Positions 1-64,000 of a stretch of 64,000 nucleotides of DNA are shown one piece after another. The position numbers were made by a program, and so were the translations under genes. Under the pieces are notes generated by a model. The model ran no database searches. It had not been told where the DNA came from and worked only from the letters and a program-made list of their open reading frames with translations. The stretch lies in the IMG/VR virus record IMGVR_UViG_3300036835_000480, positions 1-64,000 of that record; one strand, given 5' to 3'. The stretch is from a virus. The number at the start of each line of letters is the position of its first letter. Positions within the stretch are counted from its first letter, which is position 1.

Positions 1-406
1 TCAGCGTGCCCCGCAGCCCCTGCATGCGGAAGACGTGCTCGACCGTGCCGTCGCCGGGGATAGCGATGTCCTGGATGTCCGTATTCGGCGTCCAGTCGGC
101 GGTCTTGAGCACCTGCACGCCCTGGCGGATGAGCAGCGACGCGCCGCTAGCGTGGATCGCCGGCGTCGTGCCCTCGCGGCCGCGGACGCAGGGCGCCGAG
201 GCGCCGGAGCCGGTGACGTAGATAATCTCGGTGTCGATCTTCACCCGCGCCGGGTGGGTCTGGGAGGCGTTGGCGAAGACGGTCGTGGGAGTGGCCGCGA
301 TCACCACGTCGGTCGCCGTCATCGCCGACGCGAGCGTCGCCTGGCCGGGCACGACCCACAGCCAGAGCGACTGCATGCCGAGCAGAACATCCGCGCTACC
401 CGCCAT
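1..406 (-). CDS. tail-region structural protein, 3' end cut by window edge
   Basis: A leftward frame opens at ATG 406 behind a good AGGAGG site (414-419) and runs off base 1 without a stop, so only 135 residues are visible. The segment VRGREGTTPAIHASGA is of a type common in phage tail and decoration proteins. It follows the head-tail connector genes, where a tail tube gene is expected, but I do not recognise a tube fold. The reading frame is clear; the function is a positional guess. Confidence 0.6.
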   Translation of the reverse strand, partial: MAGSADVLLGMQSLWLWVVPGQATLASAMTATDVVIAATPTTVFANASQTHPARVKIDTEIIYVTGSGASAPCVRGREGTTPAIHASGASLLIRQGVQVLKTADWTPNTDIQDIAIPGDGTVEHVFRMQGLRGTL

Positions 407-427
407 CTGGACCCTCCTTCACGCGCA

Positions 428-886
428 TCAACCCACGCCCAGATGGGTTGCTCGGTACGGGATCGAGACCCAGCGCAGGAGCATCCCGTCGTACTCCCGC
501 GCGATCGTGTCCGGCCCGCAGTAGCCCAGGCCCAGGTAGTAGATCAGCTCGCCAGTCAGGTCGTCGTGGAACAGCGTGCCGGTGGCCTCCGGGTAGAGCC
601 GCAGGAGCCGCCCGCAGATGGCGTCGATCCGCCCGTAGCCCTGGTGCTCGTCGTCGTAGACCCAGCCGCGGATCAGCCCGTCGACGGCGTTCGGCACGTA
701 GGCCGGCGCGCCCGTATCGAGCCCCAGGTAGCACCACGGCGCGTCACGCGCGGGCGGCGGCGGCGTCGTCGTGCTGCCCAGCAGCCCCGCGGCGATGCCG
801 CCCGCGAGCAGGGATTGCAGCGAGCCGGGGTCGCCGCTGTTGCTGTCCGCGGCGGCGCGCGCGTAGACGGCGTCGCGCAGCCTCAT
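428..886 (-). CDS. head-tail joining region protein, unknown
   Basis: 152 residues starting at an ATG that overlaps the stop of the upstream gp10-like gene (ATGA), so the two are translationally coupled. A Pro-rich linker (TTTPPPPARD) is followed by a compact domain with repeated Gly/Tyr motifs such as YYLGLGYCGPD. By position between the gp10-like connector and the tail gene it could be the tail terminator, but no family is recognised. Confidence 0.65.
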   Translation of the reverse strand: MRLRDAVYARAAADSNSGDPGSLQSLLAGGIAAGLLGSTTTPPPPARDAPWCYLGLDTGAPAYVPNAVDGLIRGWVYDDEHQGYGRIDAICGRLLRLYPEATGTLFHDDLTGELIYYLGLGYCGPDTIAREYDGMLLRWVSIPYRATHLGVG

Positions 887-1263
887 GCCCCGCCGCCCTT
901 CAGGTTGATCTTGCGCACCGCCGCGGCACAGCGGGCGCGCGTCTTCGGCCACTGGGTGCGGATGACTGGCCAGAGCACGGCGAAGCGGCCCTGCTGCATG
1001 GTCTCCAGATACACGCCGTAGTACACGTCCGGCCCGTGGCTGGCGCGCAGGCTAAATAGCCCCGACGTTTCCTCGATCACACCGGCGTGCAGCCCGCGCT
1101 CGGCACGGCCGGTGCGGTTCTGCCAGGGATGCTCCTGCTTGAGGCGCTGCTCGACGATCTCGCTCTCGCGGCTCAGGGTGAAACGAATCTGCGCGCGGTA
1201 CTGGACCGCGTACTGCTTGAAATTGCCCTGCACCACGTCGGCGCCGGTGACCTTGACGGGCAC
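883..1263 (-). CDS. HK97 gp10-like neck/minor tail protein
   Basis: 126 residues of the size and character of HK97 gp10-type joining proteins: a basic N-terminal helix region, then RTGRAERGLHAGV and VYYGVYLETMQQGRFA, with a C-terminal positively charged helix. This family joins the completed head to the tail and always sits between connector genes and the tail tube gene, as here. It shares an ATGA overlap with the next gene. Family assignment is from motif and position only. Confidence 0.7.
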   Translation of the reverse strand: MPVKVTGADVVQGNFKQYAVQYRAQIRFTLSRESEIVEQRLKQEHPWQNRTGRAERGLHAGVIEETSGLFSLRASHGPDVYYGVYLETMQQGRFAVLWPVIRTQWPKTRARCAAAVRKINLKGGGA

Positions 1264-1264
1264 G

Positions 1265-1426
1265 CTAGCTCTCCTTGCGCTTGCTCTTGCCCTTCGGCGC
1301 CTCGTCGTCCTCCGCGGGCCCGACGACCTCCGCGCCGGGGTTGTCTTTCAGGTACGCCTGGACCTGGTCGGCGCTGACGTGCACGACCGTATTGCCGTGC
1401 TTGATGGCAACGGTCTCCTCGGCCAT
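1265..1426 (-). CDS. small charged protein in connector operon
   Basis: 53 residues, ATG preceded by AGGAGG. The N-terminal half (HGNTVVHVSADQVQAYLKDN) is followed by an acidic stretch and a Lys/Ser-rich end. It is packed tightly between two connector genes. No family is recognised; similar short acidic/basic proteins occur at this place in other phages. Confidence 0.6.
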   Translation of the reverse strand: MAEETVAIKHGNTVVHVSADQVQAYLKDNPGAEVVGPAEDDEAPKGKSKRKES

Positions 1427-1435
1427 CACTGCCTC

Positions 1436-1777
1436 CTAGCGGATGCCACTGGTGCGCACTTCGAGCAGCGGCGCCTCGGCGGCCTGGCCGAAGGCGTCGA
1501 CCTTCAGCCGCCGATCGCCCTGGCTGGTGACGGTGATCCGCCAGTCCACGGCGAGCACCGTTGCGCGGCTGAACCAGACCGTCGGGCTCTGCACCGTCGG
1601 CGCGGCGCCCGGCGTCGTGATCACCGCGCCCGTGTCGCGGCCGAGGCGGCAGGGCACGTCCGCCGCGGCGACGGCGAAGCCGCCGGGCGCGCTGCGATCG
1701 GGCCGCTCCAGGGTGGCGCGGTCGACCAGCCAGCGCTCGGCGAAGGCGACGCCCAGCGGGACGCCGGGCAGGACCAC
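1436..1777 (-). CDS. head completion/stopper-like protein
   Basis: 113 residues, leftward, between the adaptor-type gene and the gp10-like gene, which is the slot of the head-closure (stopper) protein in HK97/SPP1-type phages. The C-terminal half (WRITVTSQGDRRLKVDAFGQ) looks beta-rich, as expected for a small barrel stopper. Assignment rests on gene order and size; no catalytic residues are expected. Confidence 0.55.
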   Translation of the reverse strand: MVLPGVPLGVAFAERWLVDRATLERPDRSAPGGFAVAAADVPCRLGRDTGAVITTPGAAPTVQSPTVWFSRATVLAVDWRITVTSQGDRRLKVDAFGQAAEAPLLEVRTSGIR

Positions 1778-1788
1778 GGGACCTCCTT

Positions 1789-2433
1789 TCAGGCCAGGAC
1801 GATCGGCGCGTCGCGCAGCGGGTCGAGCAGGCGCCGCGCCTCGGGCGGCACCGCGGCCTCGCCGCCGTCGCGTAGCTTGACGCTGAGCTGGCCGGTGATG
1901 GTGAACGCCTCGACAGCAGACGTGATCCCCGCGAGCTGCGGCCCGAGCGCATCGGCGGCGATCATCGTCGCGGCCTGCTCCACGCTGGCCGGCAGGCTGG
2001 TCCCGGGCGTGTAGTCCACCACCAGCCAGGGCTCCGAACCGCCGTAGGGCGTCGGCCAGCGGTAGGCGCTCCAGCCGCCGCCGTAGCCGCAGTAGCCGTA
2101 GGGCTGCGTGAGCAGGCGCCCGTGCGCGGCGTCGACCAGCTCGTAGTCCTGGCCGGCCACGAGCGGCGCGCCGCCGCGGTCGAACGGCCAGCGCAAGGTG
2201 ACGGCCTCGACGGAGAGCACCGGGATGGCGCGCAGGTAGGCCGTCGGGCGGGCGGGCAGGATCTGCTCGCCGAGGATCGGCCCCGTCAGCCAGGTATGGC
2301 CGGTGTAGTCGTCGATCGTCTGCTCGACCGCGGGCAGCAGCGCCTCGACGGCCGCGGCCTGGGCCGGCGTGAGCGGGACGCCGAGGTAGACGCCGACGGC
2401 ATCGCTGGTGGTGTAGCCCTTCGCGTCAGCCAT
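1789..2433 (-). CDS. head-tail connector (adaptor) protein
   Basis: 214 residues. The N-terminus (YLGVPLTPAQAAAVEALLPA, then IDDYTGHTW) matches the helical pattern of phage head-tail adaptors of the HK97 gp6 / SPP1 gp15 type, which bind the portal ring. The middle part is Tyr/Gly-rich and probably an added loop domain. Its ATG overlaps the end of the small gene just upstream. Confidence 0.7.
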   Translation of the reverse strand: MADAKGYTTSDAVGVYLGVPLTPAQAAAVEALLPAVEQTIDDYTGHTWLTGPILGEQILPARPTAYLRAIPVLSVEAVTLRWPFDRGGAPLVAGQDYELVDAAHGRLLTQPYGYCGYGGGWSAYRWPTPYGGSEPWLVVDYTPGTSLPASVEQAATMIAADALGPQLAGITSAVEAFTITGQLSVKLRDGGEAAVPPEARRLLDPLRDAPIVLA

Positions 2434-2608
2434 CGCGCCGCTCCTTGGTCGCGTAGTCGCGGTCGGGAGCCTGCGCCATGTCCGCGTAGTAGGGCGGGTG
2501 GGGCGGCGCGGGCCGCCCCGGCGCGGGGTCCGGCGGCCCGCGTCTGGGCCGCGCGAGCCACCAGGCCCAGCGCCAGGGTCGCAGCGCGTTAGTCAGGCGG
2601 GCTTTCAT
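2426..2608 (-). CDS. short Trp/Pro-rich protein of unknown function
   Basis: 60 residues, with a Trp-rich start (PWRWAWWLARP) and a Pro-rich middle. GGAGCC precedes the ATG. Its start lies inside the last codons of the HNH gene and its stop overlaps the ATG of the adaptor gene, an arrangement that suggests coupling. It may be a real small gene or a translated leader for the adaptor. Confidence 0.45.
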   Translation of the reverse strand: MKARLTNALRPWRWAWWLARPRRGPPDPAPGRPAPPHPPYYADMAQAPDRDYATKERRDG

Positions 2609-3503
2609 CGGCGGCTCCGTTCAGCGCCGCGAGCTGGGCGCGGAGAGCCATGACCTGGGCCTCGGCTGCGGCGAGGCGCTCGTTTAGTCGCTCCTTCGCC
2701 TTGCGCCGATCGTCGCCAGTCTTCGAGCGATGAGCCGCCCGTGAGAGCAGTTGCAGGTTGTCTAGGCCATTCTGGTCCCTTACTCCGTTGATGTGGTCGA
2801 CCTCTTCGTAGGATTCCAGCGCGCGCCCCTTGGCGTTCGACATGACCAGGCGGTGCTCCAGAACCCAGCCGCTCGGCTTCGCGTTGGGATGGTCCGGCTG
2901 CCAGACCAGGACGTAGCCGAGCCCGTCGTAGCGCGCGGGCTTGCCGTTGTGGAGGCGCGGTAGCGTGTTCTTGAAGCGCGCCTGCGTGCTGCAAGTGCGC
3001 GAGCAGTATTTCTTGTCGCGATGGGCCGGGAGTAACGCCATCTGCCGGCCGCAGGTCGCACAGGCCCGCTCGATCCGCGGCGCGCGTTTGGCCACGACCG
3101 TACACGCTTTGGAGCAATAGATGGTGACGCGCTGGCGCCGCCGCCCCGGCGTCGAGTAGACAAGCGTTCCACAGGTCGCGCAGGGACGCTCGTCGCCGGT
3201 CCGGACGTGAGCGGTCTCCGAGGTCGGGCGACCGCACGCGCGCGAGCAGTACCAGGGCTGGTCGTAGTTGGCCTCGGTCACGTAGCGCTCGCGGGTCGAC
3301 GCGCCGCAGCGCGCGCACGTCCGCGACTCGCGCAGACCACGGAAGCGATTGCGGTCCCAGCGAGCGGAGAGCGCGCCCCGCGCGTGGCGTAGATAGGCCG
3401 CACAAGAGCGGCTGCAAGTCCAGAACGCCCAGACCTCGCCGGGCTTTCGGTAGCGTGTCGCGAGCGTGCCACAGCGTTCGCATGGACGGGTTTCCAGAGC
3501 CAC
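2589..3503 (-). CDS. HNH homing-type endonuclease with four zinc ribbons
   Basis: 304 residues from GTG with GAGGAGG seven bases upstream. Four consecutive CxxCG...CSxxC zinc ribbons fill residues 1-180. An HNH core follows (VLEHRLVMSN, then EEVDHINGVRDQNGLDNLQLL), then a Lys-rich coiled-coil tail. Known relatives are site-specific DNA endonucleases that spread by homing. It sits between the capsid and connector genes and has its own TATACT promoter inside a long palindrome (3511-3578). The zinc-ribbon modules are shared with the GIY-YIG enzyme at 11.97 kb. Confidence 0.88.
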   Translation of the reverse strand: MALETRPCERCGTLATRYRKPGEVWAFWTCSRSCAAYLRHARGALSARWDRNRFRGLRESRTCARCGASTRERYVTEANYDQPWYCSRACGRPTSETAHVRTGDERPCATCGTLVYSTPGRRRQRVTIYCSKACTVVAKRAPRIERACATCGRQMALLPAHRDKKYCSRTCSTQARFKNTLPRLHNGKPARYDGLGYVLVWQPDHPNAKPSGWVLEHRLVMSNAKGRALESYEEVDHINGVRDQNGLDNLQLLSRAAHRSKTGDDRRKAKERLNERLAAAEAQVMALRAQLAALNGAADESPPD

Positions 3504-3510
3504 GGACTAC

Positions 3511-3578
3511 CTCCTCACAGGGGAACTCTGCGCCCCCCTGTGAGGAGTATAGCATATATCTTGTTAGACTTCTCACAG
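3511..3578 (-). promoter_or_regulatory. palindromic promoter/operator of the HNH gene at 2589-3503
   Basis: CTCCTCACAGGGG (3511-3523) and its exact complement (3535-3547) form 13-bp arms around an 11-base centre. A TATACT -10 box (minus strand, 3551-3546) abuts the right arm. A third half-site, CTGTGAG on the minus strand, lies further upstream (about 3571-3577). The left arm also covers part of the ribosome site, so an mRNA hairpin could block translation. Operator versus RNA hairpin cannot be separated by eye. Confidence 0.65.
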
Positions 3579-4898
3579 CCCTGATACAGAACAGAAGCTG
3601 TTTGGTCTGAAGACGGCCAAGTTTCCTCTCGCCTCAACAAGCAGCGTGGACATATTTCTAACAAACTGGTCGTTAACTAAGCCGCTCCTTAGTACAGCTC
3701 CTTCCCTCTCGAAATAAAGCGCTCCCAGCCGCCAGCTCGCGACGAGGCCCGTGCCGACGGGCATGGCCTGGGAGAGCACCACACGGTAGCCCCAGAGCGT
3801 GTCGGCGCCGGCGAGCGCGGGCGGACCCATCAGGTAGCCGCCGATGAAGCCGGAGCCGCTGCCCTCGCGGGCGAGGCGGATGGTCTGCCAGTCGAGGGGA
3901 TGCAGGATGATGTTCTCGGGCGGGCTCTGCCCCGTCACGGCGACCTGCACGGCGGCCTTGTAGAGGGCGTCCTGCTGCGTGTCGGTGCCCCGCCCGCGGG
4001 TCTGGATGCCGGCGTTGAGCACGCCGAGCATGTTCTCGCCGGCCCCGTTACCGCTGAGGATCTGGCTCTCGATGGTCTGCTCCAGCATGACCATCAACCG
4101 CTGGTCGATCACGCCGCGGATGGCCGGCGCGTCGGCGAGCATGTTGTTCGTGACGGGGATCCAGGTCGCCGCCGTGCGGATCGGGAGGGTCTGGCGGCTA
4201 AAGGCGATCGCCGACTCGGGCTTGAGGCCCGACGTACCGGTGCTGGCCGTGGCCTCGGGCACCATCGCGGCGTTGTTGGTGAACGTGTCCTCCCGCACGT
4301 AGGAGATCGTGTTCGAGGTCGTCGGCGTCGTGGGCACCACGTCCAGGACGGTCAGCGGTCGCTGGAGGAGCTGGATCACGCCCGGCTGATAGTCCGGGGT
4401 GACGAACGCGCCGCCGACGCCGGAGCCGGAGTAGACGAGCGCCTTGGAGCTGCGCGGGTTTTTGATGCGGTCGATGATCGACGCCTTGCGACCGAGATCG
4501 ACGGAGAAGTTCACCACGTTGTTCGGCGAGTCGAACACGCCGCTCTGGAGTAGGCGGGTGTACTCGTCGTCGTCGGTGAGGATGCGCCCGATCGACTTCA
4601 TGTCTTTTTCGTCGAGGCCGCCCTCGCCGAACGCCTGCATGCTGTGGCCGCCGTTGCCGCGGGCGCCCGGCTGGCGCAGGCTAGTGAGCGAGCGATTGAT
4701 GCGGTCGAGGTCTAGCTCGGCGTCCTGGAGCGCGAGGCTCTGCCGCTCGAAGTCGCTGCCCTCGGCCATCAGCCGCTTCACTTCGGCCTGGTCCGCGGGG
4801 TCGGTAGGCGCGCTGCCGTCGTACTTGGCGAAGATCGCCCGCGCCGCCTCGAAGCGGGTGAGGGCCTCGTGGTTCAGCTCAGCTACGGTCGGCATCAT
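3573..4898 (-). CDS. major capsid protein, HK97 fold
   Basis: 441 residues starting with two Met codons. Residues 1-115 form a helical, charged N-terminal region typical of the scaffolding (delta) domain removed by the prohead protease. The remainder has HK97-type capsid features: GGAFVTPDYQPGVIQLL, then TFTNNAAMVPEAT and RTAATWIPVTNNML, ending near FRPNSFCSVSGL. The gene overlaps the protease stop by 20 bases, the standard protease-capsid arrangement. It forms the icosahedral shell. Confidence 0.93.
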   Translation of the reverse strand: MMPTVAELNHEALTRFEAARAIFAKYDGSAPTDPADQAEVKRLMAEGSDFERQSLALQDAELDLDRINRSLTSLRQPGARGNGGHSMQAFGEGGLDEKDMKSIGRILTDDDEYTRLLQSGVFDSPNNVVNFSVDLGRKASIIDRIKNPRSSKALVYSGSGVGGAFVTPDYQPGVIQLLQRPLTVLDVVPTTPTTSNTISYVREDTFTNNAAMVPEATASTGTSGLKPESAIAFSRQTLPIRTAATWIPVTNNMLADAPAIRGVIDQRLMVMLEQTIESQILSGNGAGENMLGVLNAGIQTRGRGTDTQQDALYKAAVQVAVTGQSPPENIILHPLDWQTIRLAREGSGSGFIGGYLMGPPALAGADTLWGYRVVLSQAMPVGTGLVASWRLGALYFEREGAVLRSGLVNDQFVRNMSTLLVEARGNLAVFRPNSFCSVSGL

Positions 4899-6021
4899 CG
4901 GTCCCTTCCGCGGCGAGGAGGCCGCGCAGGCGCAGGCGGGATTCCAGCGCCCGAAACTCGATCCATTCCAGCCAGCCCTTGGCGGGGGGTGGGGCGGGCT
5001 CGGTGTCAGCGAGGAGCTGCTCGATCACGTCGAAGGCGGCGGTCAGCGCGCCGCGGGCATCGAGCACCTGGCGGAGCTTCTGGCGGGTGGACTCGGAGAG
5101 CGTGCGGCCCTCCTTCGCGGCGAAGCGGGACTGGGCGAGGGCGCGCAGATGGAACGCCTCGACCTGGCCGTAGGCGCCCTGGAGCGCCTCCAACACGCGG
5201 CCCAGGTGCTCGTCCCAGGCGTCGCGGCTAGCGAGGAGTACGTCGTCGGCGGCACGGAGCAGGGGGTCGGCGTCGGCCTTGCCCTCTGAGGCGGGCTCGA
5301 AGGAGGCGCCGTCGTGGCTATCGCAGTGAGCGCGGGCCGCGTCGACAGTCCAGGTGTCGGTGGGGTAGCGGTAGGATTGCTCCGTCATGGCATCCGCCCC
5401 TTTGAGGCGGCCCATGATGATCGCGTACTCCTTGCCCTCGTGGGTGCGCGTAGTGCGGCGGAAGGAGTCGGCCTCGAACAGCGATGGGTCCTTGAGCCTG
5501 CACGCGCTTTCGTTGGGGAAGGGTTTGAGGTCGCGGGCCTTGACCTCCGCTACGCGGGCGGCGTCGTCCGCCGGTAGCAACACGAGGCTGACCTCGACCA
5601 ACGACACCTCTTGCAGTAGACGTGTGCCGTTAGGCCCGGATGCGGACTTGACGGGGTAATACCCGATGGAGAGCCCCATCCGTTTACCGGCAGCCAGGCG
5701 CTCCTGCGTGATCTGGCGCGCCTCCTGTGCGGCCGCGGTGCCGTGGAAGGTGGCCTCGATCCAGAGGCCGTGATCGTCCTCCCGAGCGGCAGTAGGGTAG
5801 GCGACCGGGATACGGTCGTCATGGCTCCAGCCAATGAAGCCATCACTGAGAAACTTGGGGATCGTATCGGCATAGGCGCCCGGTACGATCGTGTCCCCGT
5901 AGGCGTCAACCCCCGAGAACACGCTGGCATGGCCCGCAAAGGAGCCAGTCGAGGCGTCAAATGCCAGATCGAGGAGAGAAACCTGCTTGCGTTCGAGCGT
6001 CGGCGCGGGTGGAGCGGGCAT
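4879..6021 (-). CDS. U35-type prohead protease with C-terminal extension
   Basis: 380 residues from ATG 6021; a GTG at 6057 would add 12 residues. The protease domain (1-160) shows the expected His in GWSHDD (H67) and Ser in GLSIGY (S118). It matures the head by removing scaffold. Residues 170-250 carry a separate domain (ACRLKDPSLF, FRRTTRTHEGKEYAIIMG, CDSHDG) and the end is helical. The gene follows a strong promoter and a hairpin at 6029-6070. No good ribosome site is seen at either start, so the start is uncertain. Confidence 0.88.
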   Translation of the reverse strand: MPAPPAPTLERKQVSLLDLAFDASTGSFAGHASVFSGVDAYGDTIVPGAYADTIPKFLSDGFIGWSHDDRIPVAYPTAAREDDHGLWIEATFHGTAAAQEARQITQERLAAGKRMGLSIGYYPVKSASGPNGTRLLQEVSLVEVSLVLLPADDAARVAEVKARDLKPFPNESACRLKDPSLFEADSFRRTTRTHEGKEYAIIMGRLKGADAMTEQSYRYPTDTWTVDAARAHCDSHDGASFEPASEGKADADPLLRAADDVLLASRDAWDEHLGRVLEALQGAYGQVEAFHLRALAQSRFAAKEGRTLSESTRQKLRQVLDARGALTAAFDVIEQLLADTEPAPPPAKGWLEWIEFRALESRLRLRGLLAAEGTDDADRS

Positions 6022-6028
6022 AAACAAA

Positions 6029-6070
6029 GCCCTACTAGCAGCCGCGCTCTTGCGCACTGGCTAGTAGGGC
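6029..6070 (-). terminator. hairpin just upstream of the protease start
   Basis: GCCCTACTAGC (6029-6039) is an exact inverted repeat of 6060-6070, with a GC-rich 20-base loop. On the minus strand it is followed by TTTGTTT and then the ATG of the protease. This is the form of an intrinsic terminator or attenuator between the strong promoter and the capsid genes. It could equally be a 5' stabilising hairpin. Confidence 0.5.
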
Positions 6071-6114
6071 ACCATGCCCGATCAGAGATGTGGGGCATTC
6101 CCCACGGACGCTAG

Positions 6115-6142
6115 ATTATCACTGCGTATTTGGGCATGTCAA
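6115..6142 (-). promoter_or_regulatory. strong promoter for protease-capsid genes
   Basis: On the minus strand TTGACA (6142-6137), a 16-base spacer and GATAAT (6120-6115) give a near-consensus sigma70 promoter reading toward the protease and major capsid genes. An inverted repeat TGGGG-AATG-CCCCA lies in the leader. No other late gene here has so good a promoter, in line with the high demand for capsid protein. Confidence 0.75.
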
Positions 6143-6146
6143 GAGC

Positions 6147-6341
6147 TTAGCGATAGCGCAGGGGATCGGGGCGCCGGGAGGATGGCGCCCGACGATCTCT
6201 GCGCGGATCGCTCGCATCCCCCGTCTGGAGCAGCTTCCCGGTCCGACAGCCATTACACCGGGGCACGCGAATGACGTAGCCCGGCGGAGCATCGGTCTCG
6301 GCGAGATGCCGGCCGCAGTCCGGGCAAGCGAGCTTCCGCAC
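6147..6341 (-). CDS. Com-like zinc-ribbon protein (copy 1)
   Basis: 64 residues from GTG with GGAGG upstream. Two Cys pairs (CPDCGRHL and CNGC) form a small zinc ribbon like Mu Com-type regulators. It is a paralogue of the protein at 8967-9149: both start MRKL.CP.CGRHL.ET and end RRPDPLRYR. Com-like proteins bind nucleic acid; the target here is unknown. It lies upstream of the protease promoter on the same strand. Confidence 0.7.
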   Translation of the reverse strand: MRKLACPDCGRHLAETDAPPGYVIRVPRCNGCRTGKLLQTGDASDPRRDRRAPSSRRPDPLRYR

Positions 6342-6501
6342 CGCGTCGCCTCCAACTACCGCCCGGCAGGAGACGCCAGGGGGCGCTGAGCCGTGGGCGT
6401 ATAGCTACCACCCCGAATCATCCCAGCGCCGGCTAGCGTAGCACGGGTGCCGGCCGCTCTGCAAGCGCGGGCGATAATCGGCCCGCGGATGGGAGGGCAG
6501 G

Positions 6502-6747
6502 ATGCGGCAGGCGGCGCGGATCGCGGAGCTGGAGGCGGAGCCTCTAAGTCTCGTTCTGCGGAACGAGACGGCTTGCTGCGCAATGCTCGGCGCGCTCGTG
6601 GGGACGCTGGAGCACTACCCGCGGACGCACGAGGTCGCCGTCATCGCCGCGCTAGCCGTGGCGGCGAAGGTGCTCGGGCGGCGCAAGGTAGAGCAGGCGA
6701 CCGGGCGCGCGCTGATCGAGGTGCTCGCCGAGCTGGAGCGGGACTAG
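6502..6747 (+). CDS. small helical protein of unknown function
   Basis: 81 residues, ATG behind GGGAGGGCAGG. Mostly helical (AALAVAAKVLGRRKVEQATG). It is the first gene of a rightward block that interrupts the leftward head genes. No domain is recognised and no clear promoter is seen upstream. Confidence 0.6.
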   Translation: MRQAARIAELEAEPLSLVLRNETACCAMLGALVGTLEHYPRTHEVAVIAALAVAAKVLGRRKVEQATGRALIEVLAELERD

Positions 6748-6787
6748 GCAATTCCGAAAACTGCTCGCTGTTTGGGCTCGAAACTGC

Positions 6788-6816
6788 TTGCATTTATCAT
6801 TGGATAGGTGTACTAT
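6788..6816 (+). promoter_or_regulatory. rightward repeated promoter P1
   Basis: TTGCAT (6788-6793), a 17-base spacer and TACTAT (6811-6816). It is one of seven copies in the window; the spacer segments ATTTAT and the bases around the -10 box are also conserved among copies. It reads into the gene at 6856. Confidence 0.85.
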
Positions 6817-6855
6817 ATTGGTAGGAACAGGAACGCACGAGCGAAGGAGAGCGAG

Positions 6856-7452
6856 ATGACGAACCAGTGCCCAGGCAGCAAGCAGACCCCGATCGAGACC
6901 ATCCAGGCCGTGGACGCGACGACCGCCGCGCCGCCGGTCTGCCCCGAGTGCCTCCAGCCGGTGAAGCTGCTCAAGAGCGGCCGCGTGGCCGTCCACAAGG
7001 CGCTCGCGCCGCAGGGCGGCTACCCGGTCCTCCGCGGCGACTGGGGCCAGGAGCGCGGCTGGATCGACCTCACCAGCGACGCGAGCTGCGACAAGTGTGG
7101 CCGCGACAACCACGTCGAGGCGGCCATCTACAGCCACCCGACCTGCCCGCTAATGCTCTGCCAGGAAGACGCCGCGGAGTGGGAGCGCGGCCAGCAGCCC
7201 GAGGACGAGGCGCCCGCCGACAACGGCAGCGAGGGCGAGCAGGCTCCCGACGAGGCGCCGAGCGGGATCGACGTAGCGATCCGCCTGGCCGAGCGCGCGG
7301 CGCTCCAGACGGCGCTCCGCAAGGTGCCCGCCGACGACCTCAAGGCGCGGCTGCTCCGCCTGGTGGAGATCACAACGATGCCCCGTACCCTGACCGAGAT
7401 CAAGAACCTGATCGTCGACGCCGAGCTACCGCTGCCCGCGGTCGCCGGCTAG
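6856..7452 (+). CDS. zinc-binding protein with acidic linker
   Basis: 198 residues, ATG with GAAGGAG upstream, directly behind promoter P1. CPECLQP and CDKCGRDN pairs in the first half suggest a zinc fold around residues 30-90. An acidic linker (EDEAPADNGSEGEQAPDEAP) leads to a helical C-terminus. Probably an early-expressed regulatory or host-takeover protein, but no family is recognised. Confidence 0.7.
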   Translation: MTNQCPGSKQTPIETIQAVDATTAAPPVCPECLQPVKLLKSGRVAVHKALAPQGGYPVLRGDWGQERGWIDLTSDASCDKCGRDNHVEAAIYSHPTCPLMLCQEDAAEWERGQQPEDEAPADNGSEGEQAPDEAPSGIDVAIRLAERAALQTALRKVPADDLKARLLRLVEITTMPRTLTEIKNLIVDAELPLPAVAG

Positions 7453-7474
7453 ACGCGGACGAGAGGAGCCGACG

Positions 7475-7780
7475 ATGACCAGCCGCGAAGCCCGCCGCGC
7501 CGCCGAGGCCGCCGCCTCGGCGGCCAAGGCGACCCAGGCCGACGCCGACGCGCTGGCCACTCGCCTGGTCGCTACCAGCGGCCGCCCGCGCGCGAAGGTC
7601 CGCATCCTGGCCGCAGACGCGACCGCGCTCACGACCAGCGCGGCCGGCTACTGGGACCACCACGGCCTCGGCGCCGCGGGAACGCTGGCCGACGGGCGGA
7701 CCTGGCGGCTGGAGTGCCTGAACCCCTGGAGCGGCTACCACCTGGTGATTCCGCGAACCACCCCAGGAGAACGACGATGA
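7475..7780 (+). CDS. hypothetical protein, Ala-rich helix plus beta end
   Basis: 101 residues. The first half is an Ala-rich helix (AAEAAASAAKATQADADALA) and the end looks like a small beta domain (GTLADGRTWRLECLNPWSGY). It shares a stop-start overlap with the next gene. Function unknown. Confidence 0.65.
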   Translation: MTSREARRAAEAAASAAKATQADADALATRLVATSGRPRAKVRILAADATALTTSAAGYWDHHGLGAAGTLADGRTWRLECLNPWSGYHLVIPRTTPGERR

Positions 7781-7914
7781 GTGGCAGCAATCACCGGTCC
7801 CCGCGAGTCGAGCCCGAGGATGACGGCTGGGACAGCGCCGAGACCGCGGCCTACTACCGGGCGCAGCGCGAGCGCGGCCCGAACCCCTGCGTCTGCGGGC
7901 GCCAGGCGCAGTGA
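7777..7914 (+). CDS. short zinc-motif protein ending at an in-frame TGA
   Basis: 45 residues to TGA 7912-7914, beginning at an ATG that overlaps the previous stop. The end reads CVCGRQAQ, then TGA, then in frame SYWESPCPYRYAEPD and TAA at 7960-7962, just before promoter P2. With Cys in place of the TGA the protein would hold CxC-x5-C-x6-C, a plausible zinc site. The TGA may be a nonsense mutation, readthrough or a recoded position. Confidence 0.55.
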   Translation: MSGSNHRSPRVEPEDDGWDSAETAAYYRAQRERGPNPCVCGRQAQ

Positions 7915-7966
7915 TCCTACTGGGAGAGCCCCTGCCCGTACCGCTACGCGGAGCCCGACTAAGTGC

Positions 7967-7995
7967 TTGCATTTATTATCGTACTACTGTACTAT
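7967..7995 (+). promoter_or_regulatory. rightward repeated promoter P2
   Basis: TTGCAT (7967-7972), 17-base spacer, TACTAT (7990-7995). Same family as P1; it starts five bases after the readthrough stop of the gene before it. Confidence 0.85.
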
Positions 7996-8046
7996 TAGAT
8001 TGTAGGGCGCGGGCGCGCAAAGGCGCCGGCCGACGAGGAGCCCCCG

Positions 8047-8262
8047 ATGAGCCGCTACACCACCCACCCGGCGCTGAAGGCCCAGGACCGCTACGCGCGC
8101 GCCTGCGCGAACTTCGACCGCCGCCTCGACGGCTACCTGCGGGTCCGCGAACACGCGACCCGCGATAGCGCCCCCGCCCAGGCCGCGCTCGCCGCCCTCC
8201 AGTCGGCCAAGGCGCTCCGCCTGGCGACCTGGAACGCCTGGCAGGGCTGGTGCCATGCCTAG
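8047..8262 (+). CDS. small basic helical protein
   Basis: 71 residues, ATG with GAGGAG upstream, first gene after promoter P2. Mostly helical with many Arg and Ala and a C-terminal WNAWQGWCHA. No domain is recognised. Confidence 0.6.
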   Translation: MSRYTTHPALKAQDRYARACANFDRRLDGYLRVREHATRDSAPAQAALAALQSAKALRLATWNAWQGWCHA

Positions 8263-8327
8263 CGTCCCCGTCCCGCGGTGATGCTCCGCGGCTGACGAGC
8301 CCCAGCAGGGCGAAACGGGGAGGCAGG

Positions 8328-8483
8328 ATGCGCTACACGCTCTACGCCAGCGGCGGCCTGGACTGGCACGACCGCACCTATTACCGAGTGATGGCGGGTG
8401 GGCTCTTCTGCGGCCCACGGTTCCCGACCAAGGCCGCGGCGCACGCCTGGGCTCAGGCCCAGGGCTGGGAGCCCGAGCCATGA
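8328..8483 (+). CDS. 51-residue protein, aromatic-rich
   Basis: Starts at ATG behind GGGGAGGCAGG. It holds a beta-like start (MRYTLYASGGLDW) and a helix (KAAAHAWAQAQGW) that resembles small single-domain phage proteins of unknown role. Its stop overlaps the next ATG. Confidence 0.6.
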   Translation: MRYTLYASGGLDWHDRTYYRVMAGGLFCGPRFPTKAAAHAWAQAQGWEPEP

Positions 8484-8860
8484 TCGGCTGGCGCTGCCAC
8501 GGCCCCGCACACGACCACCGCGGCTGCGACGACCGCGCCTGCGCCTGTCCCTGCCACCAGCCCTGCCGCATCTGCCACCAGCCACGGCACAGCCACGACG
8601 GGCTCGCGCACGCCCTGGCCTGGCTCGGGCTCCCACCGATCGCCGGCGGCGCGCTCGACGCCAACGGCTGGCACCGCGCTGACTGCAAGAAACGCTATCA
8701 GTGTGCCCGTTGCCCGAACTGGCCCGAGTGGGGCTGGTGGCGCGACGGGGAGATCATCTGCAACGCCTGCCACGGCGACCCGCCCGACGCGCTGACCGCC
8801 TACGACCGGCGACTGCCCGTCGAGGTCCAGACTAGCGCGGGCAGGGGCGATTGCGACTAG
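8480..8860 (+). CDS. Cys/His-rich putative multi-zinc protein
   Basis: 126 residues. The N-terminal half is crowded with Cys and His (CDDRACACPCHQPC then CHQPRHSHDG), and CARCPNW with CNACHGD gives a second site. Such proteins probably fold around two or more zinc ions and bind nucleic acid or protein. It is the last gene of the rightward block before a terminator. Confidence 0.65.
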   Translation: MIGWRCHGPAHDHRGCDDRACACPCHQPCRICHQPRHSHDGLAHALAWLGLPPIAGGALDANGWHRADCKKRYQCARCPNWPEWGWWRDGEIICNACHGDPPDALTAYDRRLPVEVQTSAGRGDCD

Positions 8861-8910
8861 GACGCGATCTGCGGGCGCTCCGCAGCACGCAGGTCGGGAA
8901 ATACCTGATC

Positions 8911-8945
8911 GCCCCCCGGACGGCACGATACGCCGTCCTGGGGGC
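8911..8945. terminator. bidirectional hairpin between convergent genes
   Basis: GCCCCC-x-GGACGGC (8911-8924) pairs with 8932-8945 around a 7-base loop. It lies between the rightward block ending at 8860 and the leftward gene ending at 8967, as expected for a shared intrinsic terminator. Confidence 0.75.
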
Positions 8946-8966
8946 AATACGGGGGTACCGGGCGAG

Positions 8967-9149
8967 CTAGCGGTAGCGCAGCGGATCGGGCCGCCGCCCC
9001 TCAGGCTGGCTCGCCGCCCGCTTGCCGTCGGCGGTCCGCAGCACGCGCTCCTGGCGGCAGCGGGGGCACCGCTGGAGGATCGTGTAGCCAGGGGGGCAAT
9101 CCGTCTCGGAGAGGTGGCGGCCGCAGACCGGGCAGACGAGCTTACGCAT
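8967..9149 (-). CDS. Com-like zinc-ribbon protein (copy 2)
   Basis: 60 residues with CPVCGRHL and CPRCRQE pairs, a small Com-type zinc ribbon. It is a close paralogue of the 6147-6341 protein, sharing the ends MRKL and RRPDPLRYR. It is the last gene of the leftward glycosyltransferase block. Likely nucleic-acid binding; role unknown. Confidence 0.7.
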   Translation of the reverse strand: MRKLVCPVCGRHLSETDCPPGYTILQRCPRCRQERVLRTADGKRAASQPEGRRPDPLRYR

Positions 9150-9438
9150 CGGGTAGCCTCCCGCCCCCGCCCAACCGCGGCGCCACCCCGCGCCGTAGCG
9201 TCCCGACCATCTCCAGCCGGCGCAGCGCCGCCTCGCAGTCTGCGCGGTAGGTGCTGATCTCCGCGAGTACTGGCCCCTCGATGTAGTCGCGCTGGCAGGC
9301 CGCTTCGAGCCGCCGCGCACCGGTCACGAGGTCGCGCTGGATCGCCACCAGCTCGGCGTCCGAGTGCGCCTCGCAGACCGCGCGCAGCATCATCCCCTGG
9401 AGCACCCGCAGCCCCTCGTGCGCCTGCCGCGCGTTCAC
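9142..9438 (-). CDS. helical protein of unknown function
   Basis: 98 residues from a GTG that overlaps the stop of the glycosyltransferase gene (GTGA). Mostly helical, with regular charged spacing (CEAHSDAELVAIQRDLVTG). No family is recognised. Confidence 0.55.
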   Translation of the reverse strand: MNARQAHEGLRVLQGMMLRAVCEAHSDAELVAIQRDLVTGARRLEAACQRDYIEGPVLAEISTYRADCEAALRRLEMVGTLRRGVAPRLGGGGRLPDA

Positions 9439-10523
9439 GCCGGCACCGCCCGCGCCGCCTCGCGGATCGCTTGCCAGGCCGCCGGCCAGCGGGCGAGCTG
9501 CCCCGCCAGGCTGAACTCCCGCTCCACCCGCCGCCCCCAGGCGCGCACGAGCCGTCGCCGTAGGGCCGCGTCCTCGACCAGCCGCGCCAGCGCCGCCTCC
9601 CACTCGTCCGCCGTCTCGGCAATCAGCCCGTCGCGCCCGTCGCGCAGGGTGCCGCCGTAGACCGTCGGGGAGGCGACCACAGCGGCCTCGGCGGCACCGT
9701 ATTCTAGTATCTTGCAGGTCGATTTCATGTGGTTGAACGGCTTGTCCTCCAGCGGCGCGCAGCCGATGTCCCACCCCGCGTAGGCCCGCGGATAGACCGC
9801 CACCGGCAGCCAGTCGCACGCGGCCAGCCGCTCCCGCGGCACCGCCTCCAGCAGACACGGCGCCAGCCAACCAGCAACCACGAAGCAGGTCTCGGGATAG
9901 CGCGCGGCGATCCGCCGCCAGGCCGCCGCCAGCGGCAGCAGGTCGCCCGCCTCGCGCTTGCCGCCCGCCCAGCCGATCACGACCGCGCCGTGCTCGCGCG
10001 CGAACGGCGGGCGCGTCTGGGCCCACGGCCCGCGGAAGCCCTCCCAGTCGATCGCGTTCGGCACCACCAGCACCGGCCGATCGGTATAGCTGCGGATCAG
10101 CGTCGCCAGGCGCGGCGTCGAGACGACGACGCCATCACACGCCTGCAGCGTCTTCCGCCGGTAGCGCGCGTCTTCGCGGAGCAGGGCGGCCGGGCGATCG
10201 GGCGCCATCACGCGCGCCTGGGCGAGGAAGGCGTCGGAGAAGATATCGTCGTCCGTCTCGTAGATCAGCGTATTGCCCTGCGCGCGGCGCTGCGCCAGCC
10301 AGCGGAGCCCACCCAGCCAGTCGCCGGGCTGGTAGCCGAAGCGCGTCATGACGACGACCTCGGACTGGCGGGCGATGACCTCGGCGCGGTCGTCCTCGAT
10401 GTTCATCCAGAGCACGGGATAGCCGCGCGCGAAGAGCATCTGGCAGGGCGCCGCCACCCGCCAGTAGAAGCAGCCGTCCTGCTGGCGGTAGAGATACAGC
10501 GTCCGCGGCAGCGCCTCAGCCAT
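9435..10523 (-). CDS. GT4-like glycosyltransferase
   Basis: 362 residues. Rossmann-type halves with GWAGGKREAGDLLPL (residues about 190-205) and the late motif FNHMKSTCKILEYGAAEAAV, in which the Glu is the usual GT4 nucleotide-sugar contact. YETDDDIF lies earlier. This family moves a sugar from an activated donor. It sits with a methyltransferase and a GT2 protein inside the head gene cluster, which suggests sugar decoration of the virion; a role on host surface sugars is also possible. Confidence 0.8.
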   Translation of the reverse strand: MAEALPRTLYLYRQQDGCFYWRVAAPCQMLFARGYPVLWMNIEDDRAEVIARQSEVVVMTRFGYQPGDWLGGLRWLAQRRAQGNTLIYETDDDIFSDAFLAQARVMAPDRPAALLREDARYRRKTLQACDGVVVSTPRLATLIRSYTDRPVLVVPNAIDWEGFRGPWAQTRPPFAREHGAVVIGWAGGKREAGDLLPLAAAWRRIAARYPETCFVVAGWLAPCLLEAVPRERLAACDWLPVAVYPRAYAGWDIGCAPLEDKPFNHMKSTCKILEYGAAEAAVVASPTVYGGTLRDGRDGLIAETADEWEAALARLVEDAALRRRLVRAWGRRVEREFSLAGQLARWPAAWQAIREAARAVPA

Positions 10524-11154
10524 CGGATCGCCGCAAGTAGCCCCCGTTATTCCACGTCAAGCCTAGTCGCTCACACGAACGATCCACATCGAACCCCAGG
10601 TGTTGCTCCCCCAGCCATTGCTCGACCGCCTCCGCGGGACCAGGGCCGAAGTCGGGGATAACTTCGCGCCCCAAGTTGCAGTCCTCGCAGATTAAATAGC
10701 TGCCGCGCGTGACCAGCGGTGCGTACAGACGCAGTTCGGCGAGGACGTGCGGCGCGGCGTGGTCGCTGTCCAGGATCACCAGGCGTGGGCCGGGCGCGCG
10801 GGCCACGCGCTGCACGACCGCCTCCGCGGTGGCCGGATCGGCGCTATCCCCGAGCAGGTAGTGGATACCCGCGTGGACCGGGCGCGCGGCGTTGTACTCG
10901 ATGTCGATCGAGATGACCTCGCACTCGAAGCCGGCCAGAGCCGCAATGCTCGCCAGGTAGAGCGCCGAGCCGCCCAGCCAGCTACCAGTTTCAATAATCC
11001 AACGGGGGCGGATGTCCCAGAGGAGCTGCTGATACAGCCATAGGTCGCAGGGGTTCTTGAGCAGCGGCACCCCGAGCCAGGTCATAGTCTTCCAGGTCTC
11101 GGTTTCGGCGCCGTACCACTCCCGATTGAACGCCTGGACAATGTCGGCGTCCAT
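10516..11154 (-). CDS. CmcI/rhamnosyl O-methyltransferase-like protein
   Basis: 212 residues, ATG with GGAGG upstream and overlap with the previous stop. The segments IIETGSWLGGSALYLASIAAL, VISIDIEY and VILDSDHAAPHVLAEL follow the SAM-binding fold of the cephalosporin-hydroxylase/CmcI family, known as sugar or small-molecule O-methyltransferases. Between two glycosyltransferase genes it most likely methylates the transferred sugar. Confidence 0.78.
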   Translation of the reverse strand: MDADIVQAFNREWYGAETETWKTMTWLGVPLLKNPCDLWLYQQLLWDIRPRWIIETGSWLGGSALYLASIAALAGFECEVISIDIEYNAARPVHAGIHYLLGDSADPATAEAVVQRVARAPGPRLVILDSDHAAPHVLAELRLYAPLVTRGSYLICEDCNLGREVIPDFGPGPAEAVEQWLGEQHLGFDVDRSCERLGLTWNNGGYLRRSDG

Positions 11155-11765
11155 CACTCGCCTCCATGCGGCCCCGTCGGGCGAACGGACAACAGGAACG
11201 GCTCGAAGACGATCTGCCCCTCCCAGCGGGCCACGGTCTCGCGGATAAAATCCCAATCCCCAGCATAGTGAGGCGCCCAGGCCCCCAGGCGCGACGGATC
11301 GTTCGGAATCGCGATCCCGTCAGCATCACAATCCCCGTAGGCCAGGCGCGGCTCGCGCCAGACCGTGCCGCCGTAGCGGGTCTCCACACGGAAGAGCCGC
11401 GGGCCGGGCGGCGCCGCGGCGATCGACGCCTGGAGCGCCGCGATCGCGCCCGGCGCGAGCACCTGATCATCCTGGCTCCACAGCAGCCACTCACCGCGCG
11501 CGAGCGCCAGTCCGTGCTGCCGCTGCGGCTGCCCCCACGCATGGAGCCCGCCATCGTAGGGGGCATAGCCGGCCTGGTACTGGGCACAGAGCCCCGGCAC
11601 GGGGACGAGCGCCGCGGCGTGGGTGCCGGCGTGCGTATCGCCGACGACCAGGATCTCGCAGACCGCCGGCCCGGCCTGGCCGCGGATGGCGCCGAGCGTG
11701 TGGACGAGCCCCCGCCGCCCGCAGGTCGGGACGATCACCGAGACGAGCGGCGCTACTCGATCCAC
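11154..11765 (-). CDS. GT2-family glycosyltransferase
   Basis: 203 residues from GTG 11765; upstream in-frame codons are possible. The start PLVSVIVPTCGRRGL and later WLLWSQDDQVLAPGAI (the acidic donor-metal motif) mark a GT-A fold GT2 enzyme. It is shorter than most GT2 proteins. It forms an operon with the methyltransferase and GT4 genes, with stop-start overlaps. Confidence 0.75.
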   Translation of the reverse strand: MDRVAPLVSVIVPTCGRRGLVHTLGAIRGQAGPAVCEILVVGDTHAGTHAAALVPVPGLCAQYQAGYAPYDGGLHAWGQPQRQHGLALARGEWLLWSQDDQVLAPGAIAALQASIAAAPPGPRLFRVETRYGGTVWREPRLAYGDCDADGIAIPNDPSRLGAWAPHYAGDWDFIRETVARWEGQIVFEPFLLSVRPTGPHGGE

Positions 11766-11854
11766 GGCCAGCCGCCTTTCACGACCGCGACCAGATAGAC
11801 CGCCACCAGCAGGCACACGATAAGCTCCAGGATGGCCAGCAGGTCAATCAGCAC
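11753..11854 (-). CDS. 33-residue single-pass membrane protein
   Basis: Starts at GTG with GGAG seven bases upstream. Residues 3-25 (LAILELIVCLLVAVYLVAVV) form one membrane helix, followed by a Trp-containing end. Its stop lies inside the start of the GT2 gene. The start region overlaps the opposite-strand operator at 11873. Confidence 0.5.
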   Translation of the reverse strand: MLIDLLAILELIVCLLVAVYLVAVVKGGWPWIE

Positions 11855-11872
11855 GGGGCACTCCGACGATTC

Positions 11873-11902
11873 TGGCGTGATTGCGCCAGTTTTGGCTATA
11901 AT
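11873..11902 (+). promoter_or_regulatory. palindromic endonuclease promoter, site O1
   Basis: TGGCG-N6-CGCCA (11873-11888) with TATAAT (11897-11902). It belongs to a set of four similar sites (also 13915, 27793 and 47184) in which the -35 region is itself a palindrome. Here the -10 box is one base further away than in the other three. It reads into the GIY-YIG gene. Confidence 0.75.
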
Positions 11903-11916
11903 TGGGCACGCCAAAT

Positions 11917-11946
11917 GCCCGCGTGCCGCTAGGGACGGCCGCGGGC
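11917..11946 (+). promoter_or_regulatory. leader hairpin of the GIY-YIG gene
   Basis: Outer stem GCCCGCG/CGCGGGC, one bulged T on the 5' side, inner stem GCCG/CGGC and the 7-base loop CTAGGGA. The same architecture precedes the HNH genes at 26.97, 47.28 and 50.97 kb. It lies between promoter O1 and the ribosome site. Confidence 0.7.
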
Positions 11947-11969
11947 GTAGCACCGAAGGAGATGCTTCG

Positions 11970-13040
11970 ATGCCTCGTCAGGCTAGCACACGCCAGCCCC
12001 CGGTGACGCTTTCGTGCGCCCAGTGCGGCACGCCGTTTTGGCGTCACGTCTCGGAGGTCCGCAAGAACCCACCAGGGAGCCCCGCCTACTGCTCGCGGGC
12101 TTGCTGGCGCCGCGCCATACACGCCCAGCCCCAGGTCACCTGTACCTGTGAGCACTGCGGCGTGACATTCCAGCGCTGGGCCGCCATCGTCGAGAGTGGC
12201 CGAGGCCGCTTCTGTAGCCGGGCCTGCACCAACGATGGCCGTGATTCGCGGATTGCGCTGACGTGTGAACAGTGTGGTATTACGGTCTACCGCTGGCCCG
12301 CCGAACTGCGCCGCTCCCGCGCATCCCAACATACCTACTGCTCGCGGGCCTGCGCTACCGAGGCCAAGCGCTCGTCGCTCCCTCGCATGGCCGTGTATGC
12401 CATCGTCCATCTGGCGAGTGGCCGGCTCTACATCGGGGCCACCACGCACCTCGTGCGCCGCTGGGGCAGCCACCGCTGGAAACTCGGCAACGGGTCGCAC
12501 GAGAACCCCGTCCTGCAAGCGGCCTGGACGCGCGAAGGTGCCACCGCATTCGAGTTTCGCGTGTTGGAGACGGTGAGTGATCCAACCCAGTTGCCGGTCC
12601 GGGAACAAGCGTGGCTGGACGGCTCCCATAGTGCCGAGCCGGCACAGGGCTTTAATATCCACCCCCAAGCGGAGAGCCCGCGCGGGCGCAAACAGCGACC
12701 CGAGGTCATCGCTCGGATGGCCGAGCGACAGCGAGGGCGCCCCCACTCGGCCGCGACGCGGGCACGTATATCGGCGAGCGCGATGGGGAACCAGCGCGGC
12801 GTCGCGACCTTGAGACGGTATACCGCACAGGCCCGTGCCTTGTCGGATACGCAAGTGGCCGCGATTAAACAGGCTCTCGCCGCTGGCGACTACGTCGCCG
12901 CCATCGCCAGACGGGCAGGGATCGCGACGTATGCAGTTGAACATATCGCCAGAGGGGACACCTATCGCCATGTCTTGCCCGAATTGGATGCGGCCCTGCG
13001 GCAGCGGGCCGATGGGCGCAAGCGCCGGCGGGGCTCTTAG
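11970..13040 (+). CDS. GIY-YIG homing-type endonuclease
   Basis: 356 residues, ATG behind GAAGGAG. Three CxxCG...CSRAC zinc ribbons (residues 10-135) precede a GIY-YIG core (VYAIVHLASGRLYIGATT). A NUMOD-like DNA-binding segment follows (RPEVIARMAERQRGRPHS), then a helix-turn-helix (ALSDTQVAAIKQAL, AYAVEHIARG-like). Such proteins cut a specific site to spread their own gene. It is antisense to the head genes and ends beside the MuF-like gene. Its zinc ribbons match those of the HNH enzymes. Confidence 0.9.
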   Translation: MPRQASTRQPPVTLSCAQCGTPFWRHVSEVRKNPPGSPAYCSRACWRRAIHAQPQVTCTCEHCGVTFQRWAAIVESGRGRFCSRACTNDGRDSRIALTCEQCGITVYRWPAELRRSRASQHTYCSRACATEAKRSSLPRMAVYAIVHLASGRLYIGATTHLVRRWGSHRWKLGNGSHENPVLQAAWTREGATAFEFRVLETVSDPTQLPVREQAWLDGSHSAEPAQGFNIHPQAESPRGRKQRPEVIARMAERQRGRPHSAATRARISASAMGNQRGVATLRRYTAQARALSDTQVAAIKQALAAGDYVAAIARRAGIATYAVEHIARGDTYRHVLPELDAALRQRADGRKRRRGS

Positions 13041-13051
13041 AGCCAGGCCGT

Positions 13052-13582
13052 TCATGCCTCCACCGCCTCTCCCGCAGGGATAATGTCAATGGAACATTGA
13101 CAATTTCCTAGTCAGGTTCTAGAGCCCACTTCGGGCAGAGTCCCCACCGGGACGGGGCCGCGATCGGTTAACTCCTGACATTCATCGCAGCTAGCCGCCG
13201 ATTCACTCAAGACGTTCTGCTCCATCGCATCTTCCGGAGCATCTCTGCGGATCACACCGCTATAGGTACCGCGAACCGCACCGCCGTACATGCTCAATCT
13301 TTGCATCGCCTGGGGCCCAAAATCGCCTGGCGCCGTATCTAAACCTAGTACACTCAAATACGAGTACTGCTGTCTAAGCCGACTCCCCACAAACCCCCGC
13401 GTCGAGGCATCCATCTGGTCCCAGCCGCCCCTGGCCAGCGCCGCCGACGTGACGTGCGCATTCTTGAGGGTTTGTTGAACCCCGAGCCGCCAGGAAAGCG
13501 TGTCGAGCCCCTCCGCGCGCCGCTGGCCCCAGACGGCGAGCTCGGCTTTTGTGGCCGCTACCAGGTCGTCGAGGTTACTCAC
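13052..13582 (-). CDS. MuF-like minor head protein with in-frame TGA at a Cys position
   Basis: 156 residues to TGA 13112-13114. The end has the MuF/SPP1 gp7-type C-terminal pattern CDECQELTDRGPVPVGTLP, then EVGSRT. After the TGA the frame continues LGNCQCSIDIIPAGEAVEA to a stop at 13052-13054, which is the expected family end with the TGA in place of Cys (TCLGNCxC). The family sits by the portal inside the head. An 8-bp hairpin lies just after the TGA. It could be a nonsense change, readthrough, or selenocysteine. Confidence 0.75.
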
Positions 13583-13815
13583 GCCCCGCCTCCGAACTCG
13601 GCGCGCAGCGCCGCGGGGTCGAGGTCGAGCGCCGCGCAGGTGCGGCCGATGGCCCCCTGCGCGCGGACCAGGAAGGCGCGCTGCTCGGGCGCCAGCTCGG
13701 TCGCCACGCTGAGCACCAGCGCGCAGTAGCTCTGCGTGGCGATCAGCAGCGTCACCAGGTCGTAGACCGTGCTAAGCACGGCCACCGTCTGGGCCTCTTG
13801 TTCGAGCTGCCCCAT
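13579..13815 (-). CDS. small head-cluster protein, unknown
   Basis: 78 residues with a hydrophobic helical middle (VYDLVTLLIATQSYCALVLS) and an overlap with the MuF-like start. No ribosome site is seen before its ATG. Its upstream region is occupied by the 410-base insertion holding the structured RNA, so its original start may have been changed. Confidence 0.55.
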   Translation of the reverse strand: MGQLEQEAQTVAVLSTVYDLVTLLIATQSYCALVLSVATELAPEQRAFLVRAQGAIGRTCAALDLDPAALRAEFGGGA

Positions 13816-13914
13816 AGAACGTGCGGCAGGGGACTGTCGCCTTCAGGCGACAGAGGAATGCCGTCAGCCCGCAGGCTGAGCGCGTCCTCGTCCCCGCCTC
13901 ACTCCTTCCGTTTA

Positions 13915-13944
13915 TTGGCGTCGTTACGCCAAATCTCGTATACT
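13915..13944 (+). promoter_or_regulatory. palindromic promoter O2 of the structured RNA
   Basis: TTGGCGT-CGTT-ACGCCAA (13915-13932) is a perfect 7-bp palindrome containing the -35 hexamer TTGGCG. TATACT lies at 13939-13944, 18 bases after the -35. Palindrome centre to -10 distance equals that at 27.79 and 47.19 kb. It drives the RNA locus, not a protein gene. Confidence 0.75.
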
Positions 13945-13949
13945 ACTAG

Positions 13950-14200
13950 GAGTCGGCTCTCCCTTGCGGACGGCGCCTCCGGGATGCCTCCAACCGCGTA
14001 AACGGTGACCCGACATGACCGGGGTAGCATGGCGAGCCGTGAGGCTCCCGGCGGGCAATCAGCGTACTGCCGTCCGCCCCGGCCGGGCTGCCCTAGGCCC
14101 TCGGGCCTAGCTCTCTCGCTAAGAGCATCACCCAGCCCAACGTAGGGGAGCGGGTGTCGCGAGTCCGGTGTCACGGGTCGAACGCTCCACTTACAAGCCG
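13950..14200 (+). ncRNA. pseudoknotted structured RNA, HEARO/omega-RNA-like
   Basis: No ORF. Exact pairings seen: GCGGACGGC 13966-13974 with 14069-14077; ACCCG/CGGGT 14008-14012 with 14174-14178; ACCGG/CCGGT 14018-14022 with 14165-14169; the first crosses the others (pseudoknot). Local hairpins: GAGCC-GTGA-GGCTC (14034-14047), CTAGGCC-CTCG-GGCCTAG (14093-14110), CTCT/AGAG (14113-14125), the last two closed by GGGCTG/CAGCCC (14085-14090 with 14133-14138). The segments resemble, from memory, HEARO RNA of IscB elements. No IscB gene is present in the window. Confidence 0.6.
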
Positions 14201-14225
14201 TTCGCCTTTAGGCGACGGTCGGTGA

Positions 14226-14417
14226 TCAGCGCACCTGCCAGTTATCCAGCCGCGGGTTCGGTCGCGGTGCGGGTACGGGCGGGCGCGCTGCGTTCCAGAT
14301 GGTCGCGCGCGCGATCGCCTTGTAGGTCACCGCGTAGCCGTTGCCCGTGCCCCCGGCCTTCCCGCTCAGGCGCCAGGCCCAATCGGGGAGATCCCGCCGC
14401 GGCGTGCGGGCGCTCAT
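14226..14417 (-). CDS. small head-cluster protein
   Basis: 63 residues, starting in a TGATG overlap with the gene upstream. Basic, with DLPDWAWRLSGKAGGTG near the start. It is the last head gene before the insertion. Function unknown. Confidence 0.55.
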   Translation of the reverse strand: MSARTPRRDLPDWAWRLSGKAGGTGNGYAVTYKAIARATIWNAARPPVPAPRPNPRLDNWQVR

Positions 14418-14626
14418 CAGCACTGCCGCTGGTACCGCTGCGCCCACTCCCCCGCGAGCGTCAGCAGTCGCGCGAGATAGGGGCTCGCCAGCCACTCGGT
14501 CGGCTCGTCGTTGCCCGCTGCCCGCCGCGCGGCCCACTCGCGTTCGGTCGCCAGGAGCAAGGCCGACTGGAGCGGCTCCGGGTACCGCTCGATCGGCACG
14601 CCCCAAACGGACGCCAGGTCACTCAC
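14417..14626 (-). CDS. small helical protein after portal
   Basis: 69 residues, overlapping the portal stop and coupled to the next gene. Helical, with WGVPIERYPEPLQSALLLA and a Trp/Tyr-rich end. No family is recognised. Confidence 0.6.
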   Translation of the reverse strand: MSDLASVWGVPIERYPEPLQSALLLATEREWAARRAAGNDEPTEWLASPYLARLLTLAGEWAQRYQRQC

Positions 14627-16181
14627 GGTGCCGCCCGTTCGCGTGCCCGTTGCGCCGCGCCTTGCCGCTCCCGGCCAGCGCCGCCTCTAGGTCGGGCAGG
14701 CCCAACCCCGCGACCCACTCCTGGGCGCGGGCGATATCCGCAGCGGTGATCCGCACCGGCGGCGGCTCGGCCTTCACCAGCACCTCCCAGCCGCTCGCGG
14801 CCTGGAGCGCCGAGGGCTCTAGCTCGGGGATCGTGTCGCTCGCGCCCGGCTCGGGCGTGGCGGCCGGCGCCGCGGGCTCCTCCGCGGGCACGGGCTCCGG
14901 GGCCGGCGGCGGCTGGAGCTGATCGGACGGCAGGGCCACGACGGCGACGGGAACGAACAGCACGTCGCCGTCACTGAGCGCCGGCCGCCCGAGGTCGGCG
15001 CGCGCCTCATTCACCGTCAAGAATGGGCCGCCCACCGCTTCTTTGAGCCGCGCGTATTTCTGCGTCTCGTCCTCGGCGAAGGCGCGCAGGTCGGAGAGGT
15101 CGCGAGCGATGCGGATCGTCGGGTCGTCGGTGAAGTCGGGCAGGAGCTGCGCCTGCAGCTTGGCGTCGTCCTGCGCCCAGAGCCCGACCAGGGTGGCCTC
15201 GGTGAAGTACTCGCGCGCCTGGCGGGCGTTGGCGTAGGTCGCCGCGTCGAGGCCGGCGCCCAGGCCGGCGATGATCGCGGGCACGCGCAAGACGGCGCTG
15301 ATCCTTTCCTCTGGCACAGAATGGATGTCACGCAGGAGCATCTGCTCGGGCGAGAAGCCGACCTGGGCCATCGTGGCGTCGCCGCCGATCACGCCGACCC
15401 GCCCGCGGCGCTCCTCGCTGTAGAGCCACTGCGCCGTCTCGGCGAGCTGGCGCGCCTGCTGCTCGGTCAGCGCGTTCTTAGTCGTGATCATCATCCCCGG
15501 CAGGGCGTAGTTGCCGAGCAGGGTATCCGTCCAGCGCGCGGCCCGCTCGTCGGTGGTCACGGCGCGGACCAGGCGCGCCAGCGGCGAGAGGCCGCGGCGG
15601 GGGTCGCGGTCGTCGAGGCCGAGGCGGAAGTGGATCACGTCGCGCGGGTCGAGGTCCTCGAACTGGCCCGAGGCGTAGAACCAGCGGTAGTAGCTGATGA
15701 AGTCATTGCCGGTGCTGAAAATCTGGACCCGCGTCGGGCTCATCGGCCAGAGGCGCACGACCGCGCCGCGCTTCGACGTGCGCTCCTTGCGGACGAAAGC
15801 ATTGCCGTCAAGGTGGTAGGCCCAGGTCGCCCAGCCCCATAGCTCCAGCGCGGTGATAAACGGGTTGGGGTTGTCGAGCAGGAGCTGGCAGGGATGGTCG
15901 GGCAGCCATGCGCGCTCCTCGTCGGCGTCGATCTGCCACACCTTGAGCGGCGGCTCGCAGTAGGAGGTGCCGAGCGCGGCCAGGCAGGCGAAGACGGCGC
16001 TATTGCCGTCGCCATAGGCCACCGCGCCGGCGGCCGGCACCGCGGCGGCGCTGCCGCCGTAGGGCGCGAGCCCGTCGGGGTAGACGGGCAGCAGGTCGAG
16101 CGCCGCCTTCTGCGCGGGCGCGGGCGCCGCGGCGCGGGCCAGGAGCGGCGGGCCGAAGCGCAGCCAGTTAGGCACGGGCAC
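14619..16181 (-). CDS. portal protein, HK97 type
   Basis: 520 residues from GTG with AAGGAGG upstream. It has portal features in order: AVFACLAALGTSYCEPPLKVW, DGNAFVRKERTSKRGAVVRLW, DVIHFRLGLDDRDPRRGLSPL, then LRVPAIIAGLGAGLDAATYANARQA-type segment and a Pro/Ala-rich C-terminal extension. It forms the dodecameric ring at one vertex through which DNA enters. It lies between the terminase and MuF-like genes, with a rightward block inserted before terminase. Confidence 0.92.
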   Translation of the reverse strand: MPVPNWLRFGPPLLARAAAPAPAQKAALDLLPVYPDGLAPYGGSAAAVPAAGAVAYGDGNSAVFACLAALGTSYCEPPLKVWQIDADEERAWLPDHPCQLLLDNPNPFITALELWGWATWAYHLDGNAFVRKERTSKRGAVVRLWPMSPTRVQIFSTGNDFISYYRWFYASGQFEDLDPRDVIHFRLGLDDRDPRRGLSPLARLVRAVTTDERAARWTDTLLGNYALPGMMITTKNALTEQQARQLAETAQWLYSEERRGRVGVIGGDATMAQVGFSPEQMLLRDIHSVPEERISAVLRVPAIIAGLGAGLDAATYANARQAREYFTEATLVGLWAQDDAKLQAQLLPDFTDDPTIRIARDLSDLRAFAEDETQKYARLKEAVGGPFLTVNEARADLGRPALSDGDVLFVPVAVVALPSDQLQPPPAPEPVPAEEPAAPAATPEPGASDTIPELEPSALQAASGWEVLVKAEPPPVRITAADIARAQEWVAGLGLPDLEAALAGSGKARRNGHANGRHRE

Positions 16182-16356
16182 GACGAGCCTCCTTCCACTC
16201 CCAGAGGTCGAGCTGACGGGCGATCAGCAGCGGGCCACGCCCGCGGCGCGGCCGCTCGATCTGGTAGACCACGCCGCACTGCGGGCAGCGAATCTCGATG
16301 CCGGCCGGCGAGATGCGCGGCAGGGCGAAGGCGGTGCGGCACTCCCAGCAGGTCAA
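16168..16356 (-). CDS. Com-like zinc-ribbon protein (copy 3)
   Basis: 62 residues from TTG with GGAG eight bases upstream. CWECRTAF and CPQCGVVYQI give the Com-type zinc ribbon. A basic C-terminus overlaps the portal start. Related in plan to copies 1 and 2 but more diverged. Com in Mu is a translational regulator of a modification gene; here the target is unknown. Confidence 0.65.
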   Translation of the reverse strand: MTCWECRTAFALPRISPAGIEIRCPQCGVVYQIERPRRGRGPLLIARQLDLWEWKEARRARA

Positions 16357-16395
16357 CGAGTTTTCTCCGTATCCGCTGTCTGGTCCCAAAACCCC

Positions 16396-16424
16396 TTGTA
16401 TTTATCATCAGATAGGTGTACTAT
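16396..16424 (+). promoter_or_regulatory. rightward repeated promoter P3
   Basis: TTGTAT (16396-16401), 17-base spacer, TACTAT (16419-16424). Spacer and flanks closely match P1 (ATTTATCAT...GATAGGTG). It opens the rightward block at 16.46-18.48 kb. Confidence 0.85.
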
Positions 16425-16462
16425 AAGAGTAGGATAGGAACGCAGCACGAAGGAGACGCCCG

Positions 16463-16981
16463 ATGACCGAGACCATGACCGCCGCCCAGTCCGTCGCGAT
16501 CTTCAACGACCTGATCGCCAGGCAGGCCGCCCGCGTGCGGGGCTACGGCGAGAGCATCGCCACCATCGCCGCCGACCTCGACCCCGCCAGCATCGAGCAA
16601 CTCGAAACGCTCCAGATGATGAAGGACGGCCTGGGCCGCGAGCTGGGCCGCCTGAACGACCTGATGCGCGACGCCGCGGCCCGCCGCGCGGAGGCCGCCC
16701 GCGAAGCCGCCGCGGCGAAGGCGCCGCTGGATCTCCAGCGCGCGGCGCTCGACCTGGCCAGCAAGCTGCACGCCGTCCGCGGCGAGCGGCACGACGGGAT
16801 CCTGCTCTGGAACCGCGCGCTGCGCGCCAGCCTGAAGAAGGCCATCGACGGGCTGGTCAGCAAGGACCTGCGCCAGATGCGCGAGGCCGTTCAGATCACC
16901 CGCGGCTGCCTCTACGCCACGAGTATGGACCACCAGCCGCTCCGCGAGCAGGCGAACGCCCTGGCCGAGCGGCTGGGCTAG
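16463..16981 (+). CDS. coiled-coil protein of unknown function
   Basis: 172 residues, ATG with GAAGGAG upstream. Long Ala/Arg/Glu-rich helices (residues 60-95) predict a coiled coil, flanked by helical regions such as SIEQLETLQMMKDGLG. First gene after P3. No family is recognised. Confidence 0.65.
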   Translation: MTETMTAAQSVAIFNDLIARQAARVRGYGESIATIAADLDPASIEQLETLQMMKDGLGRELGRLNDLMRDAAARRAEAAREAAAAKAPLDLQRAALDLASKLHAVRGERHDGILLWNRALRASLKKAIDGLVSKDLRQMREAVQITRGCLYATSMDHQPLREQANALAERLG

Positions 16982-16993
16982 CAGGAGAGAACG

Positions 16994-17317
16994 ATGGACA
17001 CCCCGATCATCATGCACGGTCCCGGTATCACCGTCGAGGACCACGGCGCGATCCGCCTGGTCCGCACCCTTACCGAGACGCTCCTGGCGCGTACCGACCG
17101 CCCGAATGGCCGCGCCTTCCGCGTGGCCCGCCGCGGCGACGACGACGCCTGGTGGATCTGGGAGCACCACCCCACCGAGGCCCAGCGCTGGGCACGCGGT
17201 CGGGCGCACGCGGGCTGTAACCAGGAGCGCTGCCGCCTCGGCCCGCTGGGCGGGCACCAGGAGCGCGAGCGCACCGAGTTCTGGGCGCGCTACCTGCTCA
17301 GCGACCAGGCCCGCTAG
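16994..17317 (+). CDS. hypothetical protein
   Basis: 107 residues, ATG behind CAGGAGAG. Beta-like start (GITVEDHGAIRLVRTL), WWIWEHHPTE in the middle and a C-terminal Cys/His-containing basic part. Function unknown. Confidence 0.6.
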   Translation: MDTPIIMHGPGITVEDHGAIRLVRTLTETLLARTDRPNGRAFRVARRGDDDAWWIWEHHPTEAQRWARGRAHAGCNQERCRLGPLGGHQERERTEFWARYLLSDQAR

Positions 17318-17322
17318 ATAAT

Positions 17323-17351
17323 TTGCAACTATCGCTGTACTACTGTACAAT
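17323..17351 (+). promoter_or_regulatory. rightward repeated promoter P4
   Basis: TTGCAA (17323-17328), 17-base spacer, TACAAT (17346-17351), with the conserved CTACTG just before the -10 box. It serves the DUF932-type gene. Confidence 0.8.
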
Positions 17352-17392
17352 GTGATTAGGTCAGGTATAGCGACGCGAAGGGAGTACATCAA

Positions 17393-18475
17393 GTGGCACA
17401 CGAGATCCTGGGTAAGCGCTTCGGCCAGGTCGAGGGGCGCCGCCCCGCCTGGCACGGCATCCAGGGCGCGACGTTCGCGGTCGGCACGTCGGCCACCGCG
17501 GCGGCCGAGGCCATCGGCGCGCTCTACGAGGTCAGCAAGGAACAAGCCTACGTCCAGGTCGACGGCGTCTGGACGCCGATCCCCGACCAGTACGCCCTGG
17601 TCCGCCCCGACTTCGGCGGCAGCGAGGCCGGCGACGCGGGGCGCGTCATGCCGCAGGTCGTCAGCGGCAGCTACGAGCTGATCCAGCACCGCGACTTCGC
17701 CAGCATCCTCGATCCGCTCAGCGAGCGCTGGCAGGTCGAGACCGCCGGCGTCCTCTCTAACGGCGGCCAGCTCTTCTTCTGCTTCGCCGCCGGCCAGTAC
17801 GTCGTCAACCAGGACGCAATCAAGCTCTACTGGATCGCCTCCGACTTCAAGAACGGCCGCGCCGCGCGCCTCTTCTCGGCGCACACCCGCGTCGTCTGCA
17901 ATAACACGTTCATCATCGCCGAGAGCGGCGCCATCGCTAGCCTCAAGTTTCCCCACACCCGCGGCGTCGCCGCCGAGCTGGAGTTCGCCGTCGCGGCGCT
18001 CGCCGCCGCCGAGGCGCAGCAAGCGCAGGTCGCCGCGCAGCTCGAAGCGATGGGCCGCCATCCCCTCACCACCCAGGAGCTGCACACGCTGCTCGCCGCC
18101 ACCTACCCGATGCCCCAGGCCCCCCGCCGCGTGCGCACCGTCGAGGCGCTGGAGCGCGGGCGCGCCTTCCTCGCCGAGCACGCCCCGCTGGCCGCCTACT
18201 CCGCGGACATCGCGCGGCTCGACGAGGTCCACGCCCACAACCGCCAGCGCGTCGAGGAGCTGCGCGCGGCCACCCTGGAACGCTACCACGTCTTCGGCGC
18301 CGAGCGCTCCGACTACCGCGACACGGCCTGGGCCGCCTGGAATGCGATCACCGAGGTGAGCAACCACCGCCAGGGGCGCAACGCGGCGACCGAGGGCGAG
18401 ATGGTCCTCTTCGGCTACCGCGGCGACGAGATGCGCCGCGCCTGGCGCGAGCTGACTAGCCTGGCCGGCTGCTAG
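17393..18475 (+). CDS. DUF932 (phage/plasmid-like) protein
   Basis: 360 residues from GTG with GAAGGGAG upstream. The start GKRFGQVEGRRPAWHGI, the middle GSYELIQHRDFASILDPL, and SDFKNGRAARLFSAHTRVVCNNT are typical of the DUF932 family found on plasmids and phages near replication or recombination genes. Its biochemical role is not established. It has its own promoter and a strong terminator behind it. Confidence 0.8.
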   Translation: MAHEILGKRFGQVEGRRPAWHGIQGATFAVGTSATAAAEAIGALYEVSKEQAYVQVDGVWTPIPDQYALVRPDFGGSEAGDAGRVMPQVVSGSYELIQHRDFASILDPLSERWQVETAGVLSNGGQLFFCFAAGQYVVNQDAIKLYWIASDFKNGRAARLFSAHTRVVCNNTFIIAESGAIASLKFPHTRGVAAELEFAVAALAAAEAQQAQVAAQLEAMGRHPLTTQELHTLLAATYPMPQAPRRVRTVEALERGRAFLAEHAPLAAYSADIARLDEVHAHNRQRVEELRAATLERYHVFGAERSDYRDTAWAAWNAITEVSNHRQGRNAATEGEMVLFGYRGDEMRRAWRELTSLAGC

Positions 18476-18493
18476 CCCGCGCGCGATGCAGCG

Positions 18494-18517
18494 GGGCGGC
18501 GCGGCCACGCGCCGCCC
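18494..18517. terminator. hairpin between convergent DUF932 and terminase genes
   Basis: GGGCGGCGCG (18494-18503), loop GCCA, then the exact complement (18508-18517). Both flanking genes end here, so it can serve either strand. Confidence 0.75.
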
Positions 18518-18566
18518 TCGCGCTGTCTGTCCGCCCGTCGCCCCCAGCGCCCGCACGGCGGTCTCC

Positions 18567-20039
18567 TCAGAACACGTAGAGCTGCGCCAGCGGCGCGGCG
18601 TAGTAGGCTAGCAGGAGCGCGTCCGCGTCGTCCGGGGAGCGCTTGAGCCGCTTCCGCGTCGCCTCCTTGGGCTCGATCTTGATGCGGTTCGCGCTGTCCC
18701 GCTGGTAGGTCGGCGCGACGAGCTGGCCCACCGTCACGTCGTCCACCGCCCGCAGATCCCAGGCGTGTGCCCGCGACAGCTCCCGCCCTACGTCCCACCA
18801 GAGGGCGTCGCGCAGCTTGTAGAAGCGCGTCGGGTCCGGCGCCGCCTCGCCGACGTTCACGCCGATCACCTGCGCGCCGTGCATGCCTTGCTCGCCTAGC
18901 TCGGCGAGCCGTCCGACGACGCCCCAGCCGATGCCGATCGTGTCGACCTTCACGCAGGTCGCGCCGGTCGCGCGGATCGCGTCGAGCACGAGATTCACCG
19001 CGTCGGCCCAGTCCGGCGTGCGCTTGCGCCAGGCGCGCCCGGCCACGGCGCCGCGGCGCTCGCGGATCGCCGTCTCGTCGCCGCCGGCGCCCACGTCCAC
19101 GCCCAGCTCGACGGGGAGCTGCTGCTCGGCCGTCCACTCGGTATCGAGCGCCTGGCAGGCGCGCACCCAGCTCAGCGGGACGACCCCGTCAGCCACGTCG
19201 GCCGCGAACTGGCCGCGCACCTTCGCCAGGTAGACCGGGCTCTCCTCGCCGACCTCGGCGGCCAGCTCCGCAGCGTAGGTCGGCGAGATAAGCTGCTCGC
19301 GCAGCGCCTGCGGCAGCGTCGCGCCCTCGGCCGTGAAGTTAGGCGTCTCGTAGGCGTCGACCCCGATCGTCGTCCAGCCGCTCCCGGGCTGGCAGATCTG
19401 GGCGAAGTACGACTGCGGGTCGTCCGGGTTACCGATCGCCAGGATCCGCGAGTGCTCGTTCGCGGCGAGGCCGGCCGCGGCGCGGTAGATCGTCTCCGGT
19501 ACGCCCGCCGCCTCGTCGATGACCACCAGCACGTAGCGCGCGTGGATGCCCTGGAAGGCGTCGGGGTCGTAGTCGCTCGGCTTGCGGCCGAGCGCGACCA
19601 TCTCGTCGTGCAGCCACCACTCGGTCTGGTTCACGCGGCCCGGCAGCGCGCCCTGGCGGTGCGCCCGCCCGATCTCGCGCCAGAGGATGGCGCGGACCTG
19701 GGCCCCCGTGGTCGCCGTGGTCACGGCGAAGGCCTCGCCTGGCGTGTGGTTCGTCAGCCACCAGGCGACTAGCCGCGCGGCGAGCCAGGACTTGCCCGAG
19801 GCCCAGCAGGAATGGACGGCGACGCGCCGCTGGGTCGCCACGGCCGCGGCGATCGCCCGCTGCTTGGACCAGACCGTCGCGCCGAGACGCTCGGTCATCC
19901 AGGCGCAGGGGTCCACGACCGCGACGGCCGTGGCGGGCTGCTGCGCCGCGAGCAGGTTGTGGATCGCCTGCTGGACGATCGGATGGGCGCGCGCCAGGCG
20001 CGCTTCCGCCGCCTGCCGCTGTTCAGTCGCGGTGGGCAC
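18567..20039 (-). CDS. terL: terminase large subunit
   Basis: 490 residues from GTG with GGGAGG upstream. The ATPase half has a Walker A-like SCWASGKSWLAARL (residues about 70-85) and Walker B YVLVVIDEAAG. The nuclease half has ELGVDVGAGGDETAI, CVKVDTIGIG and DDADALLLAYYA with the expected acidic residues. It cuts concatemeric DNA and drives packaging through the portal. It overlaps the small subunit stop. Confidence 0.92.
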   Translation of the reverse strand: MPTATEQRQAAEARLARAHPIVQQAIHNLLAAQQPATAVAVVDPCAWMTERLGATVWSKQRAIAAAVATQRRVAVHSCWASGKSWLAARLVAWWLTNHTPGEAFAVTTATTGAQVRAILWREIGRAHRQGALPGRVNQTEWWLHDEMVALGRKPSDYDPDAFQGIHARYVLVVIDEAAGVPETIYRAAAGLAANEHSRILAIGNPDDPQSYFAQICQPGSGWTTIGVDAYETPNFTAEGATLPQALREQLISPTYAAELAAEVGEESPVYLAKVRGQFAADVADGVVPLSWVRACQALDTEWTAEQQLPVELGVDVGAGGDETAIRERRGAVAGRAWRKRTPDWADAVNLVLDAIRATGATCVKVDTIGIGWGVVGRLAELGEQGMHGAQVIGVNVGEAAPDPTRFYKLRDALWWDVGRELSRAHAWDLRAVDDVTVGQLVAPTYQRDSANRIKIEPKEATRKRLKRSPDDADALLLAYYAAPLAQLYVF

Positions 20040-20433
20040 GGGCCGCCTCCCGCAGCAGCCGCTGCGTCTCGCGCACGGCGGCGCGCCGCTCCAGGCCCAG
20101 CGCGTCGGCCAGCTCCTCGGCCTCGCCGCGCAGGGCCAGCTCCAGGCGATCGACGCGCCCGTAGTCCTGCGGCCGCCGCCGCTCCAGCCACCAGGCCGCG
20201 GCCTGCCAGGTCGTCGGCATCACGTTGCGGACGTGCGCGACGGCTTCCGCCTCGGCGTCGGCCTGGGCTTTTTCGATCGCTGCCGAGAACTCCTGGTCAC
20301 GCCGCTTGCAGACGCGATACGTATCGTAGGCGACGCCGGCGTAAGCAGCCGCGTTCGTCTCCGTATTGCCCGCGCGGAGGGCGCGCAGGATCAGCTCCTG
20401 AATCCCAGGCGTCATCTTGGTCGGCCGCGCCAT
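20023..20433 (-). CDS. terS: terminase small subunit
   Basis: 136 residues. The start MARPTKMTPGIQELIL, then NAAAYAGVAYDTYRVCKRRD, is the helix-turn-helix DNA-recognition part of TerS proteins. A helical oligomerisation part follows (WWLERRRPQDYGRVDRLEL is a common TerS motif). It recognises the packaging site and passes DNA to TerL, whose gene overlaps its end. Confidence 0.88.
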   Translation of the reverse strand: MARPTKMTPGIQELILRALRAGNTETNAAAYAGVAYDTYRVCKRRDQEFSAAIEKAQADAEAEAVAHVRNVMPTTWQAAAWWLERRRPQDYGRVDRLELALRGEAEELADALGLERRAAVRETQRLLREAARAHRD

Positions 20434-20945
20434 TAGGCGACTCCCGCCACGGCCTGCTCGACGGTCGGGTCGAAGCGCCGCCCCTGCATGATCGTCCAGG
20501 CCGCCTGCGGGCGCGCCAGCGGCGCGGGTACGTCGTAGACCAGCGCCACGTAGTAGGCGCCACCGCCGAGCCGCGGGTCGCGGCTGACTTTGTGCGGCGA
20601 ATGCGAGTCCAGCAGGTAGAACGTACCGGCCGCCATCGGCGGCACCGTCGGATCGTCGGCCAGGCCGTGGACGCGCCAGCCGTCGTTGCGCACGATCCAC
20701 TGGTAGGAGTAGCGCGTCGAGCCCGGATCCCAGTGCAGCGGTAGGCCGCCACGGACCCCGATCCAGTGCACCGTCTGGGCGTCGTGGCCCCAGGTCTGAA
20801 TCCGCCGCGACGTGCCCGTGCCGAAACGCGGCGCGAGGACGCCGTCATCGGCGCGCGGCACCGGCTGGGCCGGCAGGTGGGCGCGCCAGAGAATCGCCTC
20901 GCGGACTTGATCGGGGCGGAGGACCACGTCCGGCGGCAGGTTCAT
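20433..20945 (-). CDS. 2OG-Fe(II) oxygenase-like double-stranded beta-helix protein
   Basis: 170 residues. A possible iron triad is seen: H-x-D in LPLHWDPGSTRYSYQW (residues about 73-76) and a distal His in LLDSHSPHKVS, spaced as in cupin/2OG-oxygenase folds. The substrate cannot be read. It sits at the end of a cassette with IbrB-, IbrA-, methyltransferase- and ParB-like genes and next to terminase. Confidence 0.6.
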   Translation of the reverse strand: MNLPPDVVLRPDQVREAILWRAHLPAQPVPRADDGVLAPRFGTGTSRRIQTWGHDAQTVHWIGVRGGLPLHWDPGSTRYSYQWIVRNDGWRVHGLADDPTVPPMAAGTFYLLDSHSPHKVSRDPRLGGGAYYVALVYDVPAPLARPQAAWTIMQGRRFDPTVEQAVAGVA

Positions 20946-21610
20946 GGCGCGCCTCCTAGCGGCGAGCGCCCGGCCTGGCGGGCGATCGCGATCTGGCTCT
21001 GGGTCACCCAGGCGCGGTGGTACTCGCGGTCGGCAAAGAGCTTGGAGAAGCCGGTGATGTGCTTGAGGCGGAGCAGCTCCTCGGGCTCCAGCCCCAGCTC
21101 GTTGCAGATCGCCGCGTCGGTCATCCCCTGATCGAGCATGCGGAAGACCATGTTCGCCATGCCGTCGACCGAGTGCTTGCCGCGGGCGCGGTTATGGCGC
21201 ACCGTCGAGGCCATACGGTCGTTGATATCCTTGTCGATCACGACACAGGGTAAGCAGCCCCCACAGCGCGCCCGGATGGCATCATCCTGGCGCATCACGT
21301 AGTAGCGGTGGAAGCCGTCCACGATGCAGTAGCGGTCGCGCGCCGCATCGTAGACCGTGACTACCGGCTGAGTATATCCGTCGTGCTCGATCGAGAGCCG
21401 CAGGAGATTCATCTCGATGCGCGCCACGCTATTCGGGTTATAGTCGTTCGGCTCGACCTGCTCGAGGGGAATCCACTGCACGGCGTCGACCGGCTGATCG
21501 GCGCGCGGGCTCAGGCGATGCAGCAGCGCGCGCACCGCGGCGATGGCGGCCAGCGGCTCGGGCGCCGCGGTAATCGCCGCCTCCAGGCGCTCAAGCAGAG
21601 CGGCGTCCAC
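20942..21610 (-). CDS. IbrB-like ParB-family protein
   Basis: 222 residues from GTG with GGGAGG upstream. The ParB N-terminal fold is marked by WIPLEQVEPNDYNPN, PVVTVYDAARDRYCIVDGFH and a helix-turn-helix after MTDAAICNELGLEPEELLRL. It directly follows and overlaps an IbrA-like PAPS-reductase-family gene. IbrA and IbrB are a known paired unit in enterobacterial prophages, described as activators of other phage genes. The actual chemistry is not settled. Confidence 0.8.
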   Translation of the reverse strand: MDAALLERLEAAITAAPEPLAAIAAVRALLHRLSPRADQPVDAVQWIPLEQVEPNDYNPNSVARIEMNLLRLSIEHDGYTQPVVTVYDAARDRYCIVDGFHRYYVMRQDDAIRARCGGCLPCVVIDKDINDRMASTVRHNRARGKHSVDGMANMVFRMLDQGMTDAAICNELGLEPEELLRLKHITGFSKLFADREYHRAWVTQSQIAIARQAGRSPLGGAP

Positions 21611-22703
21611 TGATCCTCCCGCGGTTCTTGAAGGCGTAACCGTGGCTGGCGTGGAAATTGGCCGTCTTCGTGCCGTGGTGATCGTTCACCAGCAGCATCG
21701 CGATCTCCATGCGGATCAGCTCCGCCTGGACGGCGTCGATGAACAGCTCCTGCTGCTGGGCGAAGTGCTTGCGGTACCACGCCTGGTGGGCGGGATCGAC
21801 GATCAGGTGCTCGACCAGGTAGTCGCGGTACTCGCGCCAGTCGGCGAACATCGGCGGCAGCTCTTTCGGACCCTGCCAGGCGCGGCCGAGGATGCCCGCG
21901 GTCTGCACGCCGGCCAGGCGCGCCGTAACGCGGTCCCAGGTCTCCGGCTCGACCTCCTGCAGGAAGTAGAGCGTGCGCACGGCGGTCTCATGGTGCACGT
22001 TGCTGACGCGCATCTCGCGCGTGGGGATGCCGTACTGGTACATCAGGTCGTAGAGGCGGCAGTAGGCCCAGCGGTGGTCGTGGATGGCCTTCCAGATGTC
22101 CAGGTAGGACCAGTCGTAGAGCGGGTAGAACGTGTAGTGCCCGCGCGCCTTCGAGCTGACGCGGCCCCAGGTCACGCCGCCGTAGGTCTCGTAGGACGTA
22201 AGTCCCTGGAAGCGGCCGGGGCTCTCCTCGCAGCGCACGCCGGCCAGGTAGACCGCCGGCGTCGTCGGGTAGTCGTGGGCGAAGATCGCCTCGAACAGCG
22301 CCGTAAAACGATCGGTGCCGTAGACGTTGGCCTGGATGCTGGTCGGCTCCTTCGCGCGGATCCAGGGCGCGCCCTCCTGCCAGCAGTAGAGCCAGGGCTC
22401 GCGCGCCGAGGTGGCGTTGAACAGCTTGATCGGCACCTGGTACCAGCGCGGCGCGACCCGCGGATCGGCCATCACCGCGCGCACGTAGTCGATGACGCAG
22501 TCCCACTCCGCTTCCTGGTCGATGAACGTCACCGGCAGCGGCAGGCGGCCGCGCTCGGCGGCGACCTGCATCGCCAGGTTCAGCAGCACCGTCGAGTCCT
22601 TGCCGCCCGAGAAATTGACGTGGACGTGCTCGAACTCGTCGAACAGCCAACGCATCCGCGCCAGCGCCGCCTCGTAGACGTTCTCCCGTAGAAAGATTTT
22701 CAC
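21591..22703 (-). CDS. IbrA-like PAPS-reductase-family protein (PP-loop ATPase)
   Basis: 370 residues from GTG with GGGAGG upstream. The PP-loop SGGKDSTVLL lies at residues 32-41; FIDQEAEWDCVIDYV and YPLYDWSYLDIWKAIHDH are the downstream PAPS-reductase-like motifs, and the C-terminal third is of the DUF3440/IbrA type. PP-loop enzymes adenylylate a substrate using ATP. It pairs with the IbrB-like gene after it. Activity on nucleic acid or sulfur transfer is inference. Confidence 0.82.
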   Translation of the reverse strand: MKIFLRENVYEAALARMRWLFDEFEHVHVNFSGGKDSTVLLNLAMQVAAERGRLPLPVTFIDQEAEWDCVIDYVRAVMADPRVAPRWYQVPIKLFNATSAREPWLYCWQEGAPWIRAKEPTSIQANVYGTDRFTALFEAIFAHDYPTTPAVYLAGVRCEESPGRFQGLTSYETYGGVTWGRVSSKARGHYTFYPLYDWSYLDIWKAIHDHRWAYCRLYDLMYQYGIPTREMRVSNVHHETAVRTLYFLQEVEPETWDRVTARLAGVQTAGILGRAWQGPKELPPMFADWREYRDYLVEHLIVDPAHQAWYRKHFAQQQELFIDAVQAELIRMEIAMLLVNDHHGTKTANFHASHGYAFKNRGRISGRRSA

Positions 22704-23500
22704 GCGCCGCCCTCCCAGCAGTCGAAGTCGCCGAGGCGCCGCGGCGCGCCCGCGAGCGGCAGCGGCGTATGCCGGTGCGGCACGGGGATGCCGCTGCGCT
22801 GGTAGGTGACGGGGACGTAGCCCGGCGCGTAGGCCATCGCCAGGTAGCGGCCGCCGGGCGCGCAGAGCGCGGGCAGGCGCGCGACCTCGGCGTCGCTGAG
22901 GTAGCTGGCGCTCCCGAAGAGGGCGAGCACGCGGTCGAAGGCGCCGTCGACGAAGGCGCTGAGCGGCGTGTAGACGGTGTGCGCGGCGGGATGCTTGGCG
23001 GCCAGGCGCGCCAGCATCGCGCGCGAGGGGTCGATCCCCGTATAGGCGCCGACCGCAGCGTGGTCGAGTAGCCAGCCCGTGCCGCAGCCCACGTCGAGCA
23101 CGCGGTAGGGCGTCAGGTCGCCGAGGAGCGCCAGGACGGCGTGATCGAGGCGCTGATCCGCCGGCTCGCGGAAGAGCGTGTCGTAGACCGGCGCGATGGC
23201 GTCGTAGGGCGCCGCCGTCGCACGCGCCTTGCGGTTGATTAGCAGCGTCCGTAGCAGCGGCCCCGGCATCGTCCAGTAGGTGTGCGCGTTCACGTCGAGC
23301 TGGGTATAGGGGCGCCCCTGGAAGCGCGTCGGGTAGCCGTGGTCGCGGATATACTGGGCGACGGCGAGGAACAAGGCGTCGTCGGCCCACTCGCGGCGCA
23401 AGGTGTACTCGTGCGGGTTAGCCGGCATCGTCTTAGCGAAGATCCAGCGCCCCTGCGCGAGCGCCCGCCCCACGGCCGGCAGGTCAAGCGTCGCGATCAA
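22700..23500 (-). CDS. SAM-dependent methyltransferase with N-terminal extension
   Basis: 266 residues from TTG with GAGGAG upstream; the start lies inside the previous gene. Residues 1-105 form a separate domain (HEYTLRREWADDALFLAVA, then WTMPGPLLRTLLINRK). The class I methyltransferase follows: VLDVGCGTGWLLDHA (motif I) and YTGIDPSRAMLARL (motif II). The substrate is unknown. It is coupled to the IbrA-like gene by a GTGA overlap. Confidence 0.78.
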   Translation of the reverse strand: MIATLDLPAVGRALAQGRWIFAKTMPANPHEYTLRREWADDALFLAVAQYIRDHGYPTRFQGRPYTQLDVNAHTYWTMPGPLLRTLLINRKARATAAPYDAIAPVYDTLFREPADQRLDHAVLALLGDLTPYRVLDVGCGTGWLLDHAAVGAYTGIDPSRAMLARLAAKHPAAHTVYTPLSAFVDGAFDRVLALFGSASYLSDAEVARLPALCAPGGRYLAMAYAPGYVPVTYQRSGIPVPHRHTPLPLAGAPRRLGDFDCWEGGA

Positions 23501-24077
23501 GGTAGAACTCCTCGCCGCAGTGCGGGCACATGACCGCCTGCTGAGCGCGCGCGCCCTGGTACTGCGTCTCCAGGCGGGTCTCCGCGGCGGCGAGGGCGGC
23601 ATCATCGACCGCGCGCGGCGGCTCCAGCGGCGGCGTGTAGTTCGGCTCGAACGGCCGCGCCCGCGTCGCCAGATCGGACATCAAGTCCTGGAGCGCCTGC
23701 TCGTTCGTCTGTACGTCGGCCATCAGGCTATCGAGCGCGTCGCGGTCGAGCACGGCCAGGGCGGCGATGGGGTCGAAGGTAGCGAGGACCAGGCCCTCTT
23801 TCGCGGGCTCCACGTCGATGTCCAGCACGGGCACGGCGGCCATCCCGGCGGAGAGCGCCTCCTCGACGCGAGCGTGGCCGTCGAGCAAGTGGCCGGTCTG
23901 GACGTTCTGCAGCAGCGGGGCGATCCAGCCGACCGCGCGCAGGGAGGCGCGCAGCGTCTCGCGCTGGCTGGCGGGATGACGGCGGGGATTGTGCGGATGG
24001 GCGAGCAACTGATCGGGCGGGACGAGGCGGTAGCCGACGATCCGCACGTCGGTAAGCAGCGCGTCGGGCGTGGACAT
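23484..24077 (-). CDS. ParB-like nuclease-domain protein with C-terminal zinc knuckle
   Basis: 197 residues. VPPDQLLAHPHNPRRHP, APLLQNVQTGHLLDGHARVEEAL and AVPVLDIDV are the ParB/Srx-type N-terminal domain. A helical middle ends in CPHCGEEFYLDRDA, half a zinc ribbon. It is the first gene of the IbrAB/methyltransferase cassette. Phage relatives often accompany methyltransferases and DNA-modifying enzymes. Confidence 0.75.
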   Translation of the reverse strand: MSTPDALLTDVRIVGYRLVPPDQLLAHPHNPRRHPASQRETLRASLRAVGWIAPLLQNVQTGHLLDGHARVEEALSAGMAAVPVLDIDVEPAKEGLVLATFDPIAALAVLDRDALDSLMADVQTNEQALQDLMSDLATRARPFEPNYTPPLEPPRAVDDAALAAAETRLETQYQGARAQQAVMCPHCGEEFYLDRDA

Positions 24078-24092
24078 CACTTATCCTCGCAA

Positions 24093-24119
24093 GTGCAGCC
24101 TGCACCGTTGGGCAGCATA
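24093..24119 (-). promoter_or_regulatory. promoter with palindromic operator before the ParB-like gene
   Basis: GTGCAG-C-CTGCAC (24093-24105) is a perfect palindrome between a minus-strand TATGCT box (24119-24114) and the ribosome site of the ParB-like gene. No convincing -35 is seen. The arrangement suggests that the cassette is separately repressed. Confidence 0.5.
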
Positions 24120-24139
24120 GCACGTCTCGCGCCCGCTGG

Positions 24140-24412
24140 CTACTCCGCGCCGCGCACCTGCTGCGCCAGCGCCAGGTAGAGCCGCGCGAAGGCGTGGACG
24201 AGATGATCCTCCGGCAGCGGCGCCACGGCGCCGTCTCCCCAGCGCGCCAGATGATCGGCGGCGTGCGCGACGTGCTCGGCGGCCGGGATCCCCTGCCAGC
24301 TATAGACCAGGTCGCCCGCCGGCGGGTAGGCGCGGTGAGCGACGACGAGCCGCGCCCCGAGCAGCGCCAGGACGCGCCGATCGAGCTGCACCGCCGCGCG
24401 CTCAGGCGTCAT
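24140..24412 (-). CDS. small protein of unknown function
   Basis: 90 residues, ATG overlapping the previous stop. Helical, with AAEHVAHAADHLARWGDG, whose His/Asp spacing is curious but not assignable. Part of a run of overlapping leftward small genes. Confidence 0.6.
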   Translation of the reverse strand: MTPERAAVQLDRRVLALLGARLVVAHRAYPPAGDLVYSWQGIPAAEHVAHAADHLARWGDGAVAPLPEDHLVHAFARLYLALAQQVRGAE

Positions 24413-24782
24413 CGGCTCCCTCCGGGAGCGCCAGCGGCGTCGGCCGCGGCTCCCGCTCCCAGGCGTAGGCCGCCACGGCGGCGAGCAGGATCCGCTCGTG
24501 GCGCAGGTGCCGCGGCTTCGGCGTACCGCCCTCGCCGGCCTCGGCATCGGCCCAGGCCAGCGCGGCGCCGACGATCGTCTCCGCCGCGGTGAGGGCGACT
24601 AGGATATCGCCCGCCCAGCGGGCCGGGCAGGTCGTCTGCTCGGCGAGCCGCGGCTGGGCGGGCGGCCAGTGGTAGCACTCATGGCGCAGGAGCCACGGCG
24701 CGCCGCAGGCGCAAACACCGTAGTCGCGCTCCGCCGGCAGCGCCGCGGCGAGTCGCGCCGGCGCCGCCTTCGCGCGGGGCAT
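24402..24782 (-). CDS. small Cys/His-containing protein
   Basis: 126 residues. CACGAPWLLRHECYHW may be a zinc site (residues 24-40); the rest is helical and ends in a Pro-rich tail. TGATG overlap with the gene before. No family is recognised. Confidence 0.6.
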   Translation of the reverse strand: MPRAKAAPARLAAALPAERDYGVCACGAPWLLRHECYHWPPAQPRLAEQTTCPARWAGDILVALTAAETIVGAALAWADAEAGEGGTPKPRHLRHERILLAAVAAYAWEREPRPTPLALPEGADDA

Positions 24783-25045
24783 CAGCGGCTCCCGTAGGCG
24801 CTGTGGTGCCAGCAGTAGGGGCCGGGAATGTCAATCCGCCGCCAACACTCGGGGTCCGCACACAGCCGCATCCCGTCGGCGCGCGGCCCGGGCCCGACGG
24901 CCTCGACGGCATCCAGCGCGGCATAGAGCTGGGTGAGCGGCGCCGACGGCACCGGCGTCTGGCCGAGCGCGGCCGGCAACGGCGCCGCCGCGCGGACACT
25001 CCTTGCCGCGTTCGCAATCGCGGTCAAGGCTTCGAGATAGGTCAC
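24782..25045 (-). CDS. small protein with C-terminal zinc motif
   Basis: 87 residues from GTG with GAGG upstream. The end CADPECWRRIDIPGPYCWHH holds a Cys/His cluster of the sort seen in small phage zinc proteins. The N-terminal half is helical. Function unknown. Confidence 0.55.
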   Translation of the reverse strand: MTYLEALTAIANAARSVRAAAPLPAALGQTPVPSAPLTQLYAALDAVEAVGPGPRADGMRLCADPECWRRIDIPGPYCWHHSAYGSR

Positions 25046-25374
25046 CGCAGGACCTCGACCGCCGCGTAGTTGCCGTAGACCTGGGCGATCTCGGCGCGCC
25101 CGGCGGCGACGGTCGGCACCCATACGTCGAGGTGGGAGGGACCAAGGCGCCCGCGATCCTCACAGGTCACGATCCGGCCATCGGCGAAACGGAAGCGGGT
25201 GCCGATCTCCCAGCCGTAGGAGCAGGCCGCCACCCCCGCCCGAGCTTGCGTGCCCGAGGCGGTAGTGCCGCGATCGACGTAGAAAGTTACCCGTACGGTA
25301 GCCGTCTCCTGCGCTTGGGCGATACCGGATAGCAATACAGCGCCAAGGATCGCCAGCGGTAAGCCACGTGCCAC
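25042..25374 (-). CDS. secreted 3D-domain/RlpA-like protein
   Basis: 110 residues from GTG with GGAGG upstream. The signal peptide (LPLAILGAVLLSGIAQAQ) has a likely cleavage after AQA. The rest is a small beta-barrel: VTFYVDRGTTASGTQARAG, then GTRFRFADGRIVTCEDRG with the DRG and following acidic residues typical of 3D/double-psi barrel cell-wall enzymes. It may act on peptidoglycan or at the envelope after export. Its place inside an early operon is unusual for a lysis gene. Confidence 0.7.
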   Translation of the reverse strand: MARGLPLAILGAVLLSGIAQAQETATVRVTFYVDRGTTASGTQARAGVAACSYGWEIGTRFRFADGRIVTCEDRGRLGPSHLDVWVPTVAAGRAEIAQVYGNYAAVEVLR

Positions 25375-25396
25375 GCGTCCAACCTCCTGCTAAGCC

Positions 25397-25756
25397 CTAG
25401 GCGAGGAGCTGCTCGATCTCGGACCACTGCGCGGGCCGCCAGACGTAGGCCTCGCAGCCGGCACAGGTCCCGAGCACGTCCAGCCACGCCCGCTGCGCGG
25501 GCAAGACCGTCCCGGTGTCGGTCTTCAGCTCGGCAAAGATGCAGCGCCCGGCCCGGCCCTCCCGACCGGGCCGAGCGAGCACCAGATCCGGGAACCCGGC
25601 CGCGCTATGGTCCGAGCGCCAGGTGTGATAGACGACCCAGTGGTGGAGCTGCGCGAGCGCCACGACCTGCGCCTGAAAGCGCTTCTCGGATAGCCGCAAG
25701 CGCTGCACGCGCGACGGCCCGCGCGGGAGCGTGGCGTCCCGCCAGAAAGTCGCCAC
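25397..25756 (-). CDS. VRR-NUC nuclease
   Basis: 119 residues from GTG with GGAGG upstream. PD-(D/E)XK signature: GFPDLVLA (D57) and FAELK (E76, K78), with an upstream Glu in the first helix. VRR-NUC enzymes of phages cut branched or replication DNA (Holliday-junction-like). It lies among replication and recombination genes. Confidence 0.85.
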   Translation of the reverse strand: MATFWRDATLPRGPSRVQRLRLSEKRFQAQVVALAQLHHWVVYHTWRSDHSAAGFPDLVLARPGREGRAGRCIFAELKTDTGTVLPAQRAWLDVLGTCAGCEAYVWRPAQWSEIEQLLA

Positions 25757-26221
25757 CTAGGCCTCCGTCGGCTCCTGGAGCGGGGCATCTCCCTCCTCGA
25801 GCTCGTCGTCGGGCTCCTCCTCGTCGTCGTCCTCGGGCGGTCGCTCGTCCAGGATGCTGGCGGACGCGATCATGCTGCTCTCCCCTCGTGCGGTATCGAC
25901 CCGCGGCACATCCGCGAGCCGCTGATAAATCTCCAGCCCCAGCGCCCGCGCCCAGCCGGCCTCGCGGTCGGCGCCGGGGCTGGAGCCGATCCAGTAGAGC
26001 GCGTCACAGGCGCCGAGCCACTCCCGACACCAGCCCATCCACCAGGCGTAGCCGAGACGCTCGGTGGGATCCCAGTAGTGGCTCAGGTGCGGGAGGAAGG
26101 GATGCCATCCGCGCTCGGCGAGCGCCGTAGCCACCGCGATCGCCCGCCGCACGTTGCGCAGCCGCAGCGCCGGCGAGGGCGCCGACAGCGGCCCGGCGAC
26201 GTAGATCCGCAGCGCGGTCAA
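25757..26221 (-). CDS. DUF4406-like (nucleoside deoxyribosyltransferase fold) protein
   Basis: 154 residues from TTG with GAGG upstream. RIYVAGPLSAP at the start, then WHPFLPHLSHYWDP and CDALYWIGSSPGADREAGWA, match the DUF4406/N-deoxyribosyltransferase-like fold, which handles nucleosides or nucleotides. The last 35 residues are very acidic (EDDDEEEPDDELEEGD), perhaps a DNA mimic or partner-binding tail. Confidence 0.7.
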   Translation of the reverse strand: MTALRIYVAGPLSAPSPALRLRNVRRAIAVATALAERGWHPFLPHLSHYWDPTERLGYAWWMGWCREWLGACDALYWIGSSPGADREAGWARALGLEIYQRLADVPRVDTARGESSMIASASILDERPPEDDDEEEPDDELEEGDAPLQEPTEA

Positions 26222-26910
26222 CGCTCGACCTCACGCTGCCAGTGGTAGCAGTGGAGATAGGCGCGGAAGGCGCCGAAATCGCGCGCCTGGTGGGCCGCGG
26301 CGAACTCGTGGACGTAGAGGCTGCCCGGCTGCGTGCGCGGGGTCTGGACGACGAGCCGCCGCGCCGGGTACTCGCCGTGGCTCTCGGCGTAGGCCTCCGC
26401 ATAAGCGGCGAGCTGGAGGCGCCAGGCGGGATCGGGCGCGGGATTGCCGCGCGGGTGGGCGCTGCCGCTCTTCCAATCGACGATCGCCAGCCCACGGCCC
26501 TCGGTAAGCCGCGCGACGAGGTCCGCCGTGCCCGCGTAGCCGTGCTGGTGCGAGACGAGGAACAACTCAGCGCCGATCACGCGCGCGACGTGGCTATGCC
26601 ACCAGCCGAGGAAGGCTTCGGCGAAGGGCTCCAGGTCGGGATCCAGCGACGGCGCCCAATGGCCCGCGGTCGGGTTCGTGGCGAACGCCTGGAAGCCCGC
26701 GTGGAGCCGCCGCCCGAAGGTCGCGCCCAGGTGCATGCGCTCGTCGGCGGCCTCGTTGCCGACGCTACCACGCCACTGCTCCAGCGATTCTTTGCGGATC
26801 ATGTTCGTGATCGTCGAGACGCGGACGTAGGGGAAGCCGTCCACGAGATAGTGCGTCCCCTGGTCGGGATCGTCGCGCGGGAGGTACTGCGGGCGCGGCT
26901 GCTGGATCAT
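26218..26910 (-). CDS. Cas4/RecB-like PD-(D/E)XK exonuclease
   Basis: 230 residues. Nuclease motifs in order: H70 in GRRLHAGF, E115 in GAELFLVS, D130 in GTADLVAR, D145 and K147 in IVDWKSG, and Q166 in RLQLAAYAEA. This is the RecB-nuclease fold used in phage recombination and DNA processing. No Fe-S Cys cluster is visible. It works with the Sak4-like ATPase, by inference from context. Confidence 0.82.
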   Translation of the reverse strand: MIQQPRPQYLPRDDPDQGTHYLVDGFPYVRVSTITNMIRKESLEQWRGSVGNEAADERMHLGATFGRRLHAGFQAFATNPTAGHWAPSLDPDLEPFAEAFLGWWHSHVARVIGAELFLVSHQHGYAGTADLVARLTEGRGLAIVDWKSGSAHPRGNPAPDPAWRLQLAAYAEAYAESHGEYPARRLVVQTPRTQPGSLYVHEFAAAHQARDFGAFRAYLHCYHWQREVER

Positions 26911-26985
26911 GCGACCTCCGCGCAGGCCCAGACCACGGCGTAGCGCTGGCTCTGCGTGCGGCGGCGGCTATTCGAGATGACGCCA
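26911..26985 (-). pseudogene. displaced 3' end of the winged-helix gene (copy A)
   Basis: In frame on the minus strand this stretch reads GVISNSRRRTQSQRYAVVW, then ACAEVA and a stop next to the exonuclease start. It is a diverged duplicate of the current C-terminus of the gene at 27801 (DSGRRRRTQSKRYAVVW). The HNH gene lies exactly between the two copies. It is best read as the original gene end, cut off by the HNH insertion. Confidence 0.7.
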
Positions 26986-27705
26986 GGACCTGCGGTGCTC
27001 GATCGCCCGTATCCCTTGCGGCGTGAGTCCATAGCGCCTCCCGAGTACTACCGATGACACCCCGGCGGCGCGTGCCGCACGTATGGCGCGCACGTCCGCT
27101 GCGGTGAGCTTCGCCCGACGGTTGTCCTCGCCGTAACGGCTGAGCGTCCGTCGAGTCGGGCCGCCCGCCTCCGCCCAGATATGCCCGCGCACGAGCGCCG
27201 TCAGCGTGCTATCGCTCAAGCCAAAGGCATGGCCCAGAGCGGCGAGCGACTCGCCTGCAGCATGGCGCTCGCGAATTGTCGCTGCCTGCTCCGCCGTGAT
27301 CTTGGCGGCCGTATTGCGCTCACCCAGCGGCAGCCTGCCATGTCGCCGCTTGTCGCCCTCGTTCTCTTCCCAGGTCGCCCAGCGCAGATTCCCCAGGTGG
27401 TTGTTCGTAGGATCGCCGTCGTAGTGCGCGACGACATGGCGCGGCGATGGACGCGATCCCAGGAACGCCTTAGCGACCTCGACATGGACCGCGTGCTGGG
27501 TCCGAACGTTATTGGCACTAAGGGTAACGAGCGGATAGCCGGCAGGAGCGGGGGTTTGCTTCAGCACGAGGCGGCGCGCGAAAGTCGTCTTGCCGTTGCG
27601 GAAGCGGATCGACGCAATCTGCCCGTCGGTAGAGACCTCGTAGAGCCCCTCGAAACCAACGACGGGGCGCCACTCGACGGAGGGCGTAGTACACTGGGGA
27701 TACAT
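26968..27705 (-). CDS. HNH homing-type endonuclease with NUMOD4 and two HTH repeats
   Basis: 245 residues, ATG with AAGGAG upstream. NUMOD4 (VVGFEGLYEVSTDGQIASI), HNH_3 core (HVVAHYDGDPTNNHLGNLRW), then two similar helix-turn-helix units (KITAEQAATIRERHAAG and KLTAADVRAIRAARAAG). Own promoter (O3) and leader hairpin upstream. It inserted into the 3' end of the winged-helix gene at 27801 and is flanked by two copies of that end. Confidence 0.9.
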   Translation of the reverse strand: MYPQCTTPSVEWRPVVGFEGLYEVSTDGQIASIRFRNGKTTFARRLVLKQTPAPAGYPLVTLSANNVRTQHAVHVEVAKAFLGSRPSPRHVVAHYDGDPTNNHLGNLRWATWEENEGDKRRHGRLPLGERNTAAKITAEQAATIRERHAAGESLAALGHAFGLSDSTLTALVRGHIWAEAGGPTRRTLSRYGEDNRRAKLTAADVRAIRAARAAGVSSVVLGRRYGLTPQGIRAIEHRRSWRHLE

Positions 27706-27729
27706 GGGAGTCAACTCCTTCCATGTCGG

Positions 27730-27759
27730 CCCCCGGGGTGTTGGTAGCACCGCCGGGGG
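27730..27759 (-). promoter_or_regulatory. leader hairpin of the HNH gene at 26968-27705
   Basis: On the minus strand: outer stem CCCCCGG/CCGGGGG, one bulged C on the 5' side, inner stem GGTG/CACC and 7-base loop CTACCAA. This is the same plan as the leaders at 11.92, 47.23 and 50.92 kb. Confidence 0.7.
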
Positions 27760-27779
27760 TACTCTATGCGGTTGCCTAA

Positions 27780-27808
27780 AGTATAGCGTTTCTGGCGTCA
27801 TTACGCCG
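27780..27808 (-). promoter_or_regulatory. palindromic endonuclease promoter, site O3
   Basis: On the minus strand GGCGT-N4-ACGCC (27807-27794) overlaps the -35 region and TATACT lies at 27785-27780. Centre-to-box spacing equals that of sites O2 and O4. It reads into the HNH gene and starts inside the last codons of the winged-helix gene. Confidence 0.75.
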
Positions 27809-28097
27809 ATTCCTGGCCCGCCACGGTCCATACGACCGCGTAGCGTTTACTTTGCGTCCGGCGCCGCCGACCGCTATCCACGACGAGTCCCTCTCGACGC
27901 AGCTCGATCAAACGGGGGCGCGTTGAATTCTGCTCGATCCCCAGGATGATGCTGATCTGCTCCGCGGTCAGCCCGCCGTGCGCGTAGAGCGTCGCGTAGA
28001 CCTGCTGCCGCTGGGCCGGCGCGCTATGGCGAACGGACTGGGCGGCGGCGTAGGACGTATCGGAGTGGGGGGCGTAGGGGGGATGGTCATCGATCAT
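27801..28097 (-). CDS. winged-helix DNA-binding protein (3' end replaced at an HNH insertion)
   Basis: 98 residues, ATG with GGAGG upstream. A winged helix (QRQQVYATLYAHGGLTAEQI, then RPRLIELRREGLVVDSG) resembles small phage regulators. Its last 20 residues have a diverged duplicate at 26911-26985 on the far side of the HNH gene. The start overlaps the previous stop (ATGA). Confidence 0.7.
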   Translation of the reverse strand: MIDDHPPYAPHSDTSYAAAQSVRHSAPAQRQQVYATLYAHGGLTAEQISIILGIEQNSTRPRLIELRREGLVVDSGRRRRTQSKRYAVVWTVAGQESA

Positions 28098-28669
28098 CCG
28101 AGAGCCTCCAGTAACGCGACCAGTTGCTCTGCGGTAAGGCGACGACGGAGGTAGGCCGCAAGAGTCACCATGTCGTCGAGCGGGACGGTCGCGGTCGGAC
28201 GGCGGAAGCCTGCCTCGATCATGGCCGCGTGCGGGGAGCATTCGCCGGCGAGGACGCGGGCATGCAGATCAGGACGGTCGGATCGGAGCTTACGAAGGGC
28301 GTGCTGCGCTGTATTGCCATCTGGCCGCACAACTTCGTTTACATTGTAAACAAGGTCAGTGCGCTCACCTTGCCGCCCCATCGTTGCCTGATCAATCAGA
28401 TCCAACACATCCAGGTAATCCCGACACCAGCGCTTGAGTGAGCCGATATCCGTTCCTAGCCCCTCGGGCGGTCCACTCTGCACGAAACGGACGAACTCAT
28501 CGAAGCGCACCACCTCACGCGTGCGTCGCACCTCGCGCTCGATCCAGCACTGCTCGATGATCACCCGCCGCAGCAGATCAGGGATCGCCTCCAGCCGTTG
28601 TCCACCATGAGCGACAGCCTCCTGGAGCGCCATCACGACGGAGTCATTAGCAGCGAGCGTATTCAGCAC
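28094..28669 (-). CDS. conserved phage/plasmid protein, probable DNA-binding
   Basis: 191 residues from GTG with GGAGG upstream. The segment ALRKLRSDRPDLHARVLAGE followed by SPHAAMIEAGFRR is a widespread signature of small replicon-associated proteins; its role is not known to me. It overlaps the helicase stop. Confidence 0.65.
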   Translation of the reverse strand: MLNTLAANDSVVMALQEAVAHGGQRLEAIPDLLRRVIIEQCWIEREVRRTREVVRFDEFVRFVQSGPPEGLGTDIGSLKRWCRDYLDVLDLIDQATMGRQGERTDLVYNVNEVVRPDGNTAQHALRKLRSDRPDLHARVLAGECSPHAAMIEAGFRRPTATVPLDDMVTLAAYLRRRLTAEQLVALLEALG

Positions 28670-30626
28670 GCGCCGCCTCCAGCCACCCCTCGTAGTCGGT
28701 CGGCGCCCAGGGATCTTGCGTGCGCGCCAGTAGCTCCTTCATCAGGCGCTCGCGAGCCTCGATCTGGGCCAGCGTGATCCGGTTACCCTGGAGCCAGGCG
28801 CCATCAAGACTAGCCTGGAGTCTATAGACCTGAGCATGCGTCAGCCCTGTTGTCGCTACGAAACGGCTCGTAAGTCGACTCAGCGGCTGCTTCGCCTTGC
28901 GTAGCGCATCCTCGGGCGCGACTGCCGCAGATCCGGACGTAGGCAGCGATATCGCGGATACCGCGCCCCCATCGAGCTGAGCATTTAGCCGCAGGCAACG
29001 AGCGAGGAATGGAGCCGAGACGCTTGCAGTACCGGCGAGCCCGAGAATCAGCTCAGCGCGGGCAATCTCCTGCCGCGTATAGAGATCATGATCAAAAAAG
29101 ACATCATCAGCTTCTGCGGTGGCACCGATCGTCACCGCTAGATTGCTCTGCCGCGGCTTATCTGGATCGAGCGTAGCCGTGCAAGTGTGCTCCTGCTGCT
29201 CGGCCTCGTCGAGGGCGTGCTCGCGCTGCTCCTTGATCCGCTGCACGTACGCGACGAGCAGCGGTTCTCGCGGGATAAACCACCAGCCAGCCTCACCGTC
29301 GAGTAGCTCACCGCTTTCGGCGATCAGCCGTACTAGGCGACCGACAGCCTGGCGGAAATACATCTCGGTCAAGACGTTGGTGGCGTAGACGCCAACGAAC
29401 AGCCGGGGAATATCGATCCCCTCGCTGACCATCCGCACCGCGACGATCCAGCGTTCTTGCCCCTGGCGGAAAGCCTCGATCACGTCTCCCGCGTTGGGAT
29501 CATCAGAGAGCGCGACGGACGGATGCTCACCAGTAATCTCGTGTAGTAGGTCTGCAACACTACGAGCGTGGACCTGATCCATCGCAATCACGAGTCCCGC
29601 CGCTCGCGAGTAGACGGATTCACGCACGTCGCGCAGTCGTGCATCCGCATCGCGGAGGACCGTCGGCAGCCAATCGGCCTGGGTTGAGAGGGCCGTCCGC
29701 AATCGCTGCATGCTCTCTTGCTCGTCCAACTCATCACGGAAGGTCGCTTCGCGCTGCCCATCTCGCGCTGAAAACCATTTCATCTGGCCTTCGTAGCTCG
29801 GGAAGTAAACCGGGCGCACAACCCCATCGCGCAGCGCGTCGCCATAGGTGTAAGTAAAGTGTGCTCGGCACTTCCCGTCGATGTAGCGCACGAACGGGAT
29901 CGGATGATTATCGCTACGGAAGGGTGTCCCGGTAATCAGCAACCGCTGCTGAGCGTGCTCGAACGCATGTTGAAGCGCATCGCCCCATAGTAGTGAGTCG
30001 CCCATATGATGCGGCTCGTCGAAGATTACGAGCGTTGCGCGGCGGCACTGCCGGCGAAATACATCAGGGTTCGAGGCAACCTGGGCATAAGTCACCACTA
30101 CGCCGTGAAACTGAGCATGCTCGTGATCATGCTCGTTCAGGAATTGGTGGCTCAGGCTGATCCCAACGGCAGCCCCCGCCTTTGCCCATTGACGGCGCAA
30201 GGCCGTAGTGGGGACGACGATGACTACGCGCACCACTCGGCCGGTATAGAGGGCATCGTGGGCACAATACAATCCGAACCGAGTCTTACCCGCTCCGGGC
30301 GTGCCGTCGATCAGTACATCAGAGTCTAGCGAGCGCTGATACTCCTGAAATGCTTCGAGCGCCCATCGTCGGAGCAGTAGTCCCTCAGGCCAAGGCGTCT
30401 GAAGCGTCCCCAAGTCTCTTTCCCCCTTTACGTGATTGCACCGTGGACAGAGAGCCTGCCCGTTCCAGACATCCGTAGCGCCGCCTCGGGAATAGGCAGT
30501 AACGTGATCAGCGTGCCAATCAGGCGGGAGCGGCGCACCACAGCGTTCGCAATAGCCATCACTCTCGACGAGTAGTGCCCAGCGCTGGCGTCCTGAGAAT
30601 CGCCGCGCCTGGCGCCGACGCACCAT
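28647..30626 (-). CDS. SF2 helicase with N-terminal HNH nuclease domain
   Basis: 659 residues. Residues 1-75 form an HNH nuclease (CERCGAPLPPDWHADHVTAY, then WNGQALCPRCNHVKGER). The helicase follows: Walker A GTPGAGKT (108-115), DEPH box in LVIFDEPHHMG, motif III ITGTPFRSD, and motif VI QAVGRLVRL. SF2 helicases of phages remodel replication or recombination DNA; an attached HNH nuclease is more like a defence or restriction enzyme. It follows a small HTH gene under a TTGACA promoter. Confidence 0.85.
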   Translation of the reverse strand: MVRRRQARRFSGRQRWALLVESDGYCERCGAPLPPDWHADHVTAYSRGGATDVWNGQALCPRCNHVKGERDLGTLQTPWPEGLLLRRWALEAFQEYQRSLDSDVLIDGTPGAGKTRFGLYCAHDALYTGRVVRVVIVVPTTALRRQWAKAGAAVGISLSHQFLNEHDHEHAQFHGVVVTYAQVASNPDVFRRQCRRATLVIFDEPHHMGDSLLWGDALQHAFEHAQQRLLITGTPFRSDNHPIPFVRYIDGKCRAHFTYTYGDALRDGVVRPVYFPSYEGQMKWFSARDGQREATFRDELDEQESMQRLRTALSTQADWLPTVLRDADARLRDVRESVYSRAAGLVIAMDQVHARSVADLLHEITGEHPSVALSDDPNAGDVIEAFRQGQERWIVAVRMVSEGIDIPRLFVGVYATNVLTEMYFRQAVGRLVRLIAESGELLDGEAGWWFIPREPLLVAYVQRIKEQREHALDEAEQQEHTCTATLDPDKPRQSNLAVTIGATAEADDVFFDHDLYTRQEIARAELILGLAGTASVSAPFLARCLRLNAQLDGGAVSAISLPTSGSAAVAPEDALRKAKQPLSRLTSRFVATTGLTHAQVYRLQASLDGAWLQGNRITLAQIEARERLMKELLARTQDPWAPTDYEGWLEAARAEYARC

Positions 30627-30633
30627 CGCCCAC

Positions 30634-30852
30634 CTACGCCTCCCTCCCCGCGCGGCGCTGGGCGGGGCGTGTAGCAGCGGCCCGGCGCTTGACCGCGAGC
30701 GCCTCCACGTCGCCGCGGCGGATGAGGTGGCCGAGGCCCGTCGGGGTCGCGGGTAATTCCCCACGGCGGATCAGGTTGAGCACGGTCTGCGCGGAGCAAC
30801 CGAGCACATGCCCCGCCTCGGTGGCGCCCAGCAGATCGTCAGCCGTCGTCAT
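30634..30852 (-). CDS. excisionase-like HTH protein
   Basis: 72 residues. TEAGHVLGCSAQTVLNLIRRG with LIRRGDVEAL is a MerR/excisionase-type helix-turn-helix, and the end is basic. It is the first gene behind a near-consensus promoter and precedes the helicase, so it may regulate this leftward operon or serve as an Xis-like protein. Confidence 0.75.
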   Translation of the reverse strand: MTTADDLLGATEAGHVLGCSAQTVLNLIRRGELPATPTGLGHLIRRGDVEALAVKRRAAATRPAQRRAGREA

Positions 30853-30900
30853 TATTCCCAAACTCGCATAGAAATCCGCCCACACTTGATGATAGCGTAG

Positions 30901-30929
30901 ACAGTACACCCGTCGGGACCGCTTGTCAA
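30901..30929 (-). promoter_or_regulatory. strong leftward promoter before HTH-helicase genes
   Basis: On the minus strand TTGACA (30929-30924), 17-base spacer, TACTGT (30906-30901). It reads into the HTH gene at 30852 and probably the leftward operon behind it. Confidence 0.8.
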
Positions 30930-30938
30930 TAGGGCCAG

Positions 30939-31229
30939 CTAGCCGCTCTCGCCCGCGAGCGCCGCGGCGAGGTGCGCCGCGAGCAGGTTCGCGCCGTTCT
31001 GGTCGGTCTGCGCCTGGGCCACCCACCCCGGCTGGCCGCCCGGCCGGTCCGCGACGGCGGTGATCGTGAATACCGCGCTCGCCCCGTCCGGCCCGAGCCG
31101 ACACGCCCAGCGGTCGCCCACCACCGGCGCTCGCTGCGCCCCGTCCGCGAGCAGGAGCGGCCCGTCGGACTCCAGTTCGGCGCTCGTCGGCGAGGTCAGG
31201 GTCAATGCGACGCCGCAGAGATCATCCAT
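30939..31229 (-). CDS. small beta-rich protein, unknown
   Basis: 96 residues, ATG with GGAGG upstream. Beta-like alternation (VALTLTSPTSAELESDGP, ASAVFTITAVADRP). Last gene of the DnaC block before promoter 30901. No family is recognised. Confidence 0.6.
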   Translation of the reverse strand: MDDLCGVALTLTSPTSAELESDGPLLLADGAQRAPVVGDRWACRLGPDGASAVFTITAVADRPGGQPGWVAQAQTDQNGANLLAAHLAAALAGESG

Positions 31230-31452
31230 GCGCGTCCTCCCACTCGGGCAGTTCGCCCGCCGCGAGTCGCGGGAGCGACTGACTCCCGCGCCCCGGCACC
31301 CGCTGCGGCCAGCAGTAGGGGCACGGCCACCAGCGGCCCGCCTCAGCCGCCTCCCGCGTCCGCTCGCGGGGCTTGCCGCGCACCTTGCCGCGGTAAGCGC
31401 AATCGGCGTCGCGGTGATACCGGCCACGGTCGCTCCAGGTGTAGACGGTCAC
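31222..31452 (-). CDS. small zinc-ribbon-like protein
   Basis: 76 residues from GTG in a GTGA overlap; ATG 31464 is an alternative. WSDRGRYHRDADC and WWPCPYCWPQ give Cys/His pairs. It resembles short proteins with a TYH...C/CxxC pattern that bind zinc. Role unknown. Confidence 0.6.
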   Translation of the reverse strand: MTVYTWSDRGRYHRDADCAYRGKVRGKPRERTREAAEAGRWWPCPYCWPQRVPGRGSQSLPRLAAGELPEWEDAHG

Positions 31453-31838
31453 TGGATGCCCCATTCGACGGGGAGCTGGGTCAGGTGCAACGTATTCGGG
31501 TGCAGGTTGACATAGTCCCGCGCACGGGGCAGGATCATCGCCACGTCCACGTCGTCGGGGAAAAAGGCATCGCGCACCTGATGGACGGTCTCCCAGGTGG
31601 GCAGATGGGTCGGGTAGGCGACTGAGACGTGCAGTAACGTCCCGTGCTGACCCGTATCCGACGACACGATCACCTGCAAGCCCAGGAGCCCCGCAAAGGC
31701 CTGCCATTCAGCTATGCCCGGCTCCGCCCACGGAGCCCGAAGCGCGACCGGGCGCAGGATCTGGCCCCCACGCAGCGTGACCGGCGCGTGCGGGACCGCG
31801 AGTACACGCGGTGAATAGCGGACGACATCATCGCTCAT
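31449..31838 (-). CDS. DUF7694-like phage protein
   Basis: 129 residues, ATG with GGAGGG upstream. The C-terminal signature DAFFPDDVDVAMILPRARDY, then VNLHPNTLHLTQLP, is common in actinophage and proteobacterial phage proteins of unknown function (DUF7694-like, from memory). Confidence 0.6.
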   Translation of the reverse strand: MSDDVVRYSPRVLAVPHAPVTLRGGQILRPVALRAPWAEPGIAEWQAFAGLLGLQVIVSSDTGQHGTLLHVSVAYPTHLPTWETVHQVRDAFFPDDVDVAMILPRARDYVNLHPNTLHLTQLPVEWGIQ

Positions 31839-32164
31839 GGGCCCTCCCTCTCCGCGGCCAGCCAGCGCTCCCACGCGCGCTGACACGCCACCCAATCCTC
31901 CAGCCACTCCGCCGTCCGCGCCTCCCGCTCCAGGGCGCGTAGGCGGGGCGTGGTGAGGTCCGGCCGCCGGCCGTCGGCGAAGACGTGCGCGCGCAGGCTG
32001 CGCTCTAGCGCGATCGCCTCGGCCTGGCTAGCGATCGTCCAGGTGCCGCGGGCGGCGGGGCGGAAGGCGACGACGGGCGCGGGCTCGGGTGGCGCTTCCT
32101 GCACCCAGGCCGCGACGCGGGCGAGCCAGTCATCGTCGAGGGGCGCGGGTTGCTGTAGCGCCAT
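31835..32164 (-). CDS. hypothetical protein in replication operon
   Basis: 109 residues, ATG in a TAATG overlap with the loader stop. Helical with charged repeats (RLRALEREARTAEWLEDWVA). Unknown; its coupling to the loader hints at a replication role. Confidence 0.6.
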   Translation of the reverse strand: MALQQPAPLDDDWLARVAAWVQEAPPEPAPVVAFRPAARGTWTIASQAEAIALERSLRAHVFADGRRPDLTTPRLRALEREARTAEWLEDWVACQRAWERWLAAEREGP

Positions 32165-33240
32165 TACACCCCTCGCTCGCGCAGATTGCGCCCGCGTAGC
32201 TCTAACACGTCGCAGCACTCCAGAATGCGCCAGACGAGGCGTTTCCCCTCACGTAGGTCGTCATCCCCAGCGAGGCGTACAGCGATCTCCCCCGGGCTGT
32301 AGTTGCTCGTGACGATCGTCACGAGATCGTGGGTATCGCGGTGATTCAGGATCGCGAACAACCGATCCCGTCCCCAGCGAGTCAGGTATTCGGCGCCCAG
32401 GTCGTCGAGGACGAGAAAGGGCGTCGTCTGCACCTTCGCCATAATGCTGTCTGTCGTCTCCGCACTCTGACGGTCGTATGTCCGACGCACCCAGTCGAGG
32501 AACGCCGAGACGGTCACGAACAGGCACGGGCGGCGCGTCAGGATCCTGGCATTGAGCGCGGCGCAGGCCAGTCCGGTCTTCCCGACACCAAAGTCTCCCC
32601 AGAGATAAGCACCGCGCCTTGGCTCACGCGCGATGCTCAACTCTGCGAGGTGCTGGACGACGACGGCCTTCTCCAGCTCGAAGGGGAACGTCTCGAATGT
32701 GGCTTCGCGGTAATGTGGCGGGATATTCGCGCGCTCCTGCCGATCTTGCGTCTCGTGCCGCTCGCGGGCCGCAGACTCGATCGCGACCTGCGCCTGCCGC
32801 TCGACTTCGGCGACCGCGGCGGCGCGCTCATACTCAGCCTCACGGGCGAGCCCCTCGGGACAAGTGCACCAACGCTGGTCGAGCAGGACGCCCATCCCGA
32901 GACAACGGCAGTCTGGCGGGCGGGCCGCTTGCAAGGCGTCGCGCTCCGTCGCCAGCGCCAGCTCATCATTGGCCGCCGTGAGCCGCGCCTCGTGCTGTCG
33001 AAGCGCCGCGGCGTGTTGCGCTTTCGCCATGGCACGGCTGCTCGGACTGAGCAGGCAGGACGGCTCATCCAGAGCCAGGATCGCCGTACGCCACCGCGCG
33101 ATCTGCGCAAGCAGCAGATCGCGGTGTTCCAGGAGCGTGGCTGTATCGGTCAAACTCGCTAACATCCGCAGCCGTGGCGGTCCGGCCGGTAACCCGTCGC
33201 GGGCCATGAGTCGTGTGAGAGTCTCCCTGAGGGGTTCCAT
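32164..33240 (-). CDS. DnaC/IstB-like helicase loader
   Basis: 358 residues, ATG with AAGGA upstream. A helical N-terminal part carries a CxC...CxC zinc site (C111, C113, C125, C127). The AAA+ part has Walker A GDFGVGKT (215-222), Walker B FLVLDDLGAEY and sensor TIVTSNYSPGEI. It loads the host DnaB helicase at the origin. It overlaps the end of the initiator gene by 176 bases, a lambda O/P-like order. Confidence 0.87.
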   Translation of the reverse strand: MEPLRETLTRLMARDGLPAGPPRLRMLASLTDTATLLEHRDLLLAQIARWRTAILALDEPSCLLSPSSRAMAKAQHAAALRQHEARLTAANDELALATERDALQAARPPDCRCLGMGVLLDQRWCTCPEGLAREAEYERAAAVAEVERQAQVAIESAARERHETQDRQERANIPPHYREATFETFPFELEKAVVVQHLAELSIAREPRRGAYLWGDFGVGKTGLACAALNARILTRRPCLFVTVSAFLDWVRRTYDRQSAETTDSIMAKVQTTPFLVLDDLGAEYLTRWGRDRLFAILNHRDTHDLVTIVTSNYSPGEIAVRLAGDDDLREGKRLVWRILECCDVLELRGRNLRERGV

Positions 33241-33967
33241 TCGGTCTATCCTTCTCGCGCTTGAGCCACTTGAGCATGAAGAGCACCGAGCACTGACGCT
33301 GCGCGCGGCGCTGCTTCGGCTCTTGCAGCCAACTCGCCATCTTGATCGCCTCTTCCTCCACGTCCAATCCATTCGCCGCGTACTGAGTGACTCGCGTAAA
33401 AAACGCGGCGGTGGGTTGGTAGCCGGGGAGACCGTCCAATACCGCGTGGAAAGCAGACAGCTCTGCGGGCGCCGCCGCCGCCGGCGCGCGCGCCTGCGCG
33501 CCTCCTCCGGCGGCTACCGGGATTACCGGGGTAAGAGGATTACCGGTAGTACTCGTTAAGTGAGGTACGTTCGGGTAAAGCCGGTTTACTTCACTAGTAA
33601 ACGTGGTTGACTTCACTCGGGTCTCTAAGTCAACGTGCTTTACTTCACCGTCGGTCGTGTCGTCAACGTGCTTTACTTCACCTGGGGGTGACGTAAACGT
33701 GGTTGACTTCACTCGGTAGAGGTTCGCCTGCGTCTTACCGCGCCGCTGGCGCTCGACGAGTCCGGCGCCGACCAGCTCATCGATCGCCTTGATCACCGTC
33801 GGACGACTCCAGCCGCTTTCCTCAGCCAACGTCGGCAGACTCGGCCAGCACTCCCCTTGCTCGTTGAGACGCGACGCCATCAACGTATAGACGAGCTTCG
33901 CCTGCCCGCTTAATCCGTGGGCATGCAAAACGGCGCGCGCGACCCTGGCGAAGCCAGGCGCTGCCAT
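33065..33967 (-). CDS. replication initiator with winged helix and internal iterons
   Basis: 300 residues. Residues 1-85 are a winged helix (SLPTLAEESGWSRPTVIKAI, then VGAGLVERQRRGKTQANLYR). The next 40 residues are translated from four DNA repeats, giving VKSTTF and EVKHVD twice each. The rest is helical with a basic end. Lambda O is built the same way, with its origin inside the gene. The end overlaps the loader by 176 bases; the true end could be earlier. Confidence 0.8.
   Translation of the reverse strand: MAAPGFARVARAVLHAHGLSGQAKLVYTLMASRLNEQGECWPSLPTLAEESGWSRPTVIKAIDELVGAGLVERQRRGKTQANLYRVKSTTFTSPPGEVKHVDDTTDGEVKHVDLETRVKSTTFTSEVNRLYPNVPHLTSTTGNPLTPVIPVAAGGGAQARAPAAAAPAELSAFHAVLDGLPGYQPTAAFFTRVTQYAANGLDVEEEAIKMASWLQEPKQRRAQRQCSVLFMLKWLKREKDRPNGTPQGDSHTTHGPRRVTGRTATAADVSEFDRYSHAPGTPRSAACADRAVAYGDPGSG
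33580..33716. repeat. four iterons (plus a partial one), candidate replication origin
   Basis: Copies begin at 33598, 33630, 33663 and 33694, sharing AACGTGsTTkACTTCACC/T. Their spacing of 31-33 bases is about three helical turns, so all would face one side of the DNA. A partial copy (GGTTTACTTCACTAG) is at about 33583. They lie inside the initiator gene, as in lambdoid phages. Confidence 0.75.
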
Positions 33968-33971
33968 CGCC

Positions 33972-35249
33972 CTACTCCGTCGCGCTCAGCCGCCCCGGTA
34001 CCGCCTCGTCGCGCCGCACCTTGCCCTCGATCACCGCCCAGACACGGTCGAGGCAGTCCGCGTCGCCCTTCCAGCCCTGGCTCGTGGCGTAGGCGCTGAC
34101 GCTGCCGCCCAGTGCCCGCTCCACGTCCGCCTGGGAGCACTCCAGCTCGTCCAGCGCCGCGGCCATCAGCGCCCGCAGCCCCGCGCCGGTGAACGGGAAG
34201 CGCACCGTCGTCGCCGCAGCGAGCGCCGCCTCGAAGCCGGCCAGGTCCTCCTCCGGCGTGCGCGTCGGACCCGGCGCGTCGGTCAGGACCGGCCGCGGCG
34301 GCGGGCGCTCGCCGTTCGACCACGCCTTGCTGTCGGGACAGCTCGCCCAGTGCGTCTGGTCCGTCGCCTTGCCGTCGACCACGTCGTAGGGCATCGCCTT
34401 GCCGTTCTTGCTCTTCTCCCAGACGATCGGGGCGTGGCAGGAGCGGCACTGCTCGAAGCTAGGCGCCGCGGCCCCCGGCGCGCCCACCCCGGCGGCCGCC
34501 AAATCCGCGGCGTGATCATCACGACTTTGGGCAGGTTGCACAGGTCGCGGTGGGGCAGGCACTCCCTGCCCCAACCAATCCCGTAGAGCAGCGGCGAACT
34601 CGGCGCCCGGCCGCGCGATCACCGCATCGGTTAGCGCGGGGCAGCGCGACTTCGTGATGACCAGGTTGTGCTCGTGATCAAGATCGCCGCAGGCGTCGAA
34701 CTCGAAGTCCATGTCTTGCCGTTGGATCGGTGCCAGCCCTATTTTACGGACAGTGGTTTTACCTGTCCGCTCATCCTTCTCCTGCACGTACTCCGTCTTC
34801 GCGCGCATCGTGGCGATGATGTGGCAGGTGCTGCCGAGCATCGCGTCGACCATCGCGTTGTGCTGGGGCGTGACCTTGCGCCAGGCACCGAAAGAGTTAC
34901 CGCGCTCGCGCGTCGCCTCGCGGTCGACCATTTCCAGCGCGCCCTCTTTGCCGGTCCAGGCGTGGCTGAGGCTGTCGATAATCAATACGTCGTAGCCCGA
35001 AGCCTCGGCGGCCTGGATCGCCTCGACGTAGGTCGCTGGCGCGAACGTGGTCAGCTCCAACACGTCGAAGGTGAAGTCGCCAGCATACTTCGAGGCGCTA
35101 CCGCGCTCGGTGTCGATCACCGCGACCCGCTCACCGAGCGCGGTAGCAACCTTAAGAGCGGTCATCGTCTTCCCCGAGCCAGCCGGTCCGACGAGCCCGA
35201 GCCGCAATCGTCCTTGTTGTTGGGTCGCGCGGCGGAACGTGAAAGCCAT
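33972..35249 (-). CDS. Sak4-like RecA-fold ATPase with zinc-binding C-terminus
   Basis: 425 residues in a TAATG overlap with the HNH stop. Walker A GPAGSGKT (21-28), RVAVIDTERGSASKYA and Walker B YDVLIIDSLSHAW are the AAA_24/Sak4 pattern of phage single-strand annealing partners. A C-terminal module holds CRSCHAPIVW and HWASCPDS, probably zinc-binding. It promotes recombination together with the nearby nucleases. Confidence 0.82.
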   Translation of the reverse strand: MAFTFRRATQQQGRLRLGLVGPAGSGKTMTALKVATALGERVAVIDTERGSASKYAGDFTFDVLELTTFAPATYVEAIQAAEASGYDVLIIDSLSHAWTGKEGALEMVDREATRERGNSFGAWRKVTPQHNAMVDAMLGSTCHIIATMRAKTEYVQEKDERTGKTTVRKIGLAPIQRQDMDFEFDACGDLDHEHNLVITKSRCPALTDAVIARPGAEFAAALRDWLGQGVPAPPRPVQPAQSRDDHAADLAAAGVGAPGAAAPSFEQCRSCHAPIVWEKSKNGKAMPYDVVDGKATDQTHWASCPDSKAWSNGERPPPRPVLTDAPGPTRTPEEDLAGFEAALAAATTVRFPFTGAGLRALMAAALDELECSQADVERALGGSVSAYATSQGWKGDADCLDRVWAVIEGKVRRDEAVPGRLSATE

Positions 35250-35935
35250 TAGCCCTTCTCCTTCCAGGTCTTGCCTCGTAGAACGTGGCTAATCGTTTGC
35301 TGGCAGACGCCGAAGTCGAGGGCCAGTAGACGTTGAGAGTCCCCGCGGCGGGCGCGGATAGCGCGGACCGCTTCCCAGTTCAATCGCGCGTTCGGGTGGT
35401 CCTCGCCGGCCATTGGCGAGAGCGCGGCGTGGTGACGGCGATGCACGCTTCGCGTCAGTACCTGGAGATTCGCCGGGTCGTTATTGGCCTCATCGCCGTC
35501 GATGTGGTGCACGATCTCGCTGTCGAGCAACGGGCGCCCCAGCACACCCGCCGCGACCGCACGGTGCTGGGCAACATAATGGCTTACGCGATTACCGGGC
35601 TGGCGCACGTAGCGGTACCCGCGGCTCTGAACGACCCCGCCTTTCCAGTGAGGGTTATCTGCCCCAAGGCGCTGCGTTGAGAGCACCGCGCCGAGGCAGG
35701 TGGGTGAGCAATAGGCGCGGGTCTGGCGTCCAATCGCCAGATCGCGCGCCTGCAAGCGATTTGGGCGAAAGGTCGTCCCGCACCCGTCGCAGGCGCGTGG
35801 CTCACGCGGATACTGGACCTGGGCAGCGTAGCCACAGGCGCGCCCGCAATACCTGCCGCGCTTGGGGTCCGTCGAGATCACCCGCGCGGTAAACGGTGCG
35901 CCGCAGTGCTGGCATAGGCGGGTCTCGGTCTTCAT
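35249..35935 (-). CDS. HNH homing-type endonuclease
   Basis: 228 residues. Two zinc ribbons (CQHCGAPF...CGRACG and CDGCGTTF...CSPTC), HNH_3 core (LLDSEIVHHIDGDEANNDPA then NLQVLTRSVHRRHH) and a C-terminal helix-turn-helix. It starts in an ATGA overlap with the SWIM gene and ends in the start of the ATPase gene. Unlike the other endonuclease genes it has no own promoter or leader hairpin visible. Confidence 0.9.
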   Translation of the reverse strand: MKTETRLCQHCGAPFTARVISTDPKRGRYCGRACGYAAQVQYPREPRACDGCGTTFRPNRLQARDLAIGRQTRAYCSPTCLGAVLSTQRLGADNPHWKGGVVQSRGYRYVRQPGNRVSHYVAQHRAVAAGVLGRPLLDSEIVHHIDGDEANNDPANLQVLTRSVHRRHHAALSPMAGEDHPNARLNWEAVRAIRARRGDSQRLLALDFGVCQQTISHVLRGKTWKEKG

Positions 35936-36177
35936 GCCGCCACCGCCAGGTAGCGCAGAAACGCGTTTACGAGCGCCGCGTGAGAGCAGCGCGCGCCGTG
36001 GGTGCCGGCCATGCACGAGCAGGCGATCCGCCCGTTGGGGTTGGCGTAGACCTGGTGCGGCGCGCCGCCCGAGGCGCTGGAGACGGTGAAGCGCCGGCCG
36101 TCCACGCTGAGGATGCGCGGGCGATCGGGTCGATCGAGCAGCGCGCGGTCGTGCGAGTCGAGGTGTAGGGTGGCCAT
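35932..36177 (-). CDS. SWIM zinc-finger protein
   Basis: 81 residues. CSCMAGTHGARCSHAALV is the CxCxnCxH SWIM motif, a small nucleic-acid or protein binding finger. ATG 36177 is preferred to 36183 because AAGGAG would be too close to the latter. It is the first leftward gene after the divergent region at 36.2 kb. Confidence 0.75.
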   Translation of the reverse strand: MATLHLDSHDRALLDRPDRPRILSVDGRRFTVSSASGGAPHQVYANPNGRIACSCMAGTHGARCSHAALVNAFLRYLAVAA

Positions 36178-36279
36178 GCTCATCTCCTTGCGTAGTAGGA
36201 TAGTTGTCTACTAGTACAATTGTAGCATAGACTGTAAAACAATGGCTCTGTGGTACAATGGGCTATGTGTGGAGGAGCA
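36178..36279. promoter_or_regulatory. divergent promoter region between SWIM and HTH genes
   Basis: AT-rich for this genome. TACAAT at 36254-36259 can serve the rightward HTH gene; minus-strand TACTAG/TACAAT-like boxes lie near 36205-36222. The -35 boxes are poor, suggesting activator dependence. Confidence 0.5.
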
Positions 36280-36471
36280 ATGGTCACGGTGAAAGAAGTC
36301 CTGGCCGAGTTTCCCATGTCCCGCGCCAATCTTTACCGTCTAATCAAGACGAAGAAAATCCCCGCTCACGTCGAGCGCCAGCCCTGGCATGATCGGCAGC
36401 ACTATCGCTTCTGCCTCGATGAGGTTCGCGCGGCCTTCGAGGCGTTGAAGCAGGAGCGCCCACCCTGCTAG
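36280..36471 (+). CDS. excisionase/MerR-like HTH protein
   Basis: 63 residues, ATG with GGAGGAG upstream. VKEVLAEFPMSRANLYRLIK is a helix-turn-helix followed by HYRFCLDEVRAAFEAL, the usual end of small excisionase-type proteins. It is transcribed away from the replication operon and near the integrase module. Confidence 0.75.
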   Translation: MVTVKEVLAEFPMSRANLYRLIKTKKIPAHVERQPWHDRQHYRFCLDEVRAAFEALKQERPPC

Positions 36472-36704
36472 CCCCGCTCCTCCTCGAACCCCTCCAGCGG
36501 CAACTGCCCCCGCTTACCGCGCCGCCGCCGGCGCGCCCGCGGCTCCCCCGCGGCGCCCTCTGCCGCGGGCTGCTTCTCTAGTCGCTGCAGCACCGCCTCA
36601 GCGTCGGCCTCGCTCCGGTAGAATCCGTACTCCAGCGGCGTCCCGCCCGGGGTCTCGACGAGCACGCGCCAGCCGAGCGCGGTCAGCTCACGCCGTCCCG
36701 CCAT
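36468..36704 (-). CDS. small basic protein, unknown
   Basis: 78 residues, ATG with GGAGGG upstream. The start has a small beta-alpha pattern (GWRVLVETPGGTPLEYGFY) and the end a run of Arg/Lys and Glu. Convergent with the HTH gene. No family is recognised. Confidence 0.6.
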   Translation of the reverse strand: MAGRRELTALGWRVLVETPGGTPLEYGFYRSEADAEAVLQRLEKQPAAEGAAGEPRARRRRRGKRGQLPLEGFEEERG

Positions 36705-36984
36705 GCTCCCTCCGCGCTACTAGCCGGGCATCCGCCGCCAGCGCCGCCAGCCACACCGGCGCGTAGCCGGCGGCCAGCGCCAGCCGCTCCCGGTCGCGCG
36801 GCTCCAGCCCCAGCGCTGCGGCGAGCCCGTCGACCACCTCTCGCCGCGGCGGCGCCCGGTCGGCGCGCTCCAGCCGCGAGACGTAGGTCGGGTCGATCCC
36901 CGCCGCCCGCGCCAGAGCGTGCTGCGTCAGCCCCGCGGCCAGGCGGTAGCGCTGGAGCAGTTCGGCGAAGGGGTAACTGCTCAT
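36688..36984 (-). CDS. XRE-family HTH regulator
   Basis: 98 residues. The classic repressor helix-turn-helix lies at residues 6-60 (LLQRYRLAAGLTQHALARAA, then IDPTYVSRLERADRAPP). A short hydrophobic C-terminal helix follows. It overlaps genes on both sides and probably belongs to the lysogeny control set. Confidence 0.8.
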   Translation of the reverse strand: MSSYPFAELLQRYRLAAGLTQHALARAAGIDPTYVSRLERADRAPPRREVVDGLAAALGLEPRDRERLALAAGYAPVWLAALAADARLVARREHGGTA

Positions 36985-37772
36985 GCGGCCGCCCGCCCGC
37001 GGCGATACGTTTCCAGGTCGCGGGCGCGCACGGCCCAGGCGACGCCGCGGCGACTCGCGGTCGGCTGGCGGACCGCCGGCAGTCGCCCCGCGCGGATCGC
37101 CCGCCAGAGCTGATGTCGGCTAAGGCCGCTATACGCGCTGGCCAGCGGGATCGACAGCCAGTGGTCCCGCCGCTGCGCGGCGACTACGATGGCCCGGTAG
37201 GGACTCGGCGGCATCAGCGCGGGGTTGAGCTGCGCGGCGTGCTCGTCGCAGAAGCGCCGGAGCGTCGCCGGGGGCACAGCCCAGGGCGCGTTGCGCGGGC
37301 GCTGTGCGCTCCACGCCGGCAGACGCAGCCAGCCGCGTGCGCACCACAAGTGCGGCGTGCGCCCGGCCACGCCACAGTAGGCGGCCACCTGCGCGCACGT
37401 CAGGAGATTGGCCACCAGCGCCGAGGCGCCGTGTTTCTTGAGGCGCGACCGCACGGCGCTTTCGGTGCGCACGATGCCGAAGGCGGCTGAGAGCTGCGCG
37501 GCCAACACGGGGAGGGGCCACCGGCCGCTGTGCGCGTCCAGCCAGGCGTCGTGCTCGGCCGTCCAGGCCGTCCACAGTTTGGCCGGCAGCAACCAGCCCT
37601 CGCGGATCAGCAGGCGCCGCACGCGCGCGGGGACCGCTGCCCGGCCCGTTTCCCACCAGCCGATGGCGCTTTTCGAGACGCCGAACAGCGCGCCGGCTTC
37701 GGTGCCGGTATAGCCCGCGGCATGGCGCCAGGCCCTCAGCGCCGTAGCCGGGTCACGAGCGGGCACTTGCAC
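36981..37772 (-). CDS. multi-HTH DNA-binding protein
   Basis: 263 residues from GTG with GGAGAGGG upstream. An XRE-like HTH (TGTEAGALFGVSKSAIGWWE) is followed by a MYB-like region (TAEHDAWLDAHSGRWPLPVL...RSRLKKHGAS) and two MerR-like HTH segments (LTCAQVAAYCGVAGRTPHLW; ASAYSGLSRHQLWRAIRAGR). Four DNA-binding units in one short protein suggest an adaptor that reads several sites. Function unknown. Confidence 0.7.
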   Translation of the reverse strand: MQVPARDPATALRAWRHAAGYTGTEAGALFGVSKSAIGWWETGRAAVPARVRRLLIREGWLLPAKLWTAWTAEHDAWLDAHSGRWPLPVLAAQLSAAFGIVRTESAVRSRLKKHGASALVANLLTCAQVAAYCGVAGRTPHLWCARGWLRLPAWSAQRPRNAPWAVPPATLRRFCDEHAAQLNPALMPPSPYRAIVVAAQRRDHWLSIPLASAYSGLSRHQLWRAIRAGRLPAVRQPTASRRGVAWAVRARDLETYRRGRAAA

Positions 37773-37849
37773 AGCAGTCCCTCTCCAGGCTAGTTCTAAC
37801 GAGCCGACGGGTTACTCCCGTGTTACACTGAGAGCAGCCCTCTCGGCTC

Positions 37850-37880
37850 GGTCCCGTCCGGTCGCCACCCGGACGGGACC
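37850..37880 (-). terminator. strong hairpin between leftward genes
   Basis: GGTCCCGTCCGG (37850-37861), 7-base loop, exact complement (37869-37880): a 12-bp perfect stem. No T-run follows on either strand, so it may be a Rho-independent terminator of the weak type or an RNA-stability hairpin. Confidence 0.55.
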
Positions 37881-37887
37881 ATCCCCT

Positions 37888-38058
37888 TTAGTCAGCTCCG
37901 AGCGCCGCGTCCAGGGCGCGCGCGAAGGCGCGCTCGGCGGCGCGGTAGGTCGCCCGCGCGAGCGACTCGTAGCCCTCGGCGCGGAGCAGCCGCGCGTAGG
38001 CGTAGAGCGTCGCGGCATCGGCGTAGAGCGCCTCCGTTGTCGGGCTCACGATCTCCAC
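37888..38058 (-). CDS. small helical protein
   Basis: 56 residues from GTG with GGAGG five bases upstream. Tyr/Ala/Arg-rich helices (YADAATLYAYARLLRAEGYE) look like a single TPR-type hairpin. No function assigned. Confidence 0.5.
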   Translation of the reverse strand: MEIVSPTTEALYADAATLYAYARLLRAEGYESLARATYRAAERAFARALDAALGAD

Positions 38059-38069
38059 CGCTCCCTCCG

Positions 38070-38147
38070 CTACCGCCACCAGACGGCGGCGAGCAGCAGG
38101 ACCAGGATCGCCAGGTAGCAGGCCACGTCCTCGCAGTAGCGGATCAT
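38070..38147 (-). CDS. 25-residue single-pass membrane peptide
   Basis: MIRYCEDVACYLAILVLLLA followed by AVWWR: one membrane helix with a charged start. Its ATG overlaps the previous stop (ATGA), so it is probably translated by coupling. Confidence 0.5.
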   Translation of the reverse strand: MIRYCEDVACYLAILVLLLAAVWWR

Positions 38148-38389
38148 CGCGCCGCCGCCTTGCCGCGCGCGGCTCTCATCCGTGCACAATGCACCCACTG
38201 CAGGGCGGCCACGCGCGCGGCGCGCTCGGGCGGCGTGAGCCGCTCGCCGCGCGCCGCCGCGGCGGCGTCGACCTCGCGCTCCCAGCGGGCGCGCTGGCCG
38301 GCACGGGCGCGGGCGGCGACCTGCCGCGCGCCCTGGGTGATCATGGTCATCCGCCCGCCGATCTGGCCGCGCGCTTGCGCAGCGTTCAC
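38144..38389 (-). CDS. small basic protein
   Basis: 81 residues from a GTG overlapping the repressor-type stop. Arg/Ala-rich helices throughout (residues 20-80), with WVHCARMRAARGKAAAR at the end. Function unknown. Confidence 0.55.
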   Translation of the reverse strand: MNAAQARGQIGGRMTMITQGARQVAARARAGQRARWEREVDAAAAARGERLTPPERAARVAALQWVHCARMRAARGKAAAR

Positions 38390-38631
38390 GCTGCCTCCTC
38401 GGGCTCGATCGGGCTAATGAGGGCGTCGATATCCGCCTGGGGAAAGAGCCGGCGGACGTTCGCGTAGAAGCGCAGGGACGGCTTCACCTCGCCGCTGCGG
38501 ATGCGGCTGATCGTCGCGCCGCTGTAGCGCAGGCGGGCGGCGAGCTGCTCGTCGGTCCAGCCGAGCTGCGCCACCAGGGCAAAAATCCCGCGCACGTCCC
38601 AGCGAATCTCGGGACCTAAAACCGCAGACAT
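38386..38631 (-). CDS. XRE-like HTH repressor candidate
   Basis: 81 residues, ATG with GAGG upstream. LGWTDEQLAARLRYSGATIS followed by RIRSGEVKPSLRF is a helix-turn-helix. It is transcribed from a good promoter and faces a second HTH gene at 38857, the layout of a phage lysis-lysogeny switch. Confidence 0.75.
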   Translation of the reverse strand: MSAVLGPEIRWDVRGIFALVAQLGWTDEQLAARLRYSGATISRIRSGEVKPSLRFYANVRRLFPQADIDALISPIEPEEAA

Positions 38632-38856
38632 TCTCTGCACCTCTGCAAACTCGCCGCCGAGGTATATAGTACGCCCCGGGCGCCAACTGTGCAAGGAGCG
38701 CTCCCGCGTTTGGTCGGATTGCAACCGTGCAGCGCCGCGCGCGGTGGAGCTGGCGTCACAATGCGGTAAAGTTTCGCTCGGATATGCAAGATTGCAATAA
38801 TACTGTGTTAGGATAGGGAGGGTCGCCGGCACGGCGGTCGCCGCGAGGGGAGTCGC
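38632..38856. promoter_or_regulatory. divergent control region of the lysogeny switch
   Basis: 225 bases between two HTH genes. Leftward: TTGCAC (38694-38689), 17-base spacer, TACTAT (38671-38666). Rightward: TAATAC/TACTGT boxes near 38795-38805 behind the palindrome ATTGCAAT. TGCA-type motifs recur (about 38644, 38690, 38720, 38730, 38785, 38792) and are candidate operators. Confidence 0.7.
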
Positions 38857-39273
38857 ATGCTCGCTACTGCGAATGGTGGGGCACAGGTGGAGACGCTGGG
38901 CCACTTCCTACGCCGCCGCCGGCGCGCGCTACACCCGCCGCTCTCTCAGGAGGACGTGGGCCGCCTGGCCGGCCTCTCGGGCTCGACCATCTCGCGGCTG
39001 GAGAACGACCAGGCGCCGCGCCCCCCGTTCGAGACGCTGGCCCGCGTGGCGCACTACTACGGCGTGCCGGTGCTGGAGCTGTGGACCCGCGCGGGCTACC
39101 TCGCCGCGGCCGACGCTGACAGCCTGCGCGCGCTGCTCGGCGAGATCGCGCCGCTCACGCTCCTCGCCTACGCCCTCGACGCCCTGCCGCTGGACCCTAT
39201 CGCGCGCAACCTCATCGCGCAACTCGTACGGGCCGCGCTGGAGCGGCCGGACGCTCTCCCTCCCACGTCCTGA
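38857..39273 (+). CDS. XRE-family HTH regulator
   Basis: 138 residues, ATG with GAGGGGAG upstream. Residues 11-70 hold the helix-turn-helix (LSQEDVGRLAGLSGSTISRL, then ENDQAPRPPFETLARVAHYY); the C-terminal half is helical and hydrophobic, as in dimerising repressors. It faces the repressor-type gene at 38386 across a shared control region. Confidence 0.8.
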   Translation: MLATANGGAQVETLGHFLRRRRRALHPPLSQEDVGRLAGLSGSTISRLENDQAPRPPFETLARVAHYYGVPVLELWTRAGYLAAADADSLRALLGEIAPLTLLAYALDALPLDPIARNLIAQLVRAALERPDALPPTS

Positions 39274-39451
39274 TCACCTCCCCGCTCCCGTCGCGGGCCT
39301 CGCCCCACTCGCCGCCGCAGGCGCGGCAGACGTAGCGTACGACGCCGTAGAGGCACGCCCCGGGCGGGGCGTCGTAGGTCCAGTGAATACGAGTGGTGCA
39401 GCGGGGGCAGATGGCCGTCGTGGCTGGTGGCGTATAGCGGTCGGTGCTCAC
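39212..39451 (-). CDS. zinc-ribbon protein
   Basis: 79 residues from GTG with GGGGAG upstream. CPRCTTRIHW and CRACGGEWG, 23 residues apart, form a four-Cys zinc ribbon. The C-terminus overlaps the opposite HTH gene. Probably nucleic-acid binding. Confidence 0.65.
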   Translation of the reverse strand: MSTDRYTPPATTAICPRCTTRIHWTYDAPPGACLYGVVRYVCRACGGEWGEARDGSGEVIRTWEGERPAAPARPVRVAR

Positions 39452-39593
39452 TCTGTGTGCTCCCCGGGCGCAGGACCTCGCAGGACCTGCGTACTCCACG
39501 CTCCAGAGTCAAGGGGATCGGCCGGGGCCCACCCGCACCCCACCGGCCTGAAGTAGAGTATCTATCCTAGCACACCTATCCGCCGGCGCGGCG

Positions 39594-40520
39594 CTACAGA
39601 TCGTCGCCGGGAGCCAGTCTTTTATGCGCGGCGATCGCGCGCTCCTGGGCGACCGAGGCGCCGTAGCGGTCCAATTGAGCGCGCTGGCTCCACCCCGCCA
39701 AGCGCATCAGCTCGCCCTCGGAGCCGCCTTTCTCGAGATAGCGGTGGGCGAAGCTGTGCCGCAGCATGTGCGGCCAGATCGGGCCCAGCCCGGCGCGCTC
39801 GGCGCGGGCGCGCAGGCGCCCGTAGAGCCCGCTGCCCGAGAGCGGGCCGCGGCTACCCAGCCAGAGCGCCGCCTCGCCGGCGCGGGGGTGCCGCTCGCGG
39901 GCGCGGCGGTAGCGATCCAGCGCTAGCGCCGTCTTGTGCCCGAAGTGGACGAGGCGCTCTCGCGGGCCGCGCCGGCCGCGCCCCTTGCCGCGGATGCGGA
40001 TCGTATCCTCCGCCCAGTCCACGTCCGCGAGGGCGATCCCGACCAGCTCGCCGCGGCGCAGGCCGGTATCGACGAGCAGGCGCAGGATCGCCTGGTCGCG
40101 GCGGTCGTCGAAGCTCGCTCCCTCGCAGGTGCGCAGCAGCGCGCGGAGCTGGGCGGCGCTCAGGACCGGCGTCGTCACCTCCTCGGGCCGCGGCGGGGTG
40201 ATCCGCGCGCAGGGATTGTCGGGCCGCTCGCCCTCGTCGACCAGCCAGGCGAACCAGAGGCGCGCGGCGGTAAAGTACAAGCTACAGGTAGCACCCCTCC
40301 GTCCCGCCGTGCGCAGGTCGCCGAGCCAGACCTCGACGTGCTCGCGGGTGAGCACGGTTGGGTCGGCCGGCAGCCCGCGCTGCTGGATGGTGGCGGCGAG
40401 CGAGCGCAGGGCGGCGCGGTAGACGCGGCGGCTGCCGGCCGGGGCGCCGCTCGCGCGCAGCGAGAGGTCCCAGCTCTGGGCCAGCGTGTCGAAGAGCGCG
40501 CGGCGCGTGGCGGTCGGCAT
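39594..40520 (-). CDS. int: tyrosine recombinase (integrase)
   Basis: 308 residues, ATG with GGGGAGG upstream. N-terminal SAM-like core-binding domain (residues 10-100), catalytic domain with Arg in TGLRRGEL (R155/156), [12 protein letters not shown] (H251, R254), W277 in GWSQ, and nucleophile Y286 in LDRYGAS. It integrates the phage DNA and, with an excisionase, removes it. There is no long arm-binding N-terminus, so it resembles simple XerC/D-like phage integrases. Confidence 0.92.
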
Positions 40521-40885
40521 GGCCCTCCCCCTCGGACAGTAGTTCGTGGCGGCAACTACCGCTAGTTAATGCGTCAAACGTTTGTAGAGCGTACTCCAGA
40601 CAGTATATCCGAGCGCAAGTTTGGCGCCGGTGCTGGGCAAACGGCACGCGGGCGGCGCGCGCGCTCAGACGTAAACAGGGCGTTAACGGCCCCAGTCTTG
40701 TAGAAACGACGCCAGAAACCGCGTGTTCTGCGCTCTTGTAGAGCGCCCTCTTTACGGCTGAACGCCGGCGCGTTAAGCGGGACGTTTCGTCCGGTCCTGT
40801 GACGCGATTGTGATCCGTGGCGGGACCGGCCGGGACAGCGCGCGCCGGCCGGTCGACCAAACGCGCAGGGCTAGCATTTCGGGCT
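40521..40885. other. gene-free region upstream of integrase, candidate attP/regulatory
   Basis: No credible gene in 365 bases. Three copies of TTGTAGA(g/a)(c/a)CG-like sequence lie at 40582, 40698 and 40735. GACGCCAGAAAC (40708-40719) exactly matches 12 bases of endonuclease operator O3. Inverted pieces CGTTAACG and GACGTTTCGTC occur. An attP core cannot be picked without the host site. Confidence 0.4.
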
Positions 40886-40913
40886 TGCAATTATTATTGG
40901 ACTACTGTAGAAT
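40885..40913 (+). promoter_or_regulatory. rightward repeated promoter P5
   Basis: TTGCAA (40885-40890), 17-base spacer, TAGAAT (40908-40913), preceded by the conserved ACTACTG. It opens the large rightward block 40.96-46.9 kb. Confidence 0.85.
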
Positions 40914-40954
40914 GAGAGTGTAGAAACCAAGCGCGCAAGGGAAGGAGCCCGAGA

Positions 40955-41359
40955 ATGCAGACCGAGATCACCCGCTACCACCGCACGGTGACCCAGTTAA
41001 TCCCGCGCTACCGCGGGCGCTGGCTGGTGCCCGCGTCGAGCGGCAAGGCGGCCTACCAGATCGACGCCGCGGCGCGTACCTGCACCTGCCCCGACTATCA
41101 GCACCGCGGCGTCCGCTGCAAGCACCGACTCTCGGTGAGCGTCGCCCTGCTCCTGGAGCGCGCCGAGGTCGAGGCGCTCGACCCGACGCCGCTGCCGATA
41201 GCCGGCGGCGCCGACGACGCCGATTGGCAGGAGCAGGCGCCGCAGGGCGCCCCCGTCCAGGCCGACGCCCCCATCCCGCTCGAACTAACCGCTCGCGGCC
41301 TGCTCGCGGTCCTGCTCCCCGGCGCGGCCGTCGCGCCGCTGGGGGTGCGCCGTGGGTAA
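40955..41359 (+). CDS. SWIM zinc-finger protein
   Basis: 134 residues, ATG with GAAGGAG upstream. CTCPDYQHRGVRCKHRLSVS is a SWIM finger (residues 44-63) after a short beta region. The acidic, Pro-rich second half is probably disordered. It is the second SWIM protein of the phage (compare 35932), here under promoter P5. Confidence 0.75.
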   Translation: MQTEITRYHRTVTQLIPRYRGRWLVPASSGKAAYQIDAAARTCTCPDYQHRGVRCKHRLSVSVALLLERAEVEALDPTPLPIAGGADDADWQEQAPQGAPVQADAPIPLELTARGLLAVLLPGAAVAPLGVRRG

Positions 41360-41462
41360 CAGCTTCTGGCTCTGGTTCGCCGTGATGCTCTTCTGGTCGA
41401 TCGTCATCGGTTGGACGATTTTCAGCTTCACGCACGCCGTCGTCGCACGGCTGCCGTTCTAG
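41352..41462 (+). CDS. 36-residue membrane protein
   Basis: Starts at GTG inside the end of the SWIM gene. FWLWFAVMLFWSIVIGWTIF is one strongly hydrophobic, Trp-rich membrane helix. No ribosome site stands out; translation is probably coupled. Confidence 0.5.
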   Translation: MGNSFWLWFAVMLFWSIVIGWTIFSFTHAVVARLPF

Positions 41463-41471
41463 GAGGACAGA

Positions 41472-41750
41472 ATGATCGAGCGTGAGCCGATCCTGCACCT
41501 GGACCGCGCCGCCGTCGCGCGCGTCGCCGACGACCTGGCGGCGCAGGGCGCCGACCCACGGACCGTGCAGCTTCTCCGCGACCTAGCGGCGCGCGAGGCG
41601 CTGCCCGCCGGCTGGAGCTGGGCGCTCTGCTGCACCCGCTGCCACACCCTGAGCATCGACGTAGCGCCCCGCTGGACGGCCCAGTACCGCCGCGCGCTCC
41701 CGCTCTGCGAGGGCTGCGCGACGATCCTGAGCCAGACGGCGGGCTGGTAG
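41472..41750 (+). CDS. small protein with Cys pairs
   Basis: 92 residues, ATG with AGGAGG upstream. A helical N-terminal half is followed by CCTRCHTLSI and LCEGCATIL, four Cys suited to zinc. Function unknown. Confidence 0.65.
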   Translation: MIEREPILHLDRAAVARVADDLAAQGADPRTVQLLRDLAAREALPAGWSWALCCTRCHTLSIDVAPRWTAQYRRALPLCEGCATILSQTAGW

Positions 41751-41759
41751 GAGGCGGCA

Positions 41760-42131
41760 ATGATCCCTGAGCTGCGCGCCCTGATCGCGCACTTTCACGA
41801 GATCGGAGACGAGACGATGACTCGCTTTCACGACACGCCCGATTGGGACACCAGCAATGCCCGCGGCATCGCCGAGGCGCTGCGCGACGAGATCGCTGCG
41901 GACTGGCGCTGGATGCAGCAGTGCCGCAAGGTGCTGCGCCTGCACGAGGCGCAGCCCGTCGATCCACAAGGCTACGACGTGGTGAGCGCGCGCCAGAGGG
42001 CCGACCGCGCCGAGCGGCGCCTGCTGCGGCTGATCGCGATTAGACGTGAAGGGATGGGCCGCCGTCCCCTGGGGCAGTATTACGAGCTGCCATCGGGGCA
42101 ACCGAAAGCGCGCGAGGAGATCGCCCGATGA
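41760..42131 (+). CDS. helical protein of unknown function
   Basis: 123 residues, ATG with AGGAGG upstream. Helices with LRDEIAADWRWMQQCRKVLR and a basic C-terminal half. Its end overlaps the next start (ATGA). Confidence 0.6.
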   Translation: MIPELRALIAHFHEIGDETMTRFHDTPDWDTSNARGIAEALRDEIAADWRWMQQCRKVLRLHEAQPVDPQGYDVVSARQRADRAERRLLRLIAIRREGMGRRPLGQYYELPSGQPKAREEIAR

Positions 42132-42706
42132 ACGAGCAGCCCGATTGGGTCCGTGAGGCGCTCGCCGCCGCTGAGGCGCGCGACGCCCAGCAGGCCGCGC
42201 TTCAGCACGACCGCGAAGCCCAGGAGGTCGCGGACGACCGCCATCGCCTGGAGCGGCAACTGGAGCGCTGCGGCGTGCCGCTGGAGCGCGCGACGCTCAC
42301 CTACCAGCGGGAGATCGAGCAGTGGTACGCCGCCGTCGACGGCCACCTGTTCACCTACCAAAACCGCGGCCTCGTGCGCCTGATCCCCTGCCCTGCTTGC
42401 GCGCGGCTCCTGCCGACCGTGCACAGCGCGCAGGTGCTCGGCGCCGACATGGGCGCCCTGCTCCGCGCCGAGCAGGTCGAGTACCACCGCTGCTACGGGC
42501 GCCCGACGACCGATGCCGACTTCGACGAGAACGGCGACCTGCTCCCGGACTGCGACGACTGCCGTGCGATCCGCATGCTGTGCAGTATGCACTATCAGCG
42601 GCGCAGCCAGCCTATGCCGCAGCCGCCATCGACCCGCGAGGCGCTGCTGCTGGCGCTGGATGCCTACGTCGAGGAGCGGCTCGCCGGTAGCCTGAGAGAC
42701 GATTAG
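42128..42706 (+). CDS. zinc-binding protein with N-terminal coiled coil
   Basis: 192 residues. Residues 8-60 are a charged coiled coil; CPACARLLP and CDDCRAIRMLC in the second half provide Cys pairs. No family is recognised. Last gene before an intergenic stretch with GC-rich hairpins (42.71-42.83 kb). Confidence 0.6.
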   Translation: MNEQPDWVREALAAAEARDAQQAALQHDREAQEVADDRHRLERQLERCGVPLERATLTYQREIEQWYAAVDGHLFTYQNRGLVRLIPCPACARLLPTVHSAQVLGADMGALLRAEQVEYHRCYGRPTTDADFDENGDLLPDCDDCRAIRMLCSMHYQRRSQPMPQPPSTREALLLALDAYVEERLAGSLRDD

Positions 42707-42834
42707 CGCGCCTCGCGCCTGGAGTGGATCATCGCGGGCTCGCTACCCGCCAGGCGCGCCGCGGGCCGGGAGCCCGAACCTCCCGACCCGCTCGCCGGCA
42801 GGCCCGCTAAAGGGGCCGCGGCAGGAGTAGTCTA

Positions 42835-43125
42835 ATGCGCACGCACCTCTCGCGCCTAGTCCTCGGCGGGATCGCCGCCGCCGCGCTCGCCGTCGGGATC
42901 GCCGGCACCGCGCCGCAGAGCGCGGCCGCGGCGCCCGACGAGCAGTACGTCACCTACTGGCCAACCGGCCTGAGCGGCGGCTGGTACTACGGCGGCTACG
43001 GGCTCGACCCCGTGGCCTACACGCCGACCATCAGCTACGGCTACTCGTACAGCCTGCCGTACCGCGGCGGCTACGTCCACCACGGCTACCGCCACTACTA
43101 CCACGGGCACCGCCACTGGCGCTAA
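42835..43125 (+). CDS. secreted Tyr/Gly/His-rich protein
   Basis: 96 residues, ATG with GGAG upstream. A signal peptide (LVLGGIAAAALAVGIAGTA, cleavage near AAAAP) is followed by a low-complexity chain of Tyr, Gly, Pro and His, ending HGYRHYYHGHRHWR. No catalytic domain. It could coat the cell or bind metal. A secreted protein in an early rightward block suggests a lysogenic-conversion role, by inference. Confidence 0.65.
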   Translation: MRTHLSRLVLGGIAAAALAVGIAGTAPQSAAAAPDEQYVTYWPTGLSGGWYYGGYGLDPVAYTPTISYGYSYSLPYRGGYVHHGYRHYYHGHRHWR

Positions 43126-43143
43126 GCCCCGCATCCCACGGCA

Positions 43144-43175
43144 GAGCCCCCGGTGCGACAACGCGCCGGGGGCTC
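43144..43175 (+). terminator. intrinsic terminator after the secreted protein gene
   Basis: GAGCCCCCGG (43144-43153) and its exact complement (43166-43175) around a 12-base loop, 19 bases after the stop. It lies between convergent genes and may serve both. Confidence 0.75.
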
Positions 43176-43196
43176 CGCGGTCTCCCGCGCCCGCGC

Positions 43197-43478
43197 TCAG
43201 GCGGGGATCGGGTCGCTGGCCGCAGGATCGGGCGAGCTGCGCGCCGCCCCGCGCCCACGCCAGGAGCGCTTGACGGTGGGATGGTTGCGGCGGTAGTAGG
43301 CCGCAGCGTTGCAGTTCGGGCCGCAGTAGAGCTGGCGCGCCTGGGCCGGAAACTCGGTGCCGCAGACGGCGCAGCGCCGCGGACTCCGCTTGCGGCGGCT
43401 GGCGTTCTGCTTCATCGCCGCGACGTAGCGCGCGGCATCCGCGGGATCCGCAAGGTCGTACTTCCGGGGGCGAGGCAT
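43197..43478 (-). CDS. zinc-ribbon DNA-binding protein
   Basis: 93 residues, ATG with AAGGAG upstream. A basic linker (ASRRKRSPRR) precedes CAVCGTEF...YCGPNCNAAAYYRRN, the CxxC...CxxxC ribbon also found in the endonucleases but alone here. It is divergent from promoter P6 and has its own TATAGT box (about 43505-43510), so it may regulate that promoter. Confidence 0.7.
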   Translation of the reverse strand: MPRPRKYDLADPADAARYVAAMKQNASRRKRSPRRCAVCGTEFPAQARQLYCGPNCNAAAYYRRNHPTVKRSWRGRGAARSSPDPAASDPIPA

Positions 43479-43580
43479 CGGCCACTCCTTAGTAATTCTC
43501 ATGGTACTATAGCACATCCGTACTAATCCGCAGCAAGGGGGCACGTCATCTGATACCGCGCAAGTCTCGCTCCCGCCTAT

Positions 43581-43609
43581 TTGCATTTATTATCGCACTA
43601 CTGTACAAT
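43581..43609 (+). promoter_or_regulatory. rightward repeated promoter P6
   Basis: TTGCAT (43581-43586), 17-base spacer, TACAAT (43604-43609), with ACTACTG before the -10 box. Confidence 0.85.
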
Positions 43610-43642
43610 GAGTGTAGAACGAGAGCACGAAGGAGGCCTACT

Positions 43643-43960
43643 GTGATCGAGCAGACGCTTAGCCCGGAGCGCGAGATGCTCGCCGCGTGGGCGCGGGCGA
43701 TGACGGCGTATGATGTCGCCGCTGAAGCGGCAGGCACGCTGATACAGCCTTATTGCTGCATCGGGGGCTACCGCTGGGATGCCCCCGCCTACGTTGCGCC
43801 GCTGGACGAGCTGCTGTGCAGCCTCCTGATCCCACCGGCGCCGCACTACAGCAAGCTCGGCCCGCCGCCCCTGGCGAAGTCGTGGACCAAGGTTCGGAAA
43901 TTGGAGCGCCTGACGGCCCAGATCGTCGCCGCGACGCAAGCCGCCCAGAGGGGGGAGTGA
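43643..43960 (+). CDS. hypothetical protein
   Basis: 105 residues from GTG with GAAGGAGG upstream, first gene after P6. A helical start, then IQPYCCIGGYRWDAPAYVAP and a helical end. No family is recognised. Confidence 0.6.
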   Translation: MIEQTLSPEREMLAAWARAMTAYDVAAEAAGTLIQPYCCIGGYRWDAPAYVAPLDELLCSLLIPPAPHYSKLGPPPLAKSWTKVRKLERLTAQIVAATQAAQRGE

Positions 43961-43962
43961 GA

Positions 43963-44502
43963 ATGTCCCGCGCAATGCTGCTCATTGGCCTGATCATACT
44001 GGGCCTCGGCACCTTCGTCTGGGCCGCCACGCGCGGCGCACCACCGCCGCCCGTAGATACGCTCGCCGGCCTGACCGCGGCGGAGAAGGCCGCCGCCTAC
44101 CAGGCGCAGCTCGACGCGATGCGGCCCACGCCCGAGCTACAGCCGACCGAGGCGCCCTGGACCGAGCGCGCGATCCACGGCGCGCCGCCCGCCGAGCGTA
44201 CGCCAGTCGCCGTCGCCATGTGTGGCCCGGAGGCCCTCCAGGCAGCGCGCGCCTACCGTGCGCCGGGCGCGAGCGCTCCGATCGACCAGACCGTGATCCA
44301 CAATCTTCAGCGCGGGCATAAGCCGCTGGGCGCCGTGCGGGACTGGAAGATCGCCGAGCGCTCGCGGGATACCTGCAGCATCGGGCTCCATGTGGTCTAC
44401 GGCAACGAGCTGCTGATGCTCTCCTGGGTCTGGCGCCCGGCGACGGGCACGCTGCAGGTGAGCGGGCCGGATTGGGAGACGAAATACTACTCCGGCTGGT
44501 AA
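43963..44502 (+). CDS. membrane-anchored protein of unknown function
   Basis: 179 residues, ATG with GGGGGGAG upstream. An N-terminal membrane helix (LLIGLIILGLGTFVW) is followed by a Pro-rich linker and a soluble domain outside the membrane with two Cys (C88, C138) and a beta-rich end (LHVVYGNELLMLSWVWRP). Possibly a cell-envelope or superinfection factor. Confidence 0.6.
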   Translation: MSRAMLLIGLIILGLGTFVWAATRGAPPPPVDTLAGLTAAEKAAAYQAQLDAMRPTPELQPTEAPWTERAIHGAPPAERTPVAVAMCGPEALQAARAYRAPGASAPIDQTVIHNLQRGHKPLGAVRDWKIAERSRDTCSIGLHVVYGNELLMLSWVWRPATGTLQVSGPDWETKYYSGW

Positions 44503-44512
44503 TCCCCGCTGG

Positions 44513-44538
44513 TTGTTAGCATCGGGCTACTGTACAAT
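44513..44538 (+). promoter_or_regulatory. weak copy of the repeated promoter, P7
   Basis: TACAAT (44533-44538) with the conserved CTACTG before it, and TTGTTA at 44513-44518. The spacer is only 14 bases, three shorter than in the other copies, so it is probably weak or activator-dependent. Confidence 0.6.
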
Positions 44539-44568
44539 GAGAACAGAGACGCGCAAGGAGGAGCCCTG

Positions 44569-44817
44569 ATGCCTGAGCCGCCCACGCATCTCACCGTCGC
44601 CATCCGCCGGCTACCCTGGCCGACGTTCCATCTGGTGCTCGCCAGCGGCGGGCCGGCCGACGGCAGCCTCTACGGCTTCACGACGCTCTGCGGTCGCCCG
44701 ATCCGCGATCTTGATGGCTGGCAGGAGCGCCCGAATCAGCCTGGTACCTGCCGCGTCTGCTGCCGCGCGCTCGCCGCGGCCGACGCTCGACTCAAAGGAG
44801 GCATCGCCCATGCCTGA
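44569..44817 (+). CDS. small protein with C-terminal Cys motif
   Basis: 82 residues, ATG with AAGGAGGAG upstream. FTTLCGRPIRD and CRVCCRAL supply Cys for a possible zinc site. Overlaps the next gene's start. Confidence 0.6.
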   Translation: MPEPPTHLTVAIRRLPWPTFHLVLASGGPADGSLYGFTTLCGRPIRDLDGWQERPNQPGTCRVCCRALAAADARLKGGIAHA

Positions 44818-45073
44818 GACCTGCGTCCACTGCCACGCGCGCCCCGTGCAGCTCCACTACGGCGCCCCGATCTGCTATCTCTGCTACTGCAACGCCACGG
44901 GCTACGGCCCCGAGGAGCTGGCCGAGCAGCTCGCCACCAGCGAGGCCGACTACACCGCCCGCCTCACCGCGCTCCGCGCCGAGCTGGTCCCGCTCCTGCT
45001 CGCCGAGCCGAACGGTCGGGCCTACTGGCGCGACAAGGGTTACGCATGGGCGCAGGAGGCGACCGATGACTGA
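44810..45073 (+). CDS. small zinc-binding protein
   Basis: 87 residues, ATG with AAAGGAGG upstream. CVHCHARPV and CYLCYCNATGYGPEEL form a four-Cys start; the rest is helical. It overlaps genes on both sides. Confidence 0.65.
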   Translation: MPETCVHCHARPVQLHYGAPICYLCYCNATGYGPEELAEQLATSEADYTARLTALRAELVPLLLAEPNGRAYWRDKGYAWAQEATDD

Positions 45074-45389
45074 CTCCGACGAGATTCGCGTCGAGTCGCT
45101 CTACGGCGCGCGCACCGACGCGCCGCTGGTGAAGCTGATCGCTGGCCCGCACGAATGGATCATGCCTCCTGCCAAGGCACAAGCCATCGCCGGTATGCTG
45201 TTGGAAGCGGCTGAGGCCAGCATTTCGGACGCTTTCCTGGTGCGCTGGATCATGAAAACGGTCGGCGCTCCGCGTGAGGCAACGGCCCCGGTCCTACGCG
45301 AGTTCCGCCAGTTCCGCGAGTTGTCCCGCCGCCAGGGCCGCGAGCAGGAAGAAGCCGATCAGGCGGAGTGGGAGGCGCGCGATGAATAA
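45066..45389 (+). CDS. hypothetical protein
   Basis: 107 residues. A small beta start (VKLIAGPHEWIMPPAKAQ) is followed by helices and an acidic C-terminus (REQEEADQAEWEARDE). Coupled to the next gene. Function unknown. Confidence 0.6.
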   Translation: MTDSDEIRVESLYGARTDAPLVKLIAGPHEWIMPPAKAQAIAGMLLEAAEASISDAFLVRWIMKTVGAPREATAPVLREFRQFRELSRRQGREQEEADQAEWEARDE

Positions 45390-45540
45390 GCCGGGCTGGC
45401 AGTGTCCCCTATGCGGGCGCGTCTCCTACCATCCCGAGGATGCGGCCAATCGCTACTGCTCGTGCTGTGGTGGGCCGTACTTGCCGAAGCAGTGTCCGCA
45501 CCAGCACGAGGCCAGGTGGGAGGAGCGCGATGATCAGTGA
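45382..45540 (+). CDS. 52-residue zinc ribbon
   Basis: CPLCGRVSYHPEDAANRYCS and CCGGPYLP give two close Cys pairs of a rubredoxin-like ribbon. ATG lies in the end of the previous gene. Confidence 0.65.
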   Translation: MNKPGWQCPLCGRVSYHPEDAANRYCSCCGGPYLPKQCPHQHEARWEERDDQ

Positions 45541-45564
45541 CCTGGCAACGACGGAGGGGCAGAG

Positions 45565-45975
45565 ATGACGCCGGAGCAATTACAGGATTTGCAGGCGGAC
45601 TGTGTCGAACTGCGCGACCACGGGTGCGACCCCGGCGGGTTCGCGCCGCGCTGTCTGGAGTTGCTCGCCGCGTACGATGCCCAGACCACCCAGCTCGCCA
45701 CCGCCGAGCAGGCGCGGGACGATGCGCTGGAGCGGATAGCGACGCTCGAAGCAGTCATGAAGAGTGACGCCACCATGAACCGCATCCAGGCCGACAGTGC
45801 TCAGTTGCGGCGTGTCAATCTGGACCTCGTACAGCGGGTGCACCGCCTGGCCGCCCTGGCGCAGGCCGCGCGGGACTACCTGGACCGCAACAAGTTTCAC
45901 GATGCGGCGATTGAGGCGGCCGTCGCGGCGCTCGACGCGGCACCCGCGGCCGATGAGAGCGGTCAGCTTGCGTAA
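45565..45975 (+). CDS. coiled-coil protein
   Basis: 136 residues, ATG after GGGGCAGAG. Residues 35-115 form a long coiled coil (QLATAEQARDDALERIATLE; VNLDLVQRVHRLAALAQAAR). Likely an adaptor protein; no family is recognised. Confidence 0.6.
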   Translation: MTPEQLQDLQADCVELRDHGCDPGGFAPRCLELLAAYDAQTTQLATAEQARDDALERIATLEAVMKSDATMNRIQADSAQLRRVNLDLVQRVHRLAALAQAARDYLDRNKFHDAAIEAAVAALDAAPAADESGQLA

Positions 45976-46026
45976 AGGAGCTAGAGGAAAGGGTAAATAG
46001 GATTGGACCACCCCGGGAGGCGCACA

Positions 46027-46179
46027 ATGCATGACCTCGGCCGCCACCCGCTCCTAGATGCGCTGTGGGAGAGTCTCCCGCCGGCCGGCAGCCCGTGGCC
46101 GCTCGCGGAGCAGGAGGCGTGGCTGGCGGTCGCCCGCGCGGTGCTGCCGCTGGTGTATCCGAGTGGGGAGCCGGCCTGA
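46027..46179 (+). CDS. 50-residue helical protein
   Basis: ATG with GGGAGG upstream and a TGATG overlap with the next gene. Helical with several Trp (LLDALWESLPPAGSPWPLAE). Function unknown. Confidence 0.5.
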   Translation: MHDLGRHPLLDALWESLPPAGSPWPLAEQEAWLAVARAVLPLVYPSGEPA

Positions 46180-46439
46180 TGGTCTACCAGCTCGACCTGA
46201 CGCGCGATGCCACCTGTTATATCTGCGACAAGGCGATGTACGCCGGCGACCCGTGCTACGCCACCGGCCGCGGCGGGAGTCGCCGCCTCTACTGCTCGTC
46301 CTGGTGCGCCGACCCGCGGCCCTGTACCGGCTGCCGGCACCCCCAGCGGTATCACGCGGCGTGGGGCTGCTTCGCGCCGGTGGTCGATCGGTACGGGAAC
46401 GAGGGCGCCTGTTCATGTCGCATAGGACGAGTGGACTAA
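46179..46439 (+). CDS. Cys-rich putative zinc protein
   Basis: 86 residues. CYICDKAMYAGDPC, YCSSWCADPRPCTGC and CSCRIGRVD give about nine Cys, consistent with two zinc sites. Starts in a TGATG overlap. Confidence 0.65.
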   Translation: MVYQLDLTRDATCYICDKAMYAGDPCYATGRGGSRRLYCSSWCADPRPCTGCRHPQRYHAAWGCFAPVVDRYGNEGACSCRIGRVD

Positions 46440-46441
46440 CA

Positions 46442-46663
46442 ATGAGCGAATCCGAGCCACTCGCCCGCGGCGACGTGATCCAGCTCGACCCCGCCCACGA
46501 CACGACGTTTGGGGGCTGCCTGTTCATCGTCACCGCGGTCAAGACGTGGGGCGTGCAGGCCGTCTGCATCATGCCGCACACGGAGGGCCCCCGGCAGGCG
46601 TACTACCGCGCGCCGTGGGGCCGCTTCGCGCGCGTGGGCGCCGCGCCCTGGCCGCTGGAGTAG
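46442..46663 (+). CDS. small conserved-type phage protein
   Basis: 73 residues. A single beta-barrel-like domain: LARGDVIQLDPAHDTTFGGC, LFIVTAVKTWGVQAVCIMP, then TEGPRQAYYRAPWGRFARVG. Proteins of this form are common in phage early regions; function unknown. Confidence 0.65.
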   Translation: MSESEPLARGDVIQLDPAHDTTFGGCLFIVTAVKTWGVQAVCIMPHTEGPRQAYYRAPWGRFARVGAAPWPLE

Positions 46664-46673
46664 GAGGCCCGCC

Positions 46674-46919
46674 GTGACGCGCCGCCTGACCGCCGCGCAG
46701 ACGACCTGGCGCGCCGCCCGCCGCGCCTGGGGCGGCTTACTCTGCTACTACCTCCGCGCCTACCTGGCGCGCCGGGAGGCCGCCTGCCCGAGCGCCCCCG
46801 CTCCTACCACCCGGGCAACCACCGCCCTCGGCCTACGCGCCGACGCCCCAGCCGAGGAGCACCCCCAGGAGCGCGACGAGCAGCAGCGCCAGCGCGACCA
46901 GGACGGCGCGGAGCAGTAG
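46674..46919 (+). CDS. hypothetical protein, opposed by a membrane-peptide gene
   Basis: 81 residues from GTG with TAGGAGG upstream. The basic start (TTWRAARRAWGGLLCYYLRA) is plausible coding, but the second half overlaps the opposite-strand gene 46833-46934, which has the better composition there. It may be the last gene of the rightward block. Confidence 0.45.
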   Translation: MTRRLTAAQTTWRAARRAWGGLLCYYLRAYLARREAACPSAPAPTTRATTALGLRADAPAEEHPQERDEQQRQRDQDGAEQ

Positions 46920-46934
46920 CGCGCGCGGCGTCAC
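46833..46934 (-). CDS. 33-residue membrane peptide, holin-like
   Basis: GTG with an excellent GGAGG site. LLLRAVLVALALLLVALLGV and VLLGWGVGA form one long membrane helix. It lies downstream of the lysis region on the late strand, so a holin or antiholin role is possible. It overlaps the opposite gene 46674-46919. Confidence 0.5.
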   Translation of the reverse strand: MTPRALLLRAVLVALALLLVALLGVLLGWGVGA

Positions 46935-47079
46935 CCCAGCCCCCTCCCCCCGTTGCCCCTGCGCGGCGTTCTCGGCCGTCGGGGGTGCTAACTACCTACG
47001 CGAACCCCGGACCGCCCCTACGGCCGTCCTGGTGCGAATACGGGCCTACCGGTGGCCCCGCCGCGGGGCACGGGCGCTC

Positions 47080-47169
47080 CTAGCTCGGCGCCAGCCAGAG
47101 CAGCAGGTTCACCAGCGCCAGGACCGCGCCCAGCAGCGCCATGTCGCTCCAGGTCCAGTGCTCGGTCAT
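47080..47169 (-). CDS. 29-residue membrane peptide
   Basis: ATG with only a weak AAAGCAG site. MALLGAVLALVNLLLWLAPS is one membrane helix after a Trp-rich start. It sits between the HNH promoter (opposite strand) and the peptide gene at 46833. Small and therefore uncertain. Confidence 0.4.
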   Translation of the reverse strand: MTEHWTWSDMALLGAVLALVNLLLWLAPS

Positions 47170-47183
47170 GCGCGACTGCTTTC

Positions 47184-47212
47184 TGGCGTCGTTACGCCAA
47201 TTCTGCTAGAAT
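47184..47212 (+). promoter_or_regulatory. palindromic endonuclease promoter, site O4
   Basis: TGGCGT-CGTT-ACGCCA (47184-47199), identical in 16 bases to site O2, and TAGAAT (47207-47212). Same centre-to-box spacing as O2 and O3. It reads into the HNH gene at 47282. Confidence 0.75.
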
Positions 47213-47226
47213 TGTAGACCGCAAAA

Positions 47227-47255
47227 GGCCGGGCGCTGTTAGAGCAGCCCCGACC
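47227..47255 (+). promoter_or_regulatory. leader hairpin of the HNH gene at 47282
   Basis: Outer pairs GG/CC and CGGG/CCCG, a bulged C, inner GCTG/CAGC and loop TTAGAG. It is the least perfect of the four leader hairpins but keeps their plan. Confidence 0.6.
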
Positions 47256-47281
47256 GTGACGCCGAGCGCTGGAGACGCCCG

Positions 47282-47986
47282 ATGCCTCATCAGTCTACCA
47301 AGCTCCTCCGAGCCTGTGAATACTGCGGTAGTTCGTTTTCTATCTACCCCGCCTGGCTTAGACTTGGTGCAGGCCGGCATTGTTCCAACGTATGCGCGGG
47401 CCGGTCACGCCGACGCTCATTAGCCGATCGCCTCTGGGCGCGCGTGGTGAAGACTCCCACTTGCTGGCTCGTAAGCGGCCATCTGCTGCCTAGCGGGTAT
47501 GCGCGAGTTATGCGTGGCGATGGCGATCGGACTAGTATCAGCGCACATCGGGCAGCCTGGATGCTCGCCAGCGGAGCCACGATCCCGCCTGGATACTCGG
47601 TGCTCCATACTTGTGACAATCGCGCCTGCGTCCGCAATGATGAGCCCGGTATCTATATCATCCACGGCGTTGAATATCAGCGGTGGGGGCACCTGTTTCT
47701 CGGGACCCAGCAACAGAATATCCACGATATGTATTCCAAAGGACGCGGCTACAGTCGGACCGAGTGGCATCGGGAGAGCGCCAGGGCGCATCTCGCCGAG
47801 GTGCGTAACCGCGCTCGTGGAGAAGCACATCATCGGGCTCGGCTGACGGAAGCACAAGTCTTAGCCATCAGGGCCGAGTATCTACCCTTCAAGATGACTG
47901 CTCGCATGCTTGCCGCTCGCTACGGGGTCAGCATCCCAACTATCAGGTTTATCCTACGGCGACGTATCTGGCAGCATCTGCCCTAA
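47282..47986 (+). CDS. HNH homing-type endonuclease
   Basis: 234 residues. One zinc ribbon (CEYCGSSF...CSNVC), HNH_3 core (ISAHRAAWMLASGATIPPGY, VLHTCDNRACVRN, HLFLGTQQQNIHDM) and a C-terminal helix-turn-helix (RLTEAQVLAIRAEYLPFKM). Own promoter O4 and leader hairpin. It ends in a 4-base overlap with the convergent peptidase-like gene, so it inserted just behind the lysis region. Confidence 0.9.
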   Translation: MPHQSTKLLRACEYCGSSFSIYPAWLRLGAGRHCSNVCAGRSRRRSLADRLWARVVKTPTCWLVSGHLLPSGYARVMRGDGDRTSISAHRAAWMLASGATIPPGYSVLHTCDNRACVRNDEPGIYIIHGVEYQRWGHLFLGTQQQNIHDMYSKGRGYSRTEWHRESARAHLAEVRNRARGEAHHRARLTEAQVLAIRAEYLPFKMTARMLAARYGVSIPTIRFILRRRIWQHLP

Positions 47987-48654
47987 TGCCCAACACCGCG
48001 CACGGTATTGATAACCGCCTGTCCCGACTGTGCTGCTGCCCCAAATCCTTCTTGATCCGTAGCAAGGTGCGTATTCACCATGCTATCCAGCGCGCTCTGC
48101 ATCGCGTCCATGCAATCGCCCTGGATATACCCCAACTGGTTGATCAGGGCTTCGACTTCGGCGCTGCTCACATCGTCCTCCTCGTAGGGCATGACAACCA
48201 TCGAGAATGGACCCAGGCCCTCGAACTGGGCGCGGCTCATCGCCTGTCCGACGCCCTTCCAGCCAGGCGCACTATTCGCCAGCGCCAGCGTGCCGTCCGC
48301 ATTGATTCCGCGGCAGCCGCACCAGTGGTACCAGCCGCGGCCCCCGAGCAGGACCGGATACGTCCCGGCTAGCGCCAGCACGTTCTCCCACGTCGCATAG
48401 GCGATATTCGCCGCGGGTACCGCGTAGTGCTCCTGGATGTACTGCACGAGCCCAGCGCCCGAGGCGTCGAGCAGCCCGACCGCCGGGTCTACCGGCCACG
48501 GCGACATGTCCGCCACCAGGGCAGCTTTATCCACCTCGTAGCCCAGACTCGTGAGCCCCCACCAGGTCGAACAGATCGAGCACGTCCAGTCGGTCATCTG
48601 GAGATGCACCGGCGCGCTCGCATCGTACGGCTCGGGCGCGATCCCGTCACTCAT
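47983..48654 (-). CDS. C39-like cysteine peptidase, putative lysis protein
   Basis: 223 residues. MTDWTCSICSTWWGLTSLGY supplies a candidate active Cys, and GGRGWYHWCGCRGIN a candidate His, as in papain/C39-type peptidases that cut peptidoglycan peptides. A helical C-terminal part (residues 160-223) may bind the wall. It follows the membrane protein gene at 48659, the usual holin-endolysin order in reverse. Confidence 0.6.
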   Translation of the reverse strand: MSDGIAPEPYDASAPVHLQMTDWTCSICSTWWGLTSLGYEVDKAALVADMSPWPVDPAVGLLDASGAGLVQYIQEHYAVPAANIAYATWENVLALAGTYPVLLGGRGWYHWCGCRGINADGTLALANSAPGWKGVGQAMSRAQFEGLGPFSMVVMPYEEDDVSSAEVEALINQLGYIQGDCMDAMQSALDSMVNTHLATDQEGFGAAAQSGQAVINTVRGVGH

Positions 48655-48658
48655 CCCC

Positions 48659-48859
48659 TTACGCCTCGCGCTCCCGGCCCAGCGCTTCGCGCATCGTCGC
48701 GCGATACTGCGCCGCTTCCTCCGTCAGGCGCTCGATCTGGGCGCTCATCATCTTGCTGTAGGCGAACCAGAGCGCGCTGATCGCTCCCGCCAGCGCGACG
48801 AGCAGCGCGGTGATCACAGTGATCTCCCCGCCCGAGAAGCAGACCGGCCCGCTCTCCAC
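48659..48859 (-). CDS. membrane plus coiled-coil protein, holin candidate
   Basis: 66 residues from GTG with GGAGG upstream. One membrane helix (VITALLVALAGAISALWFAY) is followed by a charged coiled coil (MSAQIERLTEEAAQYRATMR). The layout is like small phage holins or spanin-type proteins, and it is next to the peptidase-like gene. Confidence 0.6.
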   Translation of the reverse strand: MESGPVCFSGGEITVITALLVALAGAISALWFAYSKMMSAQIERLTEEAAQYRATMREALGREREA

Positions 48860-48907
48860 CGCCCCCTCCCTACGCCGCGCCCCGCGCGCCGCGCATCGCC
48901 GCCCGCC

Positions 48908-49201
48908 TTAATTCGGCGCCCCGGCGTAGGCGTTGAACAGGCTGATGACGACGAACTCCAGGTCGTTGTCCGGGCTGTCCGCCGTGATTACCGGGTTCGT
49001 GGCCACCCCCAGCGCCATATTCATGCCGTGGACCTCCGGCTGGAGTAGGCACTGGTTGGCGTACGCCGTGCGCTCGTCGTGGTGCAGCGTCGTGCGGTCC
49101 TCGGCCATTACGTCGATAGACACTTTCGTTAGCGCCATCGTCACTCGCTGCTGAAAGACCGGATCGTTCGCCAGCGCGTAGCCCTCCTGAAAGCTGCTCA
49201 T
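48908..49201 (-). CDS. conserved-type tail-region protein
   Basis: 97 residues. MSSFQEGYALANDPVFQQRV, then SPDNDLEFVVISLFNAYAG. It lies between fibre and lysis genes with overlaps on both sides. Similar short proteins occur at this place in other phages; function unknown to me. Confidence 0.6.
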   Translation of the reverse strand: MSSFQEGYALANDPVFQQRVTMALTKVSIDVMAEDRTTLHHDERTAYANQCLLQPEVHGMNMALGVATNPVITADSPDNDLEFVVISLFNAYAGAPN

Positions 49202-49494
49202 GGCGGACTCGCAATCTGGCGCTCTTGCGCGAGCGCCGCCTTCGCCGCTAACCGCTCGTCGAGCGTCGGCGTGGGTGGTCTCGTCGGGTCGTGCGCCGCG
49301 ACGACGGCATCGACCTCAGCCACCGGCGTCGCCTCCGGCCAGGTGATCTGTACGAACGTCGCGTCCCCCTCGACGCTATAGTGCGCCGTCCGCTCCCCGG
49401 CCGCGTTCGTCGTCGTCCACGCCGGGAATGCCGCGGCTAGCTCCTCCGTGAGCTTGGGTAGGCGCACTGGCGTGTCATAGCGTTTCGTCGTCAT
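49198..49494 (-). CDS. fibre-associated small protein
   Basis: 98 residues, directly after the fibre gene. A beta-like middle (GDATFVQITWPEATPVAEVD) and VVAAHDPTRPPTPTLDERLA are typical of short proteins paired with phage fibres, possibly assembly factors. Assignment is by position. Confidence 0.55.
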   Translation of the reverse strand: MTTKRYDTPVRLPKLTEELAAAFPAWTTTNAAGERTAHYSVEGDATFVQITWPEATPVAEVDAVVAAHDPTRPPTPTLDERLAAKAALAQERQIASPP

Positions 49495-50864
49495 TGGCTG
49501 CTCAGTCGCACACAGGCAAAGTACGACTCTGCCGCACCGACGGTGATCGCGCCGCCGCTGTTTTGATAGAAATCGACGTTGACCCAGGCCCCCACGTTCA
49601 GGCGCGCCAGTCCCACGATGCCCATCCGCGGGTAGGCCGACGCTGACGGCGCCACCGCATTGCCCCCAATGACGAGCCCGCTATCCGTCACGAACCGCCC
49701 CAGGCGGGTGCCCACCGCGCTGAGATTGTTGATCTGGAGCAGCGCCGTAAACAGATACAGCCCCCCGAGTCCGGTCGGGATCGTAATCCGATCATTGTTC
49801 GTCGCATTGTCATGGAACGCATCCGTATCGCTAAACTCCGTATTCCAGGTAATCGGCGTAAAGACCGAATCGTTCACGCTCTGATCGCCGCCGCTCTTCG
49901 CCACGATCGCGTAGGGGCTGCGCGGCAGATCGCCGAGCGCGATCGCCGCCAGCGCGTGCGCGTGGTCGCGCCGCGCGGCGACGCCCGCGCTCCCGACGGC
50001 GCCCGCGCCGCCGTAGGCCAGCGCCGGCGGCAGCGTGGCGTCGAAGAGCGGCAGCGTGGCATCCGATCGCAGCAGCGTCGGCGCACTGCCGGGCGCCGCG
50101 GCGGTGCCGAAGACGAGCGCCGGCGTGGCGAACGCCTCGCGCCCGTGTTTATGGTCGCTCCGCGCTACCGTCGTCGCGCTACCCGCCGCGGCGGCATCCC
50201 CGACCGCGCTGGTGCCGGGCGTCCCGAAGGCTTCGCGCCCGTGCTTATGATCGGCGCGCGCCAGCGTCGTCGCGGTGCCGTCCGCCGCCGCATCGCCGAC
50301 CGCACTGCTCCCCGGGCTGCCGTAGCCCGGCATGGGGTTCGCCGGCATCCCGTGCTTGTGATCCGAGCGCGCATCCGTCGTCGCCGTCCCTGCCGCCGGA
50401 CTATCCCCGAACGCCGCGGTGCCGGGCGTGCCATAGCCTTCCCGCCCGTGGACGTGGTCGCTGCGCGCCAGCGTCCCCGCCGTCCCGGCGCTCGCGCTAT
50501 CCCCGACCGCGGAGTTACCGGGCGTCCCAAACGCCTCGCGCCCGTGCCGGTGGTCGCTGCGCGCGAGGCTCGCTGCCGCCCCCGCCGCGGCGCTGTCCCC
50601 CGGTGCGGAGCCGCCGGGCGTGCCGAACGCCTCCCGCCCGTGCGTGTGCTGGCGCCGCGCCGCGAACCCGTCCGCCGCGCCGGCCGCCGCCGCATCACCG
50701 GGCGCCGAGGTCGAGGGCAGCGTCGTGTCGTCGAAGGCCACGCCTGGATCGCCCGGGGGGCCCTGTGGGCCGGTAGGGCCGGGGGCGCCGGGGCTTCCCG
50801 CCGGGCCCGTGGCCCCATCTGCCCCAGGCGGACCCGCGATGTTACCCGTAAGCGTCCAGACCAT
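49491..50864 (-). CDS. tail fibre: collagen stalk, HxH repeats, C1q-like head
   Basis: 457 residues, ATG with GGGAG upstream. Residues 8-45 are Gly-X-Y collagen; about eight 30-residue repeats follow, each ending DHxHGREA or similar. The last 130 residues form a C1q/TNF-like head (SVFTPITWNTEFSDTDAFHD ... YFACVRLSSQ). HxH motifs can bind iron in trimeric phage fibres. It appears to be the downstream half of a fibre gene split by the HNH gene at 50972. Confidence 0.8.
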   Translation of the reverse strand: MVWTLTGNIAGPPGADGATGPAGSPGAPGPTGPQGPPGDPGVAFDDTTLPSTSAPGDAAAAGAADGFAARRQHTHGREAFGTPGGSAPGDSAAAGAAASLARSDHRHGREAFGTPGNSAVGDSASAGTAGTLARSDHVHGREGYGTPGTAAFGDSPAAGTATTDARSDHKHGMPANPMPGYGSPGSSAVGDAAADGTATTLARADHKHGREAFGTPGTSAVGDAAAAGSATTVARSDHKHGREAFATPALVFGTAAAPGSAPTLLRSDATLPLFDATLPPALAYGGAGAVGSAGVAARRDHAHALAAIALGDLPRSPYAIVAKSGGDQSVNDSVFTPITWNTEFSDTDAFHDNATNNDRITIPTGLGGLYLFTALLQINNLSAVGTRLGRFVTDSGLVIGGNAVAPSASAYPRMGIVGLARLNVGAWVNVDFYQNSGGAITVGAAESYFACVRLSSQ

Positions 50865-50916
50865 CAAAAACTCCCGTCTGGACGCCGAATTCGGGTATAC
50901 TGTAAATACCTGAATA

Positions 50917-50944
50917 GCCCCGCGGCGCTAGAGACGCCCGGGGC
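50917..50944 (+). promoter_or_regulatory. leader hairpin of the HNH gene at 50972
   Basis: Outer stem GCCCCG/CGGGGC, bulged C, inner stem GGCG/CGCC and loop CTAGAGA. It is the clearest of the four matching leaders. Upstream, CCGAATTCGG (50885-50894) abuts TATACT (50896-50901), a different promoter from O1-O4. Confidence 0.7.
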
Positions 50945-50971
50945 CGCGGCACCCCAACGTTGGAGGTTAGG

Positions 50972-51565
50972 ATGCTTCCGCAGTCTACCACGCCCCATCA
51001 TTGCGCGGTCCCCACCTGCACGCGCGCGCCTCGTGGCGGTCGCCAGTATTGCTCCTTGCATTACGGTCGGCTGCGAGCCGGCCGCCCCCTCGACGCGCCG
51101 GTACGGGCCTGGTCGCATACGAAAGTCCCTTGCCTCGTGGCGGGCTGCGCTACTCCCGGTCGCATCAATGGGTTGTGTCCGACTCACGCCAGTCGCCAGT
51201 GGCGTGGGGCCCCCTTGGAAGGACCGATCCAACAAAAGCTGCGTGGCACGTTGGAGGAACGGATTGCGGCCTACTCGCATCGCGAGCCATCTGGTTGCTG
51301 GATCTGGGATGGCACACTGAACGAGCATGGCTACGGCGTCATCGGATACCGTGGGCGGATGCGGCGCGTCCACCGCATTACCTACCGCCTCGCTTATGGC
51401 GACGATGCGTTGCCTGAGGGCTGGCATATCGATCATTTTGTCTGCCGTACGCCTCGCTGTATCGAGCCCGAACACCTACGTGCACTCCCACAGAGCGGTC
51501 ATAGCCGGCATCATTACGGTGAACGCCTGATCGGTCCCGACGGTCGACTCCTGCCTAAGACTTAA
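50972..51565 (+). CDS. HNH homing-type endonuclease inside the fibre locus
   Basis: 197 residues, ATG with TTGGAGG upstream. Two Cys/His ribbons (CAVPTCTRAP...CSLHY and CLVAGCATPG...CPTH), then an HNH_3 core (RVHRITYRLAYGDDALPEGW, HIDHFVCRTPRCIEPEHLRA). It is antisense to and between two collagen-like fibre genes that look like halves of one gene. Confidence 0.88.
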   Translation: MLPQSTTPHHCAVPTCTRAPRGGRQYCSLHYGRLRAGRPLDAPVRAWSHTKVPCLVAGCATPGRINGLCPTHASRQWRGAPLEGPIQQKLRGTLEERIAAYSHREPSGCWIWDGTLNEHGYGVIGYRGRMRRVHRITYRLAYGDDALPEGWHIDHFVCRTPRCIEPEHLRALPQSGHSRHHYGERLIGPDGRLLPKT

Positions 51566-52940
51566 GGTACGTATTTCCCGTATCCACATCTACGTATGAA
51601 TCGCCGACGTGGCCCAGACTATCTGACGGAACGCCAGATCCCGATAACATCGCTGCACCCGCCGGCCCGGCTGGGCCTGGTGGTCCCGGTGGCCCAGGGC
51701 TCCCGCCGCCATCACCGCCGCCGCCCTGCGCCAGCAGGTCCCAGCTCTCGGGGTGTAGATCGGGCGGCGCGTTCTCGCTGATCGCCGTCGCCACGTAGGA
51801 GCTGCCGTTATAGGCGACGGCATCGGGCGGCTGGTAGCGTATCGCGGCGCTCCAGTCGCCGCGCCAGACCAGCCCTGGCGGGCCGGGAACGCCGGCGCCG
51901 CCGCCCCCACCGCCGACGATGGCGACGCTACCGGGGGGGCCGGGCCGGCCCTCTGGGCCTCGCGGGCCCGGGCTGCCCGTCTCGCCGCGGGGTCCTTGCG
52001 GACCAGCCACGCCCGGCGCTCCATCACGTCCTACAGGGCCCGGTGCACCATCGCGTCCAGCGGGCCCGCGGCTCCCCCGGGCGCCTGGCGCGCCGTCCTG
52101 TCCGTCCCGCCCCGGGGCGCCATCCCGCCCGTCCTGGCCGTCCTTACCGGGGAGACCCCGCGGGCCACGCGGCCCGACCGGACCGACCTCGCCCGGCGCG
52201 GCGACGAGGTCCCAGGCGCTCGGCGTCTCGGTGGGCGGCTCGCCGCGCGTCGGCCGGCGCGCCACCCAGGCGCCGCCGCCGTAGCCGACGATATCGCCCG
52301 CGGCGTAGGGGGCGTCCGGCCGCCAGGCGCCGGCCCAGCGCACGGCCGACCCTCCCGCGAGGCCAGCCGGGCCGATCCTGCCTGGCGGCCCAGGGGGACC
52401 AGCAGGCCCGACCACACCCCGCGGGAGGGTCAGCGCGAGAATCGCCGCGTGCGGCGTGCCAACGTTGCGGACCGCGGCATCGCTGCCCGGCGGCCCGGTC
52501 GTCGTCGTCCCGACCTCGATGGTCGCCGCTTTCCCCGCCGCGCCATCCTGCCCCGGACTCCCATCCCGGCCCGCCGGGCCACTGGGCCCCGGCGGCGGGA
52601 GCGGCTGGAACGGTGGCAGCAGCGGCGGCGCGAGGAGCGAGGGGACCGCCGCGCGCTCGGCCGGCCCCATACGGGCCACCACGCGCGCGTAGCCGGGGAG
52701 CCCCGTACGCGCGATGGCGAGGCGGCTAGCGAGCTGGAGCAGCGCGGGCTCGTAGGGCTCCGCAGCCAGCGCCTCGGCGGCCGCGGCCTGCTCCAGCCCG
52801 GCGAGCAGGTGCCCGCTGGCCTCCGCCCAGCGGTCCGGGGCGAGGAGCCCCGCGGCCAGTTGATCGGTGAGGCTGCGGAGCGCGCCGCGCGTGCGGTCGA
52901 TCTGCGCGGCGACCGCGCGCGCCCCGATGCAGACGGCCAT
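51555..52940 (-). CDS. collagen-like tail fibre with carbohydrate-binding modules
   Basis: 461 residues. A helical N-terminal domain (1-110) for virion attachment, several Gly-X-Y collagen blocks, and two CBM5/12-like modules ([40 protein letters not shown]) with Trp pairs. The end [16 protein letters not shown] stops where related fibres continue into a segment like WTLTGNIAGPPG, found at the start of the gene at 50864. The HNH gene lies between. Confidence 0.8.
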
Positions 52941-52959
52941 CGGCCGGCCCTCCCGCGCG

Positions 52960-53229
52960 CTATGATACCACGGGCGCCGGGTCGCCCGCGTCTGGGTGCG
53001 CCCCGTTCGCCGCCGCCGGGGGCGCCAGCCGCGCGTCGAGCTGGCGCCCGAGCGTCGCCAGCGTCCCGAGCGGCAGCTCGGGCCCGAGCGGCGGCAACCC
53101 GCTCGGCGCGCCGGCCTGCTCCAGCAACGTCTGGAGCCCGCAGGCCAGCCCGCACCAGGCCGCGGCGAGCTGCTGCGCGTGCGCCTTCTCGTGCAAGACC
53201 TGGATGACGAACTGGTCGCGGCTATCCAT
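52960..53229 (-). CDS. small tail-region protein
   Basis: 89 residues, ATG with GAGGAGG upstream. A helical start (FVIQVLHEKAHAQQLAAAWC) and a Pro-rich end. Between fibre genes; unknown. Confidence 0.6.
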   Translation of the reverse strand: MDSRDQFVIQVLHEKAHAQQLAAAWCGLACGLQTLLEQAGAPSGLPPLGPELPLGTLATLGRQLDARLAPPAAANGAHPDAGDPAPVVS

Positions 53230-53241
53230 CGTCGCGCCTCC

Positions 53242-54210
53242 TCAGGCGTAGAGAAACTGGTCGCCGCCGCACAGGTCGGTCGCCACGCCGCTCGGCGGGT
53301 AGCTCGCTAGCAACACCGCCCAGGTCGTCGAGGTGTAGACCTCCAGCGAGCCCGTGAGCAGCCCGTCGCCGAGGGTCGCGATACTGATCGCCGCGCTGCC
53401 GCCGCTCTGCGTCGCGCTCGATGCGAGGAGCGTATGGCTCGCGTCGAACAGCCGCCAGGCTTGCGCCCCCGTGAGCCCGTTCACCGTGATCTGGTGGTCG
53501 CTGCTCACCAGCACCCAGTCCCAGAGGACGCTCCCGCCGCCGTAGGCCATCAGACCAGGATAGCCCGCCGCCGTCGGGCCGAGCGTGGGAGCGAACGGGA
53601 CGGCCAGCGTCCCCAGCGCGGTCGTCGCGCTGTGGTCGAACCAGATCACGAACTGGCGCGTGCCCGTATAGCGGGCCTTCGCCGTGTGAAAGCTGCTGTT
53701 CATCGTACAGGTGAGGGTCCCGACGCGCGCGTCGCTCGTCCCCGGCAGGGCGTGGTAGGCCAGCCACTTGTCCCCGTTGTTGGCGTCGAGATCGAGGTGC
53801 CAGTCGTTGCTGGCGTCGGCGGCGAGCAGGCGGAGCATCGCGTAGCGGCCGCCGGGCACCTGGAAGCGCGCCTCGTAGACGCCGCTGGTCCGCGCGGCGA
53901 TGCCCGTCTGGCGGTTGCGGTCGAAGTTCCCGCCGCTGGTATTCGTGGCGAAGCCGCTGACGATCGCCCAGGTCCCCACGTCGTCGACCCAGCCGTTGTC
54001 GCCGCCGAGCGGGCGGTCGGAGCGACTGAAGTCGTCGTAGAAGACGATCCCCGACTGGGTGCGCGTCAGCGTCGCCGGCGGTGGGGCGCCCGGCAGGCCG
54101 AGCGCGCAGTCCGCGAGGTGCAGCCCGCGCGCGCCGCGCCGCCCGCGGTAGCCCCAGCGCGGGTACTTCAGCCGGTCGAGCGTCTGCGACTGGCCGCTCT
54201 TCCAGCTCAC
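53242..54210 (-). CDS. LamG/concanavalin-like tail protein
   Basis: 322 residues from GTG 54210; TTG 54216 is possible. GIVFYDDFSRSDRPLGGDNG, then WAIVSGFATNTSGG and WVLVSSDHQITVNG follow the jelly-roll pattern of LamG-like domains, which bind sugars. A beta-rich end domain follows. Probably a receptor-binding or baseplate accessory protein. Confidence 0.7.
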   Translation of the reverse strand: MSWKSGQSQTLDRLKYPRWGYRGRRGARGLHLADCALGLPGAPPPATLTRTQSGIVFYDDFSRSDRPLGGDNGWVDDVGTWAIVSGFATNTSGGNFDRNRQTGIAARTSGVYEARFQVPGGRYAMLRLLAADASNDWHLDLDANNGDKWLAYHALPGTSDARVGTLTCTMNSSFHTAKARYTGTRQFVIWFDHSATTALGTLAVPFAPTLGPTAAGYPGLMAYGGGSVLWDWVLVSSDHQITVNGLTGAQAWRLFDASHTLLASSATQSGGSAAISIATLGDGLLTGSLEVYTSTTWAVLLASYPPSGVATDLCGGDQFLYA

Positions 54211-54533
54211 GAGCAATCCAGAGCGTCGGCGATGCAGATCAGCCCCGCCCCACTCGCGGCAAAGTAGAGCTTATCCGTCGGCTGCATCGGGAAGACCGGC
54301 AGGGCAACCAGGTCGTTCGCCCCGAGGGTGGCGTCGTAGGCGCGGTACTGGGCATCGACGGCCGCGGCGTCGGCGTACGCCTGGCGCACCCGAAAGGTGA
54401 GCGCGGCGCCGGTCTTGTTCGCCACCCAGACGCGCGTCTCCCAGACATGGCTGGCCGGCACCGCGCCGCCAACGGCGACCTCCGCGCTGCTGCTCGGGGC
54501 GACGTGCCCGAGGTGGATCAGCGTTTGCGGCAT
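54207..54533 (-). CDS. small beta-rich tail accessory protein
   Basis: 108 residues. WETRVWVANKTGAALTFRVR and TDKLYFAASGAGLICIADAL are the pattern of a common short phage tail protein with an immunoglobulin-like fold. It overlaps genes on both sides. Confidence 0.65.
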   Translation of the reverse strand: MPQTLIHLGHVAPSSSAEVAVGGAVPASHVWETRVWVANKTGAALTFRVRQAYADAAAVDAQYRAYDATLGANDLVALPVFPMQPTDKLYFAASGAGLICIADALDCS

Positions 54534-55942
54534 CAGTACCCCCCATACCAGAGCGCGGTCTGTTGATCGGGGATCAGCGTTACCACGCTGGCGTTCGCCC
54601 CGCTATCGTCGGTCACCGTTACCAACGGGCCGACGAAGTTCAGCGCCGCCCGCGCCGGCAGCGGCGTGCCCTCGTCCCAGATGACGTGCCCCGGCTGCGG
54701 GCTTACTCCCCAGAGCGCATCGGTCCCGTTTGACTGGAGCACCTGCCCGCTCGGGCCCAGGCCCAGCCGCGTCGTCCCGCTGGCCCCGCGCACGATCAGG
54801 TCGCCGCGCGTGGTCATCGGGTCGGCAAAGCCGCTGGCGCTCGCCATCCACTTCACGGCATGGTCCGCCGGATCGACGCTCAGTACCTGCCCGTCGAGCC
54901 CCTTCCCGAGGCGCGCCGTGACGTTGCTGCCGTTGCGGTAGATCAGGTCGTAGGCGGTGGTCATCGGATCGGCGAAGCCGCCGCCGCCACCCGTCGGCGC
55001 CGCCCAGGCCGGCGCGCCGGCGACCACCGTCAGGACCTGCCCCGCGGCGCCGATGCCCAGCCGGCCCGGCGCGCCGCCGGTCCCCGCGACGATTAGATCC
55101 GCAAGCGTCGTCATCGGGTTCGTCATGCCCGTGGGCGGGGCGGCCCAGGTAAGCAGCGAGCCCGTCACGTTGTCGTCCCCGTGCGCGGTGAGCACCTGCC
55201 CCGCGCTGCCGGGCACGAGCGTCTGAAAGTCCGAGCCGTTGTACTGGATGAGCGCGCCGACGCGCAGCCCGGTGGGGGCGATGATGCCGCTGCCCGGCGG
55301 GGTCGACGGCACCGCCGCCCAGGCCGGCACCGCACCGCTGCCGTTCGCCGTGAGGACGAACCCCGTCGTGCCGGGCGCGAGGTAGCTCCAGGTCGCCGTC
55401 GCATCCTTGAGCAGGACGGCCCCGACCGGTGCCCCGTGCGGATCGGCGATATAGTCCGGCGTCAGCCAGGCCGGCAGCCCGTTGCTGATCCCGAGCACTT
55501 GCCCCGCCAGCCCGATGCCGAGCCGCGCGGTGACGTTGGTGCCGTCACGATAGATCAGATCGCCCGGCGTGGTCGTCGGGTCAATGAGCGCGCCGGCCGC
55601 CCCGGGCGCCCAGGCTGGCAGGCCGCCAACCACGGTGAGCACCTGCCCGGCCGTGCCGATGCCGAGGCGGTCGGTTACGTTACTCGCGTTCCGTAGCAGC
55701 AGGTCGCCGGCCGTCGTCAGGGGGTCCGTTAGCGGGTCAAGCGCCTCCAGCGCTTTGAGCCGTCCTTCGACGCTCGGCGTCGCGGCCGGGTCGCTATCCG
55801 GCCCCACCTTGATCTCGATCCGCGCCAGCAAGTCGTACACCCAGTTGAGGTCGGCGGCCTCGACGATCGTACCCACGGTGCCGCTACCGTCGTCGTCGAC
55901 CTCGTGCGCCCGCGTCTCGACGGGGCCCGTCGGCCAGGGCAT
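54533..55942 (-). CDS. repetitive tail fibre protein
   Basis: 469 residues. Six to seven repeats of about 50 residues share PxTTxGDLLxRxxxxVTxRLGIGxxGQVLTV and GLPAW, a trimeric beta-helix repeat known from fibres. The C-terminal 60 residues differ and end the shaft. DNA copies of the repeat are also alike, so length variation by recombination is likely. Confidence 0.8.
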   Translation of the reverse strand: MPWPTGPVETRAHEVDDDGSGTVGTIVEAADLNWVYDLLARIEIKVGPDSDPAATPSVEGRLKALEALDPLTDPLTTAGDLLLRNASNVTDRLGIGTAGQVLTVVGGLPAWAPGAAGALIDPTTTPGDLIYRDGTNVTARLGIGLAGQVLGISNGLPAWLTPDYIADPHGAPVGAVLLKDATATWSYLAPGTTGFVLTANGSGAVPAWAAVPSTPPGSGIIAPTGLRVGALIQYNGSDFQTLVPGSAGQVLTAHGDDNVTGSLLTWAAPPTGMTNPMTTLADLIVAGTGGAPGRLGIGAAGQVLTVVAGAPAWAAPTGGGGGFADPMTTAYDLIYRNGSNVTARLGKGLDGQVLSVDPADHAVKWMASASGFADPMTTRGDLIVRGASGTTRLGLGPSGQVLQSNGTDALWGVSPQPGHVIWDEGTPLPARAALNFVGPLVTVTDDSGANASVVTLIPDQQTALWYGGY

Positions 55943-55951
55943 CGCCGCCTC

Positions 55952-57607
55952 CTATCCCGCCGGTCGAATAAAGCCCGCCGGCCGGTACTGGCGCTCGTCG
56001 CGCGCCTGCCAGCCGGCGGGGACGGGCGTCCACGACTGGCCGGCATCGGCGCTGTAATAGGTTGGGCTATCCGCGAAGCCGAGGCGCAGCAACAACGCGC
56101 TCAACTCGCGATCCCAGGCGAGCAGTTGGAGAAAGGCGCCCCCGGTGCCGAGTCCGGCGGGAAAGGGCGTCCAGGTGTTCCCGTCGTCGCTACTCTGGCC
56201 CCAGAGCGGCGTCTGCGCTGCCGCTGCATCCTGCCAGGCCGCGATCAGGCGCACGCTGTCGCTGCCGCCCGGCCCGGCCGCCATCAAACTCACGTTGCGC
56301 GGCGCGAGCCCCTGGGGGATGCGCCGCACCGTCCGCTCCGACACGATCGCCAGGGCGGGCACGTTCGGCGGCGGCGGCGGCGGCGGCGCCAGCGTCGGGT
56401 AGCCGTCGAACCAGGGCCCCTCCAGCGGCGGGCCGAATGGCGCGACCGGACGGTGCTCTGAGTTGGCATCCATCCCCAGGCGCAAGGCGAGCGCTCCGGG
56501 CGCGGCGCTACTCAGTTCGCCGGCCTGCCAGGTCCAGAGGAAGCAGCCCGAGGGGTTCGCGTAGATATCCCCGCCACTGGTATCCTGGTAGCCGTCCGCG
56601 TGGCCGGTACCGCCCGGCTCGCTGGCGGACCAGCTCCAGCGCTGCGTCGTCGTATCGTAGCTCTGGACGCTGGCCAGGTCGCTCCGTCCCCCCGCGACCA
56701 GGGCGACGAAGTCAAAGAAGCTCACCCGCTGCTCGGTGGTCTCGAAGTCGATCATCTGGCCCGGGGGGTCGCCGATCAGCGTCGTATGTTTGTGACTCTG
56801 GAGCCGGACGGTCGTGTAGCGCTCTCGCTGGACGAGCGCACCGCTCTGGCCGGGCGTCGGGTCGATCCAGAGCCAGTTATCCCCTGCCCCGAGCACCGCG
56901 CTCGCCGTCCGGGTCCACGGGGCGGTCGGGTCCGCCGCCGGGCCGTAGGCCTCCAGGGTCTGTCCGGCCCCGGCGAGCCAGATCTGCCCGAGGCCATCCA
57001 CGCCGACGAGGAGCTGATGGTTGCGCCCGACGAGGAGGAGCTGGGGCCGCTCATCGGCGACGGGCGGCCAGGAGAGGCGGTAGATCGAGGGCGTGAGCTT
57101 CGCGCCCGGCCCGACCCCCTCCGCGGTGAGCACCTGGTAGTAGAAGTACGCCCCGCCGGGCACCTTGATCCAGGGCGGGCCGTCGTCCACCGGCCCGACC
57201 GCCAGCCGCGTTCCCTCCGGCGGGAGCTGCACGGGAAAATGGACCGGGTACACGTCGTGTAGCGTCGGGCGGTTCGGGCCGTAGAGCACGCCCGTGACCG
57301 GCTCGTCGATGCCCGCGATGGCAACGGTGCAGGTCTTGCCCGTGATCGCCAGCACCTCGCCGGGCAGGACGCGGCGCACCCACGGCAGCGCGCCCCACTT
57401 CTGACGCCAGTAGCGGTCGTAGGCGTCCCAGAAGGCCTCCGTCAGCGGGCCGGCTGCCTCGACGGGCGTCTCGCCCGCCTCGATCGCCGCCACCAGCGCG
57501 TCGGCCACCTCGGGCACGACCAGCGCGGTCGTGACCGCATCGAAGGCGCGCGGCGGATCACCGACCAGGTCGGCGTAGGTGACGGGCTTCTCTACGGGCT
57601 CGGCCAC
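55952..57607 (-). CDS. tail protein with beta-propeller-like region
   Basis: 551 residues. The N-terminal 130 residues look like a tail attachment domain (VRRVLPGEVLAITGKTCTVA). The rest has repeated sensor-like blades (QLLLVGRNHQLLVGVDGLGQ; LWGQSSDDGNTWTPFPAG; TYYSADAGQSWTPVPAG), the last two being Asp-box (BNR) motifs of sialidase-like propellers. Possible sugar binding; catalysis is not shown. Confidence 0.65.
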   Translation of the reverse strand: MAEPVEKPVTYADLVGDPPRAFDAVTTALVVPEVADALVAAIEAGETPVEAAGPLTEAFWDAYDRYWRQKWGALPWVRRVLPGEVLAITGKTCTVAIAGIDEPVTGVLYGPNRPTLHDVYPVHFPVQLPPEGTRLAVGPVDDGPPWIKVPGGAYFYYQVLTAEGVGPGAKLTPSIYRLSWPPVADERPQLLLVGRNHQLLVGVDGLGQIWLAGAGQTLEAYGPAADPTAPWTRTASAVLGAGDNWLWIDPTPGQSGALVQRERYTTVRLQSHKHTTLIGDPPGQMIDFETTEQRVSFFDFVALVAGGRSDLASVQSYDTTTQRWSWSASEPGGTGHADGYQDTSGGDIYANPSGCFLWTWQAGELSSAAPGALALRLGMDANSEHRPVAPFGPPLEGPWFDGYPTLAPPPPPPPNVPALAIVSERTVRRIPQGLAPRNVSLMAAGPGGSDSVRLIAAWQDAAAAQTPLWGQSSDDGNTWTPFPAGLGTGGAFLQLLAWDRELSALLLRLGFADSPTYYSADAGQSWTPVPAGWQARDERQYRPAGFIRPAG

Positions 57608-57610
57608 GCC

Positions 57611-57958
57611 TCACTCCAGCACGTCGTCGATCCACATCGTCTTGGTCTCGTCGTCGATGAACACGCGCACCCGTTTGCCGACGATCTGCGCCGGGCTCCA
57701 GCTCTTGCGCCCCCAGGCCGCGCGGGTGCCCGGCTGCGCCACGCCCTGCGGGAAGGGATCGAGATTGACCGTCGCCGTCTTGCCCGCGGTGTTCAGCCCC
57801 GTGCAGGTGCCCAGCCAGGGCCGCGCCTGGGGACGGTATTTTTTGAATAATTCATCCGTGTAATCTTTCAAACTCTGAATATATTGCTCCACCGCCGCCT
57901 GGATGCGCGCGCGGTGCCCCTCGACGCTGGCATCCTCCGGGAGGGGGCGGTCCGGCAT
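57611..57958 (-). CDS. tail hub accessory protein
   Basis: 115 residues. A helix (IQAAVEQYIQSLKDYTDELF) is followed by an OB-like small barrel (ATVNLDPFPQGVAQPG; KRVRVFIDDETKTMWIDDVL). Between hub and propeller genes. Probably a baseplate spike/OB-fold protein. Confidence 0.6.
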   Translation of the reverse strand: MPDRPLPEDASVEGHRARIQAAVEQYIQSLKDYTDELFKKYRPQARPWLGTCTGLNTAGKTATVNLDPFPQGVAQPGTRAAWGRKSWSPAQIVGKRVRVFIDDETKTMWIDDVLE

Positions 57959-57966
57959 GTCCGCCA

Positions 57967-59490
57967 CTAGCCGTCTCCATCCGCGACCCACTCCGCGCTG
58001 AGCGTCCCCACGCTCTCGTCGAGCGGCTGGGAGACCCCCGTGAGTCGGTACCACCCATTGACGATGGCGCCATCAGCAATTCGGACCTCGTCCCCCAGGT
58101 CATAAAAGGGTACCGCTGAGTCGGCGGTGATACTCAGCGTATCCGCGGCGCCGAGTTCCGTCGCCAGCAGATAGGCGGCGTAGGCGTTCGCCGTACCGAA
58201 CGGCGCGGTGCTGGTACCCGGCTGTCGGTCCGTAATCTGCTGCGTCTTCGTCACCCCCGGGCGGTGCGGGTTCACGCTCGACGCCGAGACGGCGAGCCCG
58301 CCGTAATCGACGGTCATGGGGAATCCGCCCACGGGTAGCCCCACGGCGTCGGAGCGATTCTCGATGCCTCTCCCCGAGAACATTCTGCGGCTGCCTGGTA
58401 GCTCGGGGAACCCCCCGCCCCCCGCGCCGGCATCTTGCCCCGTCGGGTCGTTCGCCACCATCTGGTAGTGGACGGCGGTAAAGCTGGCATCGCGCACCGC
58501 GCGGCTGAGCTGCTCCCAGGGTAGCGCCAGCAGCCCGCCGACGGCCGGATCGCGGCTCACCACCCACGGCCCCGCCCGCCGCAGGAGCCCCGGGCGGAGC
58601 GCCGGCCGTCCCTGGCTGTCGTAGGTGATGCGGAACGGCTCGTAGTTCCACAGGTAGTCGAACAGGTCGCCCCAGGTGGCCGGCTGGCCGGCGTTGGTGA
58701 TCAGCACGGGTACGTCACCGAATAGCCCCGGGTGCCCCCCGGGTAATTCAGGGATATCGCGCGCGCCACCGTCCGCCGGCGGCGTGGGTGCCACGGGCGC
58801 GCCGCGCAGGTCGACGCCGGCCCAGGCGGGGTCGATCACCAACCCCAGCGCGCCCTTGTCCCAGAGCTGGGCGGCGATGTAGGTGGCGACCGTATCCGGC
58901 CCGCCGATCGGCGGCATGCCGCGGCCGATCTGAAAGGCCGCGTCGCTCTGCAGGCGGCCCCAGGACATGTAGCCGGAGGCGCTGTACTCGGCGCGGTAGA
59001 CGTGCGTCAGCCAGTCCACGGCGGTATGCGTGAGCGGGTTGCCGCCCAGCGCGTCGTCGTCGCGGCTCGGGCAGCTATCGTTGACGTAGACCGGGCTCTG
59101 CCAGGTGAGCGGCCCGCCGCCGGCGCTCTCGACCGTCCAGACCACGCGCAGCGCGTTGCTCAGCGCCACGTAGCCGGCCAGCGGCCCGCCGGGCAGATAG
59201 CCCGCCGGATCGTTCAGCACCAACCGCAGCGTCTCCTGCTGATAGCGGCGGTTGACCAGTTGCGCCTCGCGGCGCGAGCCGACGCCGACGCTGGGGAGCG
59301 CCGTCAGGTTCGAGTAGTCGCTGATCTCGACCTGGTAGACCGTCGTCGTGGCGGCCCGCCAGGGCATGGTGAACGCGCCCAGCCAGGGCGCCGGCCCGCT
59401 GAACACCGCGCGCGTCTCGTCCATCCCCGGCGGGAGCTGCCAGGGCCCGTAGTAAGGGCTGCCGTAGCGCACACTGCCGTAGACCGGCAC
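57967..59490 (-). CDS. tail hub / Tal-like protein
   Basis: 507 residues from GTG with GGAGG upstream. The order (after the distal tail protein, before fibres) and features such as VGSRREAQLVNRRYQQETLR, RVVWTVESAGGGPLTW and a C-terminal GDEVRIADGAIVNGWYRLTG (OB-like end common in gp27/Tal hubs) fit the baseplate hub that plugs the tail tube. No peptidase domain is seen. Confidence 0.65.
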   Translation of the reverse strand: MPVYGSVRYGSPYYGPWQLPPGMDETRAVFSGPAPWLGAFTMPWRAATTTVYQVEISDYSNLTALPSVGVGSRREAQLVNRRYQQETLRLVLNDPAGYLPGGPLAGYVALSNALRVVWTVESAGGGPLTWQSPVYVNDSCPSRDDDALGGNPLTHTAVDWLTHVYRAEYSASGYMSWGRLQSDAAFQIGRGMPPIGGPDTVATYIAAQLWDKGALGLVIDPAWAGVDLRGAPVAPTPPADGGARDIPELPGGHPGLFGDVPVLITNAGQPATWGDLFDYLWNYEPFRITYDSQGRPALRPGLLRRAGPWVVSRDPAVGGLLALPWEQLSRAVRDASFTAVHYQMVANDPTGQDAGAGGGGFPELPGSRRMFSGRGIENRSDAVGLPVGGFPMTVDYGGLAVSASSVNPHRPGVTKTQQITDRQPGTSTAPFGTANAYAAYLLATELGAADTLSITADSAVPFYDLGDEVRIADGAIVNGWYRLTGVSQPLDESVGTLSAEWVADGDG

Positions 59491-59492
59491 GG

Positions 59493-59867
59493 CTAGACCT
59501 CCGCCAGCGTGGCGCTGAGCATGAAATACCCCGAGAAATCCTGTTCGCCGAGCCCCTGGCTGGTATCGAAGATGACGTTGAGGATCTCGCGGTGGGTATA
59601 GAGTACGTAGGGACCGCGCTGCTCGTAGGCGTTGCGGATCACGTTCAGGCGCGCCTCCAGGTCAACCCCCCAGGGCACGTACATCACGATCGGGAGGGTG
59701 CGCTTGGCGAGCGGATCGCCGCGCGTGATCAGCGTCGGCGGACCCCCGTTCGGGTCGTCGGCCTTGCGCGCGCGCGCCGGCCGCTGCCACTGCGGATCGC
59801 CCGTGACGTAGACCGTTACGTCCACGCCGAGCGCGCCGGAGCCAAAGCGCCAGGGAACGGGGGTCAT
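59493..59867 (-). CDS. distal tail (Dit)-like protein
   Basis: 124 residues, overlapping the tape measure stop. PIVMYVPWGVDLEARLNVIR and GPYVLYTHREILNVIFDTSQ resemble the small N-terminal Dit domain that forms the hub ring. Shorter than most Dit proteins. Assigned by position. Confidence 0.55.
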   Translation of the reverse strand: MTPVPWRFGSGALGVDVTVYVTGDPQWQRPARARKADDPNGGPPTLITRGDPLAKRTLPIVMYVPWGVDLEARLNVIRNAYEQRGPYVLYTHREILNVIFDTSQGLGEQDFSGYFMLSATLAEV

Positions 59868-62800
59868 ACGCGCAGCCGCGCTTTCGCCACGTCGGCGGCC
59901 TTGCTGAGCATGTCTTTGCTGGTCTCGAGTATGTTCGTCTGGCCCAGCGTCACCGACGGGCCGGCGGCCTTCTCCACCGCCCGGCGGATAGCGCGCAGGT
60001 TTTCGAGCTGCTCGTCGAGGTTCTTCTTCTGCTCCTGGAAATCGCGCTCGGCCTTCGCCTGCTCGCGGCGCCGCTGCGCTTCCTGCTCGTCGAACTGCAC
60101 TTCCGCCGCTGTGCGCCCCTGCTGTTTGGGGTCGCGCGCGCGCTCCTCGGCCTCCTTGATTAGCGCATCCCAGTATTTCTGGCGCGCCGCCGCTTCCTGC
60201 TCGTCCAGCTTCTTCTGGCGCGCGGCGTTGTCCTCGATCGCCTTCTCCTGGGCAGCGCCGAACTGCTGGGTCGTCTTCCCCTGCGCGGCGGCCCCGTCGC
60301 GGATCGCCTTCTCCAGCGCGTCGTCGGCCGTCTTCACGCGGGTATCGCGCTCCTTCGCGGCCTGGGCGACCTGCTGGTTGTACGTCGCGATCAGCTTGCC
60401 GACCTGCTCGTTGAGCTTGTTCATTTGGTCGGCAGCCTTCTCCGTCGCTTTCTGGAGCTGCTGGTTGCTGCTCTGGAGCGTCTGGTTGAGCTGGTTAGCC
60501 TGGCTCTGCTGGTTCAGGGCGTCGGTCCCCTGCTGCTGGATCTCGGCCAGCCGCCGCGCGGACTCCTTGCTCTGGGCATCGGTAAACCCGAAGGCGTCGA
60601 GCGCGGCATTTTGCTGGCGGATCGAGATTGCGTTGGCCTGCTGCCGCTGCTGATCGTTGAACGCCTCCATCGCCTGGGCCTGCGCCCGCAGCCCCTGCGC
60701 GGCGGCCTCGCCGATCTGCTTGACGATGTCGGCCATCTGCTGGCCGACGCCCTGCAGCCCCTGCGTGAGCGTCTGCTGGGCGCTGGTGACGGCGTCGCGG
60801 TACTGCTGCTGTGCATCCCGGATCGCCGCGGCGTGCTGCGTGATCGCGGCCTGGATCGCCTGATCGGTTTGGATAGTCGCGTCGTTCGCCGCGCGGCTCG
60901 CGGTCGCAATGTCGCGCCCGACCTGCTGGCTCGACGCCGTGCGCGCCGCGTCGATCTCGCGCAGGCTGTTGCGGAAATCCGTCTGCACCTCGTCGCGAGT
61001 CCGCTGCGCGTCGACCTGCTGCACCGCAAATTGGCGCTGCGCCTGGTCCTCGGCGCGCGCGCGCTCGGCCTGGCCCTCCTGGAAATTGCGCTGGAGCTTG
61101 CCGAGCGCGTCCTCGGTCTTCTGAATGTCCACGTCGATCTTGAGGGTGAGCTGGCCGTTCTGGCGCACGAACGTCGTGAGCGCGCTGATCTGCTCGCGCG
61201 CGTCCTGCGCCGCGGTGCCCCCGGCCTCCAGATCGCGCACGAGCCGGTCGGTGAGCCCGCCCGCGCCGAGCGCCGTCAGCAGCGTACGGTATGCCTCGGT
61301 GCTCTGCCCGGTCGCCGCCAGGAACTTCGCCTGCGCCGCAGTCGCGCTATCGGTCGCCTCGGCGAGCGCGGTCATTCCCCCGCCGAGCCGCGCCCGCTGC
61401 TCCTCCTCCAGGAAGCCCGCGAAGCCCTTGGCCAGCGCGCCGACCTGGTCCACGATGAGCTTGAGCTGCTGCTGGGTAAGCTGCGTCACGTCGCCGAACT
61501 GGCCCAGGTCGATACCGGCCTGCCGCGCCGCCTCGGCCATCGCTGCATACGGGCCTTCTGTCGCCTTGACCGCTTCGACGTTGGCGATCTGCTGCGCCGT
61601 GAGCGCGGGATAGACCGCGCTGGCGAGATCATTCAGCGGCTTCGCCAGCGCGCTCGCACTCGCCGCCGCCGCGGCCGCGCTCTTGGCCTGCGCGTCGAGC
61701 GCGGCCGCCGCCAGGTCGCCGGCCTGCTTCTGGAGCGCCAGCGCCTCGGCCAGGTCGGTGCTCTTGGCCGCCGCGTCACGGAGCGCGATCACCTGCGCGG
61801 CGATCGTCTTGTCGTGGATCTCGAAGACCTGGCTGGACTCCTCGGTCGCCTCCTTCGCCTTGAGGATCCCCTCGACCAGCGCGCCGCTGGTGACGCCCGA
61901 GAGGTTCTTCACGGGATCGAGGGCCTTCACCAGCTCGGCATTCCAGTCGACCTGGACGCCGATGGCGGCGGCAAGGCCCGCCGCCAGCCGTTCTTGCGCG
62001 GTTTTCTGCAGCTCGATCTGTTGTGCCTGCGCGGCCGCCGCCGCGGCCGCCTTCTGCTGCGCCTCGGTCAGCCCCTCTTGAGCGCTCGTGCCCGCCTCGA
62101 TGGAGCGCTGGAGGTCGGCGTGGGATTCGGCGAGGAGCGCGTTGGCCAGGGTGGCGTCCCTGGTCTCCTTCTCGTTCGCGATGATCATCGCGTTCAGATC
62201 GTCGATCACGTTCGTGGTGTTCGCGATCCTGGCGATATCCGCGTCGGAGGCTGCGGTGCTGACCTTGAGCGGCCCCTGCGGCACGCCCTCCGCGGGCTTG
62301 AGCTGCCCCGTGCCGGGATCGACGCCGGTGGCCGGCGCCGGCGAGCCCGGCAGCGGCTGGCCGCCGAGCGCCTGGATCAGCCGCGCCGCCTCGCGCGTCC
62401 GCGGATCGGCGAGAAACTTGTCGATCGCCTCCCCGACCTTGCCCATTCCCGTAACAAAGCCGCTGAGCGCGGTGACGACCTCGGTCAGGGTCGGGAGCAG
62501 CGTATCGCCGAGCTGGCCCGCGAGCGCCGTGACCGACTGCTCGAAGCGCTTCGTCGCGGAGACGGCGGTATCGGCCATCGTGTTGTAGGCGTCGCTCGTG
62601 CTGCCCGCCTGCTCCTGGTTCGTGCGCAGCGCCTCGCGGACCGTATCGAGCTGGTTCAGCAGCACCTGCGCCGCCTGCCGCGCCTGCAGATCGGGGAAGA
62701 GCTGCTGTAAGACGTTCGCCTTCTGGGCTTCGCTCAGCCCCTCTAGACGGCGCCGCAGGGCATCGAGGATCTCGATCGGCGCTGCCAGCTTCCCGTTCGC

Positions 62801-63700
62801 GTCGGCGACGGCAATCCCCAGGTCTTTGAAATCCTGCGTGGTCTCTTTCGTGACCAGCTTGAGCAGGAGATTGTTCAGGTTGTTCAGGTTCTGCGCCGCA
62901 TCGCCGCCTTCCTTCGTTACGCCGACGATGAGCGCGCCCATCTCTTCGAGGGAGACGCCGGCGGCCTTCGCGCTGGCGGTGATCGGGCCTAGCCCGGCGG
63001 CAAGCTGCTGGCCGGTGACGACGCCATCGCGCACGGTGTTAAAGAACACGTCCGCGACGTGCGTGGCGTCAGTAGTCGCGAGCTTATAGGCGTTCAGGAT
63101 GCCGACGATCGCCGTCCCGAAGGTCGAGGCGTCGGTCTGCGCGGCGACGGCGCCCTGGGCGAACGTGCGCAGCAGCTCGATCGCTTGCTGCTGGGGCACG
63201 TTGATCGAGGAGAAGAGGTTGTACAGCCCCTTCGCCAGGGAGTCGGCGGACTGGCCGGTCTCGGCGGCGAGCTGGCGGAGCGAGGCCGTCGCCGCGGTGG
63301 TATCCAGGTCCAGCTTGATCGATTTGACCGCGGCGACCTGAAATTGCAGATCGGCGGCGACCTTCGCTGCCGCGGCCAGGCCGGCGATCAGCCCCGTGAC
63401 CGCCGCGCCGAGCGCCGCGACCCCGGCGGTCGCCCCGCCGATCCCGAGGAGCGTCTGGGTCGCCTGCGGGGCGAGCCCCGACACCTGGCCTAACTCGGTG
63501 ACGACGCCGCCTAGCGCGCCCTTGACCTGGGTCAGGTCCTGCGTGAGCTTATCCGCTTGCAGCCGCGGCTCGGGCACCTTGATCGAGCCGAAGAGCTGGT
63601 TGACGCGCGTGATCTCCTGGGCCAACTGGTTCGTCGCCGTGTTGACCTGAGAGATATCTAATAATGCTTCGGCGGTTATAGTTCCTGCTGAGATGGCCAC
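59864..63700 (-). CDS. tape measure protein
   Basis: 1278 residues from GTG. An N-terminal TMP_2-like region (LRQLAAETGQSADSLAKGLY; VTGQQLAAGLGPITASAKAA; GVSLEEMGALIVGVTKEGGD), a hydrophobic helix near residue 90-120 (LLGIGGATAGVAALGAAVTG), and a long Gln/Ala/Lys-rich coiled coil in the last 450 residues. It sets tail length: at the usual 1.5 angstrom per residue, about 190 nm. Confidence 0.93.
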   Translation of the reverse strand: MAISAGTITAEALLDISQVNTATNQLAQEITRVNQLFGSIKVPEPRLQADKLTQDLTQVKGALGGVVTELGQVSGLAPQATQTLLGIGGATAGVAALGAAVTGLIAGLAAAAKVAADLQFQVAAVKSIKLDLDTTAATASLRQLAAETGQSADSLAKGLYNLFSSINVPQQQAIELLRTFAQGAVAAQTDASTFGTAIVGILNAYKLATTDATHVADVFFNTVRDGVVTGQQLAAGLGPITASAKAAGVSLEEMGALIVGVTKEGGDAAQNLNNLNNLLLKLVTKETTQDFKDLGIAVADANGKLAAPIEILDALRRRLEGLSEAQKANVLQQLFPDLQARQAAQVLLNQLDTVREALRTNQEQAGSTSDAYNTMADTAVSATKRFEQSVTALAGQLGDTLLPTLTEVVTALSGFVTGMGKVGEAIDKFLADPRTREAARLIQALGGQPLPGSPAPATGVDPGTGQLKPAEGVPQGPLKVSTAASDADIARIANTTNVIDDLNAMIIANEKETRDATLANALLAESHADLQRSIEAGTSAQEGLTEAQQKAAAAAAAQAQQIELQKTAQERLAAGLAAAIGVQVDWNAELVKALDPVKNLSGVTSGALVEGILKAKEATEESSQVFEIHDKTIAAQVIALRDAAAKSTDLAEALALQKQAGDLAAAALDAQAKSAAAAAASASALAKPLNDLASAVYPALTAQQIANVEAVKATEGPYAAMAEAARQAGIDLGQFGDVTQLTQQQLKLIVDQVGALAKGFAGFLEEEQRARLGGGMTALAEATDSATAAQAKFLAATGQSTEAYRTLLTALGAGGLTDRLVRDLEAGGTAAQDAREQISALTTFVRQNGQLTLKIDVDIQKTEDALGKLQRNFQEGQAERARAEDQAQRQFAVQQVDAQRTRDEVQTDFRNSLREIDAARTASSQQVGRDIATASRAANDATIQTDQAIQAAITQHAAAIRDAQQQYRDAVTSAQQTLTQGLQGVGQQMADIVKQIGEAAAQGLRAQAQAMEAFNDQQRQQANAISIRQQNAALDAFGFTDAQSKESARRLAEIQQQGTDALNQQSQANQLNQTLQSSNQQLQKATEKAADQMNKLNEQVGKLIATYNQQVAQAAKERDTRVKTADDALEKAIRDGAAAQGKTTQQFGAAQEKAIEDNAARQKKLDEQEAAARQKYWDALIKEAEERARDPKQQGRTAAEVQFDEQEAQRRREQAKAERDFQEQKKNLDEQLENLRAIRRAVEKAAGPSVTLGQTNILETSKDMLSKAADVAKARLRV

Positions 63701-63703
63701 CGC

Positions 63704-64000
63704 TTAGCCCTCTCGTATCACGCGGCGCCACTGACCATCCGGCCCCTGTTCGACCCAGGGGATCGGCTGGTTCGGCTGGGCCCAGCGTACCTCGGTCCCG
63801 CTAATCGTGCCCACTGCCGGCAGCCCCGGCGGGGTCGGCGGGGCGACCGCCGGGGTCCGCCCCGCCTCCAGCGCCTCCCGCTCCGCCTGGCGGCGATGTG
63901 CCGCTAGATGCAGGGCTGCCTCGTCCAGCCACCAGCGGAGGTAGGCCGGCGCTCGCGGGATCAGAATGCTGCTCGGCCGCTGATGATACTCCTCCGCCAT
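63704..64000 (-). CDS. small pre-tape-measure protein (tail assembly region)
   Basis: 98 residues; the ATG is exactly at the window edge, so an upstream start cannot be excluded. PSSILIPRAPAYLRWWLDEA is like the short second protein of the tail chaperone pair (gpGT type) that comes just before tape measure genes. No frameshift site can be examined because the upstream sequence is outside the window. Confidence 0.6.
   Translation of the reverse strand: MAEEYHQRPSSILIPRAPAYLRWWLDEAALHLAAHRRQAEREALEAGRTPAVAPPTPPGLPAVGTISGTEVRWAQPNQPIPWVEQGPDGQWRRVIREG

What the first reader, a model, noticed from the sequence alone, without database searches (positions are those of the whole stretch)
13816..14225. 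Stand-alone pseudoknotted RNA, possibly an IscB-type (HEARO/omega) guide RNA, inside the head operon
A gene-free 410-base insertion between two head genes contains a promoter and an RNA with a 9-bp exact long-range pairing (13966-13974 with 14069-14077) crossing a second long-range helix (14008-14022 with 14165-14178), plus four local hairpins, one with a GTGA tetraloop. Both ends carry TCGCC-TTYA-GGCGA hairpins as in IS200/IS605-like elements. From memory the pattern recalls HEARO RNA, the guide RNA of IscB, but the window has no RuvC-HNH IscB gene. If right, the phage carries an orphan guide that would use a host or other phage nuclease. The 16-20 bases after the predicted start (about 13950-13966) would be the guide, and the RNA shares its promoter type with the homing genes.
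Basis: partly seen in the sequence, partly recalled or inferred. Interest (0 to 1): 0.85.

Follow-up and report, generated by a model that had tools for sequence, protein, structure and literature searches.

The report
Phage transposon carrying lone TnpB guide
The gene-free stretch is a small IS200/IS605-type jumping element with no protein genes, which appears to encode only a guide RNA for a TnpB DNA-cutting enzyme that the phage itself lacks, switched on from the same promoter type that the phage uses for its homing endonucleases.

Summary
The advertised pseudoknot is at chance level, and Rfam's HEARO model does not match. But the stretch is a complete, protein-less IS200/IS605-family element (13816-14226). 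Its left end matches ends of tnpA and tnpB elements in Chloroflexota genomes and viral contigs (best E = 7e-12). It follows a YCAT-type TAM (CCCAT, also the start codon of the next head gene), and removing it restores a TGATG gene overlap. Its right end carries a hairpin plus a different pseudoknot (14127-14132 with 14221-14226), shared with seven tnpB elements and eight RNA-only elements: 96/96 pairs kept over eight distinct pairings, two compensatory changes in this element itself. It matches the published ISDra2 TnpB omega-RNA architecture. The guide would therefore be 14227-14246, not 13950-13966. A +strand promoter, with an operator found otherwise only before three of the phage's homing genes, drives it. 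No TnpB, TnpA or IscB is in the phage. Most likely it is an orphan TnpB guide that would use a TnpB in trans to cut empty alleles (RNA-guided homing); transcription and nuclease use are untested. RNA-only sister elements occur in 10 of 396 Chloroflexota-class genomes, some recently mobile; a fossil remains possible.

The parts
13811..13815 (+). Target-adjacent motif (TAM) CCCAT left of the element; on the minus strand it contains the start codon of the 78-aa head gene
   Evidence: 25 related left ends are preceded by YCAT; in 17 of 25 the CAT is the ATG of an ORF of at least 50 codons on the other strand, against 42% of control YCAT sites, p = 0.009
13816..14226 (+). Whole protein-less IS200/IS605-family element
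   Evidence: Left-end and right-end homology; removing exactly this stretch restores a TGATG stop/start overlap of the flanking genes
13816..13863 (+). Left end (LE): imperfect hairpin, inner stem 13834-13841/13846-13853, outer stem 13824-13828/13859-13863
   Evidence: 90% over 51 nt to a tnpA-bearing viral element L238, E = 7e-12; 95% to G274, E = 3e-9; outer stem differs in sequence but stays paired in L206, L207, L211
13902..13907 (-). CTCCTT: on the minus strand a Shine-Dalgarno sequence AAGGAG upstream of the gene whose start codon is the TAM, separated from it by the folded LE
   Evidence: 17 of 25 related left ends carry such a site (mostly 50-58 nt from the TAM, 86 nt here), background 8%; effect on translation is inferred
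13915..13944 (+). Promoter (TTGGCG - 18 - TATACT) with palindromic operator TGGCGTCGTTACGCCA at 13916-13931
   Evidence: Promoter scan 1 found, 0.0 expected; operator at 4 sites in the window, the other three before homing endonuclease genes
13951..14246 (+). Predicted transcript: omega-RNA-like scaffold to 14226 followed by the guide
   Evidence: Start placed 7-8 nt after the -10 box; 3' module by homology; start and end of the transcript are inferred
14085..14138 (+). Helix H1, 14085-14090 with 14133-14138, enclosing two extra hairpins (14093-14110, 14112-14125)
   Evidence: H1 in 16 related elements: 80/80 cells paired, 8 distinct pairings, 0 of 20000 permutations as good
14127..14226 (+). 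Pseudoknot ATCACC 14127-14132 with GGTGAT 14221-14226 (positions -100..-95 with -6..-1 relative to the guide)
   Evidence: 96/96 cells paired over 16 elements, 8 distinct pairings, 2 of 20000 permutations as good; two pairs changed on both sides in this element
14193..14220 (+). Right end (RE): ACAAGCC plus hairpin 14198-14218
   Evidence: 84% over 44 nt to viral RNA-only element L234; model R2, built from tnpB elements only, matches 14151-14226 on +, E = 0.004 in 154 kb
14227..14246 (+). Predicted guide CAGCGCACCTGCCAGTTATC, the flanking phage sequence
   Evidence: Position set by the scaffold end and the restored empty site; no second match to its first 16 nt in the window with up to 2 mismatches
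14226..14417 (-). Flanking 63-aa head gene; its stop codon TGA abuts the element
   Evidence: ORF and translation
13579..13815 (-). Flanking 78-aa head gene; its start codon ATG is the TAM
   Evidence: ORF and coding potential

Best explanation
The stretch is a protein-less element of the IS200/IS605 family that inserted next to the start codon of a head gene. It carries a dedicated, self-promoted gene for a TnpB-type omega-RNA whose 3' guide is the sequence flanking its right end. With a TnpB (and, for transposition, a TnpA) supplied in trans by the host or a co-resident element, the RNA would direct cleavage of phage genomes that carry the empty site CCCAT/CAGCGCACCTGCC, so that repair copies the element in. 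It would thus work like an RNA-guided homing locus, co-regulated with the phage's protein homing endonucleases. Shown here: element identity, boundaries, TAM, promoter, conserved scaffold architecture, absence of tnpA, tnpB and iscB in the record. Inferred: transcription, TnpB binding in trans, cleavage and homing.
For: LE homology to tnpA/tnpB elements of Chloroflexota and of viral contigs, with Pfam confirming TnpB at three loci and TnpA at one. RE homology. Exact empty site. The H1-pseudoknot-RE module is shared with seven tnpB elements and eight RNA-only elements with compensatory changes, in the position known for ISDra2 omega-RNA (PMC10097598). Own +strand promoter; the RNA-only relatives in genomes carry TATAAT-like boxes 17-20 nt before their conserved RNA start. 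Three 97%-identical RNA-only copies sit at three sites in two genomes and start right after TTCAT, so such elements move. 7 of 8 genomes with RNA-only elements also encode TnpB, and in two of them a tnpB carries the same 3' module. TnpB acts as homing-like retention and gene drive (PMC8612924; PMC11870625).
Against: No TnpB, TnpA or host is known for this phage. The 5' 135 nt of the predicted RNA does not match the conserved 5' domain of the other RNA-only elements (model R1). H1 here encloses two extra hairpins. The RNA body is not more stable than shuffled sequence. R2 also matches the ends of HEARO elements, so the module alone does not fix the strand; the promoter does. The pseudoknot strands were picked by eye at a homologous position. 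No transcript data.
Confidence: 0.68

Rival explanations
1. A fossil or passive miniature element (MITE/PATE): the ends are kept for TnpA-driven transposition, the interior is decaying, and no functional guide RNA is made.
For: 5' part of the RNA unrecognisable; fold at chance level; short elements with the same left end and little interior exist (L239, L241).
Against: The pseudoknot is intact with two compensatory changes, the scaffold end and TAM are intact, and a clean promoter with the phage's own operator sits in front.
Confidence: 0.2
2. A domesticated guide RNA for another purpose, for example a nuclease-dead TnpB repressor (TldR-like) acting on phage or host genes, or a guide against rival phages.
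For: Phage-encoded TldR-guide cassettes exist (PMC13418256); the RNA is under the phage's own operator.
Against: The guide is simply the insertion-site flank, as in an ordinary transposon, and has no other close match in the phage; no TldR or TnpB domain in the record.
Confidence: 0.08
3. IscB-type (HEARO) guide RNA on the minus strand, transcribed with the head operon, guide first.
For: HEARO elements share this end hairpin on the opposite strand; the head operon is transcribed on the minus strand.
Against: No HEARO match on either strand up to E = 10, while the same model finds HEARO in four sister loci at 111-139 bits; no IscB domain; the only promoter is on the + strand.
Confidence: 0.03
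4. Ordinary intergenic regulatory DNA of the head operon (terminators plus a promoter) with accidental pairings, as chance tests on the reader's helices would suggest.
Against: LE and RE homology to many mobile elements and the exact empty site.
Confidence: 0.01

Closest known systems
TnpB omega-RNA / reRNA of IS200/IS605 elements (ISDra2; PMC8612924, PMC10097598)
   Same: Right-end-derived scaffold, hairpin at the end, pseudoknot joining the last scaffold nucleotides to a loop about 100 nt upstream, guide taken from the flank, TAM on the left
   Different: No tnpB in cis; [quoted passage not shown] 5' part not derived from a tnpB gene
Non-autonomous IS200/IS605 derivatives (PATEs / MITEs, e.g. 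Haloquadratum, PMC3119063)
   Same: Ends of an IS200/IS605 element without protein genes
   Different: Carries a promoter and a conserved guide-RNA scaffold; sits in a phage under the operator of its homing genes
HEARO / IscB omega-RNA (RF02033), including stand-alone copies
   Same: OMEGA guide RNA at an IS200/IS605 end; same end hairpin read on the other strand; stand-alone copies known (from memory)
   Different: No HEARO match, other strand, guide at the 3' end
Phage TldR-guide cassettes (PMC13418256)
   Same: TnpB-derived guide RNA in a phage
   Different: No TldR protein here; guide is the insertion flank
RNA-only elements found here (L220, L251, L258, L265, L268, L269; viral L234, L337, L344)
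   Same: LE, TAM, H1-pseudoknot-RE module and no protein (promoter box seen in the genomic ones)
   Different: All but L234 share a conserved 5' RNA domain (model R1) that the window element lacks

Membership tests
   No match up to E = 10 on either strand; model works on sister loci
   No PF14239 in the 65-kb record; host unknown
   Promoter and scaffold order put the flank at the 3' end
IS200/IS605-family element, non-autonomous | LE and RE homologous to ends of tnpA/tnpB elements | tested here: met
IS200/IS605-family element, non-autonomous | Insertion 3' of a short TAM, no target duplication, clean empty site | tested here: met
   CCCAT TAM of the YCAT type; joined flanks restore TGATG overlap; no natural empty allele was available
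IS200/IS605-family element, non-autonomous | Mobility by a Y1 transposase in trans | not testable with these tools
   No Y1_Tnp in the record; sister elements are mobile
TnpB omega-RNA | RE-derived 3' scaffold with end hairpin | tested here: met
   R2, built from tnpB elements only, matches 14151-14226, E = 0.004 in 154 kb, 2e-5 in 651 bases; R2 also matches HEARO ends
TnpB omega-RNA | Pseudoknot between the last scaffold nucleotides and a loop about 100 nt upstream | tested here: met
   -6..-1 with -100..-95; compensatory changes; ISDra2 -5..-3 with -105..-103
TnpB omega-RNA | Encoded at the 3' end of a tnpB gene | tested here: not met
   No TnpB domain in the record; stand-alone
TnpB omega-RNA | Binds TnpB and guides cleavage next to the TAM | not testable with these tools
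   Needs biochemistry
RNA-only family defined by model R1 | Conserved 5' domain | tested here: not met
   No match in 13850-14250 with filters off
Group I intron / IStron | Match to Rfam group I intron model | tested here: not met
   cmscan of the window and of 13700-14350 up to E = 10

The most novel reading that the evidence does not exclude
Protein-less IS200/IS605 elements carry dedicated, self-promoted TnpB guide-RNA genes, a class of RNA-only selfish element that borrows TnpB in trans, and this phage has placed one under the operator of its homing endonucleases, giving it an RNA-guided homing locus next to protein-guided ones.
Probability: 0.4. Interest if true: 0.82.

Novelty: new variant of a known kind. 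Interest (0 to 1): 0.63.

Why it matters
TnpB is the ancestor of Cas12 and acts as a homing-like nuclease for its own transposon. A protein-less element that keeps only a guide RNA would be a parasite of TnpB: the guide gene moves and the nuclease is borrowed. Such elements are easy to overlook because they have no reading frame and, as far as tested here, no Rfam family, yet the 5' RNA domain found here (model R1) occurs in 10 of 396 Chloroflexota-class genomes searched and in phage contigs. In this phage the guide sits behind the same operator as three protein homing endonucleases, which makes RNA-guided homing in a phage directly testable.

Tried and rejected
Rfam scan of the whole window and a permissive scan of the locus: no family. 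DNA search in the phage collection: nothing significant. Close relatives by portal or terminase protein: none in viral contigs. Wider terminase and head-protein searches gave distant relatives; the closest head modules (L123, L124, L126, L148) have no comparable gap and no homologues of the three small head genes, so no natural empty allele was obtained. The operator as a probe in viral contigs: chance hits only. A decayed homing gene: no protein or DNA remnant. tRNA/tmRNA: none. The match L221 across the right junction lies inside another gene and was taken as coincidence. Counting every locus with the right-end pattern as TnpB-type was rejected after four of them proved to be HEARO on the other strand.

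Full report
Observation. The window is part of a 65,223-base virus record, 70% G+C. Between a 63-aa and a 78-aa head gene, both on the minus strand, lies a non-coding stretch of about 410 bases. The claimed RNA body 13945-14217 has a folding z-score of -0.86; the strongly structured part is 13816-13915. So the pseudoknot named in the finding is not evidence of anything. The promoter is real (1 found, 0.0 expected), and its palindromic operator TGGCGTNNTTRCGCCA occurs at four places in the window, the other three before homing endonuclease genes: a GIY-YIG gene at 11970-13040, an HNH gene at 47282-47986 and an HNH-type gene near 27706-26937 on the minus strand (the last one named from its sequence only).

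What it is. Rfam gives nothing, HEARO included. Terminase relatives pointed to Chloroflexota and actinobacteria, so the stretch was searched in 396 genomes of the class of the best Chloroflexota hit. Its left 50 bases matched mobile-element ends (E down to 3e-9), followed in those genomes by tnpB or tnpA; Pfam confirms TnpB and Y1 transposase. A pattern for this left end found 17 stretches in viral contigs, most with a long tnpB-like reading frame after the end, one with tnpA, and some with no protein. The best single match of the window's left end is 90% over 51 nt to the tnpA element L238, E = 7e-12 in 4 Mb. The right end matches the viral RNA-only element L234 over 44 nt.

Boundaries. Related elements follow a YCAT motif. 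Here CCCAT (13811-13815) precedes the element, and CAT is also the start codon of the 78-aa gene. Cutting out 13816-14226 joins the flanks to a TGATG overlap of the 63-aa and 78-aa genes, the arrangement also seen between the two preceding genes. In 17 of 25 related insertions the TAM opens an ORF of at least 50 codons on the other strand (control 42%, p = 0.009), so this family tends to sit against start codons. 17 of 25 left ends carry a Shine-Dalgarno sequence facing that start codon, usually 50-58 nt away and 86 nt here, against 8% background. I infer that the left end brings a ribosome-binding site for the gene it abuts; in the fold of the minus strand the AAGGAG lies at the base of the left-end stem, partly paired next to the AUG, so whether this helps or hinders translation is open.

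The RNA. Seven tnpB elements (L235, L236, L237, L245, L246, L247, L249) and nine RNA-only elements (window, L220, L234, L251, L258, L265, L266, L268, L269) share a 3' module: helix H1, a loop just before its 3' strand, a right-end hairpin, and a final six bases that pair with that loop. The pairings seen are GTCAAC/GTTGAC, GTCAAA/TTTGAC, GTCAAT/GTTGAC, GTAAAC/GTTTAC, GTCAGC/GCTGAC, GTCAGA/TCTGAC, GTAAGC/GCTTAC and, in the window, ATCACC/GGTGAT: 96 of 96 cells pair, and 2 of 20000 permutations do as well; H1 pairs in 80 of 80. I chose the strands by eye at a homologous position, so these counts are descriptive. Elements whose right end finishes in GTCAC (L214, L219, L233) belong to another type and were not counted. 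In ISDra2 the last scaffold bases (-5 to -3) pair with -105 to -103 (PMC10097598); here -6..-1 pair with -100..-95. A model built only from the tnpB elements matches the window at 14151-14226 on the + strand (E = 0.004 in 154 kb; 2e-5 in 651 bases); it aligns the right end well but not H1, which here encloses two extra hairpins.

Strand. HEARO elements carry the same end hairpin on the opposite strand, and R2 matches their ends too, so the module does not fix the strand. The promoter does: it is on the + strand in the window, and RNA-only relatives in genomes have a TATAAT-like box 17-20 nt before their conserved AAGGCACT start. The guide is therefore the 3' flank, 14227 onward.

RNA-only relatives. 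A model of the 5' domain of L220, L251, L257 and L258 (R1) finds 14 places in 10 of 396 genomes (the weakest matches are borderline) and two viral contigs, but not the tnpB-bearing loci tested. Three copies 97% identical over the compared 210 bases sit at three sites in two genomes and begin right after TTCAT, so these elements move without proteins of their own. Seven of eight such genomes encode TnpB, and in G393 and G283 a tnpB carries the same 3' module. The window element lacks the R1 domain, as does L234; the two may form another branch (weak similarity around GTAAACGGT).

How it most likely works. TnpB with its right-end RNA cuts the empty donor site and so keeps or spreads the transposon (PMC8612924), and acts as a gene drive on multicopy plasmids (PMC11870625). 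Phage genomes in a co-infected cell are a comparable multicopy pool. The phage element would supply only the guide and rely on a TnpB from the host or another element (none in the record). Its promoter shares the operator of the phage's homing endonucleases, consistent with joint control of homing functions. Not shown: transcription, TnpB use, cleavage, spread. A decayed element that still moves by borrowed TnpA is the main rival; the double compensatory change in the pseudoknot and the intact promoter speak against it.

Novelty. Non-autonomous IS200/IS605 elements are known (PATEs, PMC3119063), stand-alone HEARO RNAs are known (from memory), and TnpB-derived guides in phages are known as TldR cassettes (PMC13418256). 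A self-promoted TnpB-type guide with no protein, in a phage, under a homing operator, I did not find in the held literature; key papers on IscB/TnpB (Altae-Tran 2021, Meers 2023) were not held, so priority is not settled.

Noticed in passing
window 11873-11888, 13916-13931, 27793-27808 (minus), 47184-47199: A palindromic operator TGGCGTNNTTRCGCCA overlapping a sigma-70 promoter precedes three unrelated homing endonuclease genes and the guide RNA; the regulator is unknown.
   Followed up: partly
window 13112-13582 and 11970-13040: The GIY-YIG homing gene lies at the 3' end of a 156-aa head gene (phrog_24776) whose counterparts in distant relatives are about 200-220 aa, so it may have truncated it.
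   Followed up: no
L214, L216, L219, L220, L234, L236, L238, L241, L247, L248, L253, L260, L267, L268, L271 and window 13816-13915: The left ends of this transposon family carry a Shine-Dalgarno complement facing the start codon used as TAM: possibly a portable ribosome-binding site that makes insertion at start codons harmless.
   Followed up: partly
L261-L274, L337, L344: A conserved RNA domain (model R1: AAGGCACTC-hairpin-AACGGTT...ACCAACTGA-stem-GGTT-hairpin-GTAAA-stem) in RNA-only IS200/IS605 elements; L220, L265 and L268, tested, match no Rfam family.
   Followed up: partly
L286, L317, L335, L362: Viral contigs with HEARO RNAs and no TnpB detected next to the shared end hairpin; IscB was not searched for there.
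   Followed up: no
L318 (262-294, 2670-2702, 5139-5171, minus) and L349: Several copies of the same element end within one viral contig, apparently repeated short non-coding elements.
   Followed up: no
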